A stretch of DNA of 64,000 nt from Sanguinoderma infundibulare (Eukaryota; Basidiomycota; Agaricomycetes; Polyporales; Polyporaceae). Under the pieces are notes generated by a model. That model searched no databases, was not told the DNA's origin, and was given only the letters and a program-made list of their open reading frames with translations. This document shows positions 1 through 64,000 of the stretch, in pieces (the stretch's first letter is position 1; every line of letters starts with the position of its first letter). Position numbers and translations under genes: made by a program. Where the stretch lies: the NCBI GenBank assembly GCA_032821775.1, contig JAVLRN010000008.1, positions 310,001-374,000 on the forward strand, written 5' to 3'.

Positions 1-79
1 AGATACAATGATCACCTCAAGTAGGTAAAGAATGGTATGTATCACGATCAATTCTGCACGTATCTGTTCGCGAAAGAGC

Positions 80-114
80 TCGTTGGGACCGCATTCGTAA
101 TGCGGTTCCAACGA
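80..114. repeat. hairpin, ~17 bp arms
   Basis: The arms starting CTCGTTGGGACCGCATT and AATGCGGTTCCAACGAG are complementary apart from one G/A position, around a 3-nt CGT loop. No transposase or RNA family is recognised. Confidence 0.6.
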
Positions 115-145
115 GACCTTCACCATAGGAATCTGTCCATCCGTT

Positions 146-201
146 CCCGAGATATGCTGATCCTCTCCTCCTACCAGGAGGACAGGTGGGCATATCTCGG
201 G
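146..201. repeat. composite hairpin with perfect 12 bp outer arms
   Basis: CCCGAGATATGC at 146-157 is perfectly complementary to GCATATCTCGGG at 190-201. Inside the loop TCCTCC (166-171) can pair with GGAGGA (177-182). This second foldback lies 30 bp from the first. Confidence 0.6.
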
Positions 202-775
202 ATTGAGACCTCCTATTTGCATCTTTTTTGTTGCTACCAATATATACATGTCTTCAGAGCATGGAAACCTCCATTTGTGGTCGCTGTGTCACCTGTATGG
301 ATTCCAGGAAGGTGAGTCCTGTATTCCGGTGCTTATCTCATTCTCACCAAGATATCTCTGTCCCACATTGCGTCCCCTCGGATTTCTATACCTCATCTGA
401 AAGCCATGATTCAGGGCTTTCCAATGAGCCTCATAACGCCTGTGTCCAATTGATAGAACAGCCAGTATTCCAGTACCTTTCTCCTCCCCCCTGTGTGCCT
501 AATATTTCGCATACAGCTCTCCCAAATGGTTACCAATCATCATGTACTATACCCCATTAGAAGCAGGCAATATACTGCTTTCAAACAGGTCAAAATTGAC
601 CAAAATCGACCAGGAACTCGCCAAGATATGGATTTCAGAGCGCAGGAGCTAGCTTAAGGCAGCCACAACCCAATGCAATGCTACCTGGACACTATACAGC
701 CATCCGGGCTCTAAAAATGTATGTTTCCCTCAGCATTTCATGACATAGAGTAAGCCAATGCAAGCAATGTAAAAT

Positions 776-849
776 CTTGTTGGCGCAGTGGTTACTTGTG
801 GTGACTGTTTGGTGTGACTGCGGGGGTTCGAATCCTGAGCTTGCTTTTT
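776..849 (+). repeat. tRNA-derived SINE head or tRNA pseudogene
   Basis: A consensus pol III A box (TGGCGCAGTGG) is followed about 45 bp later by a perfect B box (GGTTCGAATCC) and then by a T-run near 844-849. The flanks do not form a convincing acceptor stem, so I read it as a SINE head or decayed tRNA rather than a working tRNA. Confidence 0.5.
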
Positions 850-933
850 TAAAAGCCATTAATTGATTGGGCAATTGCATGCTCAGGCGAGCAGTGGTGA
901 TGCGAGCAAGCATACAGATTGGCGCTGTGTCTG

Positions 934-1075
934 GATGCATCTGTTCTACTCGACTTACCGTGTATCATTGGATGCATCCATTATGCACAGTAAGTTGTGT
1001 AGGAGGGATGCATCCATCATCCATGTTCAGATGCATCCCTAGAGTGGATGAGCACCACTAGGGATGCATCCCTAC
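934..1075. repeat. cluster of GGATGCATCC palindromes
   Basis: Within about 140 bp the self-complementary octamer GATGCATC occurs five times, mostly extended to GGATGCATCC or AGGGATGCATCCCT. Spacing is irregular, so this is neither a CRISPR array nor a regular satellite. Function unknown. Confidence 0.55.
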
Positions 1076-2177
1076 TACTGAATACCTACCACTATGGGGG
1101 ACAACTACATGCAGTAGTCACACATACTTACCTGGCTAGAGAGGAAGAGAGGCTTGTAGAGACGAGTGAGGAGAAGAGCAGGAAGAGCTGTTGCTATTAG
1201 GGCCAATGGGGACCGTATATATACTACATGGGGGACTGTATTAGTAAGAACTATACAGTACCAGACTGCACTGCCAGTACACAGGTATGTAGGCAGTGCA
1301 TCACATAAAATGATCATGTGGAAGGCAGCTATACAGCACCTGTGCTGATATCTGTGTATGCAGCTATGCCATGCAACACTGTGCACGGCTATGTGCATTC
1401 AACATGTAGGGGGCATCCGAGCCATTGTGGGTCTTGTTGGACCTTTCGCTGCACTGTGAGTGTCCCTTTCAAAATGTCTGACAGGGTAGTTTTGCACCTC
1501 TAACCTCTGACCTCTGGTGTGTCTGAAATTGGTCTGAATTTATCTGAAAACATCTGAAAATGTCTGAAACATCTGTGACAGATGTCTCAGAACTCCTGGG
1601 AATTTCTGATGAATGCATAGCTACAACTTGTCCCCATTACAATATATGCCCAATGATACACCAGGACCTCCCGTTAACTTCCTGGGAAGCGCGACCTGAA
1701 CGTTGGAACGCTTGTACGGGCAATATCCCGGGCCGGCGACCCCGTAGATGGACTCTGCCTGCGGAACTTCCTTGGCGAAGCGGTCTGCCCTCGCCCCTCA
1801 ACGGCTCTGGTTCTTCTATCCCGTTGGGCGACACGACACTCGACGACTCGGAGGCCGAATGTGTAGAAAACAAGGACAGTCTTGGTTGAGTCAAGGCGTG
1901 ACACGCCCGTCTCGGCACCGCTCGGCCTTCAACCTTCCCAACTTTGTCACATGTATTCGCTTCGTATGGAGCTGCGCACCCCACACCCCACCGTGATATG
2001 TATGCGACGGTAGATGACGGTAGGATGTTAACAAGCAGATGGTCAAGTCAAACTTCAAGACGGGAGCGCGTGCCGTCGAGTATCCCACCACGGGTGATCG
2101 TGACTCTCACCGACTCAACATCCGCTATCCGCGTTTCGATCGGGACGTGTTTCTCAGGGGCGCCACCCGGGCACTAA

Positions 2178-2183
2178 TATAAA
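2178..2183 (+). promoter_or_regulatory. TATA box of kinase copy A
   Basis: TATAAA lies 50 bp upstream of the ATG at 2233. The same box is kept in copy B (minus strand, 31718-31723). Confidence 0.5.
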
Positions 2184-2232
2184 CCACCTTGACCGTCGTG
2201 AATCTCTTCGCACTCCAACACGCTCACCAAGA

Positions 2233-3325
2233 ATGGACGGACGACGAATGCGGTTGATATTCCAGCCCACTGCGGTAGGTTCTGGTGCCTACGGTACGTG
2301 GTGCATATGTGCCCAGTACGCAACCGTTGACCGATTTGCCCAGGTCAAGTCTTTCGGGCTCTCACACAAAACGAGCCATCCACCAGAATCGTCGCCCTCA
2401 AGAAGATCCACATTACGGACTACGTCAAGCACCTCCTCCTCCTTCACGAGGCTGCTGCGCTAGTGCGCCTTCGAGGTTCGTTCTTGAACTCTCTTCCCCA
2501 CTCCTCGTATAGGGGCCCATGGCTGACGCGTTCATGTTATAGGGCACCAGAGCATCCCAGAGGTGTATGGATGGGGGCGATCCCAGTACTTCGAGTACCT
2601 TTCGATGGAGCTTCTCGGACCAGATCTCTACTGGTGGTTCCTCAGAAAGAAGAAGCCCCTGACGTACCGGAACCTGGTTGCAATCGCGTGTCAGATGGTA
2701 TGTCGCTCATTCTCCATAAACAGGCCATCGTGTACTGATGCTACAACATTGTGCCAGCTCGACGTCCTCGAACACGTCCACTCGCACCGCATCGTCCACT
2801 GCGACATCAAGCCGGCGAACATCCTGCTCGGACGCGGCGACAAGAAGTCGCAGGTTTTCTTGACCGACTTTGGCCTCTCTCTCCCATTCACTCCGGGTAA
2901 CGTAACTGCAACGACACGAACTCGAGGGACGCCTACATATGCCAGCATCAACAACCAACTCCACGAGCGTGAGTAAAATCGAAATTCGAATTGGATCAAT
3001 GCCGAGGCTGACCTTTGCTTCCCTAGCTTTATACCCCGGCGACGATCTTGAGTCTCTCGGGTATACCCTCATCGAGGTGCTTAAATGGCGCTTGCCCTGG
3101 AGCTGCATGTCCTGCGATGAGGCTCTCGCCGCCAAGCAGGAGTGGACCGGGGAGCGCTACATAGCGTGGGGCTGCCCAGACGTCTTCGGTTTGTTCTTAG
3201 ACTACGTCCGGAGCCTCAACGGCGAGACACCTGACTACGCCTGCTGGATACAGCGCTTCCGTTCCACTGTCGACGTTCTGCCCCCCTCCGCCGCGGACGG
3301 CGGGTCTCCGTACCGACCTGCGTGA
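2233..3325 (+). CDS. CK1-like protein kinase, copy A, C-terminally truncated
   Basis: A casein kinase 1-like Ser/Thr kinase in five exons; introns are at about 2294-2343, 2476-2542, 2698-2757 and 2969-3026. The spliced product shows the glycine loop GSGAYG, the VALKK lysine, a catalytic loop HCDIKPAN (Cys in place of the Arg of HRD), DFGLS, and the CK1 hallmarks GTPTYASIN and GDDLESLGY. The start is the first ATG after a TATA box and is shared with copy B. Relative to copy B a net 2 bp loss near 3300 shifts the frame, so translation ends at 3325 soon after the kinase core. The tail that would follow is still open in another frame (3327-3845). Whether the HCD variant phosphorylates substrate is unknown. 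Confidence 0.85.
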
Positions 3326-3326
3326 C

Positions 3327-3845
3327 GTGGACAACCCTTTTCCGCGCGTTTTGGACAGCACAAGGCTTTGGTCCCCCACGCGTCCGTCGCAGTCTCTGTC
3401 TTCTCGGGTTTCCGCGTCCTGGCCTTCTGTGCCCGGGAGCGAGCACGGCTTTTTGGCCAACTCGTCGTGGCAGGAGCCGGTTACCCTCGACCAGTCCAGC
3501 GTTCGGGACGAGATAGATGTGGTCCGGCGGCAGCTGGCGCTGATAGATGCACCGCCGACCACGACGCGAAGCAGCCTTTGTAAGCGATGTGCTCCGGAGG
3601 TGATGAGGGACTTCGATGACCCCGTCGGGGAGAGGGTTGTGAAGCAGGACGAGCAGGGGACGGGCGACAGCGATGCAGACGGTCACAGCAGCTACCCCAT
3701 CAGTGGCCCCGTGAGTCCGGGTCATGACAGCGCGGGTGAGGTTGTAGACCCTGAAGAGGTCACGATGAGGATGCGCCAGTATTATCTACGCTTCAACGAC
3801 CAGTTCAGGCAGTACTTCGATCCCGAGTACGATTACCAGATGTAA
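3327..3845 (+). pseudogene. detached C-terminal tail of kinase copy A
   Basis: This open stretch encodes the equivalent of the last ~175 residues of copy B (starting MDNPFPRVLD and ending YDYQM), but it is out of frame with the copy A kinase domain. It is Ser/Pro/Asp-rich with no named domain. The long uninterrupted frame suggests the frameshift is recent. Confidence 0.75.
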
Positions 3846-3904
3846 GAGGAGTTATACCCGATGTTACTATCATGGTCGAATAGTGTGCTGTACTTCACGG
3901 AAAG

Positions 3905-4144
3905 ATGTCTCGTTGCGTTCGTCGTAAGCCTCCATCTCAATACCGGAGGCCTCGGCGCGCGGTCGGCGGGGACAGAGTGCGCCATGGACTGTTTCTCGGA
4001 CTTGTCGAGTACGACGAGGATGATGATAAGCGTCGTGTACAAGCCCTACGGGACCGACCCCACGGAGCCGCTGTGAATTGGTTAGTACATAGATGTGGGC
4101 TGGGGCGGAGGCTTACCACGAATGCCACAAGGCGAAGGTATTGA
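3905..4144 (+). other. small ORF kept in both duplicated blocks
   Basis: A 79-codon frame beginning MSRCVRRKPP follows the kinase. The same frame is present in copy B (minus, start near 29990) with an in-frame 6 bp indel, and it runs further there. In copy A it stops at TGA where copy B has CGA. It may only be 3' flanking DNA. Confidence 0.25.
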
Positions 4145-4172
4145 TGTTATTTTTTGCAAAGAAGATCGGCAC

Positions 4173-4210
4173 CTGATAAACGGGCTTAATTCAGTAGTGT
4201 TTGGGTAATA
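4173..4210 (+). repeat. 38 bp inverted repeat, left copy
   Basis: This sequence starts CTGATAAACGGGCTTAATTC. Its reverse complement is at 9497-9534 with one mismatch in 38. The left copy lies at the edge of the duplicated kinase block; the pair brackets the nug1 gene. Confidence 0.75.
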
Positions 4211-5362
4211 AAAACACGGCGCATATACCCCACTGAACGATGTAGCCAGGCATGCGCAGGCGGCCCGCGTCGTGCCAATCGTCCACAGAGAGCGCGGATA
4301 GCAGTAAAAGGGAAGAGACGAGATGAAAGTAATTCACTCACCGTGTCCCGCCCGACCTTTCCCCTAATCAATAGCATCCAGCATATCCTCTACGGCGCAT
4401 ATGTGATGATGACATCGTACTCGGCGGATCTGTCGACCTGGCGGACGTGATGCAAGAATCCAGTGGTGGAATGGCGGGACTCGGCAGTAACCTGAAAGAT
4501 ACAAGCCAAAGGTACACAGACGTCGTTGTACACGCGCGGATGGGGTGGGCGGTGCGAATGGCGGACACAATGCTCATGGCTTGAAGTGAAACTCGACAAT
4601 ACTCACCAATCTCGCTAAATTCATGGATTGGAGTGACTAATACGGGTATGGTTGCGGCCAAACACGCGCATACGATCTGACAATACTATTGATGATACAA
4701 CACTGAAACCAAGAATGAGGCGAGGATGCGTCGCAAAGAACGACAACTCACAGATTTACGTTAACTTCCTTATCCTTCTTCTCTATCCAAAGGCCTGTTA
4801 ATCTGCGGGTGCCTTTAGCATTGGCGGGTGAGCACTGGGCTCGGTGCTCTGGATGAGGGGCTCTCGCTCATCCGGAAAGGTTTCGAGCGAGGGTCGTCGT
4901 CTGCATGAGCATAGGTTTTCTGTGCATGCATGTCCTTTGACAGGAGTCAGTACTATGCGCTGTTCACGAATGTGGGAGACAGCAAGAGCAGTACTCACGG
5001 ATACTTAGGAAATCAAGACAGATACCCAGAGAGACGTCATAGCATGCGACGAGTATGACAGCGCAGCAGCTCCCTACTGGATCGTCTGACATGGCAATAG
5101 TTGTGCGTGTGCGTGTGCGTCGTCTGGGTCAAAAGGTGAGGGTGGTAAGCAAGGATGAGCGTGTCCGACGACGTTCCCCACGAGTGCTTCGCCATGGCCG
5201 TGAGCAAAGGAGCATTAGCCGATCAGACGCCCACGGTGCTCTGGCACGGAAGCTCGGTCCGGTCCCAAGGTGCCCCTAAGATAGGGTTATGGAACGATTT
5301 TACGCCTCGTCCAGTGCAGTAGACAGTGTCCATCCATCACCATCTCCCCATTTCAGCCCACC
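4211..5362. other. intergenic, no recognisable gene
   Basis: Short frames occur on the minus strand (for example 4368-4661 and 4798-4998) with possible splice sites, but no domain is recognised. A short GTGCGT microsatellite lies at about 5102-5125. A decayed minus-strand gene is possible but unsupported. Confidence 0.4.
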
Positions 5363-8300
5363 ATGGCGCCAAATAGTGCGTAGTGTACCTCTCAGGCACA
5401 CCGTTTACTCATACGCAAGCAGAACATCGAAAACTCGACGTCCCGACCAGGTCCAGTGAGTGCCTTGCCTGCACATCTTCACCGATGGCTGATCACCTCC
5501 CGCGCAGAGCTCAAGAAAGACCCTGGCGTCCCGCGTCTGCCCAGCTTGAAGGCTCGAAATGCGAGCAAACATCTCCAGCCAGTATGTCTATGCTGCGATC
5601 CCTCCACACACCTTGGCTCATCCGCCGTCCGACCGTAGCCGCCTCGGGCGGATCCCGACAGTCAGATGGCCTCGGAACCGACCCTCTCCTCCCTCGCTGC
5701 TCTCGCTGCGTCATCTTCAACCGTGGACGACGAAGCGTACTCAGCAGATCCGTCATCATTTCGCGGCGCTCCGAATACGAAGGAACAGCTCCGCCGGCAC
5801 TATGTCCGTGCGCTACACAAGGTCATCGACGAGGCCGACATCATCGTCCTCGTTCTAGACGCTCGAGATCCGGAGGGCTGCCGCAGTCGACTGGTGGAGG
5901 AGGAAGTGCGTCGGAGGGAGAGCGAGGGCAAACGTTTGGTCTTCGTGCTGAACAAAGTCGGTAAGTGAATCCATTCTCCGTCTGTTTTCTGCCCGCTTTC
6001 TGCCCGCGTTCCCTGCCCATGCACACATCGTCTCGGAACCAGAAGTTATAGAGAGGGCCTCATGTGTCCGCCTAGAACACCCTGCATGGAGGCACTCCCT
6101 ATGACCCGCAATAATCGAGCGTGGCGCACTCGCTTCCTATCAGAGCTGAGTGCCTTGAGAGCACTGTCGAGCGCGGGGAGGCCGGACGCTGAGGTGAAGA
6201 GCTTCGGAGCGGGCACGGCGAGGGAGTGTAGGAATGAGAGGCCTATGATTCCTGCACCGAGATCGTGTGCCGCGGTCGGGCGGAGTCGGAAGGGGAGGTG
6301 GCATCCGAGACTTATCGCTCTGGACACAGAGGGCATACTATCTAAGTATCGCTCTCTGCCGTACATTCTGTCGCCATCCTGATTGTCCTCCGATGCCAAT
6401 CGAAATGTGCAGAACAGACTGCGCTAACATCGACGCGGTTGCCATCGCACGTTTCCTATAACCTTCTCTCTCAATTTGCTATTACACCGAGTTCCTCGGG
6501 AGCCGTCTACACACCATTTTGCAAGTGGGTGGTTTAATAAACCGAGCCCACCTGGAAGAGGGCGGCAAGGTCCGGGGCCGATGATCCGCAGTGAAACACG
6601 ACGATGGGGAGCGCTCTGCGGGCAAAATATGCATGACGGTGCAATAGTCGGCCATGGGGAACTGGGCCCCCGAGGCGGGGGCGACTGTCGCGCCCCGAGT
6701 TCCCTGTAAGACGGAAAACGCAGGAGTAGGGAGCAAGGTAAGAGAGGTCTTAATAACTACTGAGTGTCCCGCCGCCACCGGCCCTGGGGCTCCTCGCGGA
6801 GAACGCTCGCATCAGGGCGAGTGGACACGCGGTCGCTTCGATCGGTCCCCCAGTCACTTGCATCGGGGTCTGTGGGATAGCAGCGAGCCTTGAAAATATT
6901 TTTTCCTTCCCCATCCATTGCAAGCAGCGAAATTGTGAGTTTGAGTCCACAATTCTTCACCTACCATTCATGAGCATACGTATAGAAGCAGCCTATACTA
7001 AAGATCTATATGCCAAAACAGCGGCTCTGAAATTGAAGGACAGCGAATACATCGCGGAAAGGCAACGAAGAGACGCGACCCACCCTCTTGCATGTAGGCT
7101 CGGTTTATTAAATCGCCCACTTGCAAAAGGGTGTGTAGACTCTACTCCTCAACCCAGATCTCGATTCATCAGCGCGCTACTCCGTGTTGCAATGTTCATT
7201 GTTCTCGCGGTCTCCGTGTCTTTTGGGGTTATATTTCAAACTGACTGGTTTCAAGGCGGGGCCCAAATCGTCCATGCCTCCGTTCTCGCTTATCCTCGCT
7301 TGATTCAAACGTATACTAACCAAAGGACTGCAGACCTTGTCCCCCGCGACAATGCCCAAGCCTGGCTCCGCTACCTCCGACACTCAACCCCCACACTCCC
7401 CTTCAAGTCCGCCTCCTCGCATCAGCGTACCAACCTCTCGTCTTCGACCGCGCCCGCCCTCCTCCGCTTGCTCAAAGCGTACAAGCCCACAGCGCAGAGC
7501 ATCACCGTTGGCATCGTCGGCTACCCCAACGTCGGTAAAAGCAGTCTCATCAACTCCCTAAAGCGCTCCAAGGTGAACTTTCCACCACCCGTTCGCATGC
7601 TGCATGTAGTTAAATGCACTTCTTAATGCAGGTCTGCGCCGTTGCCGCACAGCCGGGTCACACCAAAGAGCTCCAGACGGTCCAGCTCGAGCGCGGCCTG
7701 CGCATCATCGACTCTCCTGGGGTCGTATTCGACATGGATGATTTCGACGATGGCAAGTCCTCCACGTCGGCAAAATCGAACCTCCTCCTGCGGAACGTCG
7801 TCAAGGTCGAGGACGTCCCCGACCCCGTCGCTCTAGTGGAAGAGATCCTCGCCCGCACCGATCCCGCGACGATGAAGAAGCTCTATAACGTCGAGGCCTT
7901 TTCCTCTCCACTCGAGTTCCTCACCATGCTCGCGCTGCTCACCGGACGCTTGCTGAAAGGCGGTACCCCCGACATTCTCGCGGCCGCGCGGCAGGTCCTG
8001 ACGGACTGGAACCACCAGAAGATACCGTACTTCTCGGAGCCGCCGAGCGTGCACCCGTCGCTCGTGCCGTCGACGGTGCCTGGTACGGGCGGGGCACAGG
8101 TTGCGCCTGGAGCGGAGAACGTCGGGCAGGCGCAGATCCTCACCGAGCTCTCGCGGCCGTTCCAACTCGAGGGCCTCTTCGGCCAGGCCGACGCCGGTGC
8201 GTTTGGCGGTGGCGGTGGCGGTGGCGGGGCGGGCGAGGGTGCGGACACGGTAATGGAGGACGACGCGGACGCGTTCATCCCGGACGCGGAGGAGTCGATG

Positions 8301-8773
8301 GATGAAGACGGGTGAGTGGCGCGCTCCTCTCCGGCTCAGTCGTCATCCCACAGGCCTGACAGGTAGCGGTGATTGTAACTTGTTACTTGATTGCCAGCAA
8401 GCAGATGGAGTCGGACGACCTCGCGCCGCGCATCCCCCGCAAGCGCTCCCGCAGCCCCTCCATCCTCCCCGTCTCCGTCTCCACCTCCGAAGCAGGGAAA
8501 CGCAGCGCGGCGACCGTCAGCGAGCGCGCGCGGCCCCCGGCGCCGAAGCGCCTCCGGCGGTCCCGCGACGTGCCGGACTACAACGCGCCCGTGGACGAGC
8601 ACGCGCGGCGGGCGATGGCGGGCGCGAACCCGCTGAGCAGGAAGGTGCTAAAGCAGGAGGCGAAGAAGGCGAGGCGGGCGGCGAACCGCGCCGCGCAGAG
8701 CGAGCGGATGCGCGCGGGGATGGAGGTGGACGACGACGCGGGCGTCGCGCTCGGGGCGACGTTCATGGGCTGA
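5363..8773 (+). CDS. nug1: nucleolar circularly permuted GTPase, Nug1/GNL3 (nucleostemin) family
   Basis: A YlqF/YawG-type GTPase of the Nug1/Grn1/GNL3 group, which acts in the nucleolus in maturation and export of pre-60S ribosomal subunits. The spliced start reads MAPNKHRKLDVPTR, followed by the conserved KKDPGVPRLPSL element. The GTPase motifs are permuted as expected: G4 NKVD (the Asp codon is split by the long intron), then G1 GYPNVGKSS and G3 DSPG. The tail is acidic, then basic, and ends FMG at 8773. Seven exons fit; introns end at about 5661-5665, 7333, 7631 and 8397. The intron 5961-7333 is 1373 bp, very long for this genome, because a TIR element sits inside it. All exons are open, so the gene looks functional. 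Confidence 0.92.
6498..7145. mobile_element. non-autonomous TIR element in the nug1 intron
   Basis: This 648 bp element is flanked by a perfect 5 bp duplication TCCTC (6493-6497 and 7146-7150). Its inner inverted repeats are about 45-60 bp (GTCTACACACC, then TTTTGCAAGTGGG, then TTTAATAAACCGAGCC) with a few mismatches. The outermost bases differ (GGGAGCC left, CTCTAC right). No transposase is encoded. A second family member is at 28446-29357. Confidence 0.8.
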
Positions 8774-9496
8774 GGCAGCGCAGGTAGGAGTGCGTATGCT
8801 TGAACTTGGTTCGGGTCGATGTGTACGTACGTACGTACCTCGCGGTGCGTTTACCAGTTACAGTTCGTCATGAGTGAGATAGTGAGATGCGGCCCGAGTC
8901 GATCTCCTCGCCGTGTGCTAAAGGCATCCAAGTCCAACACGCGCCATATGCCCCTTCCATGGCAGCGACGTGATAAGCCCTTCAATGCCAGCGGGTTACG
9001 ATTGACGATGATGCTCTCAGGTGAGCTCGGAAGCCTTGAAGGTAGAACTCGGTCCCCGTTTGCCTGCCGGGGCGTGGTCGAGCGTGTGCTCGCGGACGCA
9101 CTGAGAGGTGCGTTCAGTGCATTCGAAGATGAGGGTGACTATTGAATCCGACTTTCGCTCGTGAGTCCAGGTCTCGCTCATGTTTCACCTCGGTTGAGGA
9201 CATTATCGCTGCTATTGCAGATGTTTCCTTACGCTTTTTACGTTTCAATTTGTATCCCTCCTTCTATTGTGCTATTCATACAGCGCAAGACGAGAAAGTC
9301 GTCGTTCCGATTACGGTCCAACTACTTATATACGGAGAACAGATAAGATTGAACTGACTACGCGACTACACGTTTCAGTAGGCGCGGGGAACCTTTAATC
9401 GCTCTCAGATCACTCGGGTGCAGCGTGCACTCACGATGCAAGTTGATCGAGTCCGGGATCGCGTACTGTCTCCTCTGGGTAACGTACTGCCAGCTG
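8774..9496. other. intergenic, nug1 3' flank
   Basis: Nothing gene-like is seen. A short CGTACGTACGTAC run follows the nug1 stop near 8823. Confidence 0.4.
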
Positions 9497-9534
9497 TATT
9501 ACCCAAATACTACTGAATTAAGCCCGTTTATCAG
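9497..9534 (-). repeat. 38 bp inverted repeat, right copy
   Basis: Reverse-complement partner of 4173-4210 with 37 of 38 bases identical. No target-site duplication is evident beyond the pair. The sequence just outside also shares a weaker GATGTT...TTTTGCA pattern with the left copy, so the repeat may be longer than 38 bp. Confidence 0.75.
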
Positions 9535-9669
9535 TCTATGCAAAAACATCCATTGGGCAGGGCGGAAAGGTCTGGGATTACATCGCGCGCGAGGAGCCAG
9601 CGCGGGACAGGACTCCGGGCCGAACCGCGTCGCTACCGCTCTCTCGCGCGACCCGGAAGGGGGCCGAGC

Positions 9670-10770
9670 TCAAGCCAAGAGAGGAGCGAAAGGAAGAGCC
9701 GGAGGCTCGAAAGGTTGAGTGAGAGAATCGGCCCAGTGAAGGCGAGTCGACAAGTGGAGGATACGGTCACGGGAGACATCGATGTACAGCTTGTATGCAT
9801 CGCTGCGCCAGCGACCCAGTTGCTGGATCTCATGTTCAGAATAACCAACCGCCGCTGCGGATGAGGCGGCGCCGCGGCGGAAGCTGTGGCCGGAGTATTT
9901 ATTGCTGTCAAGCCCGAGGGAGGAAAGCGCTGTCTTCAAGCGGAGGATAAATGAGTCGCAGGTGAGCGGAGAGGCTGGCTCCAGCCCGGGAAACAGGGGA
10001 GATGAAGGAGGGCGGGGATCGAGGTCGAACAGGCTCTTGAGCGCAGCGACTGGACATGTTGCCGCGCCGGGTGCTGCTGCGACAAGAATAGTTACGCCCT
10101 TGCGGAAAGGATCTGTTTTGGAGGCGGGGAGTGACAGAAGAAAGTGTGTGGGGGACGAAGCATTGGGGACGAACTGGACACAGCCGCGGGACAGGTGGGT
10201 AGAGGGGTGATAAGCCGTGTTCTTTCCGACCGTGAATTCGCCGCAGCGCAGGAAGGCAGCAAATGCCATGGTGATAACTGCCTTAAAGGCGACGTCTTGA
10301 AGGTTGTCTGTGTGGATGGTGGCACACAGCCGTCGTAGGACGTCGATGGTGATCGGTAGCTTCGGATTGCGAGCTCGTTCCCCGTGGTACCGCTTGATTC
10401 CCCGGATGAGGCGTTGAACGACAGGAGATTCGCAAATCGTGAATGGGTAGCCGGCATCGACGTGGAGGGAACGAACACTGGTGAGGTAGCTTTTAATGGT
10501 TTTCGGTTGGAGGTTCCGAGTGCCAAGGGAGGCGATCCATTCCATGATGGCGAGCTGAGTGGCTGGTAGGAAGGACTTGTCTTCATTGAGGTAGGCGGGA
10601 TGGAGACGGATGAACTCGATGAACAATTTTTGACCAGTGCTGTAGGTTTTCCGGGTATTGGACGTGAGGCCGTGCCAGAGGTAATGGGCAACTTGTCGAG
10701 AGTACTGAGAGTGAGCTTCAAACCAGTGAGGTGGGGGAGTGGAGATGAGGGTTTCGGCGAAAGGTAGGGC
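9670..10770 (-). CDS. tyrosine recombinase of the YR retrotransposon
   Basis: A phage-integrase-fold recombinase that would insert a circular DNA intermediate. Visible residues are the first catalytic Arg in FLRCGEF, the H-x-x-R box in GHSFRRG and the nucleophilic Tyr in LYIDVSRD, preceded by LGRWRSDAYK. The N-terminal core-binding part (LWHGLTSNTRKTYSTGQ, then TIKSYLTSVRSLH) is in frame. The frame extends upstream of 10626 without a clear ATG and overlaps the end of the RNase H frame, so expression may need frameshifting or a spliced RNA. No stop interrupts the domain. Confidence 0.85.
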   Translation of the reverse strand, partial: ALPFAETLISTPPPHWFEAHSQYSRQVAHYLWHGLTSNTRKTYSTGQKLFIEFIRLHPAYLNEDKSFLPATQLAIMEWIASLGTRNLQPKTIKSYLTSVRSLHVDAGYPFTICESPVVQRLIRGIKRYHGERARNPKLPITIDVLRRLCATIHTDNLQDVAFKAVITMAFAAFLRCGEFTVGKNTAYHPSTHLSRGCVQFVPNASSPTHFLLSLPASKTDPFRKGVTILVAAAPGAATCPVAALKSLFDLDPRPPSSPLFPGLEPASPLTCDSFILRLKTALSSLGLDSNKYSGHSFRRGAASSAAAVGYSEHEIQQLGRWRSDAYKLYIDVSRDRILHLSTRLHWADSLTQPFEPPALPFAPLLA

Positions 10771-11237
10771 GCTAGCTGGAAGAGGCGGGTGTATTGGAAG
10801 CAGGAGGCTGCGTCAGCGAGTGCGTTCTGGGCAGAGGAGAGCCAGACCGAAGAAAATGAGAAATGGAGATGTGCGGACAGCATCAGGAGGAGGCACAGGA
10901 GGGACATGGTCATGCGTGAGCGATTGCGGTCTTCCTCAATTGCATTGACAATGACTTCGTTGTCAATGTGGAACACGATGTGCAAGTCGTGCCACTGGTC
11001 ACCCCAATGCATCGTGGCTTGAGCTGCTGCAAACAACTCTTTAAATTGAATGTCGCATTTCCGAAAACGTCGGGGGACTCGACTCGAAAACCAGTGAGAA
11101 TCAAAGATGCCGCCGATGCCTTTCCTGTCTGAACCGCTGGCATCAGTAAAGACATGTACGGTCGGGCGGGAGGGTGTAATGAGGTGGACGCCATTCCATT
11201 GTGAATGGAACACCGACCACCAATGAATTTCAGCACA
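10720..11237 (-). CDS. RNase H domain of the YR retrotransposon
   Basis: Shows the RNase H carboxylates in order: Asp in VFTDASG, Glu in QFKELFA, Asp in FHIDNE and Asp in ALADAAS. The open frame runs past the domain to 10092, overlapping the recombinase in another frame. Its N-terminal side (HWWSVFHSQWNG) is separated from the RT by about 460 bp of unrelated sequence, so the RT-RH polyprotein is broken here. Confidence 0.8.
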
Positions 11238-11705
11238 GTGTGGGGGTCTCCTCCATGTATGAAGGAGGGATGGTCAGGCTATGTGCAAATGGACAAGGGG
11301 ATGTCCGGGCACAGTCTGATATGGGTGTGAGGGTGTCGGGTGCTCGACTGTCTGCAAAGAGCTGGCTGCAATGATGGAAATCCCGGGCATGGGATCAGTG
11401 AACCACTGATGGAACAACAAGGAGGGTCGGATGCTCAGCAGCACCCCAGGGCCATAAGGGGGTGGAAAGCCCAACCAGTGAGTCGAAGAGAGCTCCAGAC
11501 TGAAGAGGAGAATGAGCCTATAGCTCTGAGAGGTCCTGGTGGGGGTACATGTGCTATCTAAACTGTCCTGGAGCTGGTGGCAAGGTACACTGACACCGGC
11601 ACAAACACAAACAAACAACACTAGCCACAGCAGTACTGAGTCGAAACATATATATGTAGGGCAGAATAAAGCTAATCATGGGACAGCCCGGAGCTGGACC
11701 CATCA
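11238..11705. mobile_element. ~460 bp insertion between RT and RNase H
   Basis: RT homology stops at RRIPNYAH (about 11709) and resumes at EIHWW (about 11237). The DNA between has no homology to the retroelement and no large ORF; it includes a TATATATG tract and AATAAA near 11660. The ends are LTR-like but not clean, and I could not fix a target-site duplication. Confidence 0.45.
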
Positions 11706-12112
11706 GTGGGCGTAATTCGGAATGCGGCGTACTGTGAATTCAGAACGGAAAGTTGTAGAAAATTCTATGAGCCAGCGGATGAAAGCGCGACCGTGCGGAA
11801 TGACCTGAGCAGCGAATTGTAAGAAGCCAATTAAGGCTTGCAGGTCACGGAGGCGACAAGTACGCCTCACCCACCAGAGTGTGAGTTGCTCACTGAACCA
11901 TTTGAGCTTGTCAATGGGCATTCGTGCCTCCATGGCGACTGTGTCGATTTCGAGTCCAAGGAATTCGAGGGCTGTGCAGGGGTAGATGGTTTTTGATGCC
12001 TGAAATTCGAGTCTGAGCCGCTCGCCTAAGTCCATGATCCAGTCCACCACAGTAGTGGTGAGGGAGGAAGGCATGCCCGGGGGGAATATAGAGAGGAAGT
12101 CGTCCAGATAGT
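11706..12112 (-). pseudogene. reverse transcriptase, C-terminal half
   Basis: Begins at the target duplication inside the catalytic YLDD motif (DDFLSIFPPG follows). It continues through the conserved ALEFLGLEID block and the thumb/connection region (DLQALIGFLQFAAQVIPHGR) and is open throughout. The fingers/palm half lies 14.4 kb away at 26521-27390. Confidence 0.85.
12106..12112. repeat. KDZ target-site duplication, left
   Basis: AGATAGT here is repeated at 26514-26520. If the true duplication is 8 bp, as in KDZ/Zisupton elements, one flanking base has mutated. Confidence 0.75.
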
Positions 12113-12381
12113 CACCATATGTTGTAGTTCTGATGTATCATAGTCCGGCTAACTCCCAGGAGCATTTTACAACAGGAGACGGCTAATTTGGTGATGTATC
12201 AGAACACCTCTGAGGCATCACCAGTGCCTTCACTTGGATATCTGGCCCCCCGGCGGCTTCTCGGCAGCCTTTCTAAAGCATTAGATGCTAATCTCGGGCT
12301 GATTGCAGCGTGCCTCCCCTTATCATACCGCACTACCACCTGATATGGTTTCCAAATTAGGACTGCACAGCGGGATGCGCG
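12113..12381 (+). repeat. KDZ terminal inverted repeat, left
   Basis: Matches the reverse complement of about 26245-26513 with scattered, mostly transition differences. The outermost ~15 bp are less alike (CACCATATGTTGTAG against CAGCTGCTGTTATAG); beyond that identity is high. Confidence 0.85.
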
Positions 12382-12590
12382 CTTTTTGAATGCGGGCGGG
12401 GTGCGCGTGATGGCTGCACCCCAGATGCACGTGCGCAGGCCATGCGAGGGTGGGGTGCATGCAATGGCTGTGCCCCAGATGCATGCGTGTGGGCCATGTG
12501 CGCATGGGGTGTGCGTGATGGTCATGCCCCAGATGCACGCATGCGGGCCATGCATGGGGCAGTGCGCAGGGAAGTGTGTACCACAGGGTG
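12382..12590 (+). repeat. subterminal 54 bp minisatellite, left
   Basis: About 3.5 copies of a 54 bp unit built around CCCCAGATGCA and GGGCCATGC. Being a multiple of three, the array stays open in several frames and gives ORF-like 18-residue repeats, which I do not regard as a gene. A matching inverted array is at 26040-26245. Confidence 0.75.
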
Positions 12591-12984
12591 CCTGCAAGGG
12601 CCATGATTGCATGTGTGGGGAGCAGTTGGTGGAGAGTGTGTGCTGGGGTGCACGCATGAAATGTATACTCAAAATGTGCACTGGACTGCTCAAATGCAAT
12701 AGGCGGGGAGTGCACGGAGCATGCATGTGCCTCGCGCCTTCCACTATAGGCACACAGAGGGGTGTATATCATTAACTACATGCACTATTGTAATGAAGCA
12801 GGGCGATACAGGGGGGGGGAGTGATACATGCAGGTGAGCAACCGGGAGAGATGAGAGCTTCGAGCAGGAACGCAGGGGGTCATATAAGGAGCGGCATGAA
12901 AACAGGACATACATTGGTGAGGGAGGTGAGCCCTGAATACCATCTGCAAGGCGGGCATTACTTGCGGTGACCTCGCTTTGCGGG

Positions 12985-14691
12985 TTAAGGGGTTTCTTCT
13001 GCGTCCTCTCGAACACGCTTTCTGTAAATATAAGTTCCTTTCAGGGCATTGAACATACACAGAGGGTCAGAATACTCACCGGCCCACCCAAGCTGCCATC
13101 TGACTGCACACCCACGCCACATCCTTTGCAGCATTGGTCCATTTCTCATGCATTGGGGCATTGTAGTCATTGCGCGTGGAATCTGCCACTTTAAGGCCCC
13201 ACCACGCAAGGGAGAGCAGCACAATACGAAGCCCATTCTTACCTGGCCTCTTGAGCGCATCCCAGTCTCCCTGTCCCCCGATGACAGGGAGATCGCCATT
13301 ACATTCATGCCATTCAGGCTGAATGGACGCCCACCAGCTTACCCACTCCTCAGCATACTCCGCGATGTCCTCGATCTTGGGGATTTTCGTGACGTCTGCA
13401 CAGAGGATGCATAGCCAGTCTGCTATCTGCTCTGGACGATTCTGTGTACCATAGCCTTTTGACTGTATGGTATGTTAGTGTAAAGAATTGGAGGACACAA
13501 TTGTGGTGTACTCACAGAGCTTTCCCAGTTGTAGGATCGCTCAACGACCGTCCACCACTCCGCCACTGATGTGAAGTCCAGCCCCAGCTGCAGCTGCTTC
13601 CCATCCATCCAATTGAATGTTTCATGTACCCACTGCGGCCACCCCTCCTCATTTAGAATAATCGCGGACGTACCCGACGCGTTCATTGATGCGAAGTCCA
13701 GTTGAATAGGGGCTGCGGGCTGTTGTGCAGGCTGCGATGCGACCAGCAGAGTTTTAGATGTAGAGACGTCTGTTGACAGGATAGTTGCGGGAGACAGCAA
13801 AGAGGGAGACCCTTCAGAGTGCGTGGATGGCCCAAGGACAGGTGTGTCTTGAGGCGGAGCAGAGCTCCCGTGCTGAGTCGATTCAAGCAGCACTTTCATG
13901 GCAACTGAGTCGGCAGGCAGTGCAATGTCGGTGGTGGGCAACTGGGGCGTAGAATCAAGCGGCAGAGGCTGAGAGGAAGACAAGGCAGGGGAGGCAGAAG
14001 ATGCTGTGGGCAGCATGGTGGTTGTGTCTTTCAGCCTTGCAGAGCGGCGCGGAGGAGCAGAGGACGACAAAGCGCACGTGGCATTTCCATGCTTGACGCC
14101 TGTGGTGGCTGAGCCCGTGGGTTGGGTGTTGACATTGAGGCTGCAGAGGAGCGCCTGGAAGACAATCCGCCCAGTAAATGCCCTCCGCTCGTACTTGGTC
14201 GAAATACTGTAGACATAGAGCTGCTGTCGGCGCATGGCGGGACTCAGTCTCTGGAGGAACTCGTGAACCGCGTCATGCAAGGTGAGCTCCTCCAACACAG
14301 GTATGACCGCGCCCGCTGGCACCCCTCCTCCAGCAAGAAGGTCCTCATCTTCATCCTTGTCCCGCACGTCCTCGTCCTCCACGCCCTCGTCCCGCACGTC
14401 CTCGTCCTCCACACCCTCGTCCCACACGTCCTCATCCTGCACGTCCTCATCCTGCATGTCCTCGTCCTGCACGTCCTCGTCCTCGTCCTGCCCGCCTCCA
14501 TCCTCAAAGACTTCGGCAAGCTTGTCCTCTTCCACACCTGACTCTTCCCCACTATCTGACTTGTCTGCAGGGAGCCTATGATGCCTGCCCTTTCGAGGCT
14601 GCTTATGCGTAGCTGGCTCCTTCCCTTTGCGCGCGGCCGGCTCCTTCCCTTTGCATGCAGCTGGCTCCTTCCCTTTGCGCGCAGCGCTCAT
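12985..14691 (-). CDS. KDZ cargo protein B: acidic repeats and Trp-rich C-terminal domain
   Basis: Starts MSAARKGKEP; an in-frame codon further up at 14835 is possible, and fusion with the gene upstream cannot be excluded. It has a basic N-terminus with three KGKEP repeats, a highly acidic tract of DED-V repeats (about 14350-14500), a linker rich in Ser/Pro, then a domain with WPQWVHETFNWM and later RPEQIADW, WVSWWASIQPEW and VLLSLAWWGL. Two introns (about 13457-13511 and 13033-13077) join the C-terminal exons, ending EDAEETP. This domain resembles a large family of uncharacterised mushroom proteins, from memory. Function unknown; the charge pattern suggests nucleic-acid or chromatin contact. 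Confidence 0.6.
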
Positions 14692-14935
14692 GGTGTGTTG
14701 GGCTGGCAGTGTCAGAGTGGAGATGAGTGGGGAGGGGTTTTTGGAAGGGGTGTCGAGGGCAGTTAAAGTGGGAGTCAACGTAGTGCTGGTCGGCAGGGTG
14801 AGGAGGTCTAAGCGTATGTGAGCTACAGGGTTCAACCGTGATGGGGTACTGGGGAGTGAGCCGCCACGAGCTCCCAGGTTAGCAGTTGGTGCTCGCCCCA
14901 GCTTCTCCTCTCAGGCAGTGAATTCTGTGTGAGTG

Positions 14936-16120
14936 TCAGCGACATTGGACATCAACGTGGATACAAAAGTACTGACAAGAGGTCTGTGACAGGAACCTTG
15001 TAAATGACCCCATAACGTTCATCTTGAAAAGCTCGCCTTCTGCCAGGTGCCAAGGTAGCAGAACGTTCCTACCTGTCTTGCCCACGGAGACTCTTTATAG
15101 CATTGAGGTCAGGCGCGTCATTGGAGTAAGGCATTCTCTTACATTTTCAGCTGGAACTCGCGCAGCCCCTCTTCATTGGGGATCCCAGCAATCAGTGTCA
15201 AGTAGAAGCCTGTCTTCTTCCTCAAGAAGTCCAGCATCGGCTGCATCACATGCGCCATGCTTTCATGGACCCTGTCTACTGCATAAGTCCCAACCTAGCA
15301 TTTAGCGATGCCAAACTTACTCCTCTTGTGCAGTCAGAGATACCTCAGTCTCAGTTCCCTTCTGCGTGTTCGCCGCCATGGACATCTCTTTAAACTGCAC
15401 CTGAAGTCCCTCCACAACATCTTGTGGAGCATTCGAAACAAGTTTGTTGGCGATGATGCAACAGAAGGCGATTTTGTGAGTATCTGGGAGCCCCGTGCCA
15501 GGCCACCGCCTCTCAAACTCTTCATCTACAGCAGATTTGTACATGCTCATGTACAGCTGCCCAAGGGACATTGTGCAGGGGACAGGCGGGGGAGCAACTT
15601 GGTCAAACAGGTCATATAGGATCCCTGTCCAAGGGTCCTTGTGAGTGCACTTCAAGGCACTGCGGCGATAGCAGAGGTGCGCATGAATGCGCTGGATAGC
15701 GTTCAGGTAAATAATGTGTCTCTTGAGGTCAAAGAGAGGTGCACTCACGTCTTCCATTGTCTTTATTATTTTTCCTTTTCTCTCCAGCCCCTCGCCGTTG
15801 AGCTCAGGCTCTTCAAGCTCCACATCGGGGTCGGGATCCTTGTCAAATGGAAGGTGCCATGGAAATTCCACCCAATACTCAGCGAAGATGCAGTCCCAAA
15901 AGTCATTCTGAGTGGCACACGGTTTGCCCTGAATCTCGGTAAAGGCCTCGAGGTACGTGCCCAGAAAGGTGTGTCGCTGCGGGGTAAAGATGGTAGGGTG
16001 CCCAGCTTTACCGCCCTTCAGCTGCCTCTTGCCCTTGCATTGAGCTGAAGCCACCTTGGACATCTTTGCAGAGGTTGGGTATGTTGCATCAAGAATTTCT
16101 AGGTCGAGGTTTGAAGCCAT
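14936..16120 (-). CDS. KDZ cargo protein A, uncharacterised
   Basis: Starts MASNLDLEIL at 16120. Exon 1 ends near 15749 (GTGAGT donor). The frame resumes at 15691 with RIHAHLCYRR, then PWTGILYDLF and MSLGQLYMSMYKS. Further introns let it read on through EVHESMAHVMQPMLDFLRKK, LIAGIPNEEG and VSVGKTEGELF to a stop near 14936. The arrangement resembles a family of uncharacterised mushroom proteins often found in multiple copies; no enzyme motif is seen. It lies just upstream of protein B on the same strand and the two may be one transcript or one long gene. It is divergent from the RNase H1-like gene, with 190 bp between. Confidence 0.55.
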
Positions 16121-16312
16121 GGTCGCGTGTACCCATCACATGTTGGGCTCGGGGAGTTGTTCAATTTCAGGTGGCTCCGTGCATGTGCGCAGCTGTAACC
16201 ACAAGCCAAGCACAAGACCCACCCCAACAGGCGCACTGTTTGGTATGTATCCGACGCCTTGCTATCATTCCCATGCTCAGGCTCCCCACCCCTCCCACCT
16301 GCCCTACTATCA

Positions 16313-17468
16313 ATGGTCGCCGCACACCTTTGCCGTGACTGGGACTCTACAGCCACGTCCCTCGGCCTCACCCCCAAGCTCAACAGCCAAAACAGAGTGG
16401 TCCCCATTGACCTGCCTGAAGACCCCAGGACTCCCCCCAACAAGCGGAAGCTCTATGTTGTCTGGGTCGGCCGCACTGTTGGGCTTTTCCACAACTGGTG
16501 CGTGTCAGCTTCAGTGTCACGTGTCTGAGATCTCACCTGTTTGGCACAGGGGCCTTGCCAGTGCCATGGTCTGTGGGTACAGTGGCGCGGCGTTCAAGGC
16601 CTTCATCAGGTTGGAGAATGCGCAGGCTGCCTGGGAGTGCGGTCCAACAGGGCGCAATGCCAGGTGGGGGACGCCGCCAGCCCCGCGCCATGCCATGTGC
16701 ACCCTGGGCCTTGCCCCCCACAACTCTCAGGATGACCAATCTGTCGGCGGACAAGGAGCTTGCGCTTCCTGACAAGCTCGAGCATGCCACTCAGGCACTG
16801 CCCGTCCAAGTCATGGTATCCTTGGAGGACTGGCGCAATGTCCACCTCTGCAAGGACGGCGGCTACCAAGATTACGCTCACGCCCCACGCTTGCTGTCAT
16901 CGGCATCCTCCACCTCCATCATCGACACCGACTCCTGGGTATCATCTGGCACTCTCACGCCCCACACCATTGCGACGCCCTGCACCATCGTCTCGGCCAT
17001 GGAAGACCTGTCCTTCGGGAAAAGGTACAGTATTGTCAATTGCGAGTACCTACGCCTCACTGAGCTCCTCGCTAATGGGGGCAGTTCATCAGGCAGGGCG
17101 GTGATGGGCTCTGTGCCCAGGAATGCGAGCGCAGGGTGTTCCTCAGCTATGCGTGGGGTTCTTGACAGGGCCAGCACCACAAGGAGGCAGCACCATGATC
17201 CTGTATTTGTTGTCGTGTGGGGCAACCATCCTGGCATGTACCTGGAGATGTAAGTCCTTTATTCTCCGCTCTATAGTTGGCTAAGCTCATAATTCTTGTC
17301 AGTGAGATTGCGCTCCAGGCCACTGGCTCCAACCTGGCAATGAAAATCATCCGTTTCACCTCGCTCAAGGTGGCATGCCTGTACTTTGTCCAGCAGTACA
17401 TGAATGGGCGAGTTGGCATGCCCGTCCTCGTGGTGGATGAGGATGAGCCTGAGCTGGAGGAAATCTGA
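16313..17468 (+). CDS. KDZ cargo protein with an RNase H1-type hybrid-binding domain
   Basis: Four exons: 16313-16497, 16550-16663, 16731-17249 and 17303-17468, all with GT-AG borders that keep the frame. Near the N-terminus KLYVVWVGRTVGLFHNW (spliced to GLASAMVCGYSGAAFKAF) matches the small N-terminal domain of eukaryotic RNase H1 shared with caulimovirus viroplasmin, which binds RNA/DNA hybrids or dsRNA. No catalytic RNase H domain follows; the remaining ~250 residues are unknown and end in an acidic DEDEPELEEI tail. A role in recognising hybrids or R-loops at the element is inference only. Confidence 0.7.
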
Positions 17469-17577
17469 TAGTGCATACTGTTGTATCAGTCTCTATGTGC
17501 CTGTGTATGTAAAGATGCATGTTGTCTAATACCATGCACCCAGTTCACGAACACGCCTTTGATCCGAGTCCCTGAAT

Positions 17578-17962
17578 TTAGATAGTAGTGAATGCATCAA
17601 GGCGCGCCTCCACCACAGCCATTGCATACAAGATATTATATGTAATGGACATCGTTTCCTGCCAGACATGTGAAATAACCTCCAGTGAAAGGCGTTCAAA
17701 TATCTCCCCCACCAATAGTGCTTCAAACCTAGTGAGAATGGCATCACCGTGTGATACCCATTCGCCTTGCCGCTGAATAAAACATGCTATATCTTCAGGA
17801 GAAGCCTGACGCAGCACCACAAAGTCGCACTGAATATCTTCCCGCAGCTGATCCAAGGGGCAAAAACCCCATGCCTGAAGGGCACTGTTGAGCAGGTGCA
17901 ATTCTGCAACGAACTCGGGGTCAACAGCAGGCCCGTGAGGCAGATTGAATGGGCCCTCCTGC
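17578..17962 (-). CDS. KDZ cargo, small uncharacterised protein (3' exon)
   Basis: An open exon after a plausible AAACAG acceptor reads EGPFNLPHGPAVDPEFVAEL, then WGFCPLDQLRED and an amphipathic helical end (EALLVGEIFERLSLEVISHV) to a stop at 17578. Upstream exons (17963-18500) could not be settled. No domain is recognised. Confidence 0.4.
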
Positions 17963-18554
17963 CTGTTTGAAGTGAACTATTAGCAACGCGCCGCTGTGAA
18001 GAATAAACCAGCTTACTGAGGTCGCCCACCGAAAAGAAAGGATGTATCGACAAAAGTAGGGGATGGATTCGGGCTGCATGACTTGTCTTCAGTAGGCTTT
18101 GTCAAAGTGTTGTTTGACGAAGCAACGCTGGGTACTGTTTGAGAATGTTGCTCCCTGCACGAATATTCTGTAACCAGCTGGGGGGCTGAAATTGAGGGAG
18201 TGACTCACCGAGCCTTTATCTTCTGGCGATATCTTTGGTTGTGGGCTTGACAGAGCAATCACCTTCACTCTTGCTTATCACTGGAAATGTCAAGTGGGTG
18301 GCCATGTATATGACCGCTAGACATAGCTGGGGGAAGGAAAGAGGAATTGGGTGGAGAAGACACGCCGAGACGCAATGAAAGTGCCATCTCCAGGGGTCTG
18401 GTGAGATGCGTCTTATTGTACCCCATGAATGGTGCGTCTCACCAAGTGTCTCACCAAGTGTCTTACATCCCACGGCCACACCATGCAGTATCCAGCTTAC
18501 TAGTAGGCTTCAAACAGCAGTGCAAGTTGATACCAGCTCTACATGTACATGATT

Positions 18555-20278
18555 TCACTGCCCACAGAATAGATCTGCCCATTTGCTAAAAACCTTCACC
18601 CCCTCCTCCCACCACTGCCTCCCAGTCTGCGAGAAATGCCCACCCACACTTGTGAAGGCCTTGAAGCTCTGATGGCCACATTCAACCCAGCAGAAGAGGC
18701 CGCCAGCGGAGTATTGGACCAGCAAATAGCGGAACTCATTCTCCGGGTTGCCCAGGCAGGTGTTTGAATGCTTGAGAAGGGCAGACGGAATGAGGATGGT
18801 GGAGCCAGCTGGGAACTCAATGACAAGCTTCAAATCCCATAGTACAAGGTGTCCGCCACGAGCAGAGTCGAATTTGCTGACCGTGGTGATTGCGCACCAC
18901 CTGTTAGGGAGGTTCAGGTGATCTGTGTGTCCAAAAGTTACCATGTGGGGCCCGACATTGAATGTGGCAGCGGCGAAGGGGTTGCCATGAAAGTTGCGGC
19001 GCAGTGAGGGGTTGTTTTTGCACATGTCAGCCAAGGTCTTTTCATATGCATTGTACATGTGTGGGCTTAGGACGCGCATGACTGCTGTGGAATCATAGTG
19101 GTTGATGATCAAGGACATGCTGAGAAGGGAATGAATGCATGCACAGCTACCAAAATTGGTGACACGATGGACTGCGCGCTTGCTGAGGGCGATGTTGAGG
19201 ACTGCCTGGTTGTAAGCTGTTTGCACCATGTTCCTTACTTGCTGGTGCATGGTGAGATTTGGAGGGCAGGCTGTGCGCGAGGCCTACCTGCTGCCCGCTG
19301 CCGTATGAGATCCCGCATCCTGCGGCATTGTAGCGTCCGCGACGGTGCAGCTGTCCAGGCTTCTTGAAGTGGTAGTGCTCGCTGAGGAATCAGAAGATGG
19401 GAAGTAGCTGCTCGTTCACTTCGCCCCAGTTGCTGTCCATGGGGTGGCCGGCGAGTGCAGCAATGACCTCACTCGTGCGGGTTAGGATGGGGCGGCATGT
19501 GCTATGGCGACTTGTGTTGCAGTGCACACGAGAGGGTACAATCATACACACGTACCTCCCATCCCAAGGCACATAGGTATACCCTAGCGCCTCCCAATCC
19601 TCCCGGGACATCAGCCACATGTCTGCCTTGGCCAGCTTCAAGCGACTACCCATGAATGCAGTGGACGCTACTCGAGCATCTTCCATGGAAAGCGACATAT
19701 CGGTGCGAATGGGCTCGCCCCCGGACATGTGGATGTTGGAGTTGTCCAGGGCGAGAGCCTTAGCAATGGTGCACTCACCATCCACACCATCTTCTGCAAC
19801 CTGGAGAGGGAGCGCGCCCTTCCAACGCTTGACTGTGGCAGTCTTGAGGGGCTTCAGCATCCCATGTCCCTGGGCCTCAGCCTCTGCCAAACATTTAGCG
19901 TGGTGGCATGTGTGCAAGGACTTTTTAGCCTTGCTTTTGGCAGTCGTGGTGGCAGAAGCTGTTGCCGATGGTGGCGGAGATGTGGCAGAGGTGGGCTGGG
20001 GGGAGGGAGGGAGTTCTGAGCCGCAGGGGGGCACGTCGCAATCCAGGAGCACGTCTAACGCTGACAAGGCATCAACTTCGTGGAGGTCCATGATCGCGCG
20101 TGCAACTAGCGGGGATGGGGGAGGGGTGCCGACTAAGGGATCATCGGTGTCATGTACCTCGCTTACGCCGTGCGCCAGTGCAGCTTCATAGTGCTCCGCA
20201 AGGTCGAAGCTCGTGGGGGCATAGATTGGCAGGCCCACCTCCGAGACCCAAGGGGAGAATATCTTGCCTCCCCGAGTC
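18555..20278 (-). pseudogene. TET/JBP-family 2-oxoglutarate/Fe(II) dioxygenase (predicted 5-methylcytosine oxidase), with an in-frame stop
   Basis: The core has the double-stranded beta-helix signature: Fe ligands H-x-D in FGHTDHLN, the GGHLVLWDL strand, the distal His in LLKHSN, an Arg 13 residues later placed to bind 2-oxoglutarate, and YSAGGLF. SLRRNF and AAATFNVGP are typical of the mushroom TET/JBP branch, which oxidises 5mC in DNA. An intron (about 19249-19298) splits GISYGSGQ from QVRNMVQ. The N-terminal half (19390-20278) has a Lys/Ser/Pro linker and starts after an acceptor at 20278; 5' exons are unresolved. In-frame TGA at 19390-19392 interrupts continuous homology, so the copy is probably dead unless the stop is read through. 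A Cys in LFCW replaces a usually basic residue. Confidence 0.85.
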
Positions 20279-20539
20279 TGTCCAAAAAGCGTGTAAGAGC
20301 CTGTGGCTTACAATCCAGCAGTCACACTATGCACCACACGAAATCCCTGGAGTGTGTTAAATGTGGCCTCTGTGGTAAAATGCAGTCAGATGATGTTACA
20401 GCGAGTGAGCAGTCCCCAGGCCGTGTGTTGCAAGCATCCCACATCCCAAGGGCAAGTCTGGGGGATGCTTGTGCAGTGCAGGCCTGTGGAAGGTGAAGTG
20501 ACATACCCTTATTCCACATTTGTGATGCTGTTGAGAGCC

Positions 20540-20602
20540 GGGGGCGGTGGTGGAGGTGCGAAGGGAGGCGGCAGTGGAGGTGCGAAGGGAGGCGGCTGTA
20601 GA
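20540..20602 (+). repeat. 24 bp tandem repeat between TET and transposase genes
   Basis: GGCGG..GTGGAGGTGCGAAGGGA occurs just over twice in tandem in the divergent intergenic space. A regulatory role is possible but not shown. Confidence 0.5.
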
Positions 20603-22021
20603 AGCGCCGGGTTGGGAATTCAACAACGTGGTAGTCATGGGCACAGGGTCTGTGACTGGTCGGCGCCAACCGACTCGGACTCTGGCCTGACCGACAAGTC
20701 CTCGCGCATGACCTCACTAGTCACTGGTGCTGCTAACTTCTTCTCTGCTCACTCCTTCTCGGAGTCCCTGCCACTATCCTTCCAGCCAATGTTCTTGCCC
20801 TTGGCATTCTTTCCCCTGCAACAATGTCCCGATGTGCTCCCAAATGTGCGTGAACCACTCTCGCCACACCGGACCCCTCCCTCACCACCGACTTTGAAGT
20901 ATCCCTTGCAGAAGCCTTCGAAGCGGCCGCCCCTTCTCTCCTCACAGTCAATAGAGTGTCTATGGACCGCCGCCGCTTCTACCAACATGTGGTCGCCCTT
21001 CCATACTCAGGCTCCCAGTCTCCTGCACCACAGCTCCCCCCTTTTCCTGAACCTGTGATGCACGACGATCCAAACCTTTTCTTGCTACCATCCATGCACG
21101 ACCATTCAGCGCACAGCGAGGAATCTGAGGGAGTGGAGGGCACGCAGAAAGCACCATGGTACATGACATCAGTGCATTAAACAGCCTGTGTATTTTATCT
21201 CCGCACCTCACTCGCTTTGGTCCCTAGGATGAGCCTATGAAGCAGTTCATCCCAAAGAGGCAATTCTATCTGGACGAGCTGCTGCGACGCGATGGCTGAG
21301 GAGACTTTGTGGCCAGTACATGCCCCTGCTGCCTCAATCCAGCCAACGCCGCCCATGCCGCCATCTGATGTATGGTGTGTTCTCCAGGTCCACTTCTTTG
21401 TGAGGCTTGTGTGGTGCGGCTCCATTCGAGGATGCCCTTCCATCGGGTCAAGGTGAGCCCCTCGTGATGTGTGCTTGGCTTTGGATTAAAAGGCTCCATA
21501 GCATTGGACCGGCGTGATTTTTGAGGACATTGCATTGAAGGATCTCGGCCTGAAGATCCAACTTGGCCATCAAGTTGATGGTTCACCTTGCTCGAACCCT
21601 ATCCCCATGCGCCGCTGATACACTATCCCAGGGCCTGTGGACAGTCGGGACGACCGAGGGCTGAGGGAGGTGAGGTCGGAGCGACGTCGCCGGTGTGGAG
21701 GGCGAGTATGGTCTCGAGTTCCCTTTGGTCGCGATCGCAACAAGTGCCGGGGAGAGGGGAGAAAAGTCGAACGAAGCTGGAGGACGAAAGTCGCGGTATA
21801 AGTCGCGTGATGAGTCGCTGTTGCAAGGTCGCAGTCAGGGGTCGCTGTCGCTGTCACAAGTTGCAATCGCAGTCGCTAGCTATACCCAGTGTTACGACAA
21901 CGGACTAAATGTGTACTATTTTTCACTTTTATTTTTACTCATTGTACCAATAGGCGACTCGTACTATGCAGGACATAGTCAGGGATTGGACTTGATCTCT
22001 ATACAGGTTACTAGCTCTAGC

Positions 22022-22128
22022 TGACTCATTCCATAGTCAGAATGACTCACTCCGCAGTTGCTGACTCAACATGACTCGTTCCGCAGTAATGCTGACTCAT
22101 CCTGCAGTCACTGACTCCCTATGAGTCA
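22022..22128 (+). promoter_or_regulatory. five TGASTCA (Gcn4/AP-1-type bZIP) sites in the LTR
   Basis: Exact sites at 22022-22028, 22043-22049, 22062-22068, 22093-22099 and, as TGAGTCA, 22122-22128, lying among repeats of CATTCCGCAGT. They sit 75-180 bp before the LTR TATA box, as expected of U3 enhancers. Confidence 0.65.
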
Positions 22129-22202
22129 TTCCGCAGTCTATGACTTCACAGGACTCATTCCCGCAGTAGTTAGTAAGCCGCAGCATGCAGCACTTAGACA
22201 TG

Positions 22203-22210
22203 TATATAAG
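22203..22210 (+). promoter_or_regulatory. TATA box of the solo LTR
   Basis: TATATAAG downstream of the bZIP-site array, followed by GGGGCGACGCC; it probably sets the U3/R boundary about 30 bp further on. Confidence 0.6.
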
Positions 22211-25200
22211 GGGCGACGCCTCAGTAGTGACCCCCAGTTTTCAGTCTCCTGTTTTATACACCAAGTTGTATATCATTCCATCTCTATAGTCAACAGACTA
22301 TAAAGTCCCTCTAAGCTTTACTTCGACAAGCCTAAGCTTAGTCTAAGAACGTGTTAATACTTGTAAAAGTCCTACAAGTATTGAGACATAACACCCAGAG
22401 GAGGACGATGTTGAGTCGCGGTCGCTCGCCGGAGAAATGAGAGGTGAAAGGTGGGGGGATCCAAGATTGTGTGCCCAAACAGCCGTCGACTGGGTTAAGT
22501 ACATCGAGCCTGTAACTATGCGCGACAACTATAGTCTAGCCTGCCTCGCAGCGATGAGCGCCTGCGACAACCCATATCGAAAACCCATCGGAACATCAGC
22601 GACCGTCACAAGGCCGTGACCGGTCGTGCGACTTGGGGTCGGCTCGCCTTGTCATCGCATGGTCGCACGATGTCGCTGGTCGTCGGCGATCGCAGTTGGG
22701 GGTCGTGACCGATACCTGTCACCAAGACCAACTAGTGAGAGACGACTCGCAGACCGTCGCGCGATGCGACTGTAAAGATGCTGAACGACTTAACTTGTGG
22801 CCCGCCGCTACGCTGCCACACGCAAGGCGCAGACAGGCGGGCTGGGTCGCTGTGGTCACCAGTTCGGGCCGATCGGGAGCTTCGCACCGGCGACGGAGAT
22901 CGCCGACATTCTAGGCCTTTGCCTCGTGCCAAAGGGTCGGTGCGTCGCGCGACCGCCGATGCTGTCGGCGACTCGGAAACTCCCGCGACGTCGCATGGCG
23001 CGAAGTCGCGGTCGCTGTCTGAAAGGGGTAGTCACGCCAACTTCTGCGAATGGAAGCGTCGGGTGCGCATCACCGCGACTTCACTGTGCTTCATGTCAAT
23101 GGCATCCATGGCGTTGCCCTATCCCTTTGTGGCTGTGACAAAGCCAGGTGTGCGGGCAACATCGTTCAGCAACTTCTGCATGCCGACCTTTGGCCAGTGA
23201 TGGACATGGAGCCCAACACTTGCTTCTCCTTTCAAATGCTGGAGAACTATCATGTCATGAGTGTCCAGGGCAAGGTTTCCATGTACGACTACTACTGCGC
23301 ACTTGAACGCATGACAGACATCACGGGGACTGTGAAGATCCAGGACCAGTACCGCACGTTCATGCGCGTCGTCGTGCAGCGGCGGCACGTCAAGCTATTC
23401 AAATGTGTCAGCTGCGGCCACGATCCAACTGGCGTCGAGGGTACCAAGCCTGGTGAGCTCGCCCTTTGTTGCCCTGCATGTCCACGGCCTGGCATCAATC
23501 TTCTGCCCAACTGGGACAAAGTTGCTGAGGATTTGAAGTACGCGCTCCCGCATGAACATCTTGTGCACCCTGCTAATAATGGTATTAGGTTCCTATACAC
23601 CATATCTGTCGCGGTTGACGCATGTTTCCGCCTCAAGCAGCGCGACGTCTCTAGTGAGGAGAAAGATCCTATTCTCGGTAGCGGCTGGGGTTATTTCGTC
23701 GAAGACAAGGGCTACAAGGAAGTCCTTGCGATGTATGGTGATCAGGAAGATGTGCGCCCAACATTTCCTATTCCGGCCAACTTGCAAACACTTACTTGTT
23801 GTCAGATCTCTACCTGCACCGGGCTCTCAGCCATTGACCACACAAACACAAAGTTTTTGAAAGGCTATGCCGCGACTGGAGTTGGAGCTGTTGTCTGCAC
23901 GCGGCATGAGTTTTGGCTGCCTGGTGGCTTGGCAGACTTGCAGAAGGGAGAACGGTGTGCCCTTTGTACACAGTGCTTGTGTTTGTCAGTTGATTTACAC
24001 CACAGTCGCTAGATATGTTAATATGGATTACATATTTGCATCAGTGATGCTGGAGTACCTCATCCTCAACAAGCTAGTCAGCTATGACATCGCCTGTCAG
24101 TGGTGGAAGGGCTTGAAGGACCGCCTCGCTGCCTTTTCAAGCTGCCTCCACATCCCCCTTCCTGATGAAACAATTGGCTACATCATCCCAAAGCTACACT
24201 ATGCGAGCCACAAGAGTGAAGGTCATTTGCCTTTCTTGCTGAACTATTGCCTTGGGTCTGCACGCTTAGATGGCGAAGGGATTGAGTGGCATTGGTGGTG
24301 GATTCAGCCAGTAGTCAGCAGTACAAGGGTCATGGGGCCAGGCTCGCGTCAAGGTATGCTGGAGGACCAGCTGAGCTACTCAAACTGGTGCAAGACAATC
24401 GAAATGCGTAGGTGCTACATTGGATTGATGCACGATCAACAAGCTGATAGAAAATTTCAGTACGGACTCTCCGCGAATGTTTGCGCATGGCGCACCGAAC
24501 TTATGTCGAGCAGAAGCATCTTTTCGAGGAGCTCACAGCGTCGCTCCTGTCCGAAAATGTGGCCAAGTGGGAGGTGGACGTGAAGGCATGGGAGAAGGAT
24601 CCCTTCAACAGTGATGATCCCTATGTAGTGGCGTCCCAAGGTAAGCAATGCATGTTACTACTGTACAATGTCCCTCAAACGCTTATATCTATAAGGTATG
24701 ACTGAGGCTGAGACCCTCCGTGAACTCTCCCGGGAGGAGTAACAGGCCAGCGTGATGCCTGGATTTGTCGCAGTGCACGAAGTAAGCGTGTTCGGATTCA
24801 TGACGATGGGGCTGGAGCTGGAGGAGGTGCAGTAAGTTTAAGTAATTAAATTAGGTTCAATGCCGCTGCTGATATTTTGACATGTAGAATGCGCCTACAG
24901 GCAGATGCCAAGGACTCCCCCCCAGGCAAGGCGGCGGAGCTTTTTGAGCGGCATACATCGCTTCGTCACAAAGTCCAAAAGTTCCACAACATGCAGAAAG
25001 TCCACATGTCAGGTGCCGCACCCATCATCGAGGCTTATGCAAACTGCCGCATGGACATTGAACAGATCAAAAATGTCCGCCTGGCCATGCCATCCGAGAT
25101 CAACCCCTCCCATCGGAACACCATGTGCTCCCCGTGGATCCAGGAAATGGAGGCTAGATTGCATGAGGCACAGTGCAGGGATGCCCTCCAGGATATCCGC

Positions 25201-26039
25201 AACAAGCTCCACACTATCAGCCACCTGTACTGGTACAAGAAGCTGCACGTTCGCCATCAAGGCCCAAACACCCGGGTGCGCAGTGACATCGCGAGCGAGG
25301 ACAAGCGCAAACTTCACGTGGTTCACAAATACTGCCGCGCCCGACTCGCAAAGTTGGCACTGTCGGGGCCCGGGCCTTGGGAGGTAGAGCTTCGTGTCTT
25401 GAATGACAGTGACGTTCGTGGCCTAGAGGAAGACAACCCAAGCTCCACCGCAGTGCAGCGGAGGCAGAGGCAAGCCAGCAGTAGCAAGACCATCCCTGCT
25501 GAGGGGAGGCGAACACTTTTCTGGATATGGAGTGCCTCTGACGTGGGGGGTACAAATGTCATGGTTGACTCCCTGCACGTTGAATGGCTGAAGGCTCGCG
25601 CTCGGGTCATGCGCTGGCATGAGGAGGTCAGGCTTCTCCTGGAGGAGATGCACCGGGTACTAGCAAGCCACCAGCACAGCAAGGACGCATGGCTGGCACG
25701 AGCTTCAATGTGGGCGAACAGTGTTGACTCTGCCCTGCATGAGGGCCTGGCTGCTTATGCTTACAAGCAGGTAGGCATGTACAGGATGATGAGGAGAACA
25801 TTCTGGGCAACGTGTTTGCCTGACGCGCTGGCAGCTAATGGTGGTACAGGCAGGGAGTGGGTAGATGATGGAGGGCTCCCAGTTTCAGTTACTGAGGAGG
25901 ACGAGGTGCTCATGTTTGACTCAACAGCCATGTACGAGCTGGACGGTGAAGATTTAGAGGGTGCTATGTATACTTAGATAGTAGTCACATTATTATGGTC
26001 TTCTTGCCTATCCATCGTGCTGGCTTCCACATGGGCACC

Positions 26040-26245
26040 CTGGTGCGCGACCATCACGTGCACCCTGCCTGTGCATGGCCCGTGCGTGTGCATCTGGGGT
26101 GCAGCCATCGTGCACACCCTGCCCTCGCATGGCCCACGTGCATGCATCTGGAGCACGACCATCATGCACACCCTGCCCGTGCATGGCCCACGCACATGCA
26201 TCTGGCATGCGACCATCACACGCACCCCACCTGCATTCAAAAAGC
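26040..26245 (-). repeat. subterminal 54 bp minisatellite, right
   Basis: Inverted counterpart of 12382-12590; about 3.5 units of 54 bp. Units differ from each other more than the outer TIRs differ, so unit exchange has occurred within each end. Confidence 0.75.
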
Positions 26246-26513
26246 GTGCATCCCACTGTGCAGTCCTAATTTGGAAACCATATCAGGCAGTAGTGCGGTA
26301 TGATAAGGGGAGGCACGCTGCAATCAGCCCGAGATCAGCATCTACCACTTTAGGAAGGCTGCTGAGAAGCTGCCGGGGGGCCAGATATCCAAGCGGAGGC
26401 ACCAGTGATGCCTCAGAGGTGTTCTGATACATCACCAAATTAGCTGTCTCCTGTTGTAAAATGCTCCTGGGAGTTAGCCAGACTATGATACATCAGAACT
26501 ATAACAGCAGCTG
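26245..26513 (-). repeat. KDZ terminal inverted repeat, right
   Basis: Reverse complement of 12113-12381 with few differences. Followed by the AGATAGT duplicate at 26514-26520. Confidence 0.85.
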
Positions 26514-26520
26514 AGATAGT

Positions 26521-27390
26521 GTCGAATTGAGGCTGGGATGTGTCGCTGTATGATCCAGTGTAAGGCTTCGGCGAAAAGGTTGAAGATATAGGGTGTGGTC
26601 TTCGCACCGAAGACCAGGACTACGTTGTAGTAAAGCTGACTGAGCCAGTGGCAACCAAGGAGGTGCCAGTCATGTTGGCGGATGGGAATATGTCAAAACG
26701 CATCCTTAAGGTCAAGTTTTGTGAGTAAGGCATTGGGGTCCAAGTGGCGGACTTCAGCGATGGCGGAGTCGAAGGACTCGTATACTATGTGGCTCTCAGA
26801 GTCAGGGATACCATCGTTAACTGACATACCATGAGGTCACAAGAGGTGGTGGATGACCCAGAGTTTGGCTGGGTTGCGTGGACGCGAGATGACCCCCAGG
26901 GGGGAGGAGCGGAAGGGGGTGAGCGGTGGGGCCATGAATGGACTGTGGATGCAGTTGCGGGACTGGAGGGCTTTGATGTTGGTGGCGACAGTATCAGGAT
27001 GATAAAGTGCAGAGCTGAGGTTGTTGCAGGACTGAGGAATGGGTGGACCGGTGAAGCCGAGAGCCGCTCCATAATCGATTATATGGAGTAATGAGTCTAC
27101 AAAGGTGCGATCAGGGTAATCAGCTAAATATGATGCCCAAATGGGGTGAGACAATGTGGAATGTACACACTCCTCGCCTGGAGAGCGAAGGGAAATTGTG
27201 TTGCAATGGGGGTTGGTATTAGGTCACGGCGGGGGCAATGGACTGGGAGGGAATGTGGATGAGGAGAGTGAGGGTGTAAAAGGAGGCAGAGGGGAAGTGG
27301 TGAGGAGTGGAATGAGGGGAACCGATGGGTCGCCTGAAAGGTGAGGACGAGTGGAGGAGGGTTGAGCGGCGACCCTGCCACTCATCCCAC
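26521..27390 (-). pseudogene. reverse transcriptase, N-terminal half
   Basis: On the minus strand the palm motifs LTKLDLKDAF and VVLVFGAKTTPYIFNL lead to RHIPASIRHYL, where the KDZ insertion cuts the catalytic YLDD box. Upstream are the DIRS-like RPRNPAKLWVIHHL and NDGIPDSESH blocks. Two in-frame TGA codons interrupt it, at 26837-26839 and 26693-26695; the latter lies in KDAF-stop-HIP, where related elements have Arg. No start codon is clear; translation may depend on the Gag frame. Confidence 0.85.
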
Positions 27391-27397
27391 CAGTACC

Positions 27398-28363
27398 TCA
27401 TGATGTGGCTCCGGGGTTCTGCATCCGAGTGCAAGTTGTCTGGCCATGATCAGATGCCCCACAGCCCAAGCACTTGTGGGTACGTCGATTTGGGCAGGGA
27501 GTCGCGCAGACACCTTTGTTGAAGTTGCGACAGACCTCGTTGGTCCACCCAGATGCACTGCCTGGTGACTTCGCTGAAGCCAGGACACGGGCACGCTCTT
27601 TGCCAAAGAGGTGCTGGGCTTGTAGTCCGATGTTGATCTGGCCCCAGCCGGAGTAATCGCCTTTTGACATATCCCGCCGGCGCTTGTAATGAAAATCGAC
27701 GTGATAGGCCCAAACGGCCAACCACTGGTAATCCTGGCTAAACTGTTCGAGTTGGGTCATGTAGGCGGTAAAGCTTCGAGAGATATGGTACTGGGCCATG
27801 GGATTGCCACCCGTCACTGCAAAACCAGCAAGGACGCTAAAATATGTAGAAAGCGGATTGAAAATGGTATAGAATGAAGGGTAATCCTTCGGAGCTTGTT
27901 TGCATACTGCGAGCGAGCCCCCATTTATGTCTATAACCTGCCGAGTCGCCTTATCCTGGTGCCTTGAATCCAGCTTATAGAGGTCGCTCAGCTTGAATTC
28001 ATGCCGAGCGACCTCAAGGAGAACTGAACCTTCAACAGAGGGGAAAAGATCGAGAAGTGACATACTGCTCGGAGCAGGGAGACTGGGTGTGAATGTAAAT
28101 GGTGGAAATGATGACACCGTGACACGGGGTTCAGATAGGGTGAGGGAGGATGGGATCGTCCCAGTTTGAAGTGTAGTTTGAGAAAGGCCTAGACCATTGA
28201 ACATCGCGATAATGCTGGCTAGCTGTTCTGGGGAGAACGAGACAGTGCCGGCGGCTGCGGGGAGTGCGGTGAAAGTAACCCCACTTGAGGCTGCGTCTGC
28301 GGCCGGGAGCGTCGACGGACCGGCTCCGTTTGATGTAGCGTCATTCAGTTGTTGATCAGGCAT
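27398..28363 (-). CDS. Gag-like zinc-finger protein of the YR retrotransposon
   Basis: ATG at 28363 (MPDQQLND); the frame is open upstream to 28411. The protein has a low-complexity Ser/Pro/Thr N-terminus, a helical middle part (DYPSFYTIFNPLSTYF, QYHISRSFTAYM), and a C-terminal Cys cluster CRNFNKGVCATPC followed by CLGCGASDHGQTTC, resembling a CCCH finger plus a zinc knuckle for RNA binding. It precedes the RT frame on the same strand, as Gag should. Intact; the rest of the element is not. Confidence 0.75.
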   Translation of the reverse strand: MPDQQLNDATSNGAGPSTLPAADAASSGVTFTALPAAAGTVSFSPEQLASIIAMFNGLGLSQTTLQTGTIPSSLTLSEPRVTVSSFPPFTFTPSLPAPSSMSLLDLFPSVEGSVLLEVARHEFKLSDLYKLDSRHQDKATRQVIDINGGSLAVCKQAPKDYPSFYTIFNPLSTYFSVLAGFAVTGGNPMAQYHISRSFTAYMTQLEQFSQDYQWLAVWAYHVDFHYKRRRDMSKGDYSGWGQINIGLQAQHLFGKERARVLASAKSPGSASGWTNEVCRNFNKGVCATPCPNRRTHKCLGCGASDHGQTTCTRMQNPGATS

Positions 28364-28649
28364 GAGATCTGGGTGTTCAGGAGAAGCTTCTGGAGAGCAT
28401 GGGGCTGGCAAAGACAGTGGTGCAGCACGAAGAAAATGCCCATCGGGGAGCCGTCTACACAGGCTTTTGCAAGTGCATAGTTTATTATACTGACCGCACT
28501 TGCAAGTGCGTGGCCCGCCAGTCCCGGTCCACTCCCTTCTCCTATCCCCTCTCCTCCGGCCCCTCCTCTAGTTTGTATTTATAGCCCTGCTATAAGCGCA
28601 TCTTGTACATCTTTTCGGATATAATGGTAATTGATTAATTTTCAAAAAA

Positions 28650-28740
28650 AAAATGCTACCATCTAGACTCGAACCAACGACCACCAAACACTTTACTAAC
28701 AACCCATTTTACCATTATACCACCAGTTCCTTATACCTGT
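28650..28740 (-). repeat. tRNA-like SINE unit
   Basis: On the minus strand an A box (TGGTATAATGG) and a B box (GGTTCGAGTCTA) are followed by a run of nine or more T. The arms do not give a clean cloverleaf, so it is called SINE-like rather than a tRNA gene. Confidence 0.45.
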
Positions 28741-29147
28741 TGGGGAGGACAATGTATATAATACATACTTACAGCCCCGATGCTCACGCCCGTGCCGATG
28801 CAAGTGACTGCGCCGCCTGATTCAAGTGACAGCCCATCTGATGGAGGCGCCTCGCCCTGATGCCAAGCATCTCGCCCCTGATGCAAGCGTCCTCCGGGAG
28901 TGTCCCAGAAGTGCATGAAGTCCCAGTGGGGTCGTACTTGCAGATGACCCCAATATTTGCAAGTCCACAGCAGTGCTCAGCCCTGGAAGGTATCTGATAG
29001 AGAACATATGCACAAAGAATTCATTCAACACTTTCCAGAGTGTGCAATTGCATCAGGGCGCCGCCATCTGGGCATTGGGCGGAGATTCATGCTGGGTCGT
29101 CGCACTACATAGGGCAAATGATAGCATTATTCCCAAGGAGTATATAG

Positions 29148-29216
29148 ACTAGCGGATTGGAGTACTGTTCAAAACAAGATGGCTTGTGTTGCTGGGGGTT
29201 CGAACCCTGATTTTGC
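29148..29216 (+). repeat. tRNA-like SINE unit
   Basis: Possible A box TAGCGGATTGG and a perfect B box GGTTCGAACCC about 45 bp apart, ending GATTTTGCC. Weaker than the other two tRNA-like units. Confidence 0.35.
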
Positions 29217-29724
29217 CGTTGTCTTTTCTTTCCCGACCCGACAATCACGCACCTCCGACAATCGCGCGACAGTTGCCCCTGTCTACCCCGCGCGCCATCA
29301 CCGCCCAGCCCCCTCCGGATCTTCCCGCGCACTTGCAAAAGCGTGTGTAGACTCTACCGTCGGGGCCGCGTGGGATTGGCGTGCGATGGCGCGGAGCCGT
29401 GATCTGCGAAAAGAGATGCTCGAAGCCGAAGACTTTCGAGCGAGCCGGTGAGAAAGGAGGTGATACTGGTAATAAGTAATATGTACCTTTCGAGCGAGCC
29501 GGTGAGAAAGGAGGTGAGGGAGAGAGGCATCAAACCAGAACCTATATACCAAGAAATACAATGAATCCGGAACATCCTGAGCATAGCAGAAAGCAGAAAG
29601 GCGTGCAGTACATATAAAAGCAAGACAACCGTTAAGCGTCGCGGCGTAAACGCTTGAGTGACGCTGGTGGCAACTCCTGTCACATAGACCCGGAACAAGC
29701 AAGCTTGTCCACAAACAGTGCTGG

Positions 29725-32267
29725 TCCTCTCTGCAAAAATAACATCGATACCTTCTCCTTGTGGCATTCGTGGTAAGCCTCCGCCCCAGCCCACATCTAT
29801 GTACTAACCAATTCAGGGCGGTTCCCTGGGGTCGGTCCCGTAGGGTTTTTACACGACGCTTATTATCATCCTCGTCGGGCTCGACAAGTCCGAGGTCGAG
29901 AAACAGTCCATGGCGTACTCTGTCCCCGCAGAGCGCGCGCCGAGGCCTCGAATATTGAGATGGAAGCTTACGACGAGTGCAACGAGACATCTTTCCGTGA
30001 AGTACAGCACACTATTCGACCATGATAGTAACATCATCGGGTATAACTCTTCTTACATCTGGTAATCGTACTCGGGATCGAAGTACTGCCTGAACTGCTC
30101 GATGAAGCGGAGACTATACTGGCGCATCCTCATCGTGGCCTCTTCAGGGTCTACAACCTCACCCGTGCTGTCATGACTCGGACTCACGGGGCCACCGATG
30201 ACGCAGCTGCTGTGGCCGTCAGCGTCCCTGTCGCCCGTCCCCTGCTCCTCCTGCTTCATAACCTTCAACCCGACGGGGTCATCAAAGTCCCTCATCACCT
30301 CCGGAGCGCATCGCTCAGAAAGGCTGCTTGCCGTCGTCGTCGGCGGTGCATCGATCAGCGCCAGGTGCTGCCGGACCACCTCTATCTCGTCCCGAACGCT
30401 GGACTCGTCGAGGGTAAACGGCTCCTGCCACGGCGAGTTCGGCAAAAAGCCGTGCTCGCTCCCGGGCACAGAAGGCCAGGACGCGGAAACCCGAGAAGAC
30501 AGAGACTGCGACGGAAGCGTGGGGGAACAAAGCCTTGTGCCGTCCAAGACGCGCGGAAAAGGGTTGTCCACGTCACGAAGGTTGTACGGGTACGGAGGCC
30601 CGTCCGCGGCGGAGTGGGGCAGAACGTCGACGCTGGAACGGAAGCGCTGAATCCAGAGGGCGTAGTCGGGGGTCTTGCCGTTGAGGCTCCGAGCATAGTC
30701 CAAGAACGAACCGAAGACGTCCGGGCAGCCCCATGACGTGTAGCGCTCCCCGGTCCACTCCTGCTTGACGGCGAGAACCTCATGCGACATGCAGCCGGAC
30801 CAGGGCAGGCGCCATTTGAGCAGCTCGATGAGGGTGTACGCGAGAGACTCGAGGTCGTCGCCGGGGTATAAAGCTGTGAAAGCAAGCGTCAGCCTCGGCA
30901 TTGATCCGATTCGAATTTCGATTTTACTCACCCTGGTGGACTTGGTTGTTGATGCTGGCATATATAGGCGTCCCTCGAGTCCGTGTCGTTGAAGTTGCGG
31001 AGTCCGGCGGGAACGAGAGAGACAGGCCAAAATCGGTCAAGAAAACCTGCGACTTCTTGTCGCCGCGTCCGAGCAGGATGTTCGCCGGCTTGATGTCGCA
31101 GTGGACGATGCCATGCGAGTGGACGTGCTCGAGCACGTCTAGCTGGCACAATGTTGTAGCATCAATACATGATGGCCTGTTTGTGGAGAATGAGCGACAT
31201 ACCATCTGACATGCGATTGCAACCAGGTTCCGGTACGTCAGAGGCTTCTTCAATCTGAGGAACCACCAATAGAGATCTGGTCCGAGAAGTTCCATCGAAA
31301 GATACTCGAAGTACTGGGATCGCCCCCATCCATACACCTCTGGTATGCTCTGGTGCCCTATAACACGAACGCGTCAGCCATGGGCCCCTATACGAGGAGT
31401 GGAAAAGAGAGTTCAAGAACGAACCTCGAAGGCGCACTAGCGCAGCCGCCTCGTGAAGGAGGAGGAGGTGCTTCACGTAGTCGGTAATGTGGATCTTCTT
31501 GAGGGCGACGATTCTGGTGGATGGCTCGTTTTGTGTGAGAGCCCGAAAGACTTGACCTGGGCAAATCGATCAGCGGTTGCCTGCTGCGCACATATTCACC
31601 ACGTACCGTAGGCACCAGAACCTACCGCAGTGGGCTGGAATATCAACCGCATTCGTCGTCCGTCCATTCTTGGTGAGTGTGTTGGAGTGCGAAGAGATTC
31701 ACGACGGTCAAGGTGGTTTATATTGGCATTAGTGCCCGGGTGGCGCCCCTGAGAAACACGTCCCGATCGAAAGGCGGATAGCGGATGTTGAGTCGGTGAG
31801 AGTCACGATCACCCGTGGTGGGGTACTCGACGGCACGCGCTCCCGTCTTGAAGTTTGACTTGACCATCTGCTTGTTAACATCCTACCGCCATCTACCGCC
31901 GCATACCTATCACGGTGGGGTGCGCAGCTCCATACGTAGCGACTACATGTGGCAAAGTTGGGAAGGTTGAAGGCCGAGCGGTGCCGAGACGGGCGCAGTG
32001 ACATGCCTTGACTCAATCAAGACAGTGTCTGTTTTCTACACATTTGGCCTCCGAGTCGTCGAGTGTCGTGTCGCCCAACGGGATATCGGAAGAACCAGAG
32101 CCGTTGAGCGGCAAAGAAGTTCCGCAGGCATCCGTCTACGGCGTCGCCGGCCCGAGATATTGCCCGTACAAGCCTTCCGACGTTCAGGACGCGTTTCCCA
32201 GGAAGTTAACGGGAGATCCTGGTGTATCATTGTGCGTATATTGTAATGGGGACAAGTTGTAGCTATG
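29725..32267 (-). repeat. inverted segmental duplication, copy B
   Basis: Reverse-complement partner of 1612-4172. The arms are separated by ~25.5 kb that includes nug1 and the transposon nest. Confidence 0.85.
30053..31667 (-). CDS. CK1-like protein kinase, copy B (full length)
   Basis: Same five-exon plan as copy A, with ATG at 31667 behind a TATA box. Kinase motifs: GSGAYG loop, HCDIKPAN, DFGLS, GTPIYASIN and GDDLESLAY. Unlike copy A, the frame continues after the kinase core through a ~180-residue Ser/Pro/Asp-rich tail (NPFPRVLDGTRLCSPT, DEIEVVRQHLALID) to YDYQM. The family acts as Ser/Thr kinases, but the Cys in HCD and the local drift from canonical CK1 leave its activity uncertain. 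Confidence 0.88.
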
Positions 32268-32321
32268 CATTGACGCCGACGACTGTCCGACTACAACTGC
32301 TCACGTCTTGAGTACTAGTAA

Positions 32322-34450
32322 CTAGAGACAGCGCAGCTCTCGCTGGGGCCGTTTCCCAACGGTGACGGTTCTCAGGATGTTTTGCAGCCGGACGCGAAGT
32401 CGGGTGAACGGGCTCACCCGCGGCCATGCAGCCCGATACCAGTCAGGCACTACGGGTGAGGGAGCACGGCACACAGTAAAATGGTCTTTGATCTCCTCGT
32501 CCTCCAACCACGGACAGCTCCGAGCCTGAGAAAACAGATGACGAACAGACGTGTGATTCGCCAGATGGCTAGGCAGTTCGTACGCCTGGTCTGAAGGAGG
32601 CTTTGGCCCGCGTGGCTCAGGATTGTTGGGCCAAAACAACTTTCCGGGCTTTTGGGGCTCCGTAAATTGCACGGGAAGGTCCATCGAATCCTCGTACTGA
32701 GTCGCCCAGAAGGAGGTGTTGGCAGACACTGTAGTCGTATATCAGGATGTCGTACCGAGCCCATCCGATCACCACCCTTAGGAGCCAGTTGAGCGCGTGA
32801 TTACTTTGCCCCTCGCGTCCGAAGGTGAGCGTTCGACACTGACAGGAATCGGAGCTGTCCGAGGTCGATGATCATGTTCAACTTCCAGGGGGTGCATTGC
32901 ATGGTGCCGCTGGGAGGTTGACGAAGTACTCCTCGATGAACTCTCGCGGGTCCACTGAAGGTTGTGAGGACAGAAAAAGACGGCATTGTAAGGAATGACG
33001 TTGAGGAAGGACTCAATCTCGTCCGCGATGGTTGGGACGTGATGAGCGTCCATGAGGGACGCGACCGACATGTACTGGAATGTGCCCTGTGTTATCGCGG
33101 TCAGTTATCGGCTCTCCATGCGGGTGGAAAGATCTAAATCATACGATTCTTTCTTGCAGAGCTGGCGAGTCTTTCTCGGCCACAATGATCGGTTTGAGAG
33201 CTCCCAGTGGGCAAGAATCCCGCGCCACACCACGTGCGGTGTCCAGTCTTGCTGATCTTGGGCTCTACAAATGTGAGGAGGATAAGGACGCTCCCGCTGC
33301 TGATGTGGCAGTGGATGGTATTCGACTTCTCCGGTGGTAGTGCGCGTACTGACTGATGTGCGGCCGCGCTTCCGCGTCTTCCGAGTCCTCCAGCTCGCTT
33401 TCATACCAGGATCGCGATATTCCTGACCCCGTCGTCGCTGAGTTTGTTCAGGATCTCACCTTCGGACAGACCGCCTGGATAGAACTACCGCCAGGCGTCC
33501 TTGAGGAACACAATCCTCTGCGATTGCTTGTGGAACGCCACGAAGCCGCGTATTCCCCAGCCGATGACACCCTGGGTGGGGTAAAGCGGTTGTCCAACGA
33601 GGAACTCGTCCGCGCTGATCTTCAGCCGGTACCGCGACTAGTCGCCCTTTAGGGAGTCGCGGAAATATTCGAGGACGTACTCGGAGACGAAGGAGCCGTC
33701 TTCAGGGACCATGTAGGCGATGTCCTCGGATGGGGATTCGTCGTTTGGGAGATGCAGCGGGACTTCAGCGCCGTCCAAGGTTGAAGCTGCGTCATGGTCC
33801 GCTGGGGATGGGTGGCCTGGAACGGAGACGATGACGACGGGAACCTCGAAGACGGGTGCCTTCCTCATGCGAGACCACTGGGAGATTGTCTGGGGACTTT
33901 CCTGTCTGCGGGTCTGTCAATGAGCTGGTAGTCCCAGAAATCTTTAGAGAGCATGGTCGGAGTGAAGTCGAAGCCTTGAGCCGCGTAGTCCAAGGCGTGG
34001 AACGCGAGCAGGACGGTGACCAAAGCGTTGGCGTGGCGGACGTAGTCGACCTTCTCACTGACGAACACCACAGAGCGGCTCCAGCGCATGATGCGGAATG
34101 CACTGCCAACAACGAGAAAAGAGAACACGGCGGTGCGATGCTGGTAGAGAAAGATACTGTCAGCGTAGGAGTGGCCCCGTACCGTTTCCCTCACGGCCGC
34201 CATCGCTTCCACGTCACGCGTCAGGGCGTCGTCGAGCGCATTTTTCGGTGTGTCTCCGTGCCTGAGGGCGACGAAAGCCCTTTGACCGAGTCCATACACG
34301 ATCAGTATTGTCAACGTCATCGGAGGTCATCGGGGAAGGTCGTCTGGTGGTTAGCGGCCGGCGATGTGCACGGCGGCAGCGGCACGAGTCACCTTTTGCG
34401 TTTGGCAGGAGGGCCATGGATACGGCCATCACTGCCATGGCTTCATCCAC
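32322..34450 (-). pseudogene. decayed FunK1-type kinase
   Basis: Scattered pieces match the adjacent FunK1 gene in order: SIFLYQHRTAVFSF and RIMRWSRSVVFVSEKVDYV (33865-34320), YVLEYFRDSLKGD (to 33638), GIRGFVAF followed by IVFLKDAWR and a TAG, then FQYMSVASLMDAHH and TIADEIESFLNVIPY (33071-33000) and a C-terminal fragment ending ARYDIL. They lie in different frames with internal stops, and the catalytic HRD segment is not found. It is divergent from the intact gene, whose ATG lies ~440 bp away, so a diverged inverted pair. Confidence 0.75.
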
Positions 34451-34887
34451 GCTTTTTGGAAGGTGCCACCGGTCTCTATGGCCCTAAGGGCTATGAGTCA
34501 AAGGATAAAGGAAGGACAGTAATTTGTCGTTGGCGATATCGGCCACGCCGGCCCGCATGATCTATATGCCCAAATACGGAATTCCAACAACGCTCGCTTG
34601 GCCAGACGCCCACCTTCCACCTTCAAGCTTCAACCACCACGACACTCAGTCTGCTCCACGGCCAGAATCTCATTGTAGTCTTTCTTCGGTATGTAATTGT
34701 CTCATTTTATCTTTGTGTTCCATCGGTCTTGCCTTATCGGTGCCGCATGTGCACAGAACTGCTGCTACATCCACGGCCAAACCTGTAACCGCAAGTGGAA
34801 CGGGTACAAATACCTGCGCTAGCCGTCCCTTCAGGTCAGTTCTCTTCCACTCTTCCACTACTTCGATTTCTCTTACTCTCGCTCACT

Positions 34888-37800
34888 ATGGGTGTTCACC
34901 AGTTCCCCCAACCCCAGAGTCAACAAGCCCAGGCTCAACACTCCTCGCCAGCCAAGTCTCAGCATTACCAGACCCGCGACACGTCCCGCAACAACCCCGA
35001 TCTCCCCATCCCACCACACGCCAACACGGACCGCAAGCACATGATGGATGACGCTCTCCAAACTAGTGTGCTCCTTCTCCTGGAGAACATGATGAAGGAA
35101 TTCCTCCCCTCCGTCGACGAGGCGGGCTTTAACGCCGCATTCCCCGAAGAGAAGGTTACACGGATTCACCTCACGTTGAAGGACGCCACGGGTAAACAGG
35201 AGAAACACATCTCTTCTGCATGGGTATGTCTTTCAAGTGTCCCTTCGTTGTCGCGCGACAATCCTAACGGTTCACAACCACATCAACCACAGGTTGAGGT
35301 CGATAAGAACGAGACGCTTTGTCCAGGGTACGTTGTGAATCTGTCGGAGCAGTCCACAGATACGAAGGACCCCAAAAAGTACAAGATCGATGCGTCGTTG
35401 ATCGCGCTGGTCGACAAGAGCCTGATCAAGGCAGGCGAGCCCAACTTTTCTATCCAAGACCTCTCGATCGAGTTCAAAGGGGGTGAGTCGAAGAACGATG
35501 CCTGGGACGACCGTGCGAAGAAGGAACAGGAGGCGGACGCCAAGAGTCGGGCGAAGGTTCGCGGTCAGCTCCTGTCGTACTCCGAACGTGTGTTCTACTA
35601 CCAGCATCGTACGGGTCTCTTCATGCTCTCGGTCAACGGCGGCGAGTTCCGGGTCGTCCGCTGGGACAGGTCCGGATGCATCGTCACCGAGGCGATCAAC
35701 TACGTCGAGACCGCCGAGGACACAAAGAAGCTTCTCCGATTCGTTTACGCGTACTCCAAGGCGACTCGCGAGCAGCGTGGGTTCGATGTGACCGCCACCC
35801 GTTTGTCTAAGGCCTCGTGTGGTTCGCGGTGGATGAAGAAGGTCGCGGAGGCTCATCCCGACGACCTAGACCACACCGACGGGAAGGGACTGGAAGGGAT
35901 CCCCGACAGCTTCATCCGCACCCCAACTGCCGACGCGCCCGCTGGCGAGTCATCGCTCTTTAAGGAGAACGCCTTGGCCGTCGATCCATCTGCGCGGAAG
36001 CCCGCCGGCACTGCCGACTACTCAACTCGTGACTCATCGGGGATTATCCCCGTCTTCAAGTACGTCCGCGACCTCTTCCGCGACTCGCTCGAGGAGGGTT
36101 GGCACTGCTACGCTCTCAAGGTTGATGACCGCGACTACCTGGTCTGCAAGCCGATATTTGCGCCTCATGGTATGGTTGGCCGTGGCACGCGCGGCTTCGT
36201 CGCTCTTGAGTGGAGGACGCAGCGTCTGGTCTTTCTCAAAGACGCATGGCGGCCTTTCTACCACGGCGTCGACCAGGAAGGCACGACACTCGGGCTCCTG
36301 AATGGTGCGGATGTCCCCTTCGTCCCCCATCTGGTCTGTCACGGTGACGTCGGCGGGCAGGAGACACAAGCGTCTGAATACTCGCCTGTGACCGGGAAGA
36401 AGAAGCCGGACAGCCTACCCGCTAAGGAATCGGAGAAGGGCGACCGTCCGATGGCTAAATTACCTGTGCGCTCTAAGACCCGTACCGGATCTCCGACTGT
36501 GGGCAGCAGCGGTGCTCCGCGGGCTTCGGGGTCGAATGAGAAGGTGCGGGCCAGCGCGACCTCTGCTGACGATCCCCCCAAGATCTCTGGCGGGAAGTCT
36601 AGGAAGCATTCTCGCGGCGATGAGCCCGAGCCCGCTGCACCCAATCTCAAGGATGGTTCAGGCCTGCGCCACCTCGCCCATTACCGCATGGTCGTTGCCG
36701 AGGTTTGCTTGCCGTCGTCAGCGATAACAAGCGGCTGGCAGCTCACCCGCATTGTGCTTAACACCCTTCTCGGTGAGCTCGCATCGTCTTGGTTCGTGTA
36801 CAGTCTAAGCTAACGGTGTTCCCTTCTAGCACACCAGTTTGCATATCAGGAGTTCCGGATTCTCCATCGCGATGTCAGTGCGGGGAACATCCTCATCTTC
36901 CCCGAAATCCGTTCGGATCGTGATACTGGCGAGACGAGGGTTCTGTGGATGGGTTTGCTGAGCGACTGGGAGCTCGCAAAGGTTCTTCCGGAGGGGACAG
37001 AGGCATCGAAGGCCCGTCAGCCTCATCGCACGGTACGTGCAGTCGAAACTTTATCCGTGTGTATAATCGCTGATGCTGTGCGCCAGGGTACTTGGTACTA
37101 CATGTCTGTCCGCACTTTGCGACACCCCTACTTACCAGTCTTGATCGCCGACGAACTCGAGTCCTTCCTTCACGTCCTCCTATACCTCGGCATTCGTTTC
37201 CTCCGCAGCACGCTCTCCAGCATATTCCTTTTCGTGGACGAGTACTTCGAGGACTCCCGCGTGGAGGAGGGGAGGACGGTGTGTGGCAACCTGAAGAAGG
37301 ACACCGTTTTCAACGGCTACCTGCAGTATAACTCCGAGGACGTTTATTTCCTGACGGGACGTCGGTCATCAGATCAGGACCCCAATCCTAATCTCGAGGT
37401 CCCATCCCCTCTCAACCTCCTTATCCAGGACTTGCTTCAGCTCTTCAAGGCTCATTACGCAGTGTTCGAGCACGATCGCCCCAAAAACAACCCCAACCTC
37501 TCTTCCTACCAGCAGTTGGTCGGCTCGATGCCGAACGACGCGGGTCGCATGATCCGTGAATCGCTGGCTCTCTTCAAGGGCAAGCTCAAGCGCAAATCCG
37601 CAGCGCCTGCGCCTGCGTCTGCATCATCGTCCACGGCACCATCCGGACCTTCAGACGAGGTGCGCGAGCAGGCGGCCTCGCTCAAGGAGCACGACGCGGT
37701 CATCGACATTTTCTTCAATCGGTTCGAAATGCCTGGGTGGTCCGCCGACGACTACGCCGGCGACCAGCTTAAGGGCTACCGACCTCCCGACCTACGCAAG

Positions 37801-37914
37801 GCGAACCCCAAGAAGAACCGCTACGACAGCACTGCACCGACCGGCTACCAGAGCACAATGCCCACGATCCACGAGGGTGAGATTGTGTTACTCGGGAGCT
37901 CGGCGGCGATGTGA
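34888..37914 (+). CDS. FunK1 fungal-type protein kinase
   Basis: Four exons; introns 35224-35292 (in frame, so possibly retained), 36773-36829 and 37033-37086. Residues ~200-350 form the FunK1 N-terminal lobe (ERVFYYQHRTGLFML, RVVRWDRSGCIVTEAINYV, GTRGFVALEWRTQRLVFLKD). After the second intron comes the catalytic loop LHRDVSAGNIL, then LLSDWELAK (DW in place of DFG, usual in this family), GTWYYMSVRTL and the DELESFLHVLLYLG helix. A ~100-residue Ser/Lys linker interrupts the lobe, and the tail runs on to SSAAM. FunK1 kinases are expanded in mushroom genomes; substrates are unknown. Confidence 0.9.
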
Positions 37915-38207
37915 TCGGTTTCGTCACAGGTTGTTCCCCCAGTAATCACTCATCCGTCGTTGCTTGGCGCCGTGTCCTCACCCTCCTATCATCTCGCATC
38001 CCCGCTTTCCATGTAGACTTCGAGCTATCGTACCCCACGTAGTTTGTACTTCGGCCTCGGAGCAATGGCATGCACAGCGTTACTTCAAGTTATGATAATT
38101 CGTTTTGATCGTCCCGTTTCTTGTACTTCGCTTTTGTCGTGCGTTGCGGAGATGAGAGTACTAGCTAGCGTTTGCTTTGCACATCGTCCCGCTGCAAACG
38201 ACGGCGG
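37915..38207. other. intergenic, FunK1 3' flank
   Basis: No gene or distinct signal is seen. Confidence 0.4.
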
Positions 38208-38450
38208 TCAGTTCCTCAATTCGTCTGCGCGTGGATTCTCCTTGCGCCTGCTCGTGAAGTACAGGCGGACGCGCTCCGCGGTGCATCCGCCCATGTCCTT
38301 CAGTCGGCGGACGTTCTTCGCAAGCTTCTCCCTCTGGGGCGAGTACGTTGTCGAAGCAGTCTAGGACTCGGAATGCTGTCAGCAAACATCGCATACGGAG
38401 TTCTGCGCCCAGCTGCATTTATTCAACAAGTTACGCACTGAGGGATGGCG
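38208..38450 (-). CDS. hypothetical short basic helical protein (fragment)
   Basis: After a possible acceptor the minus strand reads EKLAKNVRRLKDMGGCTAERV, then RLYFTSRRKENPRADELRN and a stop at 38208. The helix-turn-helix-like pattern (GGCTAERVRLYF) could be a DNA-binding fragment, but the upstream exons are unclear and no family is assigned. Confidence 0.25.
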
Positions 38451-39144
38451 AGAAGCCAAGCAGCCGCTTCGGTTACGGTATATATGCTACGAAATGTCTA
38501 ACTAATTATCTGCGCCAGGGGAGGTCCGCTTTTGGATATTACAAGCTGATATCCACATTATCCGACTTGGTAGTCGATGACACTGGTGTACAGTATCGAC
38601 GCTCGATTGGAGCCTTGAACCGTCCTCCGTTCTCTGTGCCAAAGGCACGTGACGCAACAAGTCCGTCAAACGGGTCCGAGTGACGCTACACCTCCTTATG
38701 AACGACTTATAGACGCACTACCGAATAAACCCAAGTCAGCAGCAGCGCACATAATCGCGGCAAGGAAACCGTACCACTTTCAGGATTCGACACCTCTACG
38801 ACCTCATTATGCCAATACATCCGCAGGACATCCGCAACCGATCCACGGATCTCGCTACCCCGCCGCGGGGGCTGTGGCCGATGAAGCTCCTCGAGTGGTA
38901 GGTCTTGTGAAAACCCTTCGTTCACCCAAGCGGTGCTGCCCGAAGGTGAAAATGGATAGCCCGCGACCCCAGTCTCTTGGTATGGGTCCACCGTGTCTTC
39001 GTGGGCATCCCAGGCAGACGGATCGATGGCGGCACCGAGCGATCCGAGAGGGGACACGAAGCTTAGAGAACGCAGGGACATCTGCTGCGAGGAATCTAAG
39101 TCGTCGCCGTACGCGACGCCCATTGCCATTCCTTGATGGGCCCC

Positions 39145-40723
39145 TTAGAGGTCGAGGAGGAAGTGCGAGACGAGAATAGACGAGAGCCTATCAGGAGGGC
39201 AAGCCTCAGCATTGGGCAGGATGATTGGAGAGCGGACATACGGAGCCGCGAACGTGCTCAGGAGGCTGTTTACCACGGTGATGAAGGTCTTCGGGTTGTC
39301 GAGAGATATCTATAGCATGGACGATGTACGTAACACAAATCCAGGAAAGTGGAAGAGGAACTCACGGGCCCTAATTGACTAAACACCAGTTGCATGACGT
39401 TTAGGGTGAGAAGAACACTAAGTGTGTTGAGACCTTCAGTTGCGCGCTCTTCAGCGTGTAAATCGAAGCTCACACGAAGTAAACGATCCCTGAACGCCAC
39501 GTATCAGCCCCGAACGAACTAAACCATGCACCAAACGTACCATCACGCATCATAACCCAAATGAGACCTTTGGGACTCAAGATGTTGACGCTTCTGTTCA
39601 TGGTGCGTTCCGGTTCAAGCCGGCGCCAGGTGATTAAGATGAGAGATACGTCGGCCATGATGGTGCACGTCTTGCTTGCCACAATAACTGGGGGGATGAG
39701 GGGAATCAAATTAGCTGGTGTATCGACGCCGAATCGAGCTGAAAACACGGACATCTGTAATAGCAGTTTGGTCAACCTACGGTGCGAGAGAATAATAACA
39801 CCAACATACGTGTTACTTAGCCCAACCGGAAGGTTTGCGCCATCCAAACAACCCAGCGGGGGGACATTCATGCCGAAGACACCATACGCAAACTCGGCCT
39901 GCCAAAGGTTGTGCCTCAGTGTGATTGCGAAGAAAACCGCATGGGTCGCGCACCACAAGAGTTCCAATCTGGACGCCACACAGTAGGAAGACGAGGAGCG
40001 ACACTCTCCATTTCTGACTGAGAGCGTATGCGCGCAGTCCAGAGAACACTGAATGGAAGATGAACATACGAAAGCAATCGCAGTGATCCATAGCAAAATA
40101 CACTTACGTGCCGGAGGGATCAGAGGCAGGATATTGATTATGGTGACTACGGAAGTGACTGTGTTGCAACTAGGGATGATGAACATATCAGTGCAGCTCG
40201 AAGCGGCGGCGAGGATTCCATCGCACACCTCTGTGAGAAGCCAAGTCAGCCCAGCAGTCATACCAGCCATGGCAAGGGGCCTCAAGTACGCGTACCTGGG
40301 CCGACAACGGTTTCATGCTGTACATGGTGGCGATTTGACTGAGTATCATGAGATATCTGTTCGTCAAGTACAGCGCGGTAGATAAGATTTTCGCGTTTCC
40401 CTTGAGGAACAGCTCTATCTCTCGGGGTAGTGTCAGTATCCAGTCATATAGGAGAAAAGCTAAGTGAGATTTTGTGAGAAAATTACTCCACCCATCAAAG
40501 ACAGTCGAGCCGTACCAGTGACAGCGACGCTGCAGTAGCTCGAAGCAAGCCTGAAAGTAGGTGTTAAGAAAGTCAACACTGGCGAAAGCGGTTCAAGATA
40601 TGACTAGATCGCCACTTACTGGATGTAAAAGAATGCGTCCAAGATCATTTCCAGGTCCTGAATGGAGCCACTGAATTCGACCTCGTTTAGGGCATCCTGC
40701 AAGGAGTCCAAGTTGGAAGACAT
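39145..40723 (-). CDS. DUF6533 seven-helix membrane protein
   Basis: ATG at 40723 (MSSNLDSLQD). Spliced exons give LASSYCSVAVTAFLLYDWI, then LTLPREIELFLKGN and LYLTNRYLMILSQ, the DUF6533 N-terminal signature, followed by SGLRAYALSQKWRVSLLVF, TIMADVSLILITWRRL, LIWVMMRDG, VLLTLNVMQLVFSQLG and a final PDRLSSILVSHFLLDL. About nine small introns with GT-AG ends keep the frame. Hydrophobic stretches fit seven membrane helices; the function of this mushroom family is unknown. The frame ends at TAA (39145-39147) in LLDL-stop-GAHQG, but homologous-looking coding sequence continues in the same frame to 38707 (SLRSLSFVSPLGSLGA), so it may be truncated by a nonsense change. Confidence 0.75.
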
Positions 40724-42334
40724 TGTGTGTTGACCGACTCGGAGAGTGGGGATAGCACAGCGGAAGCTTGTTAGTCCGCCCTGACCTTATACCACCGTTT
40801 GGCACCAGGACGGGTACGATGGATATTTGTGACGCACGTCAAAGTACCCGGCATTCGTGCTTACTGAAACCATTCATAAGCACCGACCAGCGTCAAGGTG
40901 CATGTGCCTTCCATACCTGCCTCAAATGTCTCCAGTCTTATCACGACATGAGCATTCGTGATACGAATGGGCCGTCGCGATGGAATGGTGATCTTCCATT
41001 CAAATCAGAATGAGTACACGTTATGGCAAACGCGGTGGTGAATGGAACTCACCTGGTGCACCACATCGCGAGCTATCCACAGCCCCCCTCGGGCTGACCA
41101 TTATCATTCAAAAGATCCTCGGCAGTCAATAGTGGTGCGCCGTGAGAAGACCGTCGCAGAGGTTCGAACGGGCGAAACTGGTCCGTGCTTCCAATCCTGA
41201 TGGGATCGCCGGCATAGACCGCCAACTGCGAAGGCTGTATTTATTCCTCGGAGATACAACCACATTAGGTGAAGCATGGACGACGCGTCGACTCTAGGAA
41301 AGTATATATCAGAGTATTCCGTTGAGGCTCACCGAAGCCGCTTCTGACTCCTAGCCTTCGGTGTCACCTCGAGCTGATCTTCCGTCATGAGCCGGTGAGC
41401 GCCACTGGAGCACCGTCCTGAACATATCCCCGATGGTGGCGTGGTTCTCGAAACCCGCCCCCTCCGCCTCCGTCCCCTCCGAGTCCGATGGCCTTTCCCG
41501 TTCAGACTATTCCTCGTGCGAAATAGTGAGTCGGGATTAGGTCGTGCCAGTCAATGAGAACGCGGCGCCTGGCCAGGAGCGGTGGGCATCGTGGCGCGGT
41601 GCGCGAGCTCCGCCTCGTACTCGCGCTCGGCGTAACGCACCTTGAGCAACCTCAGCAGTGCCTGGACACCCGGTCGTTGACGTCGCTGTCGGCGATCTTT
41701 CTTTTCATGATCGGCGTCGCAGTGGGTTGTAACGAGCGCGTCAGCCAAGACACGGACAACGGACAACCCACGTACCTTGGATATAGCCCGCGATGATGTT
41801 CACCAGAAGATGCTTCAAACGCGCACCGATTTTAGCAGGAGTAGACTTTTCTGAGGACGACTGCTTGCCTATCGTCCTGCTGGTTCAAGCGCAAGTGCCA
41901 AAATCGAAGCAGAAATTTCCAAACAGTCGTTGAGTCACGCTAGCTTTCGTAGTCAAGCGGAGGATTGGGAGGGGAACGATCGCATTTATGTTGTTCATTG
42001 TGTTAGTGATACAAATGATCCTTGGCATTCCGGAGACGACAAGAGACTAGCCTGGAAGCGTAGAGATGGCAGTGAGTACTGATGCAACGGGAGTTCGAGG
42101 AGACAGCAGGACCCAAGGAAACTGCACGAGCAGGAATGGAGAGCGAGAAATTCCGGGTTGAACTAAACCAAGTATTGAGATGAAAGACCACCGGGAAGCA
42201 AGAGAACTGAATATACAGCTTCAACCGCGGAGTGATAACTGGAAAAGAGGACGGCTCAGTGGACTATATGCAGCGATCATCGAAACTGACTCACCGAAAG
42301 ATGAAGCTTGAGGTCAATTCCCGAGTCCCCAAAT
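40724..42334. other. intergenic, no recognisable gene
   Basis: Only short frames on either strand, none with a domain. No repeats of note. Confidence 0.35.
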
Positions 42335-43007
42335 CTAGGACGCGGGGAATCCCCACCGTCTGTTTTGCTCTTCAAGCCACTTTCCTAAGGCTTCGAACGT
42401 CTTTGGAATGTCCTCGGGGAGAGACGGGAATGGGGCGTATATATGCGTGCTTTCCAAAGAGGGCGGTGGGGAGTCGGGGTCGGGTTCAGCGGGAGTGCTG
42501 GAGCGCACGGATATGGAGGGAGGGGAGAGGTCCACTTCCGCAATTTCGACTATCAGATTGCATGCGGGTGCCGTTTGAGTTTATCTGATACATAACCGTT
42601 TCCATTGTCAACGCACCGGGCTTGATGCGATTCCTCCCCGAGCTCGATTTCCTCCCTGACCTCGATTTCCCCCTGCCTCCGCGGGCCAGCGCGCCTCTCT
42701 CCCGAAAGTACGACTGCAGTTCTTTAGTCTTGCATCCTTCGCAACCCGGAATACGATGGATCTTGGCGACGAGATCGGCAAGCTGGGCTTTGTTGGGGCA
42801 ACGAGTGACTTGCGTGAAGTAGCCTTTGGGGTTGCGCGACACGTCAGTCCAGTCGAACTCCGGTCACGAGGGGAACGTACTTTTCAAAAGCGTGTAGGCT
42901 TCCTTGGGTAAGACATCGATCTTTGACGTAGTACGAGTGTCACCGCGGTCGACCTTTCGAGGACGAGGACTGGACTTGGGACGAGCAGCGGTGGGAAGAC
43001 GAGGCAT
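42335..43007 (-). CDS. putative homeodomain-like DNA-binding protein
   Basis: ATG at 43007 (MPRLPTAARPKSS). A basic N-terminus leads to KIDVLPKEAYTLLKS, a probable intron, then DWTDVSRNPKGYFTQV, NKAQLADLVAKIHRIPGCEG and KTKELQSYFRERG, followed by an Arg/Lys/Ser-rich stretch. The helix pattern and the YFRERG third helix resemble degenerate fungal homeodomains that end WFxxRR. A last exon ends KTFEALGKWLEEQNRRWGF. Exon borders are approximate and the assignment rests on pattern only. Confidence 0.45.
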
Positions 43008-44751
43008 GTCGAACGGTTCGTGAGCTGGTTGGCGGTGGGGTGGAGAGAAGGTGCTCTGGAGAGCTGCGGTAAGAGACAGGATGTATGCGGGGCATGGAGG
43101 GAGAGGCTGCAGCAACTGTCTATCCTGATGATGGTCCTCCGTAAACTCAAAACCACATCCGCGAGGATGCTGCAGTGCTTAGGCCACCACGTGGCGCTGA
43201 CGTAACCCATCTCGCGACAAGCCATCCACCATTCCAACACCGTTGACCTCAGCTCTTCTCGGAGCTCAATACTCGTTTACGAAACTCGATAAGACGGTGC
43301 GTAATTATAACTGCGGGCTGTATGATTGATTGGCAAAACGCCTGGGACTACTACATAGTTTGCTCTGCGCTCAAGCGCTTAGCGCACGTGAAGCTTTCGT
43401 TCAAACAACTCCCAGTCCAGCTCATCCGAAACCACGTTCTTCGACGCCTCAGGCCTCAGCGCTCAGCCGTCAACGCGCTCTTGACCGCGCATCCCATTGT
43501 CGAGCTCGATGCAACACACGCCCGCCGATCCCGCAAACAAGCACTTCGCGGCCTCTGAATGGCACTCCTTGGTGGGCTTCCCGTTTGAACCCGCTCAGTC
43601 GATCGCCGCGGTCCCCAAAACTCGCCATTGCGCCCCGACGAACGACCTGAAAGCACAGATATGGGCACGATAATTAGGCGTACCCCCGTTTTGCGGCCTC
43701 AGTCGTGGCCGACGGTGAACTCACCCAGCATGGCATGGACGGGGCCCAAGTCGTCGTTGGAGATGCCGTGAGCTGCAGGGATTGAAGGAGGAAGAGCAGA
43801 GTCCGCTTTCTCCTCTTTCGCCTCGCGGACATCCGCATCGTAATATGCCATCTCCGATGCCAGTACCTGTGCACTTCCGACAGAATCTTCGCCTCCTGCT
43901 TCAATCTATTTCCTCCGGACTATCTTCTATGACCGCTGGAAGAGTCCATTTCCGACCACAATCGCATCTAAAGCATCGTATCTCAGTATTTTTCGCCACC
44001 ATGGAAATCCGCTTCCCGTTGGGAGAAGGAAGGCGCCCTTTCGCCTGAAAACGCCAACGACGGTTCGAAGCCGTAATTTGTGCCTGACATGGCTATCTCC
44101 AAGTCGAAACGTATCGAAGGTGAGACCCAAGGATCTGTGTTCATCCAGAGTGCAGTGGCCTCGACTGGAACGCTAACATTGAATTTGAAACCCTTGCATA
44201 TCCCAGCGCATTCACGACGTCTAGCACTCGTGACAAGGATAAGGTTGGCGCCGTCAAGTCTTCATCGTAAAGATGGGCATCTACGCATCTGTCAGTGGTT
44301 ACTGCCTTACATTGCAAAGTGCTCCAGGAGGATGCCTTCTACTCGGTCTTGCTACACGCCTTCCTCGGCCATCCGAACCATCTATCACTGTGTTTATGGT
44401 TGGCAGATTCCATGTTTCGTCGGGATCAAATCCTGCTTCGATGCGCTATACCAAGCCAAAGGCCACCCCGGACAACTTTTGGCTGCACATGCTACCTGAT
44501 GTGCATCGTGCTCTCGTGCGGTTCTCCGAAGATAGAGACCACGTTTCAGAGATCCCGGCGGATCTGGTCCTACTATAAAATCTACCGCCATCTCAGCGCA
44601 GATTTCCTCATCCTCAGGCAGGCTTTCCTCTTCTCTTCGACCCGGTGTCGCCTTCTTCACGAACACTTACCACTTTCATTCCCATCTTCTTGTCGCTTTC
44701 GACTACATAGCAACCTCCCTCAACCCTTGCCATCCACACATACGATCCGCC
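43008..44751. other. intergenic upstream of the secreted protein gene
   Basis: No domain-bearing frame. The 3' end should hold the promoter of the secreted protein gene. Confidence 0.4.
44574..44580 (+). promoter_or_regulatory. TATA box of the secreted protein gene
   Basis: TATAAAA about 170 bp upstream of the ATG at 44752, followed by pyrimidine-rich sequence typical of a fungal 5' UTR. Confidence 0.4.
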
Positions 44752-45584
44752 ATGCTTCTCAACGCCGCCCTCGTTCTCTCTCTTTTGAGTGCCACATCGG
44801 CTCTCTACACCGGGAGGCGTGAAGATCAACCTAGCGACGCCGACCTCTTCGCATCTTGCCCCGGTGGCCCCGGATCTTCCAACGTCGAGAAGGCTGACCG
44901 GTGCACCCTGGTGAGTCCAGCGACGTCAATCCTCCACCCATCCAACCCTGCGTCTGCAGTGCCAGTGTGCACCGACTCGTCCGCTCACCGCTCAGTGCTC
45001 AGTGCTCACCACCCACCTTCCCCAGGTCAACATCGTCAACAACCCCGACACCTTCGCCTCGCGCATCCTCGGCAGCCCGCAGGCCAACTGCAACGGCGGC
45101 ACCGAAGACCTCGTCGTGACCGTCAGCGGCTCCACTACCGTCACGCACTCGACGACTGTCAATGCCGACCTCGGCATCGACATCGAGGGCATCTCCATCG
45201 GCGGCGGCGTCTCCTCCGAGGACAGCACGACGACGGTCCAGTCGACGAGCGTCGAGTTTCACGTCCCCCCCGGTATGCAGGCCGTCTACGTCGCCAGCGT
45301 CCGCCAGACGTCCCAGACGGGCAACGTCCAGGTCAACTACGGCGACCGCCAGTTCGGCCACTTCATCGTGAGTGCTCTCTCTCTGTCCCTCCCTCTCTCT
45401 GTGTCATTTATTTTCAATTACAACTCGTGACTGACGTCTGGTACGTAACGTAATTCAGTGGTTCACGGCCGCGACCGTCACGCAGCTGACACCCCAGTCG
45501 GGCGACAGCGCCAAGGTGTTTGATGTCCACCAGTCCCCATGCGGGACGGACCCGACCGACCTCAGCAACTTTACGCCATCCTAA
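44752..45584 (+). CDS. small secreted protein, uncharacterised
   Basis: Three exons (44752-44910, 45026-45367, 45459-45584) joined by clean GT-AG introns give 208 residues. A signal peptide is evident (MLLNAALVLSLLSATSALYT). The mature part has only a few Cys (CPGG, DRCTL, NCNGG, SPCGT) and a Thr/Ser/Val-rich beta-like middle (VVTVSGSTTVTHSTTV, then SIGGGVSSEDSTTTVQS). Alternating Ser/Thr/Val strands could suggest a beta-rich fold, but no family is recognised. No GPI signal or membrane helix after the leader. Confidence 0.75.
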
Positions 45585-46477
45585 ACGTCCCACATTCCTC
45601 TCGGTGCACGGGGCACGTCGTGTCCTAGTTGGGCAGCTCGGAGTACTACCGTTGCGGGGACGAGGCTGTGTGCCGAGATTGGACATACTTGTCGTATAGC
45701 ATCATGGCTAGTAGTAGTATCGTCGCTCCTATACACCGTCATCTTCACTGACAACGTTGGTGCACAAGGCGAGCTTCCGGATGCGCCGCTTCTCAAAATG
45801 AATGTATTGAAAGAAACCCGCTCTGGAGGTGTACGATGTACGTGGCCGCTAGGCTGGAGAATCGTGACGCTCTCCTTGCCCCCTTTTCAGCTCGCTTCGC
45901 TCTGGAGATTGGCCCGAGGATGACTATGTTGGGGATGCGCTCGCGGACGACGACGAACCAGAGTACACGACGAGACGGCCGACTACACGAAACAACGGCA
46001 CCAGTCACTGTCTGACTGAGAGTGAGTTAAAGAGCTCAGAGGAACTTCCCTTCCGGCCCTCACAACGATCGTACACGGTGTCACAAGGACATAGACAAAG
46101 CGATCAATTAGGACTGTTGCTCGACAAACCCTTAGCGTAATAGTACTCGTACAGGCCCCCACATTCACCATCTCTAGTATTAGGGTGCTGTGTGTACGTA
46201 GAACTCATCGATAAGCAAAGGAGAAACGCATTGGGTATCGTCATGGTACATTGTAACCCCCTCCCTCGTACTGCTACTGGCAACGCATTTCCCGAACAGT
46301 GAGCTAGTGATATCGTGGCGTCGCGCGTACGTATCCGTGTTGAAGTGACGTCTCGTCTATGGCATGCTGGCATCCCATCCCAGTCGTGAGCGTGAGTTCG
46401 TCGAGTTGCACCGAGAGAAGGGACGGGACCGGCCGAATACATAATAAACCAAGCAAGACCGGAGACCCTTAACTGCA
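45585..46477. other. intergenic between convergent genes
   Basis: 3' flanks of the secreted protein gene and of GH16 gene 1. Nothing else is seen. Confidence 0.4.
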
Positions 46478-48550
46478 CTAACACTGCTGCCACATCTTGA
46501 CCGAATCGACGACGAGCGCGCGGTCTTCGATGTTCTTCGGCCACGTCGTGTACCACTGGTCCTGCGCGTTCGCGAAGTCGGTCATCGCAGCTGCGGAGGT
46601 CGTCTCGGTCAGCCTTCGCGCCCAAGCCAAGAACCGAGAACCAAGAACCAAGAGCCAACTCACTCTGCGAACCGTCCAGCCACGGCTTGTCCCCCACCCC
46701 GTCCGGGAACCACCCGTTAGTGCCGCCGACGGCGACGTTCATGATCAAGTAGAACGGCTGGTCGAACGGCGCCACGTTCCGCGTCCCGTTCCGCCACGGG
46801 TCCTCGAGCTGGATGAAGCCCGTCCCGTTCGCGACGACGGACGGGAAGTCCCCACGCCGGAAGAACGGCTCGTCGAGCTTGAGGTAGAGCATGTACGTGA
46901 GGCGCGAGTCGACGTAGACGCGCACGAACTGCGCGTCCCACTCGAGCACGAACGAGTGGAAGCCGTCGGCGAACGTCTTGCGCCGGTTCGTCCACCAGCC
47001 GTACGTCTTGCTGACCCCGTTCAGCCACGAGAACGGGCCCCAGTTGAGCGAGCCGCGGACGTAGTCGACGCCCCTGTCGGTTCGAGAATTCCAGAGATCC
47101 AGGTTCCGCGTTCCAGGTTCAGGTTCAGGTTCGAGTTTGAGGACGCGGAGGAGGACGGAGAGCGAGAGTCAGTTTGGCACGCGAAAGACGCTAGAAAGGA
47201 CGACGTACTGGGCTTGGTACTCCGGCCCGTTCCCGCGCGCCTCCATGATGTCGATCTCGCCCGAGCGCGGCCACGCCCCGTACGCGTCGTCCACGGGCAG
47301 CATCCACAGCGCGGGCCACAGCCAGTCCCCGCGCGGCAGCTTCGCAGAGATCTCCACGCGTCCGTACCGGATCGCGTAGTGGCCCTTGGTGTGGATCCGC
47401 GCGCTCATCACGGGCGGGATGACGGCCCTGGCGGACGCGTTCGACACCGCGCCGCAGTTCGTCGCGTTCCCGTCGTTGCAGCCGGTGAGGTTGAACGTGT
47501 ACGGGGGCGAGCCGAGGACCGCGGCGCGGCCGATGACGTCGGATGTCAGGGTGGGCACAATGTACAGGTGCCCGTCGCGCACGAACGAGTTGTTCGGCGA
47601 GCTCGTCGTCATCTCGAACTCCTGGTTCCTGCGCGGCGCCGCGGCGCCAGAGAGAGAACAAAGTTGTGTCAGACCCAGGCTGCAATCAACACTCAGGCGA
47701 TTCCATCGTCCCGGCCTGCCGGCTCACGAACGGAATGCGGCGAGAAGGAGGGAATGTGGGAAAGTTGGAAAGGTTGGAAGGTAGGGGAAGGCGGGAAGGT
47801 GGGAGCGAGAGAACATTCGACTCACCCGAAGCCGCTCATGCTCACTTCCTGCGTCCAGGTGTTCTGCGTATCGAACGTGTCGAAGTTGTCCTCCATGACC
47901 AAGCACAGGTTCCCGAGGTGCAACGTCTGCGCCCACGTGAAGTAGCAGCGGACGGCACCCCCGGCGACGCCCAGCAATGCAACCGCGTACACTATCCAGT
48001 ATGCGAGCGTCATGCGCGAGTCCTTGTCTGTCAGCCATGGCTTCTCGATCTTGCTGGTGAGCATGGTCGAGCGCATAGGCTTCTTGCCGCGCGATATGAC
48101 CGACATGCGGGACGCCTGGGTCGAGCCGTGGAGCGCGCTTGAACGGCGCATTGGGAGTGGGGGCATGAACGAGTTGCGATGCGAGCGCGAACTAGGGGAT
48201 GACAGGGAGGCGGAACTCTTGACCTCTTGGATGTCGCCGTGCGACTTGCGATGTGCGGAGGGCACCGATATGCGGCTGTCATGGCGTCGGTATGCAGGGT
48301 GGGTGTCGAGAAAGCCGCTAAAGCTGACGACGCTCGAAGGCTTCGGCGTTGAGGGGATGGAGGCGTCGGGGGTCTTGAATGGATCGCGCGGCGCGTGAGC
48401 CTCGCTCGACCCGCCTTCAGCGGAGGACTGGTCGTTGGGGATGAAGAAGCCAGAGGAAGGAAGAGGAGGCGCCTCCGCACCGGAAGTCGACGGGCGCGAG
48501 GATGACGAGCCCGAGCACGCGGACGAATTCGAGTGCTTGGAGGCAGCCAT
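46478..48550 (-). CDS. membrane-anchored GH16 glycosidase-like protein 1
   Basis: ATG at 48550 (MAASKHSNSS; CCATGG context). A ~190-residue Ser/Pro-rich cytosolic tail is followed by one membrane helix (WIVYAVALLGVAGGAVRCYF), making a type II protein. The luminal domain begins NLCLVMEDNFDTFD and carries the GH16 catalytic motif GEIDIMEARG (nucleophile E, acid/base E), with PRGDWLWPALWMLP before it and NVAVGGTNGWFPDG after it, as in beta-1,3-glucanase-type GH16 enzymes. At least four introns; the first starts at 47825. Anchored GH16 proteins of this kind act on cell-wall beta-glucan. It has a close paralogue at 53608-55604. Confidence 0.88.
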
Positions 48551-51500
48551 GGCGGGGTGGAGGACTGGGGGAGATGCAGATCGAGACAGGCATATAACGT
48601 CCAGGCCGGTTGGGTGAATGCTGAGCGCGCGCACTGCCTGATTCGGTGGCGGCGCGTGAAGCTTCGAAGAATTGGCAGGAACAGCTGTAACCGGTTAGTA
48701 GGATCCCATCACGCAGTCAGGGTCAATGACTGGCTGACTCTGGATGAACGCGCAACAGCGGGCGGTCACAGATCTCGAACACCATCGTCAAGTAGGCGCT
48801 AGTGCGCTTCTCGACCTGCCGTCATCGGACACCATGCGGTAAAATTGTATTGGAGAGATAATCGCGGCTTACCTCGCCAAAGCCGTGCCCACCGAAGCAG
48901 TACGGATTAAGGGGCCGGCAACTAGAAGAAGCGTTCTAGGGATAGGCACCGGGTCTTTGAAGCCTTGGTTTTGTTTTATGCCCTCTTCAATGGGAGATCA
49001 GCACATCCCAGGGATGCAGTCACAATATCGGAGCGCCGAGATGTCGTTACGGCGTGAGCATCGTGTCAGACACGATCTCGGAAACGCCATAGATAGGAAA
49101 TGCACGAGCCGGAGGACAAGCTAGTCGCTCCGGGCGGACAGTCAAAATCGCTGCGGTAGGGAAGCAACGTGCGAGCACTTCCTCGACAGCAAGGGAAGGT
49201 TTGCCAAAGGCACGGGGGTGCGTTAAACCCTCAGAACCATGAAACGGTAAATTGGGTAGCGCACGTACCGTATTCAAGGATCGCGGGCCGTTGCGCAATG
49301 CGAGAGCTTTCTTCTCAAGACTTGGCTTTTGTGTGTAAATTCTAGGGAAATTACGTAGTAAATACTCTGCGTCATCGTTCGAGAAGCCAAAGTCTGCACC
49401 TCAAAGACGGCTGCCGTTTAGAGCACTGCCGTTTTGACTTGTCGTCCCTCGAACGTATGGCGCACTGAACGAAACACAAGTAGATTACATATTTGTGCAC
49501 CTTGGACGCAGAAAGACGTCGTTACCATTCCATGCATATCCAAGGCACCCGAATTAACACGACACACCAGCGAGGCGCAGTCAGTTGAATCGCACTGTAT
49601 GATCTGTTCATCGTTGGCAACATTGACAGATTAGCTGGGAGCACTCACATCGCTCCATTGCCGTGACACCGAATGTTCGTTGGACCGCAACGCGACGAGG
49701 GTTCCATCACTGGCCTTGCTATGAAACAGTAACTCGCCCTTCCTGATGCAAGGCCTCGAATCATGGCGGGAGGTGTTGGTACGCAGTTGGGTGGATGTAA
49801 TGTTCATGCCTCATGTACGTCCGACGACGTGCAGCACGATGGCGAAGATGACATGTCAGACTCCTGTTCGGAACGTGAGATGACGGTTATGTTCGCGCGC
49901 GTGGACAGGATTGTAACGCATTGAGATCTCGTGGACTGGACCCGGTGAACAAGGAACGTAACGATACGATCCCGACGGATAGAGGTGGGAGTCCTGGTGC
50001 TGGAAATGATCACGGATGGCGTAGGCAGTGACGTCGCTTACGGCCACCTTCCGACCTACGAGACATGGATGAGCACACTCGTGCTCTGGCACAGGGCATG
50101 ACGCACGACTCAGGGCGTGAACTCACCATCTACGGCGGCCGCATACCCAAACTGTGGCGGGTGCGCGGATAGCGGGGATAGGTCTTCGGCGCGTCTTACA
50201 AGCACTGCCAGTGAGCGATCGGGCGATAGTGATTCGATACCAATGGCTGCATAGAATAACCCCGACATTATCTTGTTGTTTTCGCGGCCTCGTAGTATGC
50301 CCACGAATGTCAGGAAGTGATGGTTGAGGACAGAGATAAAATCCGCCGCAAGGCCGCGGCATATCGCTTCTTCCGTTGCCACGTAAGCATCGTGGCGATG
50401 GGCGTTTGCGCTTTGTACTCCTCCGTTCAAACCATCAACTACCTATTCTATCGCACTCATCACTTCAGCTTGGCCCAGGACACTTCGAACTTTTTTCAGC
50501 GCGGTTAATAACGTACTGCGGAGAAGACACTAGGTTGCCACAAGGACGCCGACAGAAGTTTTCCATTATGACCGTGTGCGGGTTCCCCCTTCTCGGCGAA
50601 ACCACACCGTTTCTCTGGAAGGTCCATCTTCGCCGCCGGGCAAGCGGAGAAGTTTTCTGGGATGGCTCTGCACCCGGAGTCCAGTTGCGGATAGGTCCTA
50701 ACTCTGGGTCGCTCTCATCGCCATGAGCGATGACTAGGTGAGTACCGGTTTGGCTGTATCAACCTTCTCTGACAGAAATCTTCAAGACTCACTTCAGAAG
50801 TCTCTACCGTGCCTGTCCTGGCGCCGACGCGACCATGCCGTCGGGCGTATCCTCGAATATCAACCCTGGTACTCGACAAAGGGTCCCGAAACGTGCGATG
50901 TGGACTATGGCGTCGGGCGGCGGCCGGCGAGTGCTTCCTGCCTCTAATCTTGCGCTACGTTGATCTATCTATGCCCAACAGTGTTCGGCGGCCTGCGATG
51001 ACGTCGGGGAGCGTCATCGTTGTCCCAGACACCCCTTGATTGACAACTGCTATGGGTATTGTGGCCATCGAACCGAGGCCGCCCACGATCGTTTCGTTCG
51101 GAGCGGTCGCTCTTCCGAACTACATTGGAAATGGACTTTCCTTAATCTTCCTGTTGAGCGTTCCTAACAACGCACTCAATCGGTCCACTCAGATCTCCCC
51201 GTTCGGCCAATACGGACTGGGAGCCTAGCCTCACGAGCGTGTACAAACCAGACTAAAGCAAACGACGTATGGGCGAGACTGACCTATGTGTGCGTAGATC
51301 ACCACTCCCACCCGACGCTCACTAGAGAACTGAACAAGGCGTCACTTGAACCATGCGCTAGAGGCAAGCATCTCGTTATCTACACATCCTGCTCCGACAA
51401 ATATGGAAATACGTATTGACGCAACGCCTTCAACCTTTCACGCCTCTTCCACTTCCCTGCAGCCCGTCCAGCCTATCTCCCAGCTTCAAACCTAAGGCAC

Positions 51501-53607
51501 ACATAGCATCGCCGCATTGGGAAGCGAAGTCGAGTGCGTGCCTCAGCCCTCCCTGTGCATCCCTGCATCCGCCCGAACTGACCTGTGGCGCATGTTTCGC
51601 GCACGAGCTGGCGGCCCGACAGCATCGTCCATCGGCTTGCGGTTCGATGGCTGACGTACGGCGCACCGCGCAACCCTACCTGATAGATACCTCGAGGCGG
51701 GCGGGCGGCATCACGATCAACCCGGAGAGCGCGCCATGTAGTGTGCTTACCCTCCCAATCTCCGAGCGCCCCGCCGTCAATCTGCCTCTTCCCGCGGTGC
51801 GCTCAATGGGCCGTGGATGCGCGCGTCCGCCCGGGGACTCCGCTGCCGCGCCTACGTGCTAGTCTGGAGGTAGGTAGTTTTCGGATTTCGACAATTGCAC
51901 GATCCAGCCGCCAGTGTTCACGGTCAGATACGCTTCCTGATCTCTTGAGGCGACGTGGCCGGTCAGCACTCAGTACTCAGTGCGCGCCAGGCGCTTGACG
52001 AGAAGGTGGAGCCACCGAGACGAGTATTGTACAGTATGCCGTTATGTTCCTTAATATTAGTTGCCTTGCGCCACAACCTTTTCCATTCTCGCCGACCCGG
52101 CGGCAGGGCACATGGGAGATCGGGTTTCGCTTGTAGCGTGCGCTGCGCCGCCCGCTCGGGGTGTGCGCGCGTCCGAAGTTAGAGTTCATCTTATCCTATG
52201 AATAGCCTAGCTCCTCGCTCGCGCAACGTTGTCGACTTCTGGACGAACATGGCGGCCGGCTATACTAGCAAGTTCAGCACGTAGGCGGTGCGCGCACTTC
52301 CGGAGTTGTGAACGTCGACGAGATGGGAGATCGCGTCCTCCGACGGGGTCCTGGAACACGGCGCTGGTTGGGCAGAAGTCTCGATCTCCGACGGCTCCAA
52401 GTTGCAATTGTGCCTCGCTCCCCCCGAGTCCCCCAGCCCGACGGACGACGGCACGTCGACATAGCACATCGTCGCGCATCCCCATCATTCGAACTGCGGG
52501 GTGCATCCCACAGCACACCTGCCCTTTGCATGTGCCGTCGTGCTCTACATCGCGCTTCTCGCGGCGAACTTCGTTGGCTCGTTCCTGGGTTTCCCACTGG
52601 TAAAGCATCTGCCTGTGTCTCGATCGCGGACGCGGAGGGCTCGAATCGCTCCGAGCGCTGCGGTGATGATAGCGTGTGTATGTATTGCGATCTATGAACA
52701 AAATGAACGTCGTTCTCGAATGCGAAGTCTACGTAGCTGTAGCGAGGCGGCCGAACGATACCGATACTGCGATTCTAATGAATAATAGATAGGAACACAA
52801 GTAAGCCGGGATGGGATGGATGTGTATGTAGTGCGGGCCGTTGCAAGGTTACAGTACGCAGCCGCATCAGGAAGCCCAGTGTACATATAATCGGAGGTAT
52901 GCGGCCTGATGGTAAAAAGATGGTATGGAGGAAAGTCGGGGAAGGCAAGGAATGAGCGATATGCAGAACGACCGGATATGATCCAAATGGAAGGAGAGGC
53001 TATGAGTACGATACCGTAGTAGCATTCAGTCCGCGCAGGGCTGACGCGCCCCGCCCTGCCCGAAACCTCAGAGCCCGGACACGGAACCTCAGAAACGCGA
53101 TGGCAGACAGCGACAGGGAACGCGAACCCGACGTCAGGTGTGCGCGGCGAACGTCGTGAGGCGATGGGAGAGGGGCCGGAAGGACGCAACGTGCGCAGAG
53201 GGGCTGGAGCTCGAAGGAGATGGAGATACCTACATGTTCACGTACGGAACGATGGGCCAAGAAGCGCTTACGGCAAAAAAGGGGAAATGTCCGAACCGGG
53301 ACAGAGCGGGATCAGCGACGCCGAGGCCTCCTTAAGCCCAACGAGAACGTGAAGAGTCCGGAAGGTGGGGGTGAAGCAGCGACATATTGGGCACGAGAGA
53401 TCGTTATCGACAGTTAAATGGTCCGGGGCGATGCGCATTCATCTTCACGTCAGGGGAGTAGATAGGCGAATGACCACCACGGGGGTTCGACGCCGCATCG
53501 TGTTCGATGCCCGGTCGGCGACAGGGTGGCGCGAGATGCTAGACGTGGGGATAATAGATTCGGATGCCTCGGGATCGTTATTGGCATCGCATAGTGATCA
53601 AAGGCGT
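48551..53607. other. 5 kb without a recognisable gene
   Basis: Both strands hold only short, domain-free frames (for example 50110-50430 minus, 51416-51862 plus, 52207-52701 minus). I see no transposon ends or tandem repeats. It separates two tandem GH16 paralogues and may hold a decayed gene. Confidence 0.4.
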
Positions 53608-55604
53608 CTAGCAACGCTGCCACATCTTGACCGAGTCGACGACCATCGCGCGGTCGGCTATGTTCTTCGGCCACGTCGCGTACCACTCGTCCTGGGCCAG
53701 AGCGAAGTCGCGCATGGCAGCTATAGAAGTCGTGTCGTGTCAGTAGCAGCCTTTTGAAGCTCCGCAAGCGAAGAACCAGAGGTGCTCACTCAGTGAGTGA
53801 TCGAGCCATGGCTTGTCGCCGGCACCGTCAGGGAACCACCCGTTCGTGCCACCAACGGCAACACTCATGATCAGATAGAAGGGCTTATCGAAAGGCGCGA
53901 CGTTGGCGGTGCCGTCCTTCCACGGGTCGGGGGTCGAAATGAAGTCCGTTCCGTTCTGGACGACCGGGGGGAAGTCGCCGCGCTCGAAGAACGGCTCGTT
54001 GAATTTGAGGAAGAGCGTGTAGGTGAGCCTGGAGTCGACGTAGAGCCGGATGAACTCTGGGCTCCACTCCATCGCGAACGTATGGAACTTGTCCGCGAAC
54101 GTCTGCCGTCGATTCGTCCACCACCCGAACGTCTTGCTTACCCCGTTTAGCCACGTGAACGGACCCCAGTTCAAAGATCCGCGGACGTAGTCGATACCCC
54201 TGCGGAAGGTAGTCCATGAGTCAGTTCGGAGCCTGCGGGTAGGTCCTCATTGACTTACTGATCCGGATAGTCAGGCGCGTTGCCGCGAGACTCCATGATG
54301 TCGATCTCCCCCGAGGCGGGCCACGGGCCGTATGTCTCCTCGACCGGCAGCATCCAGATGGCGGGCCATATCCAGTCGCCTCTCGGCAATTTCGCGACGA
54401 CCTCGACCTTACCATACTGGATATTGTGGCTGTGTTTCGTCGAGATACGCGCGCTCATGACGGGGTTGATGACGGTGCCCGCAGTTTCGTTCGAGACCGC
54501 GCCACATCCAGAGGTGGTGTTAATCGCGGTGCAGCCAGTGATGTTATATGTGAATCCGTTGATCACGTTGGTCTTCCCGATGACGTCGGAGGTGAGCGTC
54601 GGCACAAGATAGAGTTTGCCGTCGTCGACGAAAGAGTTGTTTGGCGAGTTGGTCGCCATCTCGAACTCTCCATTCCTTAAAAGATAAGGTTCGTATATTA
54701 GATGCCTGACGATGATGTGAGACCGTAAACGGCAATCCACTCACCCAAACCCGCTCATGTCGACCTCCTGGAACCACGTATACTGGGTGTCGAACGCGTC
54801 GAAGTTGTCCTCCATGATCAGACACAGGTTCCCAACGCGCGGAGTCTGCACGTAGCTAAAGTACACGCGAATGACCCCACCGACGATCCCCAGCATCGCG
54901 ACCGCGTACGTGACGTAGTACGACAGCCTCTCGTACACGTCCCGCTCCGTCACCCACGGCTTCGAGACCTCGCCCGTAAGCATCGTCGACCGATGGCGCT
55001 TCGCGCTCCGGATCGGCGCCACCGCGACCTCGCCCTCGATCGTGACCGTCGCCCGCTTCGGTAGCGCAGGCGGGGACATGTACGAGCTCCGGACGTGCCC
55101 GTTCGAGCTCCGCCGGCTACGCGAGCCCAGGCCGGCCCCGCGTGCGACATCGTGCACATGGAGGTCGGTCGTCGAGTTGCGAAGCGAAGACTGGACAGAG
55201 ACGCGGCTTGCACCGGTGTGAGGACGGGAGCCTGACGCTGAGCCCGCTTGAGGGAAGGGAAAGTACGGCAGGGAGCCGACACTTTCGGTGGACTTGTGCA
55301 TCGCCTGCATGTTCTGTTCGGAACTAAGGTTGACGACGCTCGCAGGAGGGGAAAAGGGATTGATGACTCCGGAATGGGGAGTTGGTGGAACGGAAGGGTC
55401 GGGAGTGCGGAAGGGGTCGCGGCGCATGTCTTCCGCGGTCAAGGCGGGCAGGACTGGCATAGGACGCTGGCGCTTGGAACCCATTGTCGTCGTAGTCGTG
55501 GTCGGGGTCGGGGGCAAAGGTCCTGTGGGCTGAGGGGAGGGGGGTAGCCTCTCAGAGGACGACGCCGCGGAGCTGGAGCTGGAGGGCTGTAAAGAGTCCG
55601 ACAT
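53608..55604 (-). CDS. membrane-anchored GH16 glycosidase-like protein 2
   Basis: ATG at 55604 (MSDSLQPSSS; the frame is open slightly further upstream). Same plan as gene 1: Ser/Pro-rich cytosolic tail, one membrane helix (about 54870-54940), then NLCLIMEDNFDAFD, PRGDWIWPAIWMLP, the catalytic GEIDIMESRG and SVAVGGTNGWFPDG, ending in a VDSVKMW block. Introns fall at the same places, including the one after MSGFG. Tandem, same-strand paralogues with shared intron positions indicate a local gene duplication. Predicted substrate: cell-wall beta-glucan. Confidence 0.88.
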
Positions 55605-58600
55605 ATCCAAAATAGCAAGCGGACAGCGGACCTAGCACGGAACGAAAAGGACAGAAAGTGTCAGAGAGCACCGTCCTAGGGGCGGCGGGGAAAGTGAAGG
55701 CGAAGGAAGGGATGCCTCAGATAACGAGATTCGCCGAGTGGGTCCTTAAGAGGCGGTCGCGCACTCACCGGCGAATGAATCGAAGACGTTGCAAAAGGCA
55801 CGCCGCGTAGATGTCGCGAGCAGTACTCCTGAAACTCAGCTTCCGAGCATCAGTTGAACGACGATCGGGCGTCGGGCAGGCGGACGCCCTCTCCTAGCCG
55901 AACAATACGGGTCTGAAGATGGATGTTCGCTCACCTGATCGGCCAATAATCGTGTTGAATCGCATGAGCTGTTGCCTCCGCCGCGGTACAAACGAGGGAT
56001 GGGTCCCGAGCTACGCCATCCAGCGTAAATCTTTGATACTGGACGGGGACAAACTCCGACGATTCCTGTACGCTCTTTGCACGAAGCCTGGCAGTTTGTC
56101 ACCGGCTCCGGACGTGATGAGTATGTCCAGACACTCTGACCCGATAACGAGACATCGATTGAATGTCAGGAACCAGGACAGAGCTCTATGACGGACGGGG
56201 AAGACAGAGAGGCGATCCTAGCATTCTTCATATCAGAAACTATTCAGCGTCGCCAGACTCGCCAGTTCGCGGAAGGATGCGGAGTCATCGGCGCCTCGGC
56301 AAGCGAAAGACGAAGACAAGAGAAGCAGAGCCGAAACCGTTCGGCGAAGCAAAACCTAGACATGCTGCTGCGCCCTCACCTCGGCGTGGGACAAGCAGTA
56401 CAAACCCGGTTCCGCCCCGGCTTACGCGTCAGGTCCAAGCCAATCAGAATGGAGGTCTCATGCTCACCTTGTGGTCGTTGGAGGGAAAGCGGCATTTGCC
56501 TTCCTCAACTGCCTGCCAATGCATGTTCGTCGAGTCGAGGCGGACCCTGGCGGACCTGACGCCTCTTGCCCGAGATGCCTCAGCGGAGATTGTCGGAGAA
56601 TGAATGCGACCCATCACAATCTGTCACCTCTCAATCTGTCCACGATCCCGCGAAAAGAGAGCGAGCGGTGGGCAGACATCAATGTCCGAGCGAAAAGCCT
56701 CCGTGGATATTACGAGTCAGACGTGCGGCGCACGCAATGCTCTGCGGTGATCGCGTGAGGGACGGAGGGTGTGTTGCCCCTAGTGGCTGGAATACGAACC
56801 TGGTTGGTTAGTCGAGTAAGTTTGAGGCGGATGTCCTCGAAAAGCTGAGTACAAGCTTTCATGATGCCAAGATTCTTCATGTATACTTTCAGGGTAGACG
56901 AATGACCTAGTCGCACTGGGGACCGGGCCAAGTGCAAGTCAAAAGTCAGAGACGTTGCATCACAAATGGAAGCTTGATACTAGACGCTCTTTATCAGGTA
57001 CGTGGGCAGTGCTTCAACAGCACCCTTTCGATATCATGTAGACTTCGCACCTCAGAGCAAGAGATTGAGTGGTTGAATCGGAGCGGCTTCTGTCAACCCG
57101 GCAGACTTGTGCTCATCCCCGACAGTCGCGTCAAATTCTTCGGCAGTTTACGACGCACGGATTGTTCGCAGACCTTGTCCGCTTGTCCAGCACTATTTGT
57201 CATCCGACTTGGACTTGACGCAAATCGTGAATCGCCTCCATCTGCCAGTGGCAAGAAGTCAATTGGCCTTACCTCACCTTCAAGTACCCACAATAGAAAT
57301 TCAATAAATCCAGGGGAAGCGGCTGTGCATTGCGGATAGTCTTCTGATGGACAACCGCATCCGCATCTGCACGGAGTTGTCGATGACCGGCTTTGAGGGT
57401 CGGGACGAGTCTGTTTACCACCCGAAGCCCTTCAGGTGGGCTGAACTGGCGCCAAAACCCGTATTTCGAGGCCGTGGCCCAAGCGTAATCACTGCTTCGT
57501 GCTTTTCCTGCGCGCGGTCAGCTCTGAGATGAGGCTTACGAGTTGTTTGTGAATGTATGGAGGATGCAAAAAGAACAGAGACCATCTCAACAAGGGCTGT
57601 CAGACCTACCCAGCTAGCGCCCGGCGTCTCCGTTGCAGCCTCAGGATTGAGGGAAGGAGACTGACATGTGGCTCGAGGTGCTCCATCGAGCCACATGCCA
57701 GCCTAGACTGCTGCATGTCCAGCACATGGCTGCCAATATAGATAGTGGGTCAGTTCTGCTGCGATACAGATTGTTATCCGATATTGCCACTCAGCTCGCA
57801 GAGAAGCAACGGATGCTAGCCATGAGGTTTGGGGCTGGCGCTTGCTATGGGCATTGGGATATGAAGAACAAGAGATGACTCTCACCGATTCTTCTCGGAG
57901 GTGCCTGAGTGACAGTCCGAGCTGCCTTCGAGCGGACGTCTGCCATCTTCGCCTCGCAAGCGGCCATGAAGATGGCCGATGTCCAGAGCTCCTGCCGAAA
58001 AGGGCCCGATCTGGCCGAGGGAACGTGGGTATATGCGTCCTCTTTGCGTCATACTTGACTTGCGACGGACGTCTTGGGTGTGATGAATCGATTGGCTCCA
58101 CGCTAAGGTCCGAGAAAAGTCGTATGGTATTCGCAGGGCGTCGCTGCCAGCTCTAGGAGGGAGTCAAGGGAAGAGTTGCGCAAGCGCCCTGAGTGGCTGG
58201 GGCGGAGCGTAAATGTGATACATACTCCGACTGGATTCCTGTGCCTGAGTCGCAAGAGTCTGACACCTTTGTCCACGATCCTCCAAGTCCTTTACTATCC
58301 TGGGCCTCTGTATTCTGTCTACTGTGCAACTCTCGATATTGCCGAGGTCTAGCAATTCTCAGATCATTCGAAAAATGCAGAAGAGCTTGCAGCGCCTACC
58401 CTTATCTTTGTATGACGGATTGCGTCGTTCGCTTCGCAAGAATACCATCTTGATTTGTCAGGACGTTCGAGCCACCATGTTCCCTCTTACCGCTCAAAAC
58501 CCGCGCTCGCAATAGGAGACGCTTTCTATCAATACGCATCCGGTGACTCTATCATGCCCAGAGCCTGGCATATGCATGCCACCAACTGGAGGCTAGGCCG

Positions 58601-59659
58601 ATCCGTCGTCTTCGGGCCTACTCACGTCCACGTAATCCCCGAGTATTGCTCTAGAAAATTTCTGGCTGTTGAACTGTCGGACGCTCACCGCACATGCTAA
58701 GCCGGGACTTGGCGGTTAGTGTGGCCCAATCGTTTACATTCAGAGAGCCCAACTTGTTGATTCCGCTGGCCTTGTTCCAGATGGCACTCTGCAATGTGCA
58801 TGCACCACTACTTTCAAGGCGCGCGCGCTTGCTGTAGGTGAGTCAAAAGTTATGTATGTGGAGCATTAATTGTTTTTACTCTCCGGACCCATACGCCTAA
58901 GTTGTTGCGGACGATGCCAGTGTCGTGAGAACTACAATGACACCTCAATAATCCAGAAACCCCCAGCTTCTCGGTCCGAGAACAGCGGCCCCGGCACTTC
59001 GAGGACGCAAGTTATTGCCATCTGTCGCTGTTCAACGCTGGCCTCCTGTTCCCCATTGAATCACTGCCCGCAGAAGCTGTACGTCAGTTCTCTTGCTTCA
59101 AGTCTGGCTCGTCGGTCAGCGAGTTGTGGCAGCCCAAACCCTTCTGATGCAGATGCAGGCACTGACGTACGATGTACCAACTTCCCAGACGTTAGCACCC
59201 GCCTCAGCCGCCAGGGCATCCCTACTCGGCACTTACGGGCGCAACACGTCCGCGCCTCCTGCCGGTTGGGATACTACATGCGAGACGTTCCCGGACGCCA
59301 ATAGATGAGCTCACCGCGTCTATACGCATCCGGGATTGGACGCGGACGGTCAGAAGTACCGTGCGCCGACCCTGAGCAGCTTTCCCCTCAATTCCGTCAG
59401 GGACCTCCAGGGGTCAGGCGCAGGGATGTAGTACTGCTAGCGTCGAACTGATGGCGCCTCGGACCCATGAACGGCTTGGGGTCGAAAGATCTCCGATCGG
59501 TCCCGTCCATTGCAGCTGCCTTCCCCTCCTGCATGACTTCGACCGTTATAAGACTCGATCAGCAACAAATTTCCCTGCCTGCCGCCCCCCGCCCCGGGTC
59601 GCACGGAAGTGTACGCCGCGCCCGCCTAATCCTTCCTTCACAATCCTTCCGTTCTTACC
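55605..59659. other. 4 kb without a recognisable gene
   Basis: Short frames only; none shows a domain or convincing splicing. The last ~200 bp should hold the promoter of the GT2 gene. Confidence 0.4.
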
Positions 59660-62600
59660 ATGGACTACGACGCTTACGATGCCCTACTTCATCATATTTT
59701 CAGACAGGTGTGTTGTAGCATCAACTTAACCCTCTGCTTCTTTCACTCACGCCAACGAACCTCGTGTCGTAGACCCAAGGGGATGCATGGTTCAAACCCT
59801 CGGAAGAGAACATTCACGCGGGCGTTTGCCTCCGCGTGGACAACAACAACTTCCGCGTCTTCCCCTATGAGAACGACTATCTAGAGCCGTTTGAGTCTGC
59901 CATCCGTGTTCTCAATCCCGTCGTCGCCGTCAAGGTCCGTAGTGCCGCAATCCACGCTGCGTTGGGCACCGTGTACGTATGCCAATCTTTGCCATCACAC
60001 CACCCATTAATCAGCGCGTTGCCGCCTTCCAGCAAGGAGGGCGTAGACTGCATTTACGTCGACAATGACACTCGCATCCAGATCATGGACACCATGGCCT
60101 TCCTTCCCCGCGCGGACAAGGAGCAATGTGCCGCCTTCATCGTACGTTTGCGTTGTCTTCCTTGACAGATTTGCAGCAAGTCTGACCGATCGCATCCTCT
60201 GACTATGAATAGCGCGATGAACGCGTGATGGTAATATGGACGTACGACCTTGACAGCATCATCCCCACGTGCCGCGACTTCGAAGAGAAGCTCATCAAGC
60301 TCGTCTGGACGCGCCGCTCCGCATTCGCCTCCCTCGCGAGCTCTGCCTCACCTTCAACCACTGCCTCCGCTGAGCACCTCACCGAGAAGGCGGCGCGCGA
60401 TGTCATCGCGAGTGAAAAGTCCGACGTCATCGTCCTGGCAGCTAAAGATGCGAAAACACTGCCCAAGAAGACCCGTACCTGCAACATCTTCGGGTACTGG
60501 AAGGCCGACGCGAGCGACCTCGAGAAGACTGCTGAGGGCCCCTCCCCGCGTCCAATGCGCATGTTCGCGCCCGTGTACTGTGGCATAGGTGCCGGCCTGT
60601 CTCTCTGTGCGTGGTGTCTTCTCCCATTCGTTCACCTCACCCCAACCCATTCAAATGCTCATGTTCATGCGACAATCAGTCTTCATCGGGAGTGGCGCTA
60701 GTGTTCTGCTCGAGGAGTCCCTCCTGGACGGATACTGGCCCCGGTTCGCGCTTCTGGCCACCGCGCCCTTTCTCTTCTGCGTCTCTCTGGTACGTTCGAG
60801 TCCCCTTGGCACGGAGGATCGCCTCTCCGCAGGCACGCTGACGAACTCCCCTCCTCCAGTTCTTCTCGCTCATGATCGTCACCAATATTACCTATGTGTA
60901 CGTACCTGTTCCCCAGTGCTCCGTGGTCTTCGGGCTCACGGTGTCTCGGTTTGGTCCTGGCCCTGACTGCCCCCTGCATGTGCATTGCTCCCGCACAGCC
61001 TCGGCCCTGTCGCGCAATTCCACCAGAACTCAAAGTACTACTCGGCCGTGCCTCCCGCGCCCAACAAGTTGGTGGACGAGAACCTGCCGCACGTAACGAT
61101 CGAGATGCCGGTCTACAAGGAGAGCCTCACGGAGACAATGTAAGTTCGCTCCGCCATCGCACTTTCCCACTCCACCCGCATTCCCATCCCATTTCATTCC
61201 GAGCGCGAGCGGGAACACGGGTCCCAATCCCGTCGGACGCTCGCGCGCGCAGCCTTCGGGTCGATCTTCCGCTTCGCTCACGCTCCCGTGGGAGAGGGAG
61301 CCCCGAGACTGCCCGTTCTGTGATTAGCTTTTGGCTTTCCTTGGGGCGAGATCTGCACGGCAGGGCGGAGTGCTAACCTAACCCTTCTCTGCTCGCGCCG
61401 CACAGCGCGCCCTCGGTGTACTCGCTCAAGAAGGCGATGCAGACGTACGCGCGCCAAGGCGGGACCTCGTCCATCTTCGTGCACGACGATGGCCTGCAGC
61501 TCATCTCGGAGGAGGAGCGCCAGGCGCGGATCACGTTCTACGCGGACCACAACATTGGCTGGGTCGCGCGCCCGCCCCACAGCGGCGCGCCCGACGGGTT
61601 CAAACGCGCGGGCAGGTTCAAGAAGGCGTCGAACATGAACTACGGGCTCGCGCTCTCGCTCAAGATGGAGAAGCACATCCTAGAGCTCGAGGCAGCCGCC
61701 GCAGCTGTGGGTACGCGCGCGCGCGCGCAGGAGGACTTGGAGGACAACATCGAGGACCGCGCGCTCGAGATGGCGATCGAAGAGACGTTCGAGGAGAGCG
61801 GGCGGAGGTGGCGGCCGTGGGCGTGCAACCCCAAGTCGCTGCGCATGGGAGATATCATCCTCATCGTGGACTCGGACACGATCGTCCCCGAGGACTGCCT
61901 GCGCGACGCGGCCCGCGAGCTGACGGAGTGCCCGGATGTCGCGATCATCCAGCACGAGTCGGACGTGATGCAGGTCGCGCACCACTACTTTGAGAACGGC
62001 ATCACCCACTTCACGCGGCGCATCAACCGGTGCATTTCCATGTGTTGCGCGAACGGGGAGGTCGCGCCGTTTGTCGGGCATAATGCGTTCCTCCGGTGGT
62101 CTGCGCTTCAGGATGCGGCATTCGTTGACGAGGCTGACGGCAAGAAGAAGATCTGGTCAGAGTCAAACGTGTCCGAGGACTTCGACATGGCGCTTCGTCT
62201 CATGCTCCGCGGTTACATCATTCGCTGGGCTACGTACTCGAACCGCGGCTTCAAAGAGGGTGTCTCGCTGACATGCGACGACGAGTTGAATCGTTGGCAG
62301 AAGTATTCGTATGGTGAGCGCATCGTCGTTCATACATTCGATTTTTCAGCTGACATTGCTAACCAAGGCTGCAACGAACTCATCTTCAACCCCATCATTC
62401 AATGGTGGCGCAAGGGCCCCATCACCAGGCAATTACGTACATTCATGTGGTCGAACGCTCCTGTCCACTACAAGATTGGAATGATGTCGTGTAAGTAACG
62501 TCATCGAGGATCCGACGTCCAGAGGTTGATCAATTCATATGCAGACATGTTCTCGTACTGTGGGTGCTGATTGTCGTTCTACCACGTAACAGTCCCTGAC

Positions 62601-63401
62601 CCTGTCATCCAGACGCGCTTTCCGGGGCGTTCATTCTTTCCACGATGAACTACTTCCTTCTCGGCTGGAACCTTCCCGTTCGTAACCTCCGTCATTCGAA
62701 CACGCTCATCCTGACATTCTCCTTGCAGATTGACGGCTACTATGAGCACAGTTTTGAGATCTGGCTGGCGTGCACGGTGGTCTTCCCCGGCGCGGGAAAT
62801 CTTGGCTTCACGATGCTGGAATATCGTCTCGGCTCTCGGTCGCTATTGGACGCTGTCATCGAGAACGTGACCTGGGTCCCATTCTTGTCAGTCATTTCTC
62901 CGCGTACCTGATTGAAACGCTTCCTTACCGAATGGTTCGCAGCTTCTTCTTCTTCGGAGGCCTGAGCATCCACTTGTCGCAGGCACTGCTCGCGCACCTC
63001 TTCTCGTACAACATCACCTGGGGCGCGACGAAGAAGGAAGTCGAGCGGTCCAATTTCTGGCAGGAGGTGCCGAAGATATTCAAGCGTTTCTGGATCGCGC
63101 TCCTGTTCTCCTTCATCATGATCTGTGTCATGATCATCCTTACCACGTCGGCCGTCCCGATCGGATGGCGCATCTTCGGGTGGGACTGGGCTGTCATCGT
63201 GCCCGTTGCGTACGTCCATCATGTCTGCTATTCGTTGACGGGCGTGTGCTCATGGCTGTTAACCGCTCTGCAGCATTGTCGTTGGCTGCCACATTCTTTA
63301 TCCAGTGAGGATGCTCCCCGTATCTTTGGATAGAATTTCCCTGACATCCATATCATGACCAGATCCTCCTCAATCCGTGGCTCATGATCTTCTCGTATTA
63401 A
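59660..63401 (+). CDS. multi-spanning GT2 glycosyltransferase, polysaccharide synthase-like
   Basis: ATG at 59660 in CCATGG context (MDYDAYDALL). About a dozen exons; the last ends LLNPWLMIFSY at 63401. A cytosolic N-terminal region precedes two membrane helices (about 60690-60900), then the family 2 transferase domain: VTIEMPVYKESL, DDGLQLI, the DxD motif in VDSDTIVPEDC, SNVSEDFDMALRL for the catalytic Asp, and RWQKYSYG in the position of the QxxRW motif. Three or more helices follow (NYFLLGWNLP, FFFFGGLSIHLSQ, FSFIMICVMIILTTS). It resembles the conserved fungal GT2 enzymes needed for hyphal growth on surfaces; the product is unknown. All exons are open. Confidence 0.87.
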
Positions 63402-64000
63402 TCTTTCCATCTCGGTCGACATTTTCCAAGGACTTTTTCCATACTATGGGCTTTTCCGGTTCTAACAGGCTGTACTATACTTGCCGGGCTTTCTCACATA
63501 GAGGTCTACATTATAGGTTCTCGCGATATGTATGATATTCCACTCCAGACTCGGATCACCTCTTCCCTCGTCGCCACATAATCTCGAACAGCTCCCATCG
63601 GGCGATAACGCACTCACCGTCCACTCACATGTAAAGACATCTGCTTTGTACCGGATGGACTTCCAACACCACTGTCTTTATCCCGCTCCCCCATCTGCAG
63701 TTGTCTGCAACTACCCACCAGAGTTTGGGTTCTCGAATCTCCGAAGAATCTGGGAAGTGATGACTTGACCGGGGTTTAACTGTGGTCCTGAAACGTCATC
63801 GGCGGTCGATGGCCTGCTCACTGTGACAATGCCCGAGAACCGGATACGCCAGCCGCGACCTATGTACGTCCCGTTCCTTGGGCAATCACTCTCAGCTGTT
63901 CAGTCTTCGGTGACTAGGAAGTGAGTAACACATGTGCCTTACTCTCCGAGTCGAGCTGTGTGTGAACTGAACTTCATTTCGGCTTTCAAATTATGTTAAC
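63402..64000. other. GT2 3' flank
   Basis: No gene or distinctive signal is seen up to the window end. Confidence 0.4.

Follow-up and report, generated by a model that had tools for sequence, protein, structure and literature searches.

The window analyzed here, a 64,000-nucleotide stretch of Sanguinoderma infundibulare contig JAVLRN010000008.1 (positions 310,001 to 374,000, forward strand), contains a KDZ-class DNA transposon of 14,401 bp at window positions 12113-26513, here called E1. Its inverted arms, at 12120-12554 and 26072-26506, are each 435 nt long and 86% complementary. Gene models were drawn manually, guided by open frames and by GT-AG borders that the copies described below have in common, and their ends and small exons are uncertain. 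The features of the locus, in window coordinates, are as follows.

12106-12112, no strand: left 7-bp target duplication AGATAGT, from copy comparison; single in the empty site
12113-12554, plus strand: left TIR, a 7-bp tip (CACCATA) plus the 435-nt arm, from copy alignment
12391-12558: 54-bp subterminal tandem units of the left TIR
12985-14691, minus strand: cargo gene A, 543 codons (exons 14691-13516, 13462-13080, and 13021-12985)
15139-16120, minus strand: gene B, 266 aa (16120-15321 as the main exon, followed by a small one placed by eye)
16313-17468, plus strand: gene C, encoding a protein whose E2 copy matches PF01693, the N-terminal, hybrid-binding domain of RNase H1
17578-18168, minus strand: gene D, with a firm model for the C-terminal 126 aa and tentative exons upstream of it
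18555-20301, minus strand: TET/JBP-like dioxygenase gene (exons 20301-19556, 19501-19288, and 19241-18555; start codon not fixed)
20824-25977, plus strand: KDZ transposase gene with a CxC2 cysteine cluster, exons by eye
21616-23072, no strand: nested insertion of 1,457 bp within the CxC2 exon, absent from E2 to E4
21890-22393, no strand: solo-LTR-like TGTTA...TAACA inside that insertion, with CCCAG flanks, by eye
26040-26227: 54-bp units of the right TIR
26072-26513, minus strand: right TIR, the 435-nt arm plus a 7-bp tip (GCAGCTG), from copy alignment
26514-26520, no strand: right 7-bp target duplication AGATAGT, from the copies and the empty site

A first-pass annotation of this DNA had placed the ends of the element at 12113 and 26513 next to a 7-bp target duplication and had suggested a search of the same genome with the TIR. 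When the whole genome (48,895,467 bases in 87 contigs) was searched with a probe spanning 12113-12400, eight matches were obtained, which paired into four elements: E1 and three further copies.

E2: C4:1389641-1402355, found with the TIR probe
E3: C9:186809-199589, found with the TIR probe
E4: C8:2552095-2581006, found with the TIR probe

All four copies share the same terminal base and end in CA..TG, with no end falling elsewhere, and directly outside each lies a perfect 7-bp duplication that differs among the four (AGATAGT, TGTCACC, GCGGCGA, and CGAGCTT). The copy comparison also assigned the 7 bases flanking each 435-nt arm to the element itself. In addition, when the E1 flanks were fused with one AGATAGT, they aligned (query positions 5-399) with 82% identity to an empty site at C9:1593487-1593881, in which the duplication is single. 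Because all four copies end at the same base with duplications of their own, and because an empty site exists, the boundaries of E1 are exact, as the earlier annotation had them. The empty site sits in a repeat related to the E1 flank. This flank reads as reverse-transcriptase-like, with a 14.6-bit RVT_1 score in one of two pieces, compared to a cut-off of 29.6.

After removal of a 16.1-kb insertion from E4, the four copies aligned colinearly. E2 to E4 are 97.7 to 97.9% identical among themselves, and E1 is approximately 94% identical to each of them. Gaps between copies at both TIRs measured 54, 108, and 162 bp, all multiples of the 54-bp subterminal unit. At all four terminal positions that distinguish left from right tips in E2 to E4, E1 has the reverse state, and the simplest reading is that its interior was inverted by recombination between its own TIRs. 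Nested insertions occur in this region, as would be expected if E1 had arisen by chance from separate elements nested in one another, its TIRs being unrelated and its cargo host genes. However, the four copies are colinear and 94 to 98% identical, end at the same base, and have duplications of their own, which contradicts such an origin, as does the empty site, and we regard it as extremely improbable.

The assignment of a KDZ transposase to this element was borne out. The KDZ domain PF18758 was matched at 66.4 and 90.9 bits (cut-off, 26.6), and upstream of it the CxC2 domain PF18803 was matched at 95.6 bits in E1 and 105.6 bits in the E2 copy (cut-off, 27). The E1 gene is interrupted by a premature stop and by the 1,457-bp insertion, which is bordered by CCGC at 21612-21615 and 23073-23076. 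By the gene model used here, none of the four copies retains an open KDZ frame: those of E2 and E3 are stopped at an arginine and a tryptophan, respectively, and insertions are present in E1 and E4 as well. E1 had been described as a complete transposon, and it does have both ends, but its transposase, TET-like, and hybrid-binding genes are all broken and it is a relic. At least one gene is broken in each of the four copies. The 7-bp duplications and CA..TG termini given for Kyakuja transposons (PMC12730594) are present in all four.

Five genes lie alongside the transposase between the TIRs. The first-pass annotation had listed an RNase H1-like hybrid-binding protein and three unknown proteins among the cargo, and both entries held: the spliced E2 copy of gene C matches PF01693 at 41.7 bits (cut-off, 21), and genes A, B, and D make up the three. 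Gene C is frameshifted past the domain in E1 and open in E2 to E4, and E2 has stops in genes A and D. Distant copies of gene A (34 to 36% identity) are found at six places in the genome, each at a start-to-start distance of 8.4 to 8.5 kb from one copy of a six-copy KDZ family, KDZ-422. Since all six members of that family have such a relative nearby, gene A is cargo of two KDZ families. Neither gene B nor the conserved part of gene A had a homologue at an E value of ≤1e-4 in a large protein search that yielded 343 and 342 candidates, respectively, and that was word based and may miss weak relatives. A gene D-like segment follows the TET-like domain at the C termini, as judged by eye, of two Trametes gene models, P0002 and P0005. 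As to whether the cargo is found without these KDZ termini, a genome search placed genes B and D in E1 to E4 only, but relatives of gene C and of the TET-like gene occur outside these TIRs. The gene C relative, at C4:2629101, has 76% identity, with a decayed match to KDZ approximately 19 kb away. The two TET-like relatives, on C3 and C17, have 46% identity, and no KDZ or Plavaka match was found within approximately 100 kb of either. A fungal transposon with a PF01693 domain is likewise known from Pleurotus ostreatus, in which capE was captured by a Helitron, not a KDZ element; no mention of TET was found in the available part of that report (PMC4289320).

The gene at 18555-20301 had been annotated as a TET/JBP gene. 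Its predicted fold, a profile comparison, and its iron site all agree with this, but the protein is divergent and its Pfam Tet_JBP (PF12851) score of 15.2 bits is below the cut-off of 34.9. The HMM checks proposed for this element therefore succeeded for KDZ and fell short for Tet_JBP. Since the score is below the cut-off, which is a detection limit and not a biochemical definition, the name TET/JBP-like is used here. The E1 gene has a premature TGA at 19390-19392 and the E3 gene an altered splice donor, and only the E2 frame is open with GT-AG borders over the modelled part. Among solved structures, the predicted fold is closest to CcTet of Coprinopsis cinerea (PDB 7vpn, 7w5p, and 8jkk), the nearest of all, and to NgTET1, with modest TM-scores across solved TETs of 0.36 to 0.53 by query length. 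A double-stranded beta-helix fold and an HxD...H iron site, the latter common to CcTet, were found by alignment and in the predicted fold. A profile of the subfamily matched the AG-type TET genes of the same genome, with the HxD motifs of the two lined up. Active-site columns are conserved over 36 aligned sequences, 13 of which are matched by PF12851 at an E value of ≤1 (best, 5.3e-06). Among 120 relatives listed, 99 have the pattern HxDxxN..(W/L)C and 2 have HxN. A precomputed PF12851 match is present on just 1 of these 120, so the number of mushroom TET genes may be underestimated when they are counted with Pfam.

The likeness to known TET proteins does not extend to direct sequence matches. 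The TET-like exon had no match at an E value of ≤10 among PDB sequences, those of CcTet included, whereas the AG-type genes of this genome match CcTet at 8.4e-17. Identity to human TET2 and NgTET1 was 14 to 19%, the E1 protein differing from both in being fungal and transposon borne, with an activity that is predicted. A search of PDB sequences with the profile gave seven matches at an E value of ≤10, all with E values of 0.024 or worse and none to a TET, and was not counted as evidence; the four of the seven that were listed cover the N-terminal part, outside the catalytic core. PF20515, which we take to be the Pfam family of the PU-type transposon TET, had no match in the genome, nor in its controls.

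Transposon TETs have been sorted into PU, AG, and PE types (PMC12730594). The AG type is marked by an Asp at CcTet position 337, which CcTet needs for activity on 5mC (PMC12730594 and PMC11040006). This Asp, invariant in 10 aligned AG-type exons drawn from 16 AG-type loci in this genome, is absent from the TET-like subfamily. The equivalent residue is a Cys, invariant over the 36 sequences, when residues are counted from the His, and an Ala in the gapped profile alignment. The HxE of the PE type is not found in the E1 gene either, which has HxD. At the position of CcTet Gly331 the subfamily has Asn, giving a motif H-x-D-x-x-N as in human TET2; NgTET1 has Asp there. The human TET2 residue, Asn1387, contacts 5mC at its N4 and is in steric conflict with 6mA (PMC11040006). 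The subfamily thereby offers a sharp biochemical prediction: a TET2-like Asn pocket that operates without the Asp337 of CcTet.

We compared the four copies for signs of past methylation. Their differences are chiefly CpG-to-TpG changes. Copy-unique transitions per site at CpG versus other C/G positions were 0.2205 versus 0.0186 in E1 (approximately 12-fold), 0.0530 versus 0.0017 in E2 (approximately 32-fold), 0.0616 versus 0.0027 in E3 (approximately 23-fold), and 0.0540 versus 0.0019 in E4 (approximately 29-fold), and the observed/expected CpG ratio was 0.65 in E1 and 0.81 to 0.82 in E2 to E4. Given this CpG-specific decay, the elements were very probably once methylated. Altered CpGs were most common after A (0.111 per site) and rarest after T (0.056 per site) and so do not follow the TCG pattern reported for Pucciniomycotina (PMC12730594). 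In both E1 and E4, stops in the TET-like gene and in the KDZ gene fall at CGA arginine codons of the other copies.

It has been proposed that transposon TETs allow escape from methylation, a proposal stated in section 4.2 of PMC12730594 to be not experimentally validated, and oxidised methylcytosine is enriched in Laccaria and Coprinopsis transposons (PMC8889193). The first-pass annotation had likewise suggested that the cargo may counter host cytosine methylation or silencing. Families and groups were compared by the ratio between transitions at CpG and transitions elsewhere, using pieces of 3.2 to 3.6 kb at all loci except E1 to E4 and excluding L001, L005, L006, L017, L040, and L045 from the counts.

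AG-type TET group, 7 copies: ratio 32.7
AG-type TET group, 5 copies: ratio 27.5
AG-type TET group, 3 copies: ratio 24.1
137-aa TET kind, 7 copies (diverged eighth excluded): ratio 19.7
137-aa TET kind, pair of related loci: ratio 27.9
E2 to E4: ratio 29.0, or 13.9 when E1 was added
KDZ-422, one pair with no TET match nearby: ratio 27.9
KDZ-438, 3 copies, TET presence ambiguous: ratio 4.9
Two outlying TET-like loci: ratio 6.3

Six of the seven TET-bearing groups showed 20- to 33-fold CpG decay. The lone TET-less KDZ pair showed 28-fold decay, a value that, like those of the other pairs, is only roughly comparable with those of the larger groups since pairs were counted unpolarised and against all non-CpG sites; "TET-less" here denotes that no Tet_JBP or TET-like match lies near the two KDZ-422 loci used and does not refer to whole elements. 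KDZ-438 and the outlying TET-like loci have many transversions, so they appear to be old and carry little weight in either direction. The idea that TET-bearing families were spared CpG decay was rejected in this small sample, their decay being equal to that of the TET-less pair. Of the suggestion that the cargo counters methylation, then, the methylation itself very probably occurred, but protection by TET was not supported, since decay in TET-bearing groups was no lower. With short pieces, a single TET-less pair, and decay that may postdate silencing, the CpG data speak against protection that lasted, but not against an effect of the TET while the elements were active.

The same lack of relief from CpG decay bears on whether the TET-like enzyme had a target other than 5mC of the element, be it a different base or nucleic acid (6mA, thymine, or RNA) or the genes of the host, and so had no anti-silencing role. 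Such a role elsewhere would also fit the distance of the subfamily from all solved TETs by sequence, seen in both the exon and profile searches, and its lack of the Asp that CcTet requires for 5mC. However, the closest folds to the TET-like protein are those of 5mC oxidases, and the Asn at the human TET2 Asn1387 position, described as incompatible with 6mA (PMC11040006), is kept. On balance, we consider such a different target unlikely.

We then asked whether the genes show selection, counting nonsynonymous and synonymous changes (N:S) between E1 and the other copies with CpG and TpG/CpA sites dropped, transition weights chosen by us, and gene D excluded for a wrong joined frame. The counts were 20:5 for the TET-like gene (neutral expectation, 2.24:1), 17:6 for gene A (neutral, 2.57), 7:6 for gene B (neutral, 2.36), 6:2 for gene C (neutral, 2.46), and 3:0 for the first KDZ exon (neutral, 2.61); that is, near neutral for all but gene B, which was lower. 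Purifying selection discernible between copies was rejected, as these counts gave no sign of it, and the 20:5 value shows no selection on the TET-like gene in the E1 comparison. Near-neutral counts, the orphan status of gene B, and the broken genes of every copy are what a passive cargo would leave, its genes trapped between the TIRs without benefit to the element. Yet the four copies are colinear, relatives of gene A accompany every member of a second KDZ family, and the active-site columns of the TET-like subfamily have been retained over all 36 aligned sequences. Moreover, the TET-like domain is joined to KDZ in a single gene model of Schizophyllum amplum and to a 25-residue Plavaka match in one of Trametes sanguinea. 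Passive carriage thus seems improbable.

We favor, with a probability of roughly 0.65, the interpretation that E1 to E4 descend from a once-mobile, Kyakuja-type KDZ cut-and-paste transposon that carried a TET/JBP-like gene and four others between long TIRs and in which the TET-like protein had an anti-silencing role. While the element was active, the KDZ transposase would have cut at the CA..TG ends and inserted the element with 7-bp duplications, with the 54-bp subterminal units as its likely binding sites. The TET-like protein would have oxidised 5-methylcytosine in the element and loosened host CpG silencing, and the gene C protein, through its RNA-DNA hybrid-binding domain, may have brought it to transcribed copies. 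Silenced copies would have stayed methylated, and deamination of methyl-CpG would have produced the stop codons in the transposase and TET-like genes.

TET-bearing KDZ (Kyakuja) transposons of Agaricomycetes were reportedly described by Iyer et al. in PNAS in 2014. The present elements are a variant of published KDZ-TET elements as compared with the main text of PMC12730594 and may match a family in its supplementary tables. With the TET-bearing Kyakuja of that study (Kojima 2025), for which TET genes are described and 7-bp duplications and CA..TG ends are given in section 3.2.1, they have in common the KDZ transposase, the duplications and termini, a TET/JBP-like cargo gene, and an Agaricomycete host, here polypore-like by its best protein matches. 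The association of KDZ with TET in mushrooms, which the first-pass annotation had called established, is indeed published, but the gene found here is not of the AG type. E1 to E4 further differ in their additional cargo, namely genes A, B, and D and a hybrid-binding protein of the RNase H1 type. Two Laccaria families, Kyakuja-1_LB and -2_LB, are stated to be without TIRs (PMC12730594), a feature not presented there as defining the group; E1 to E4, in contrast, have long TIRs with 435-nt arms. The long TIRs, the TET subtype, the hybrid-binding cargo, and the sharing of gene A with a second KDZ family make these elements stand out. Literature searches, with most subscription journals outside their coverage, returned neither the TET-like subfamily nor an RNase H1-domain KDZ cargo in the titles or abstract openings of the matches listed.

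A broader model can be offered only tentatively, and we hold it to be doubtful as a whole: that KDZ and Plavaka transposons across the Agaricomycetes carry a class of TET-like proteins beyond the AG, PU, and PE types, HxDxxN...(W/L)C, with a TET2-like 5mC pocket and scores mostly below Pfam cut-offs, and that a hybrid-binding protein steers demethylation to transcribed copies, with failure of this loop leading to methyl-CpG decay of the demethylase gene. The class is set apart from the AG (Asp337) and PE (HxE) types by residues; it may instead be the PU type. If the model is true, self-demethylation by the element is confined to the places where it is active, and once this fails, methyl-CpG decay destroys its own demethylase gene. 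Several KDZ families and three or more kinds of TET-like gene occur in this genome, and mutation spectra compared between copies offer a simple readout of TET protection.

The 7-bp tips of E1, the window copy of the KDZ transposon with a TET/JBP-like cargo gene (window 12113-12119 and 26507-26513), are exchanged relative to those of E2 to E4, the three further genome copies of this element, at four of four diagnostic positions. Because the tips are exchanged, the sequence comparison suggests that the interior of E1 was inverted between its TIRs.

In seven of the nine KDZ and TET groups compared (E1 left out), CpG transitions exceeded other transitions by 20- to 33-fold. For Agaricomycotina, no hypermutation has been detected, as cited in PMC12730594. 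The insertion nested in E1 (window 21616-23072) had normal CpG content, with an observed/expected ratio of 1.28 after removal of the LTR, in contrast to the CpG-poor E1 sequence that surrounds it. GTCGC-type repeats are abundant in this insertion.

A third kind of TET-like gene, with a 137-aa exon (HRDRKDLEACVVLPVG...), was also present in the S. infundibulare genome (loci L032, L034-L040, and L045), and several of its copies were CpG-poor. Relatives of the TET-like gene, at 46% identity, were carried by two outlying loci, G000:C3:4098094 and C17:434705 (L043, L044, L058, and L059), which are 95% identical to each other; no KDZ or Plavaka match was found within approximately 100 kb of either.

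The KDZ gene of E4 is split by a 16.1-kb insertion (G000:C8, approximately 2554286-2570378; loci L050-L052) with, by eye, apparent AGGGTGTAGCACGGGTG inverted repeats at its ends and CCTTCACT flanking each side. It contains long frames that are retroelement-like in appearance, as well as pieces akin to the insertion nested in E1.
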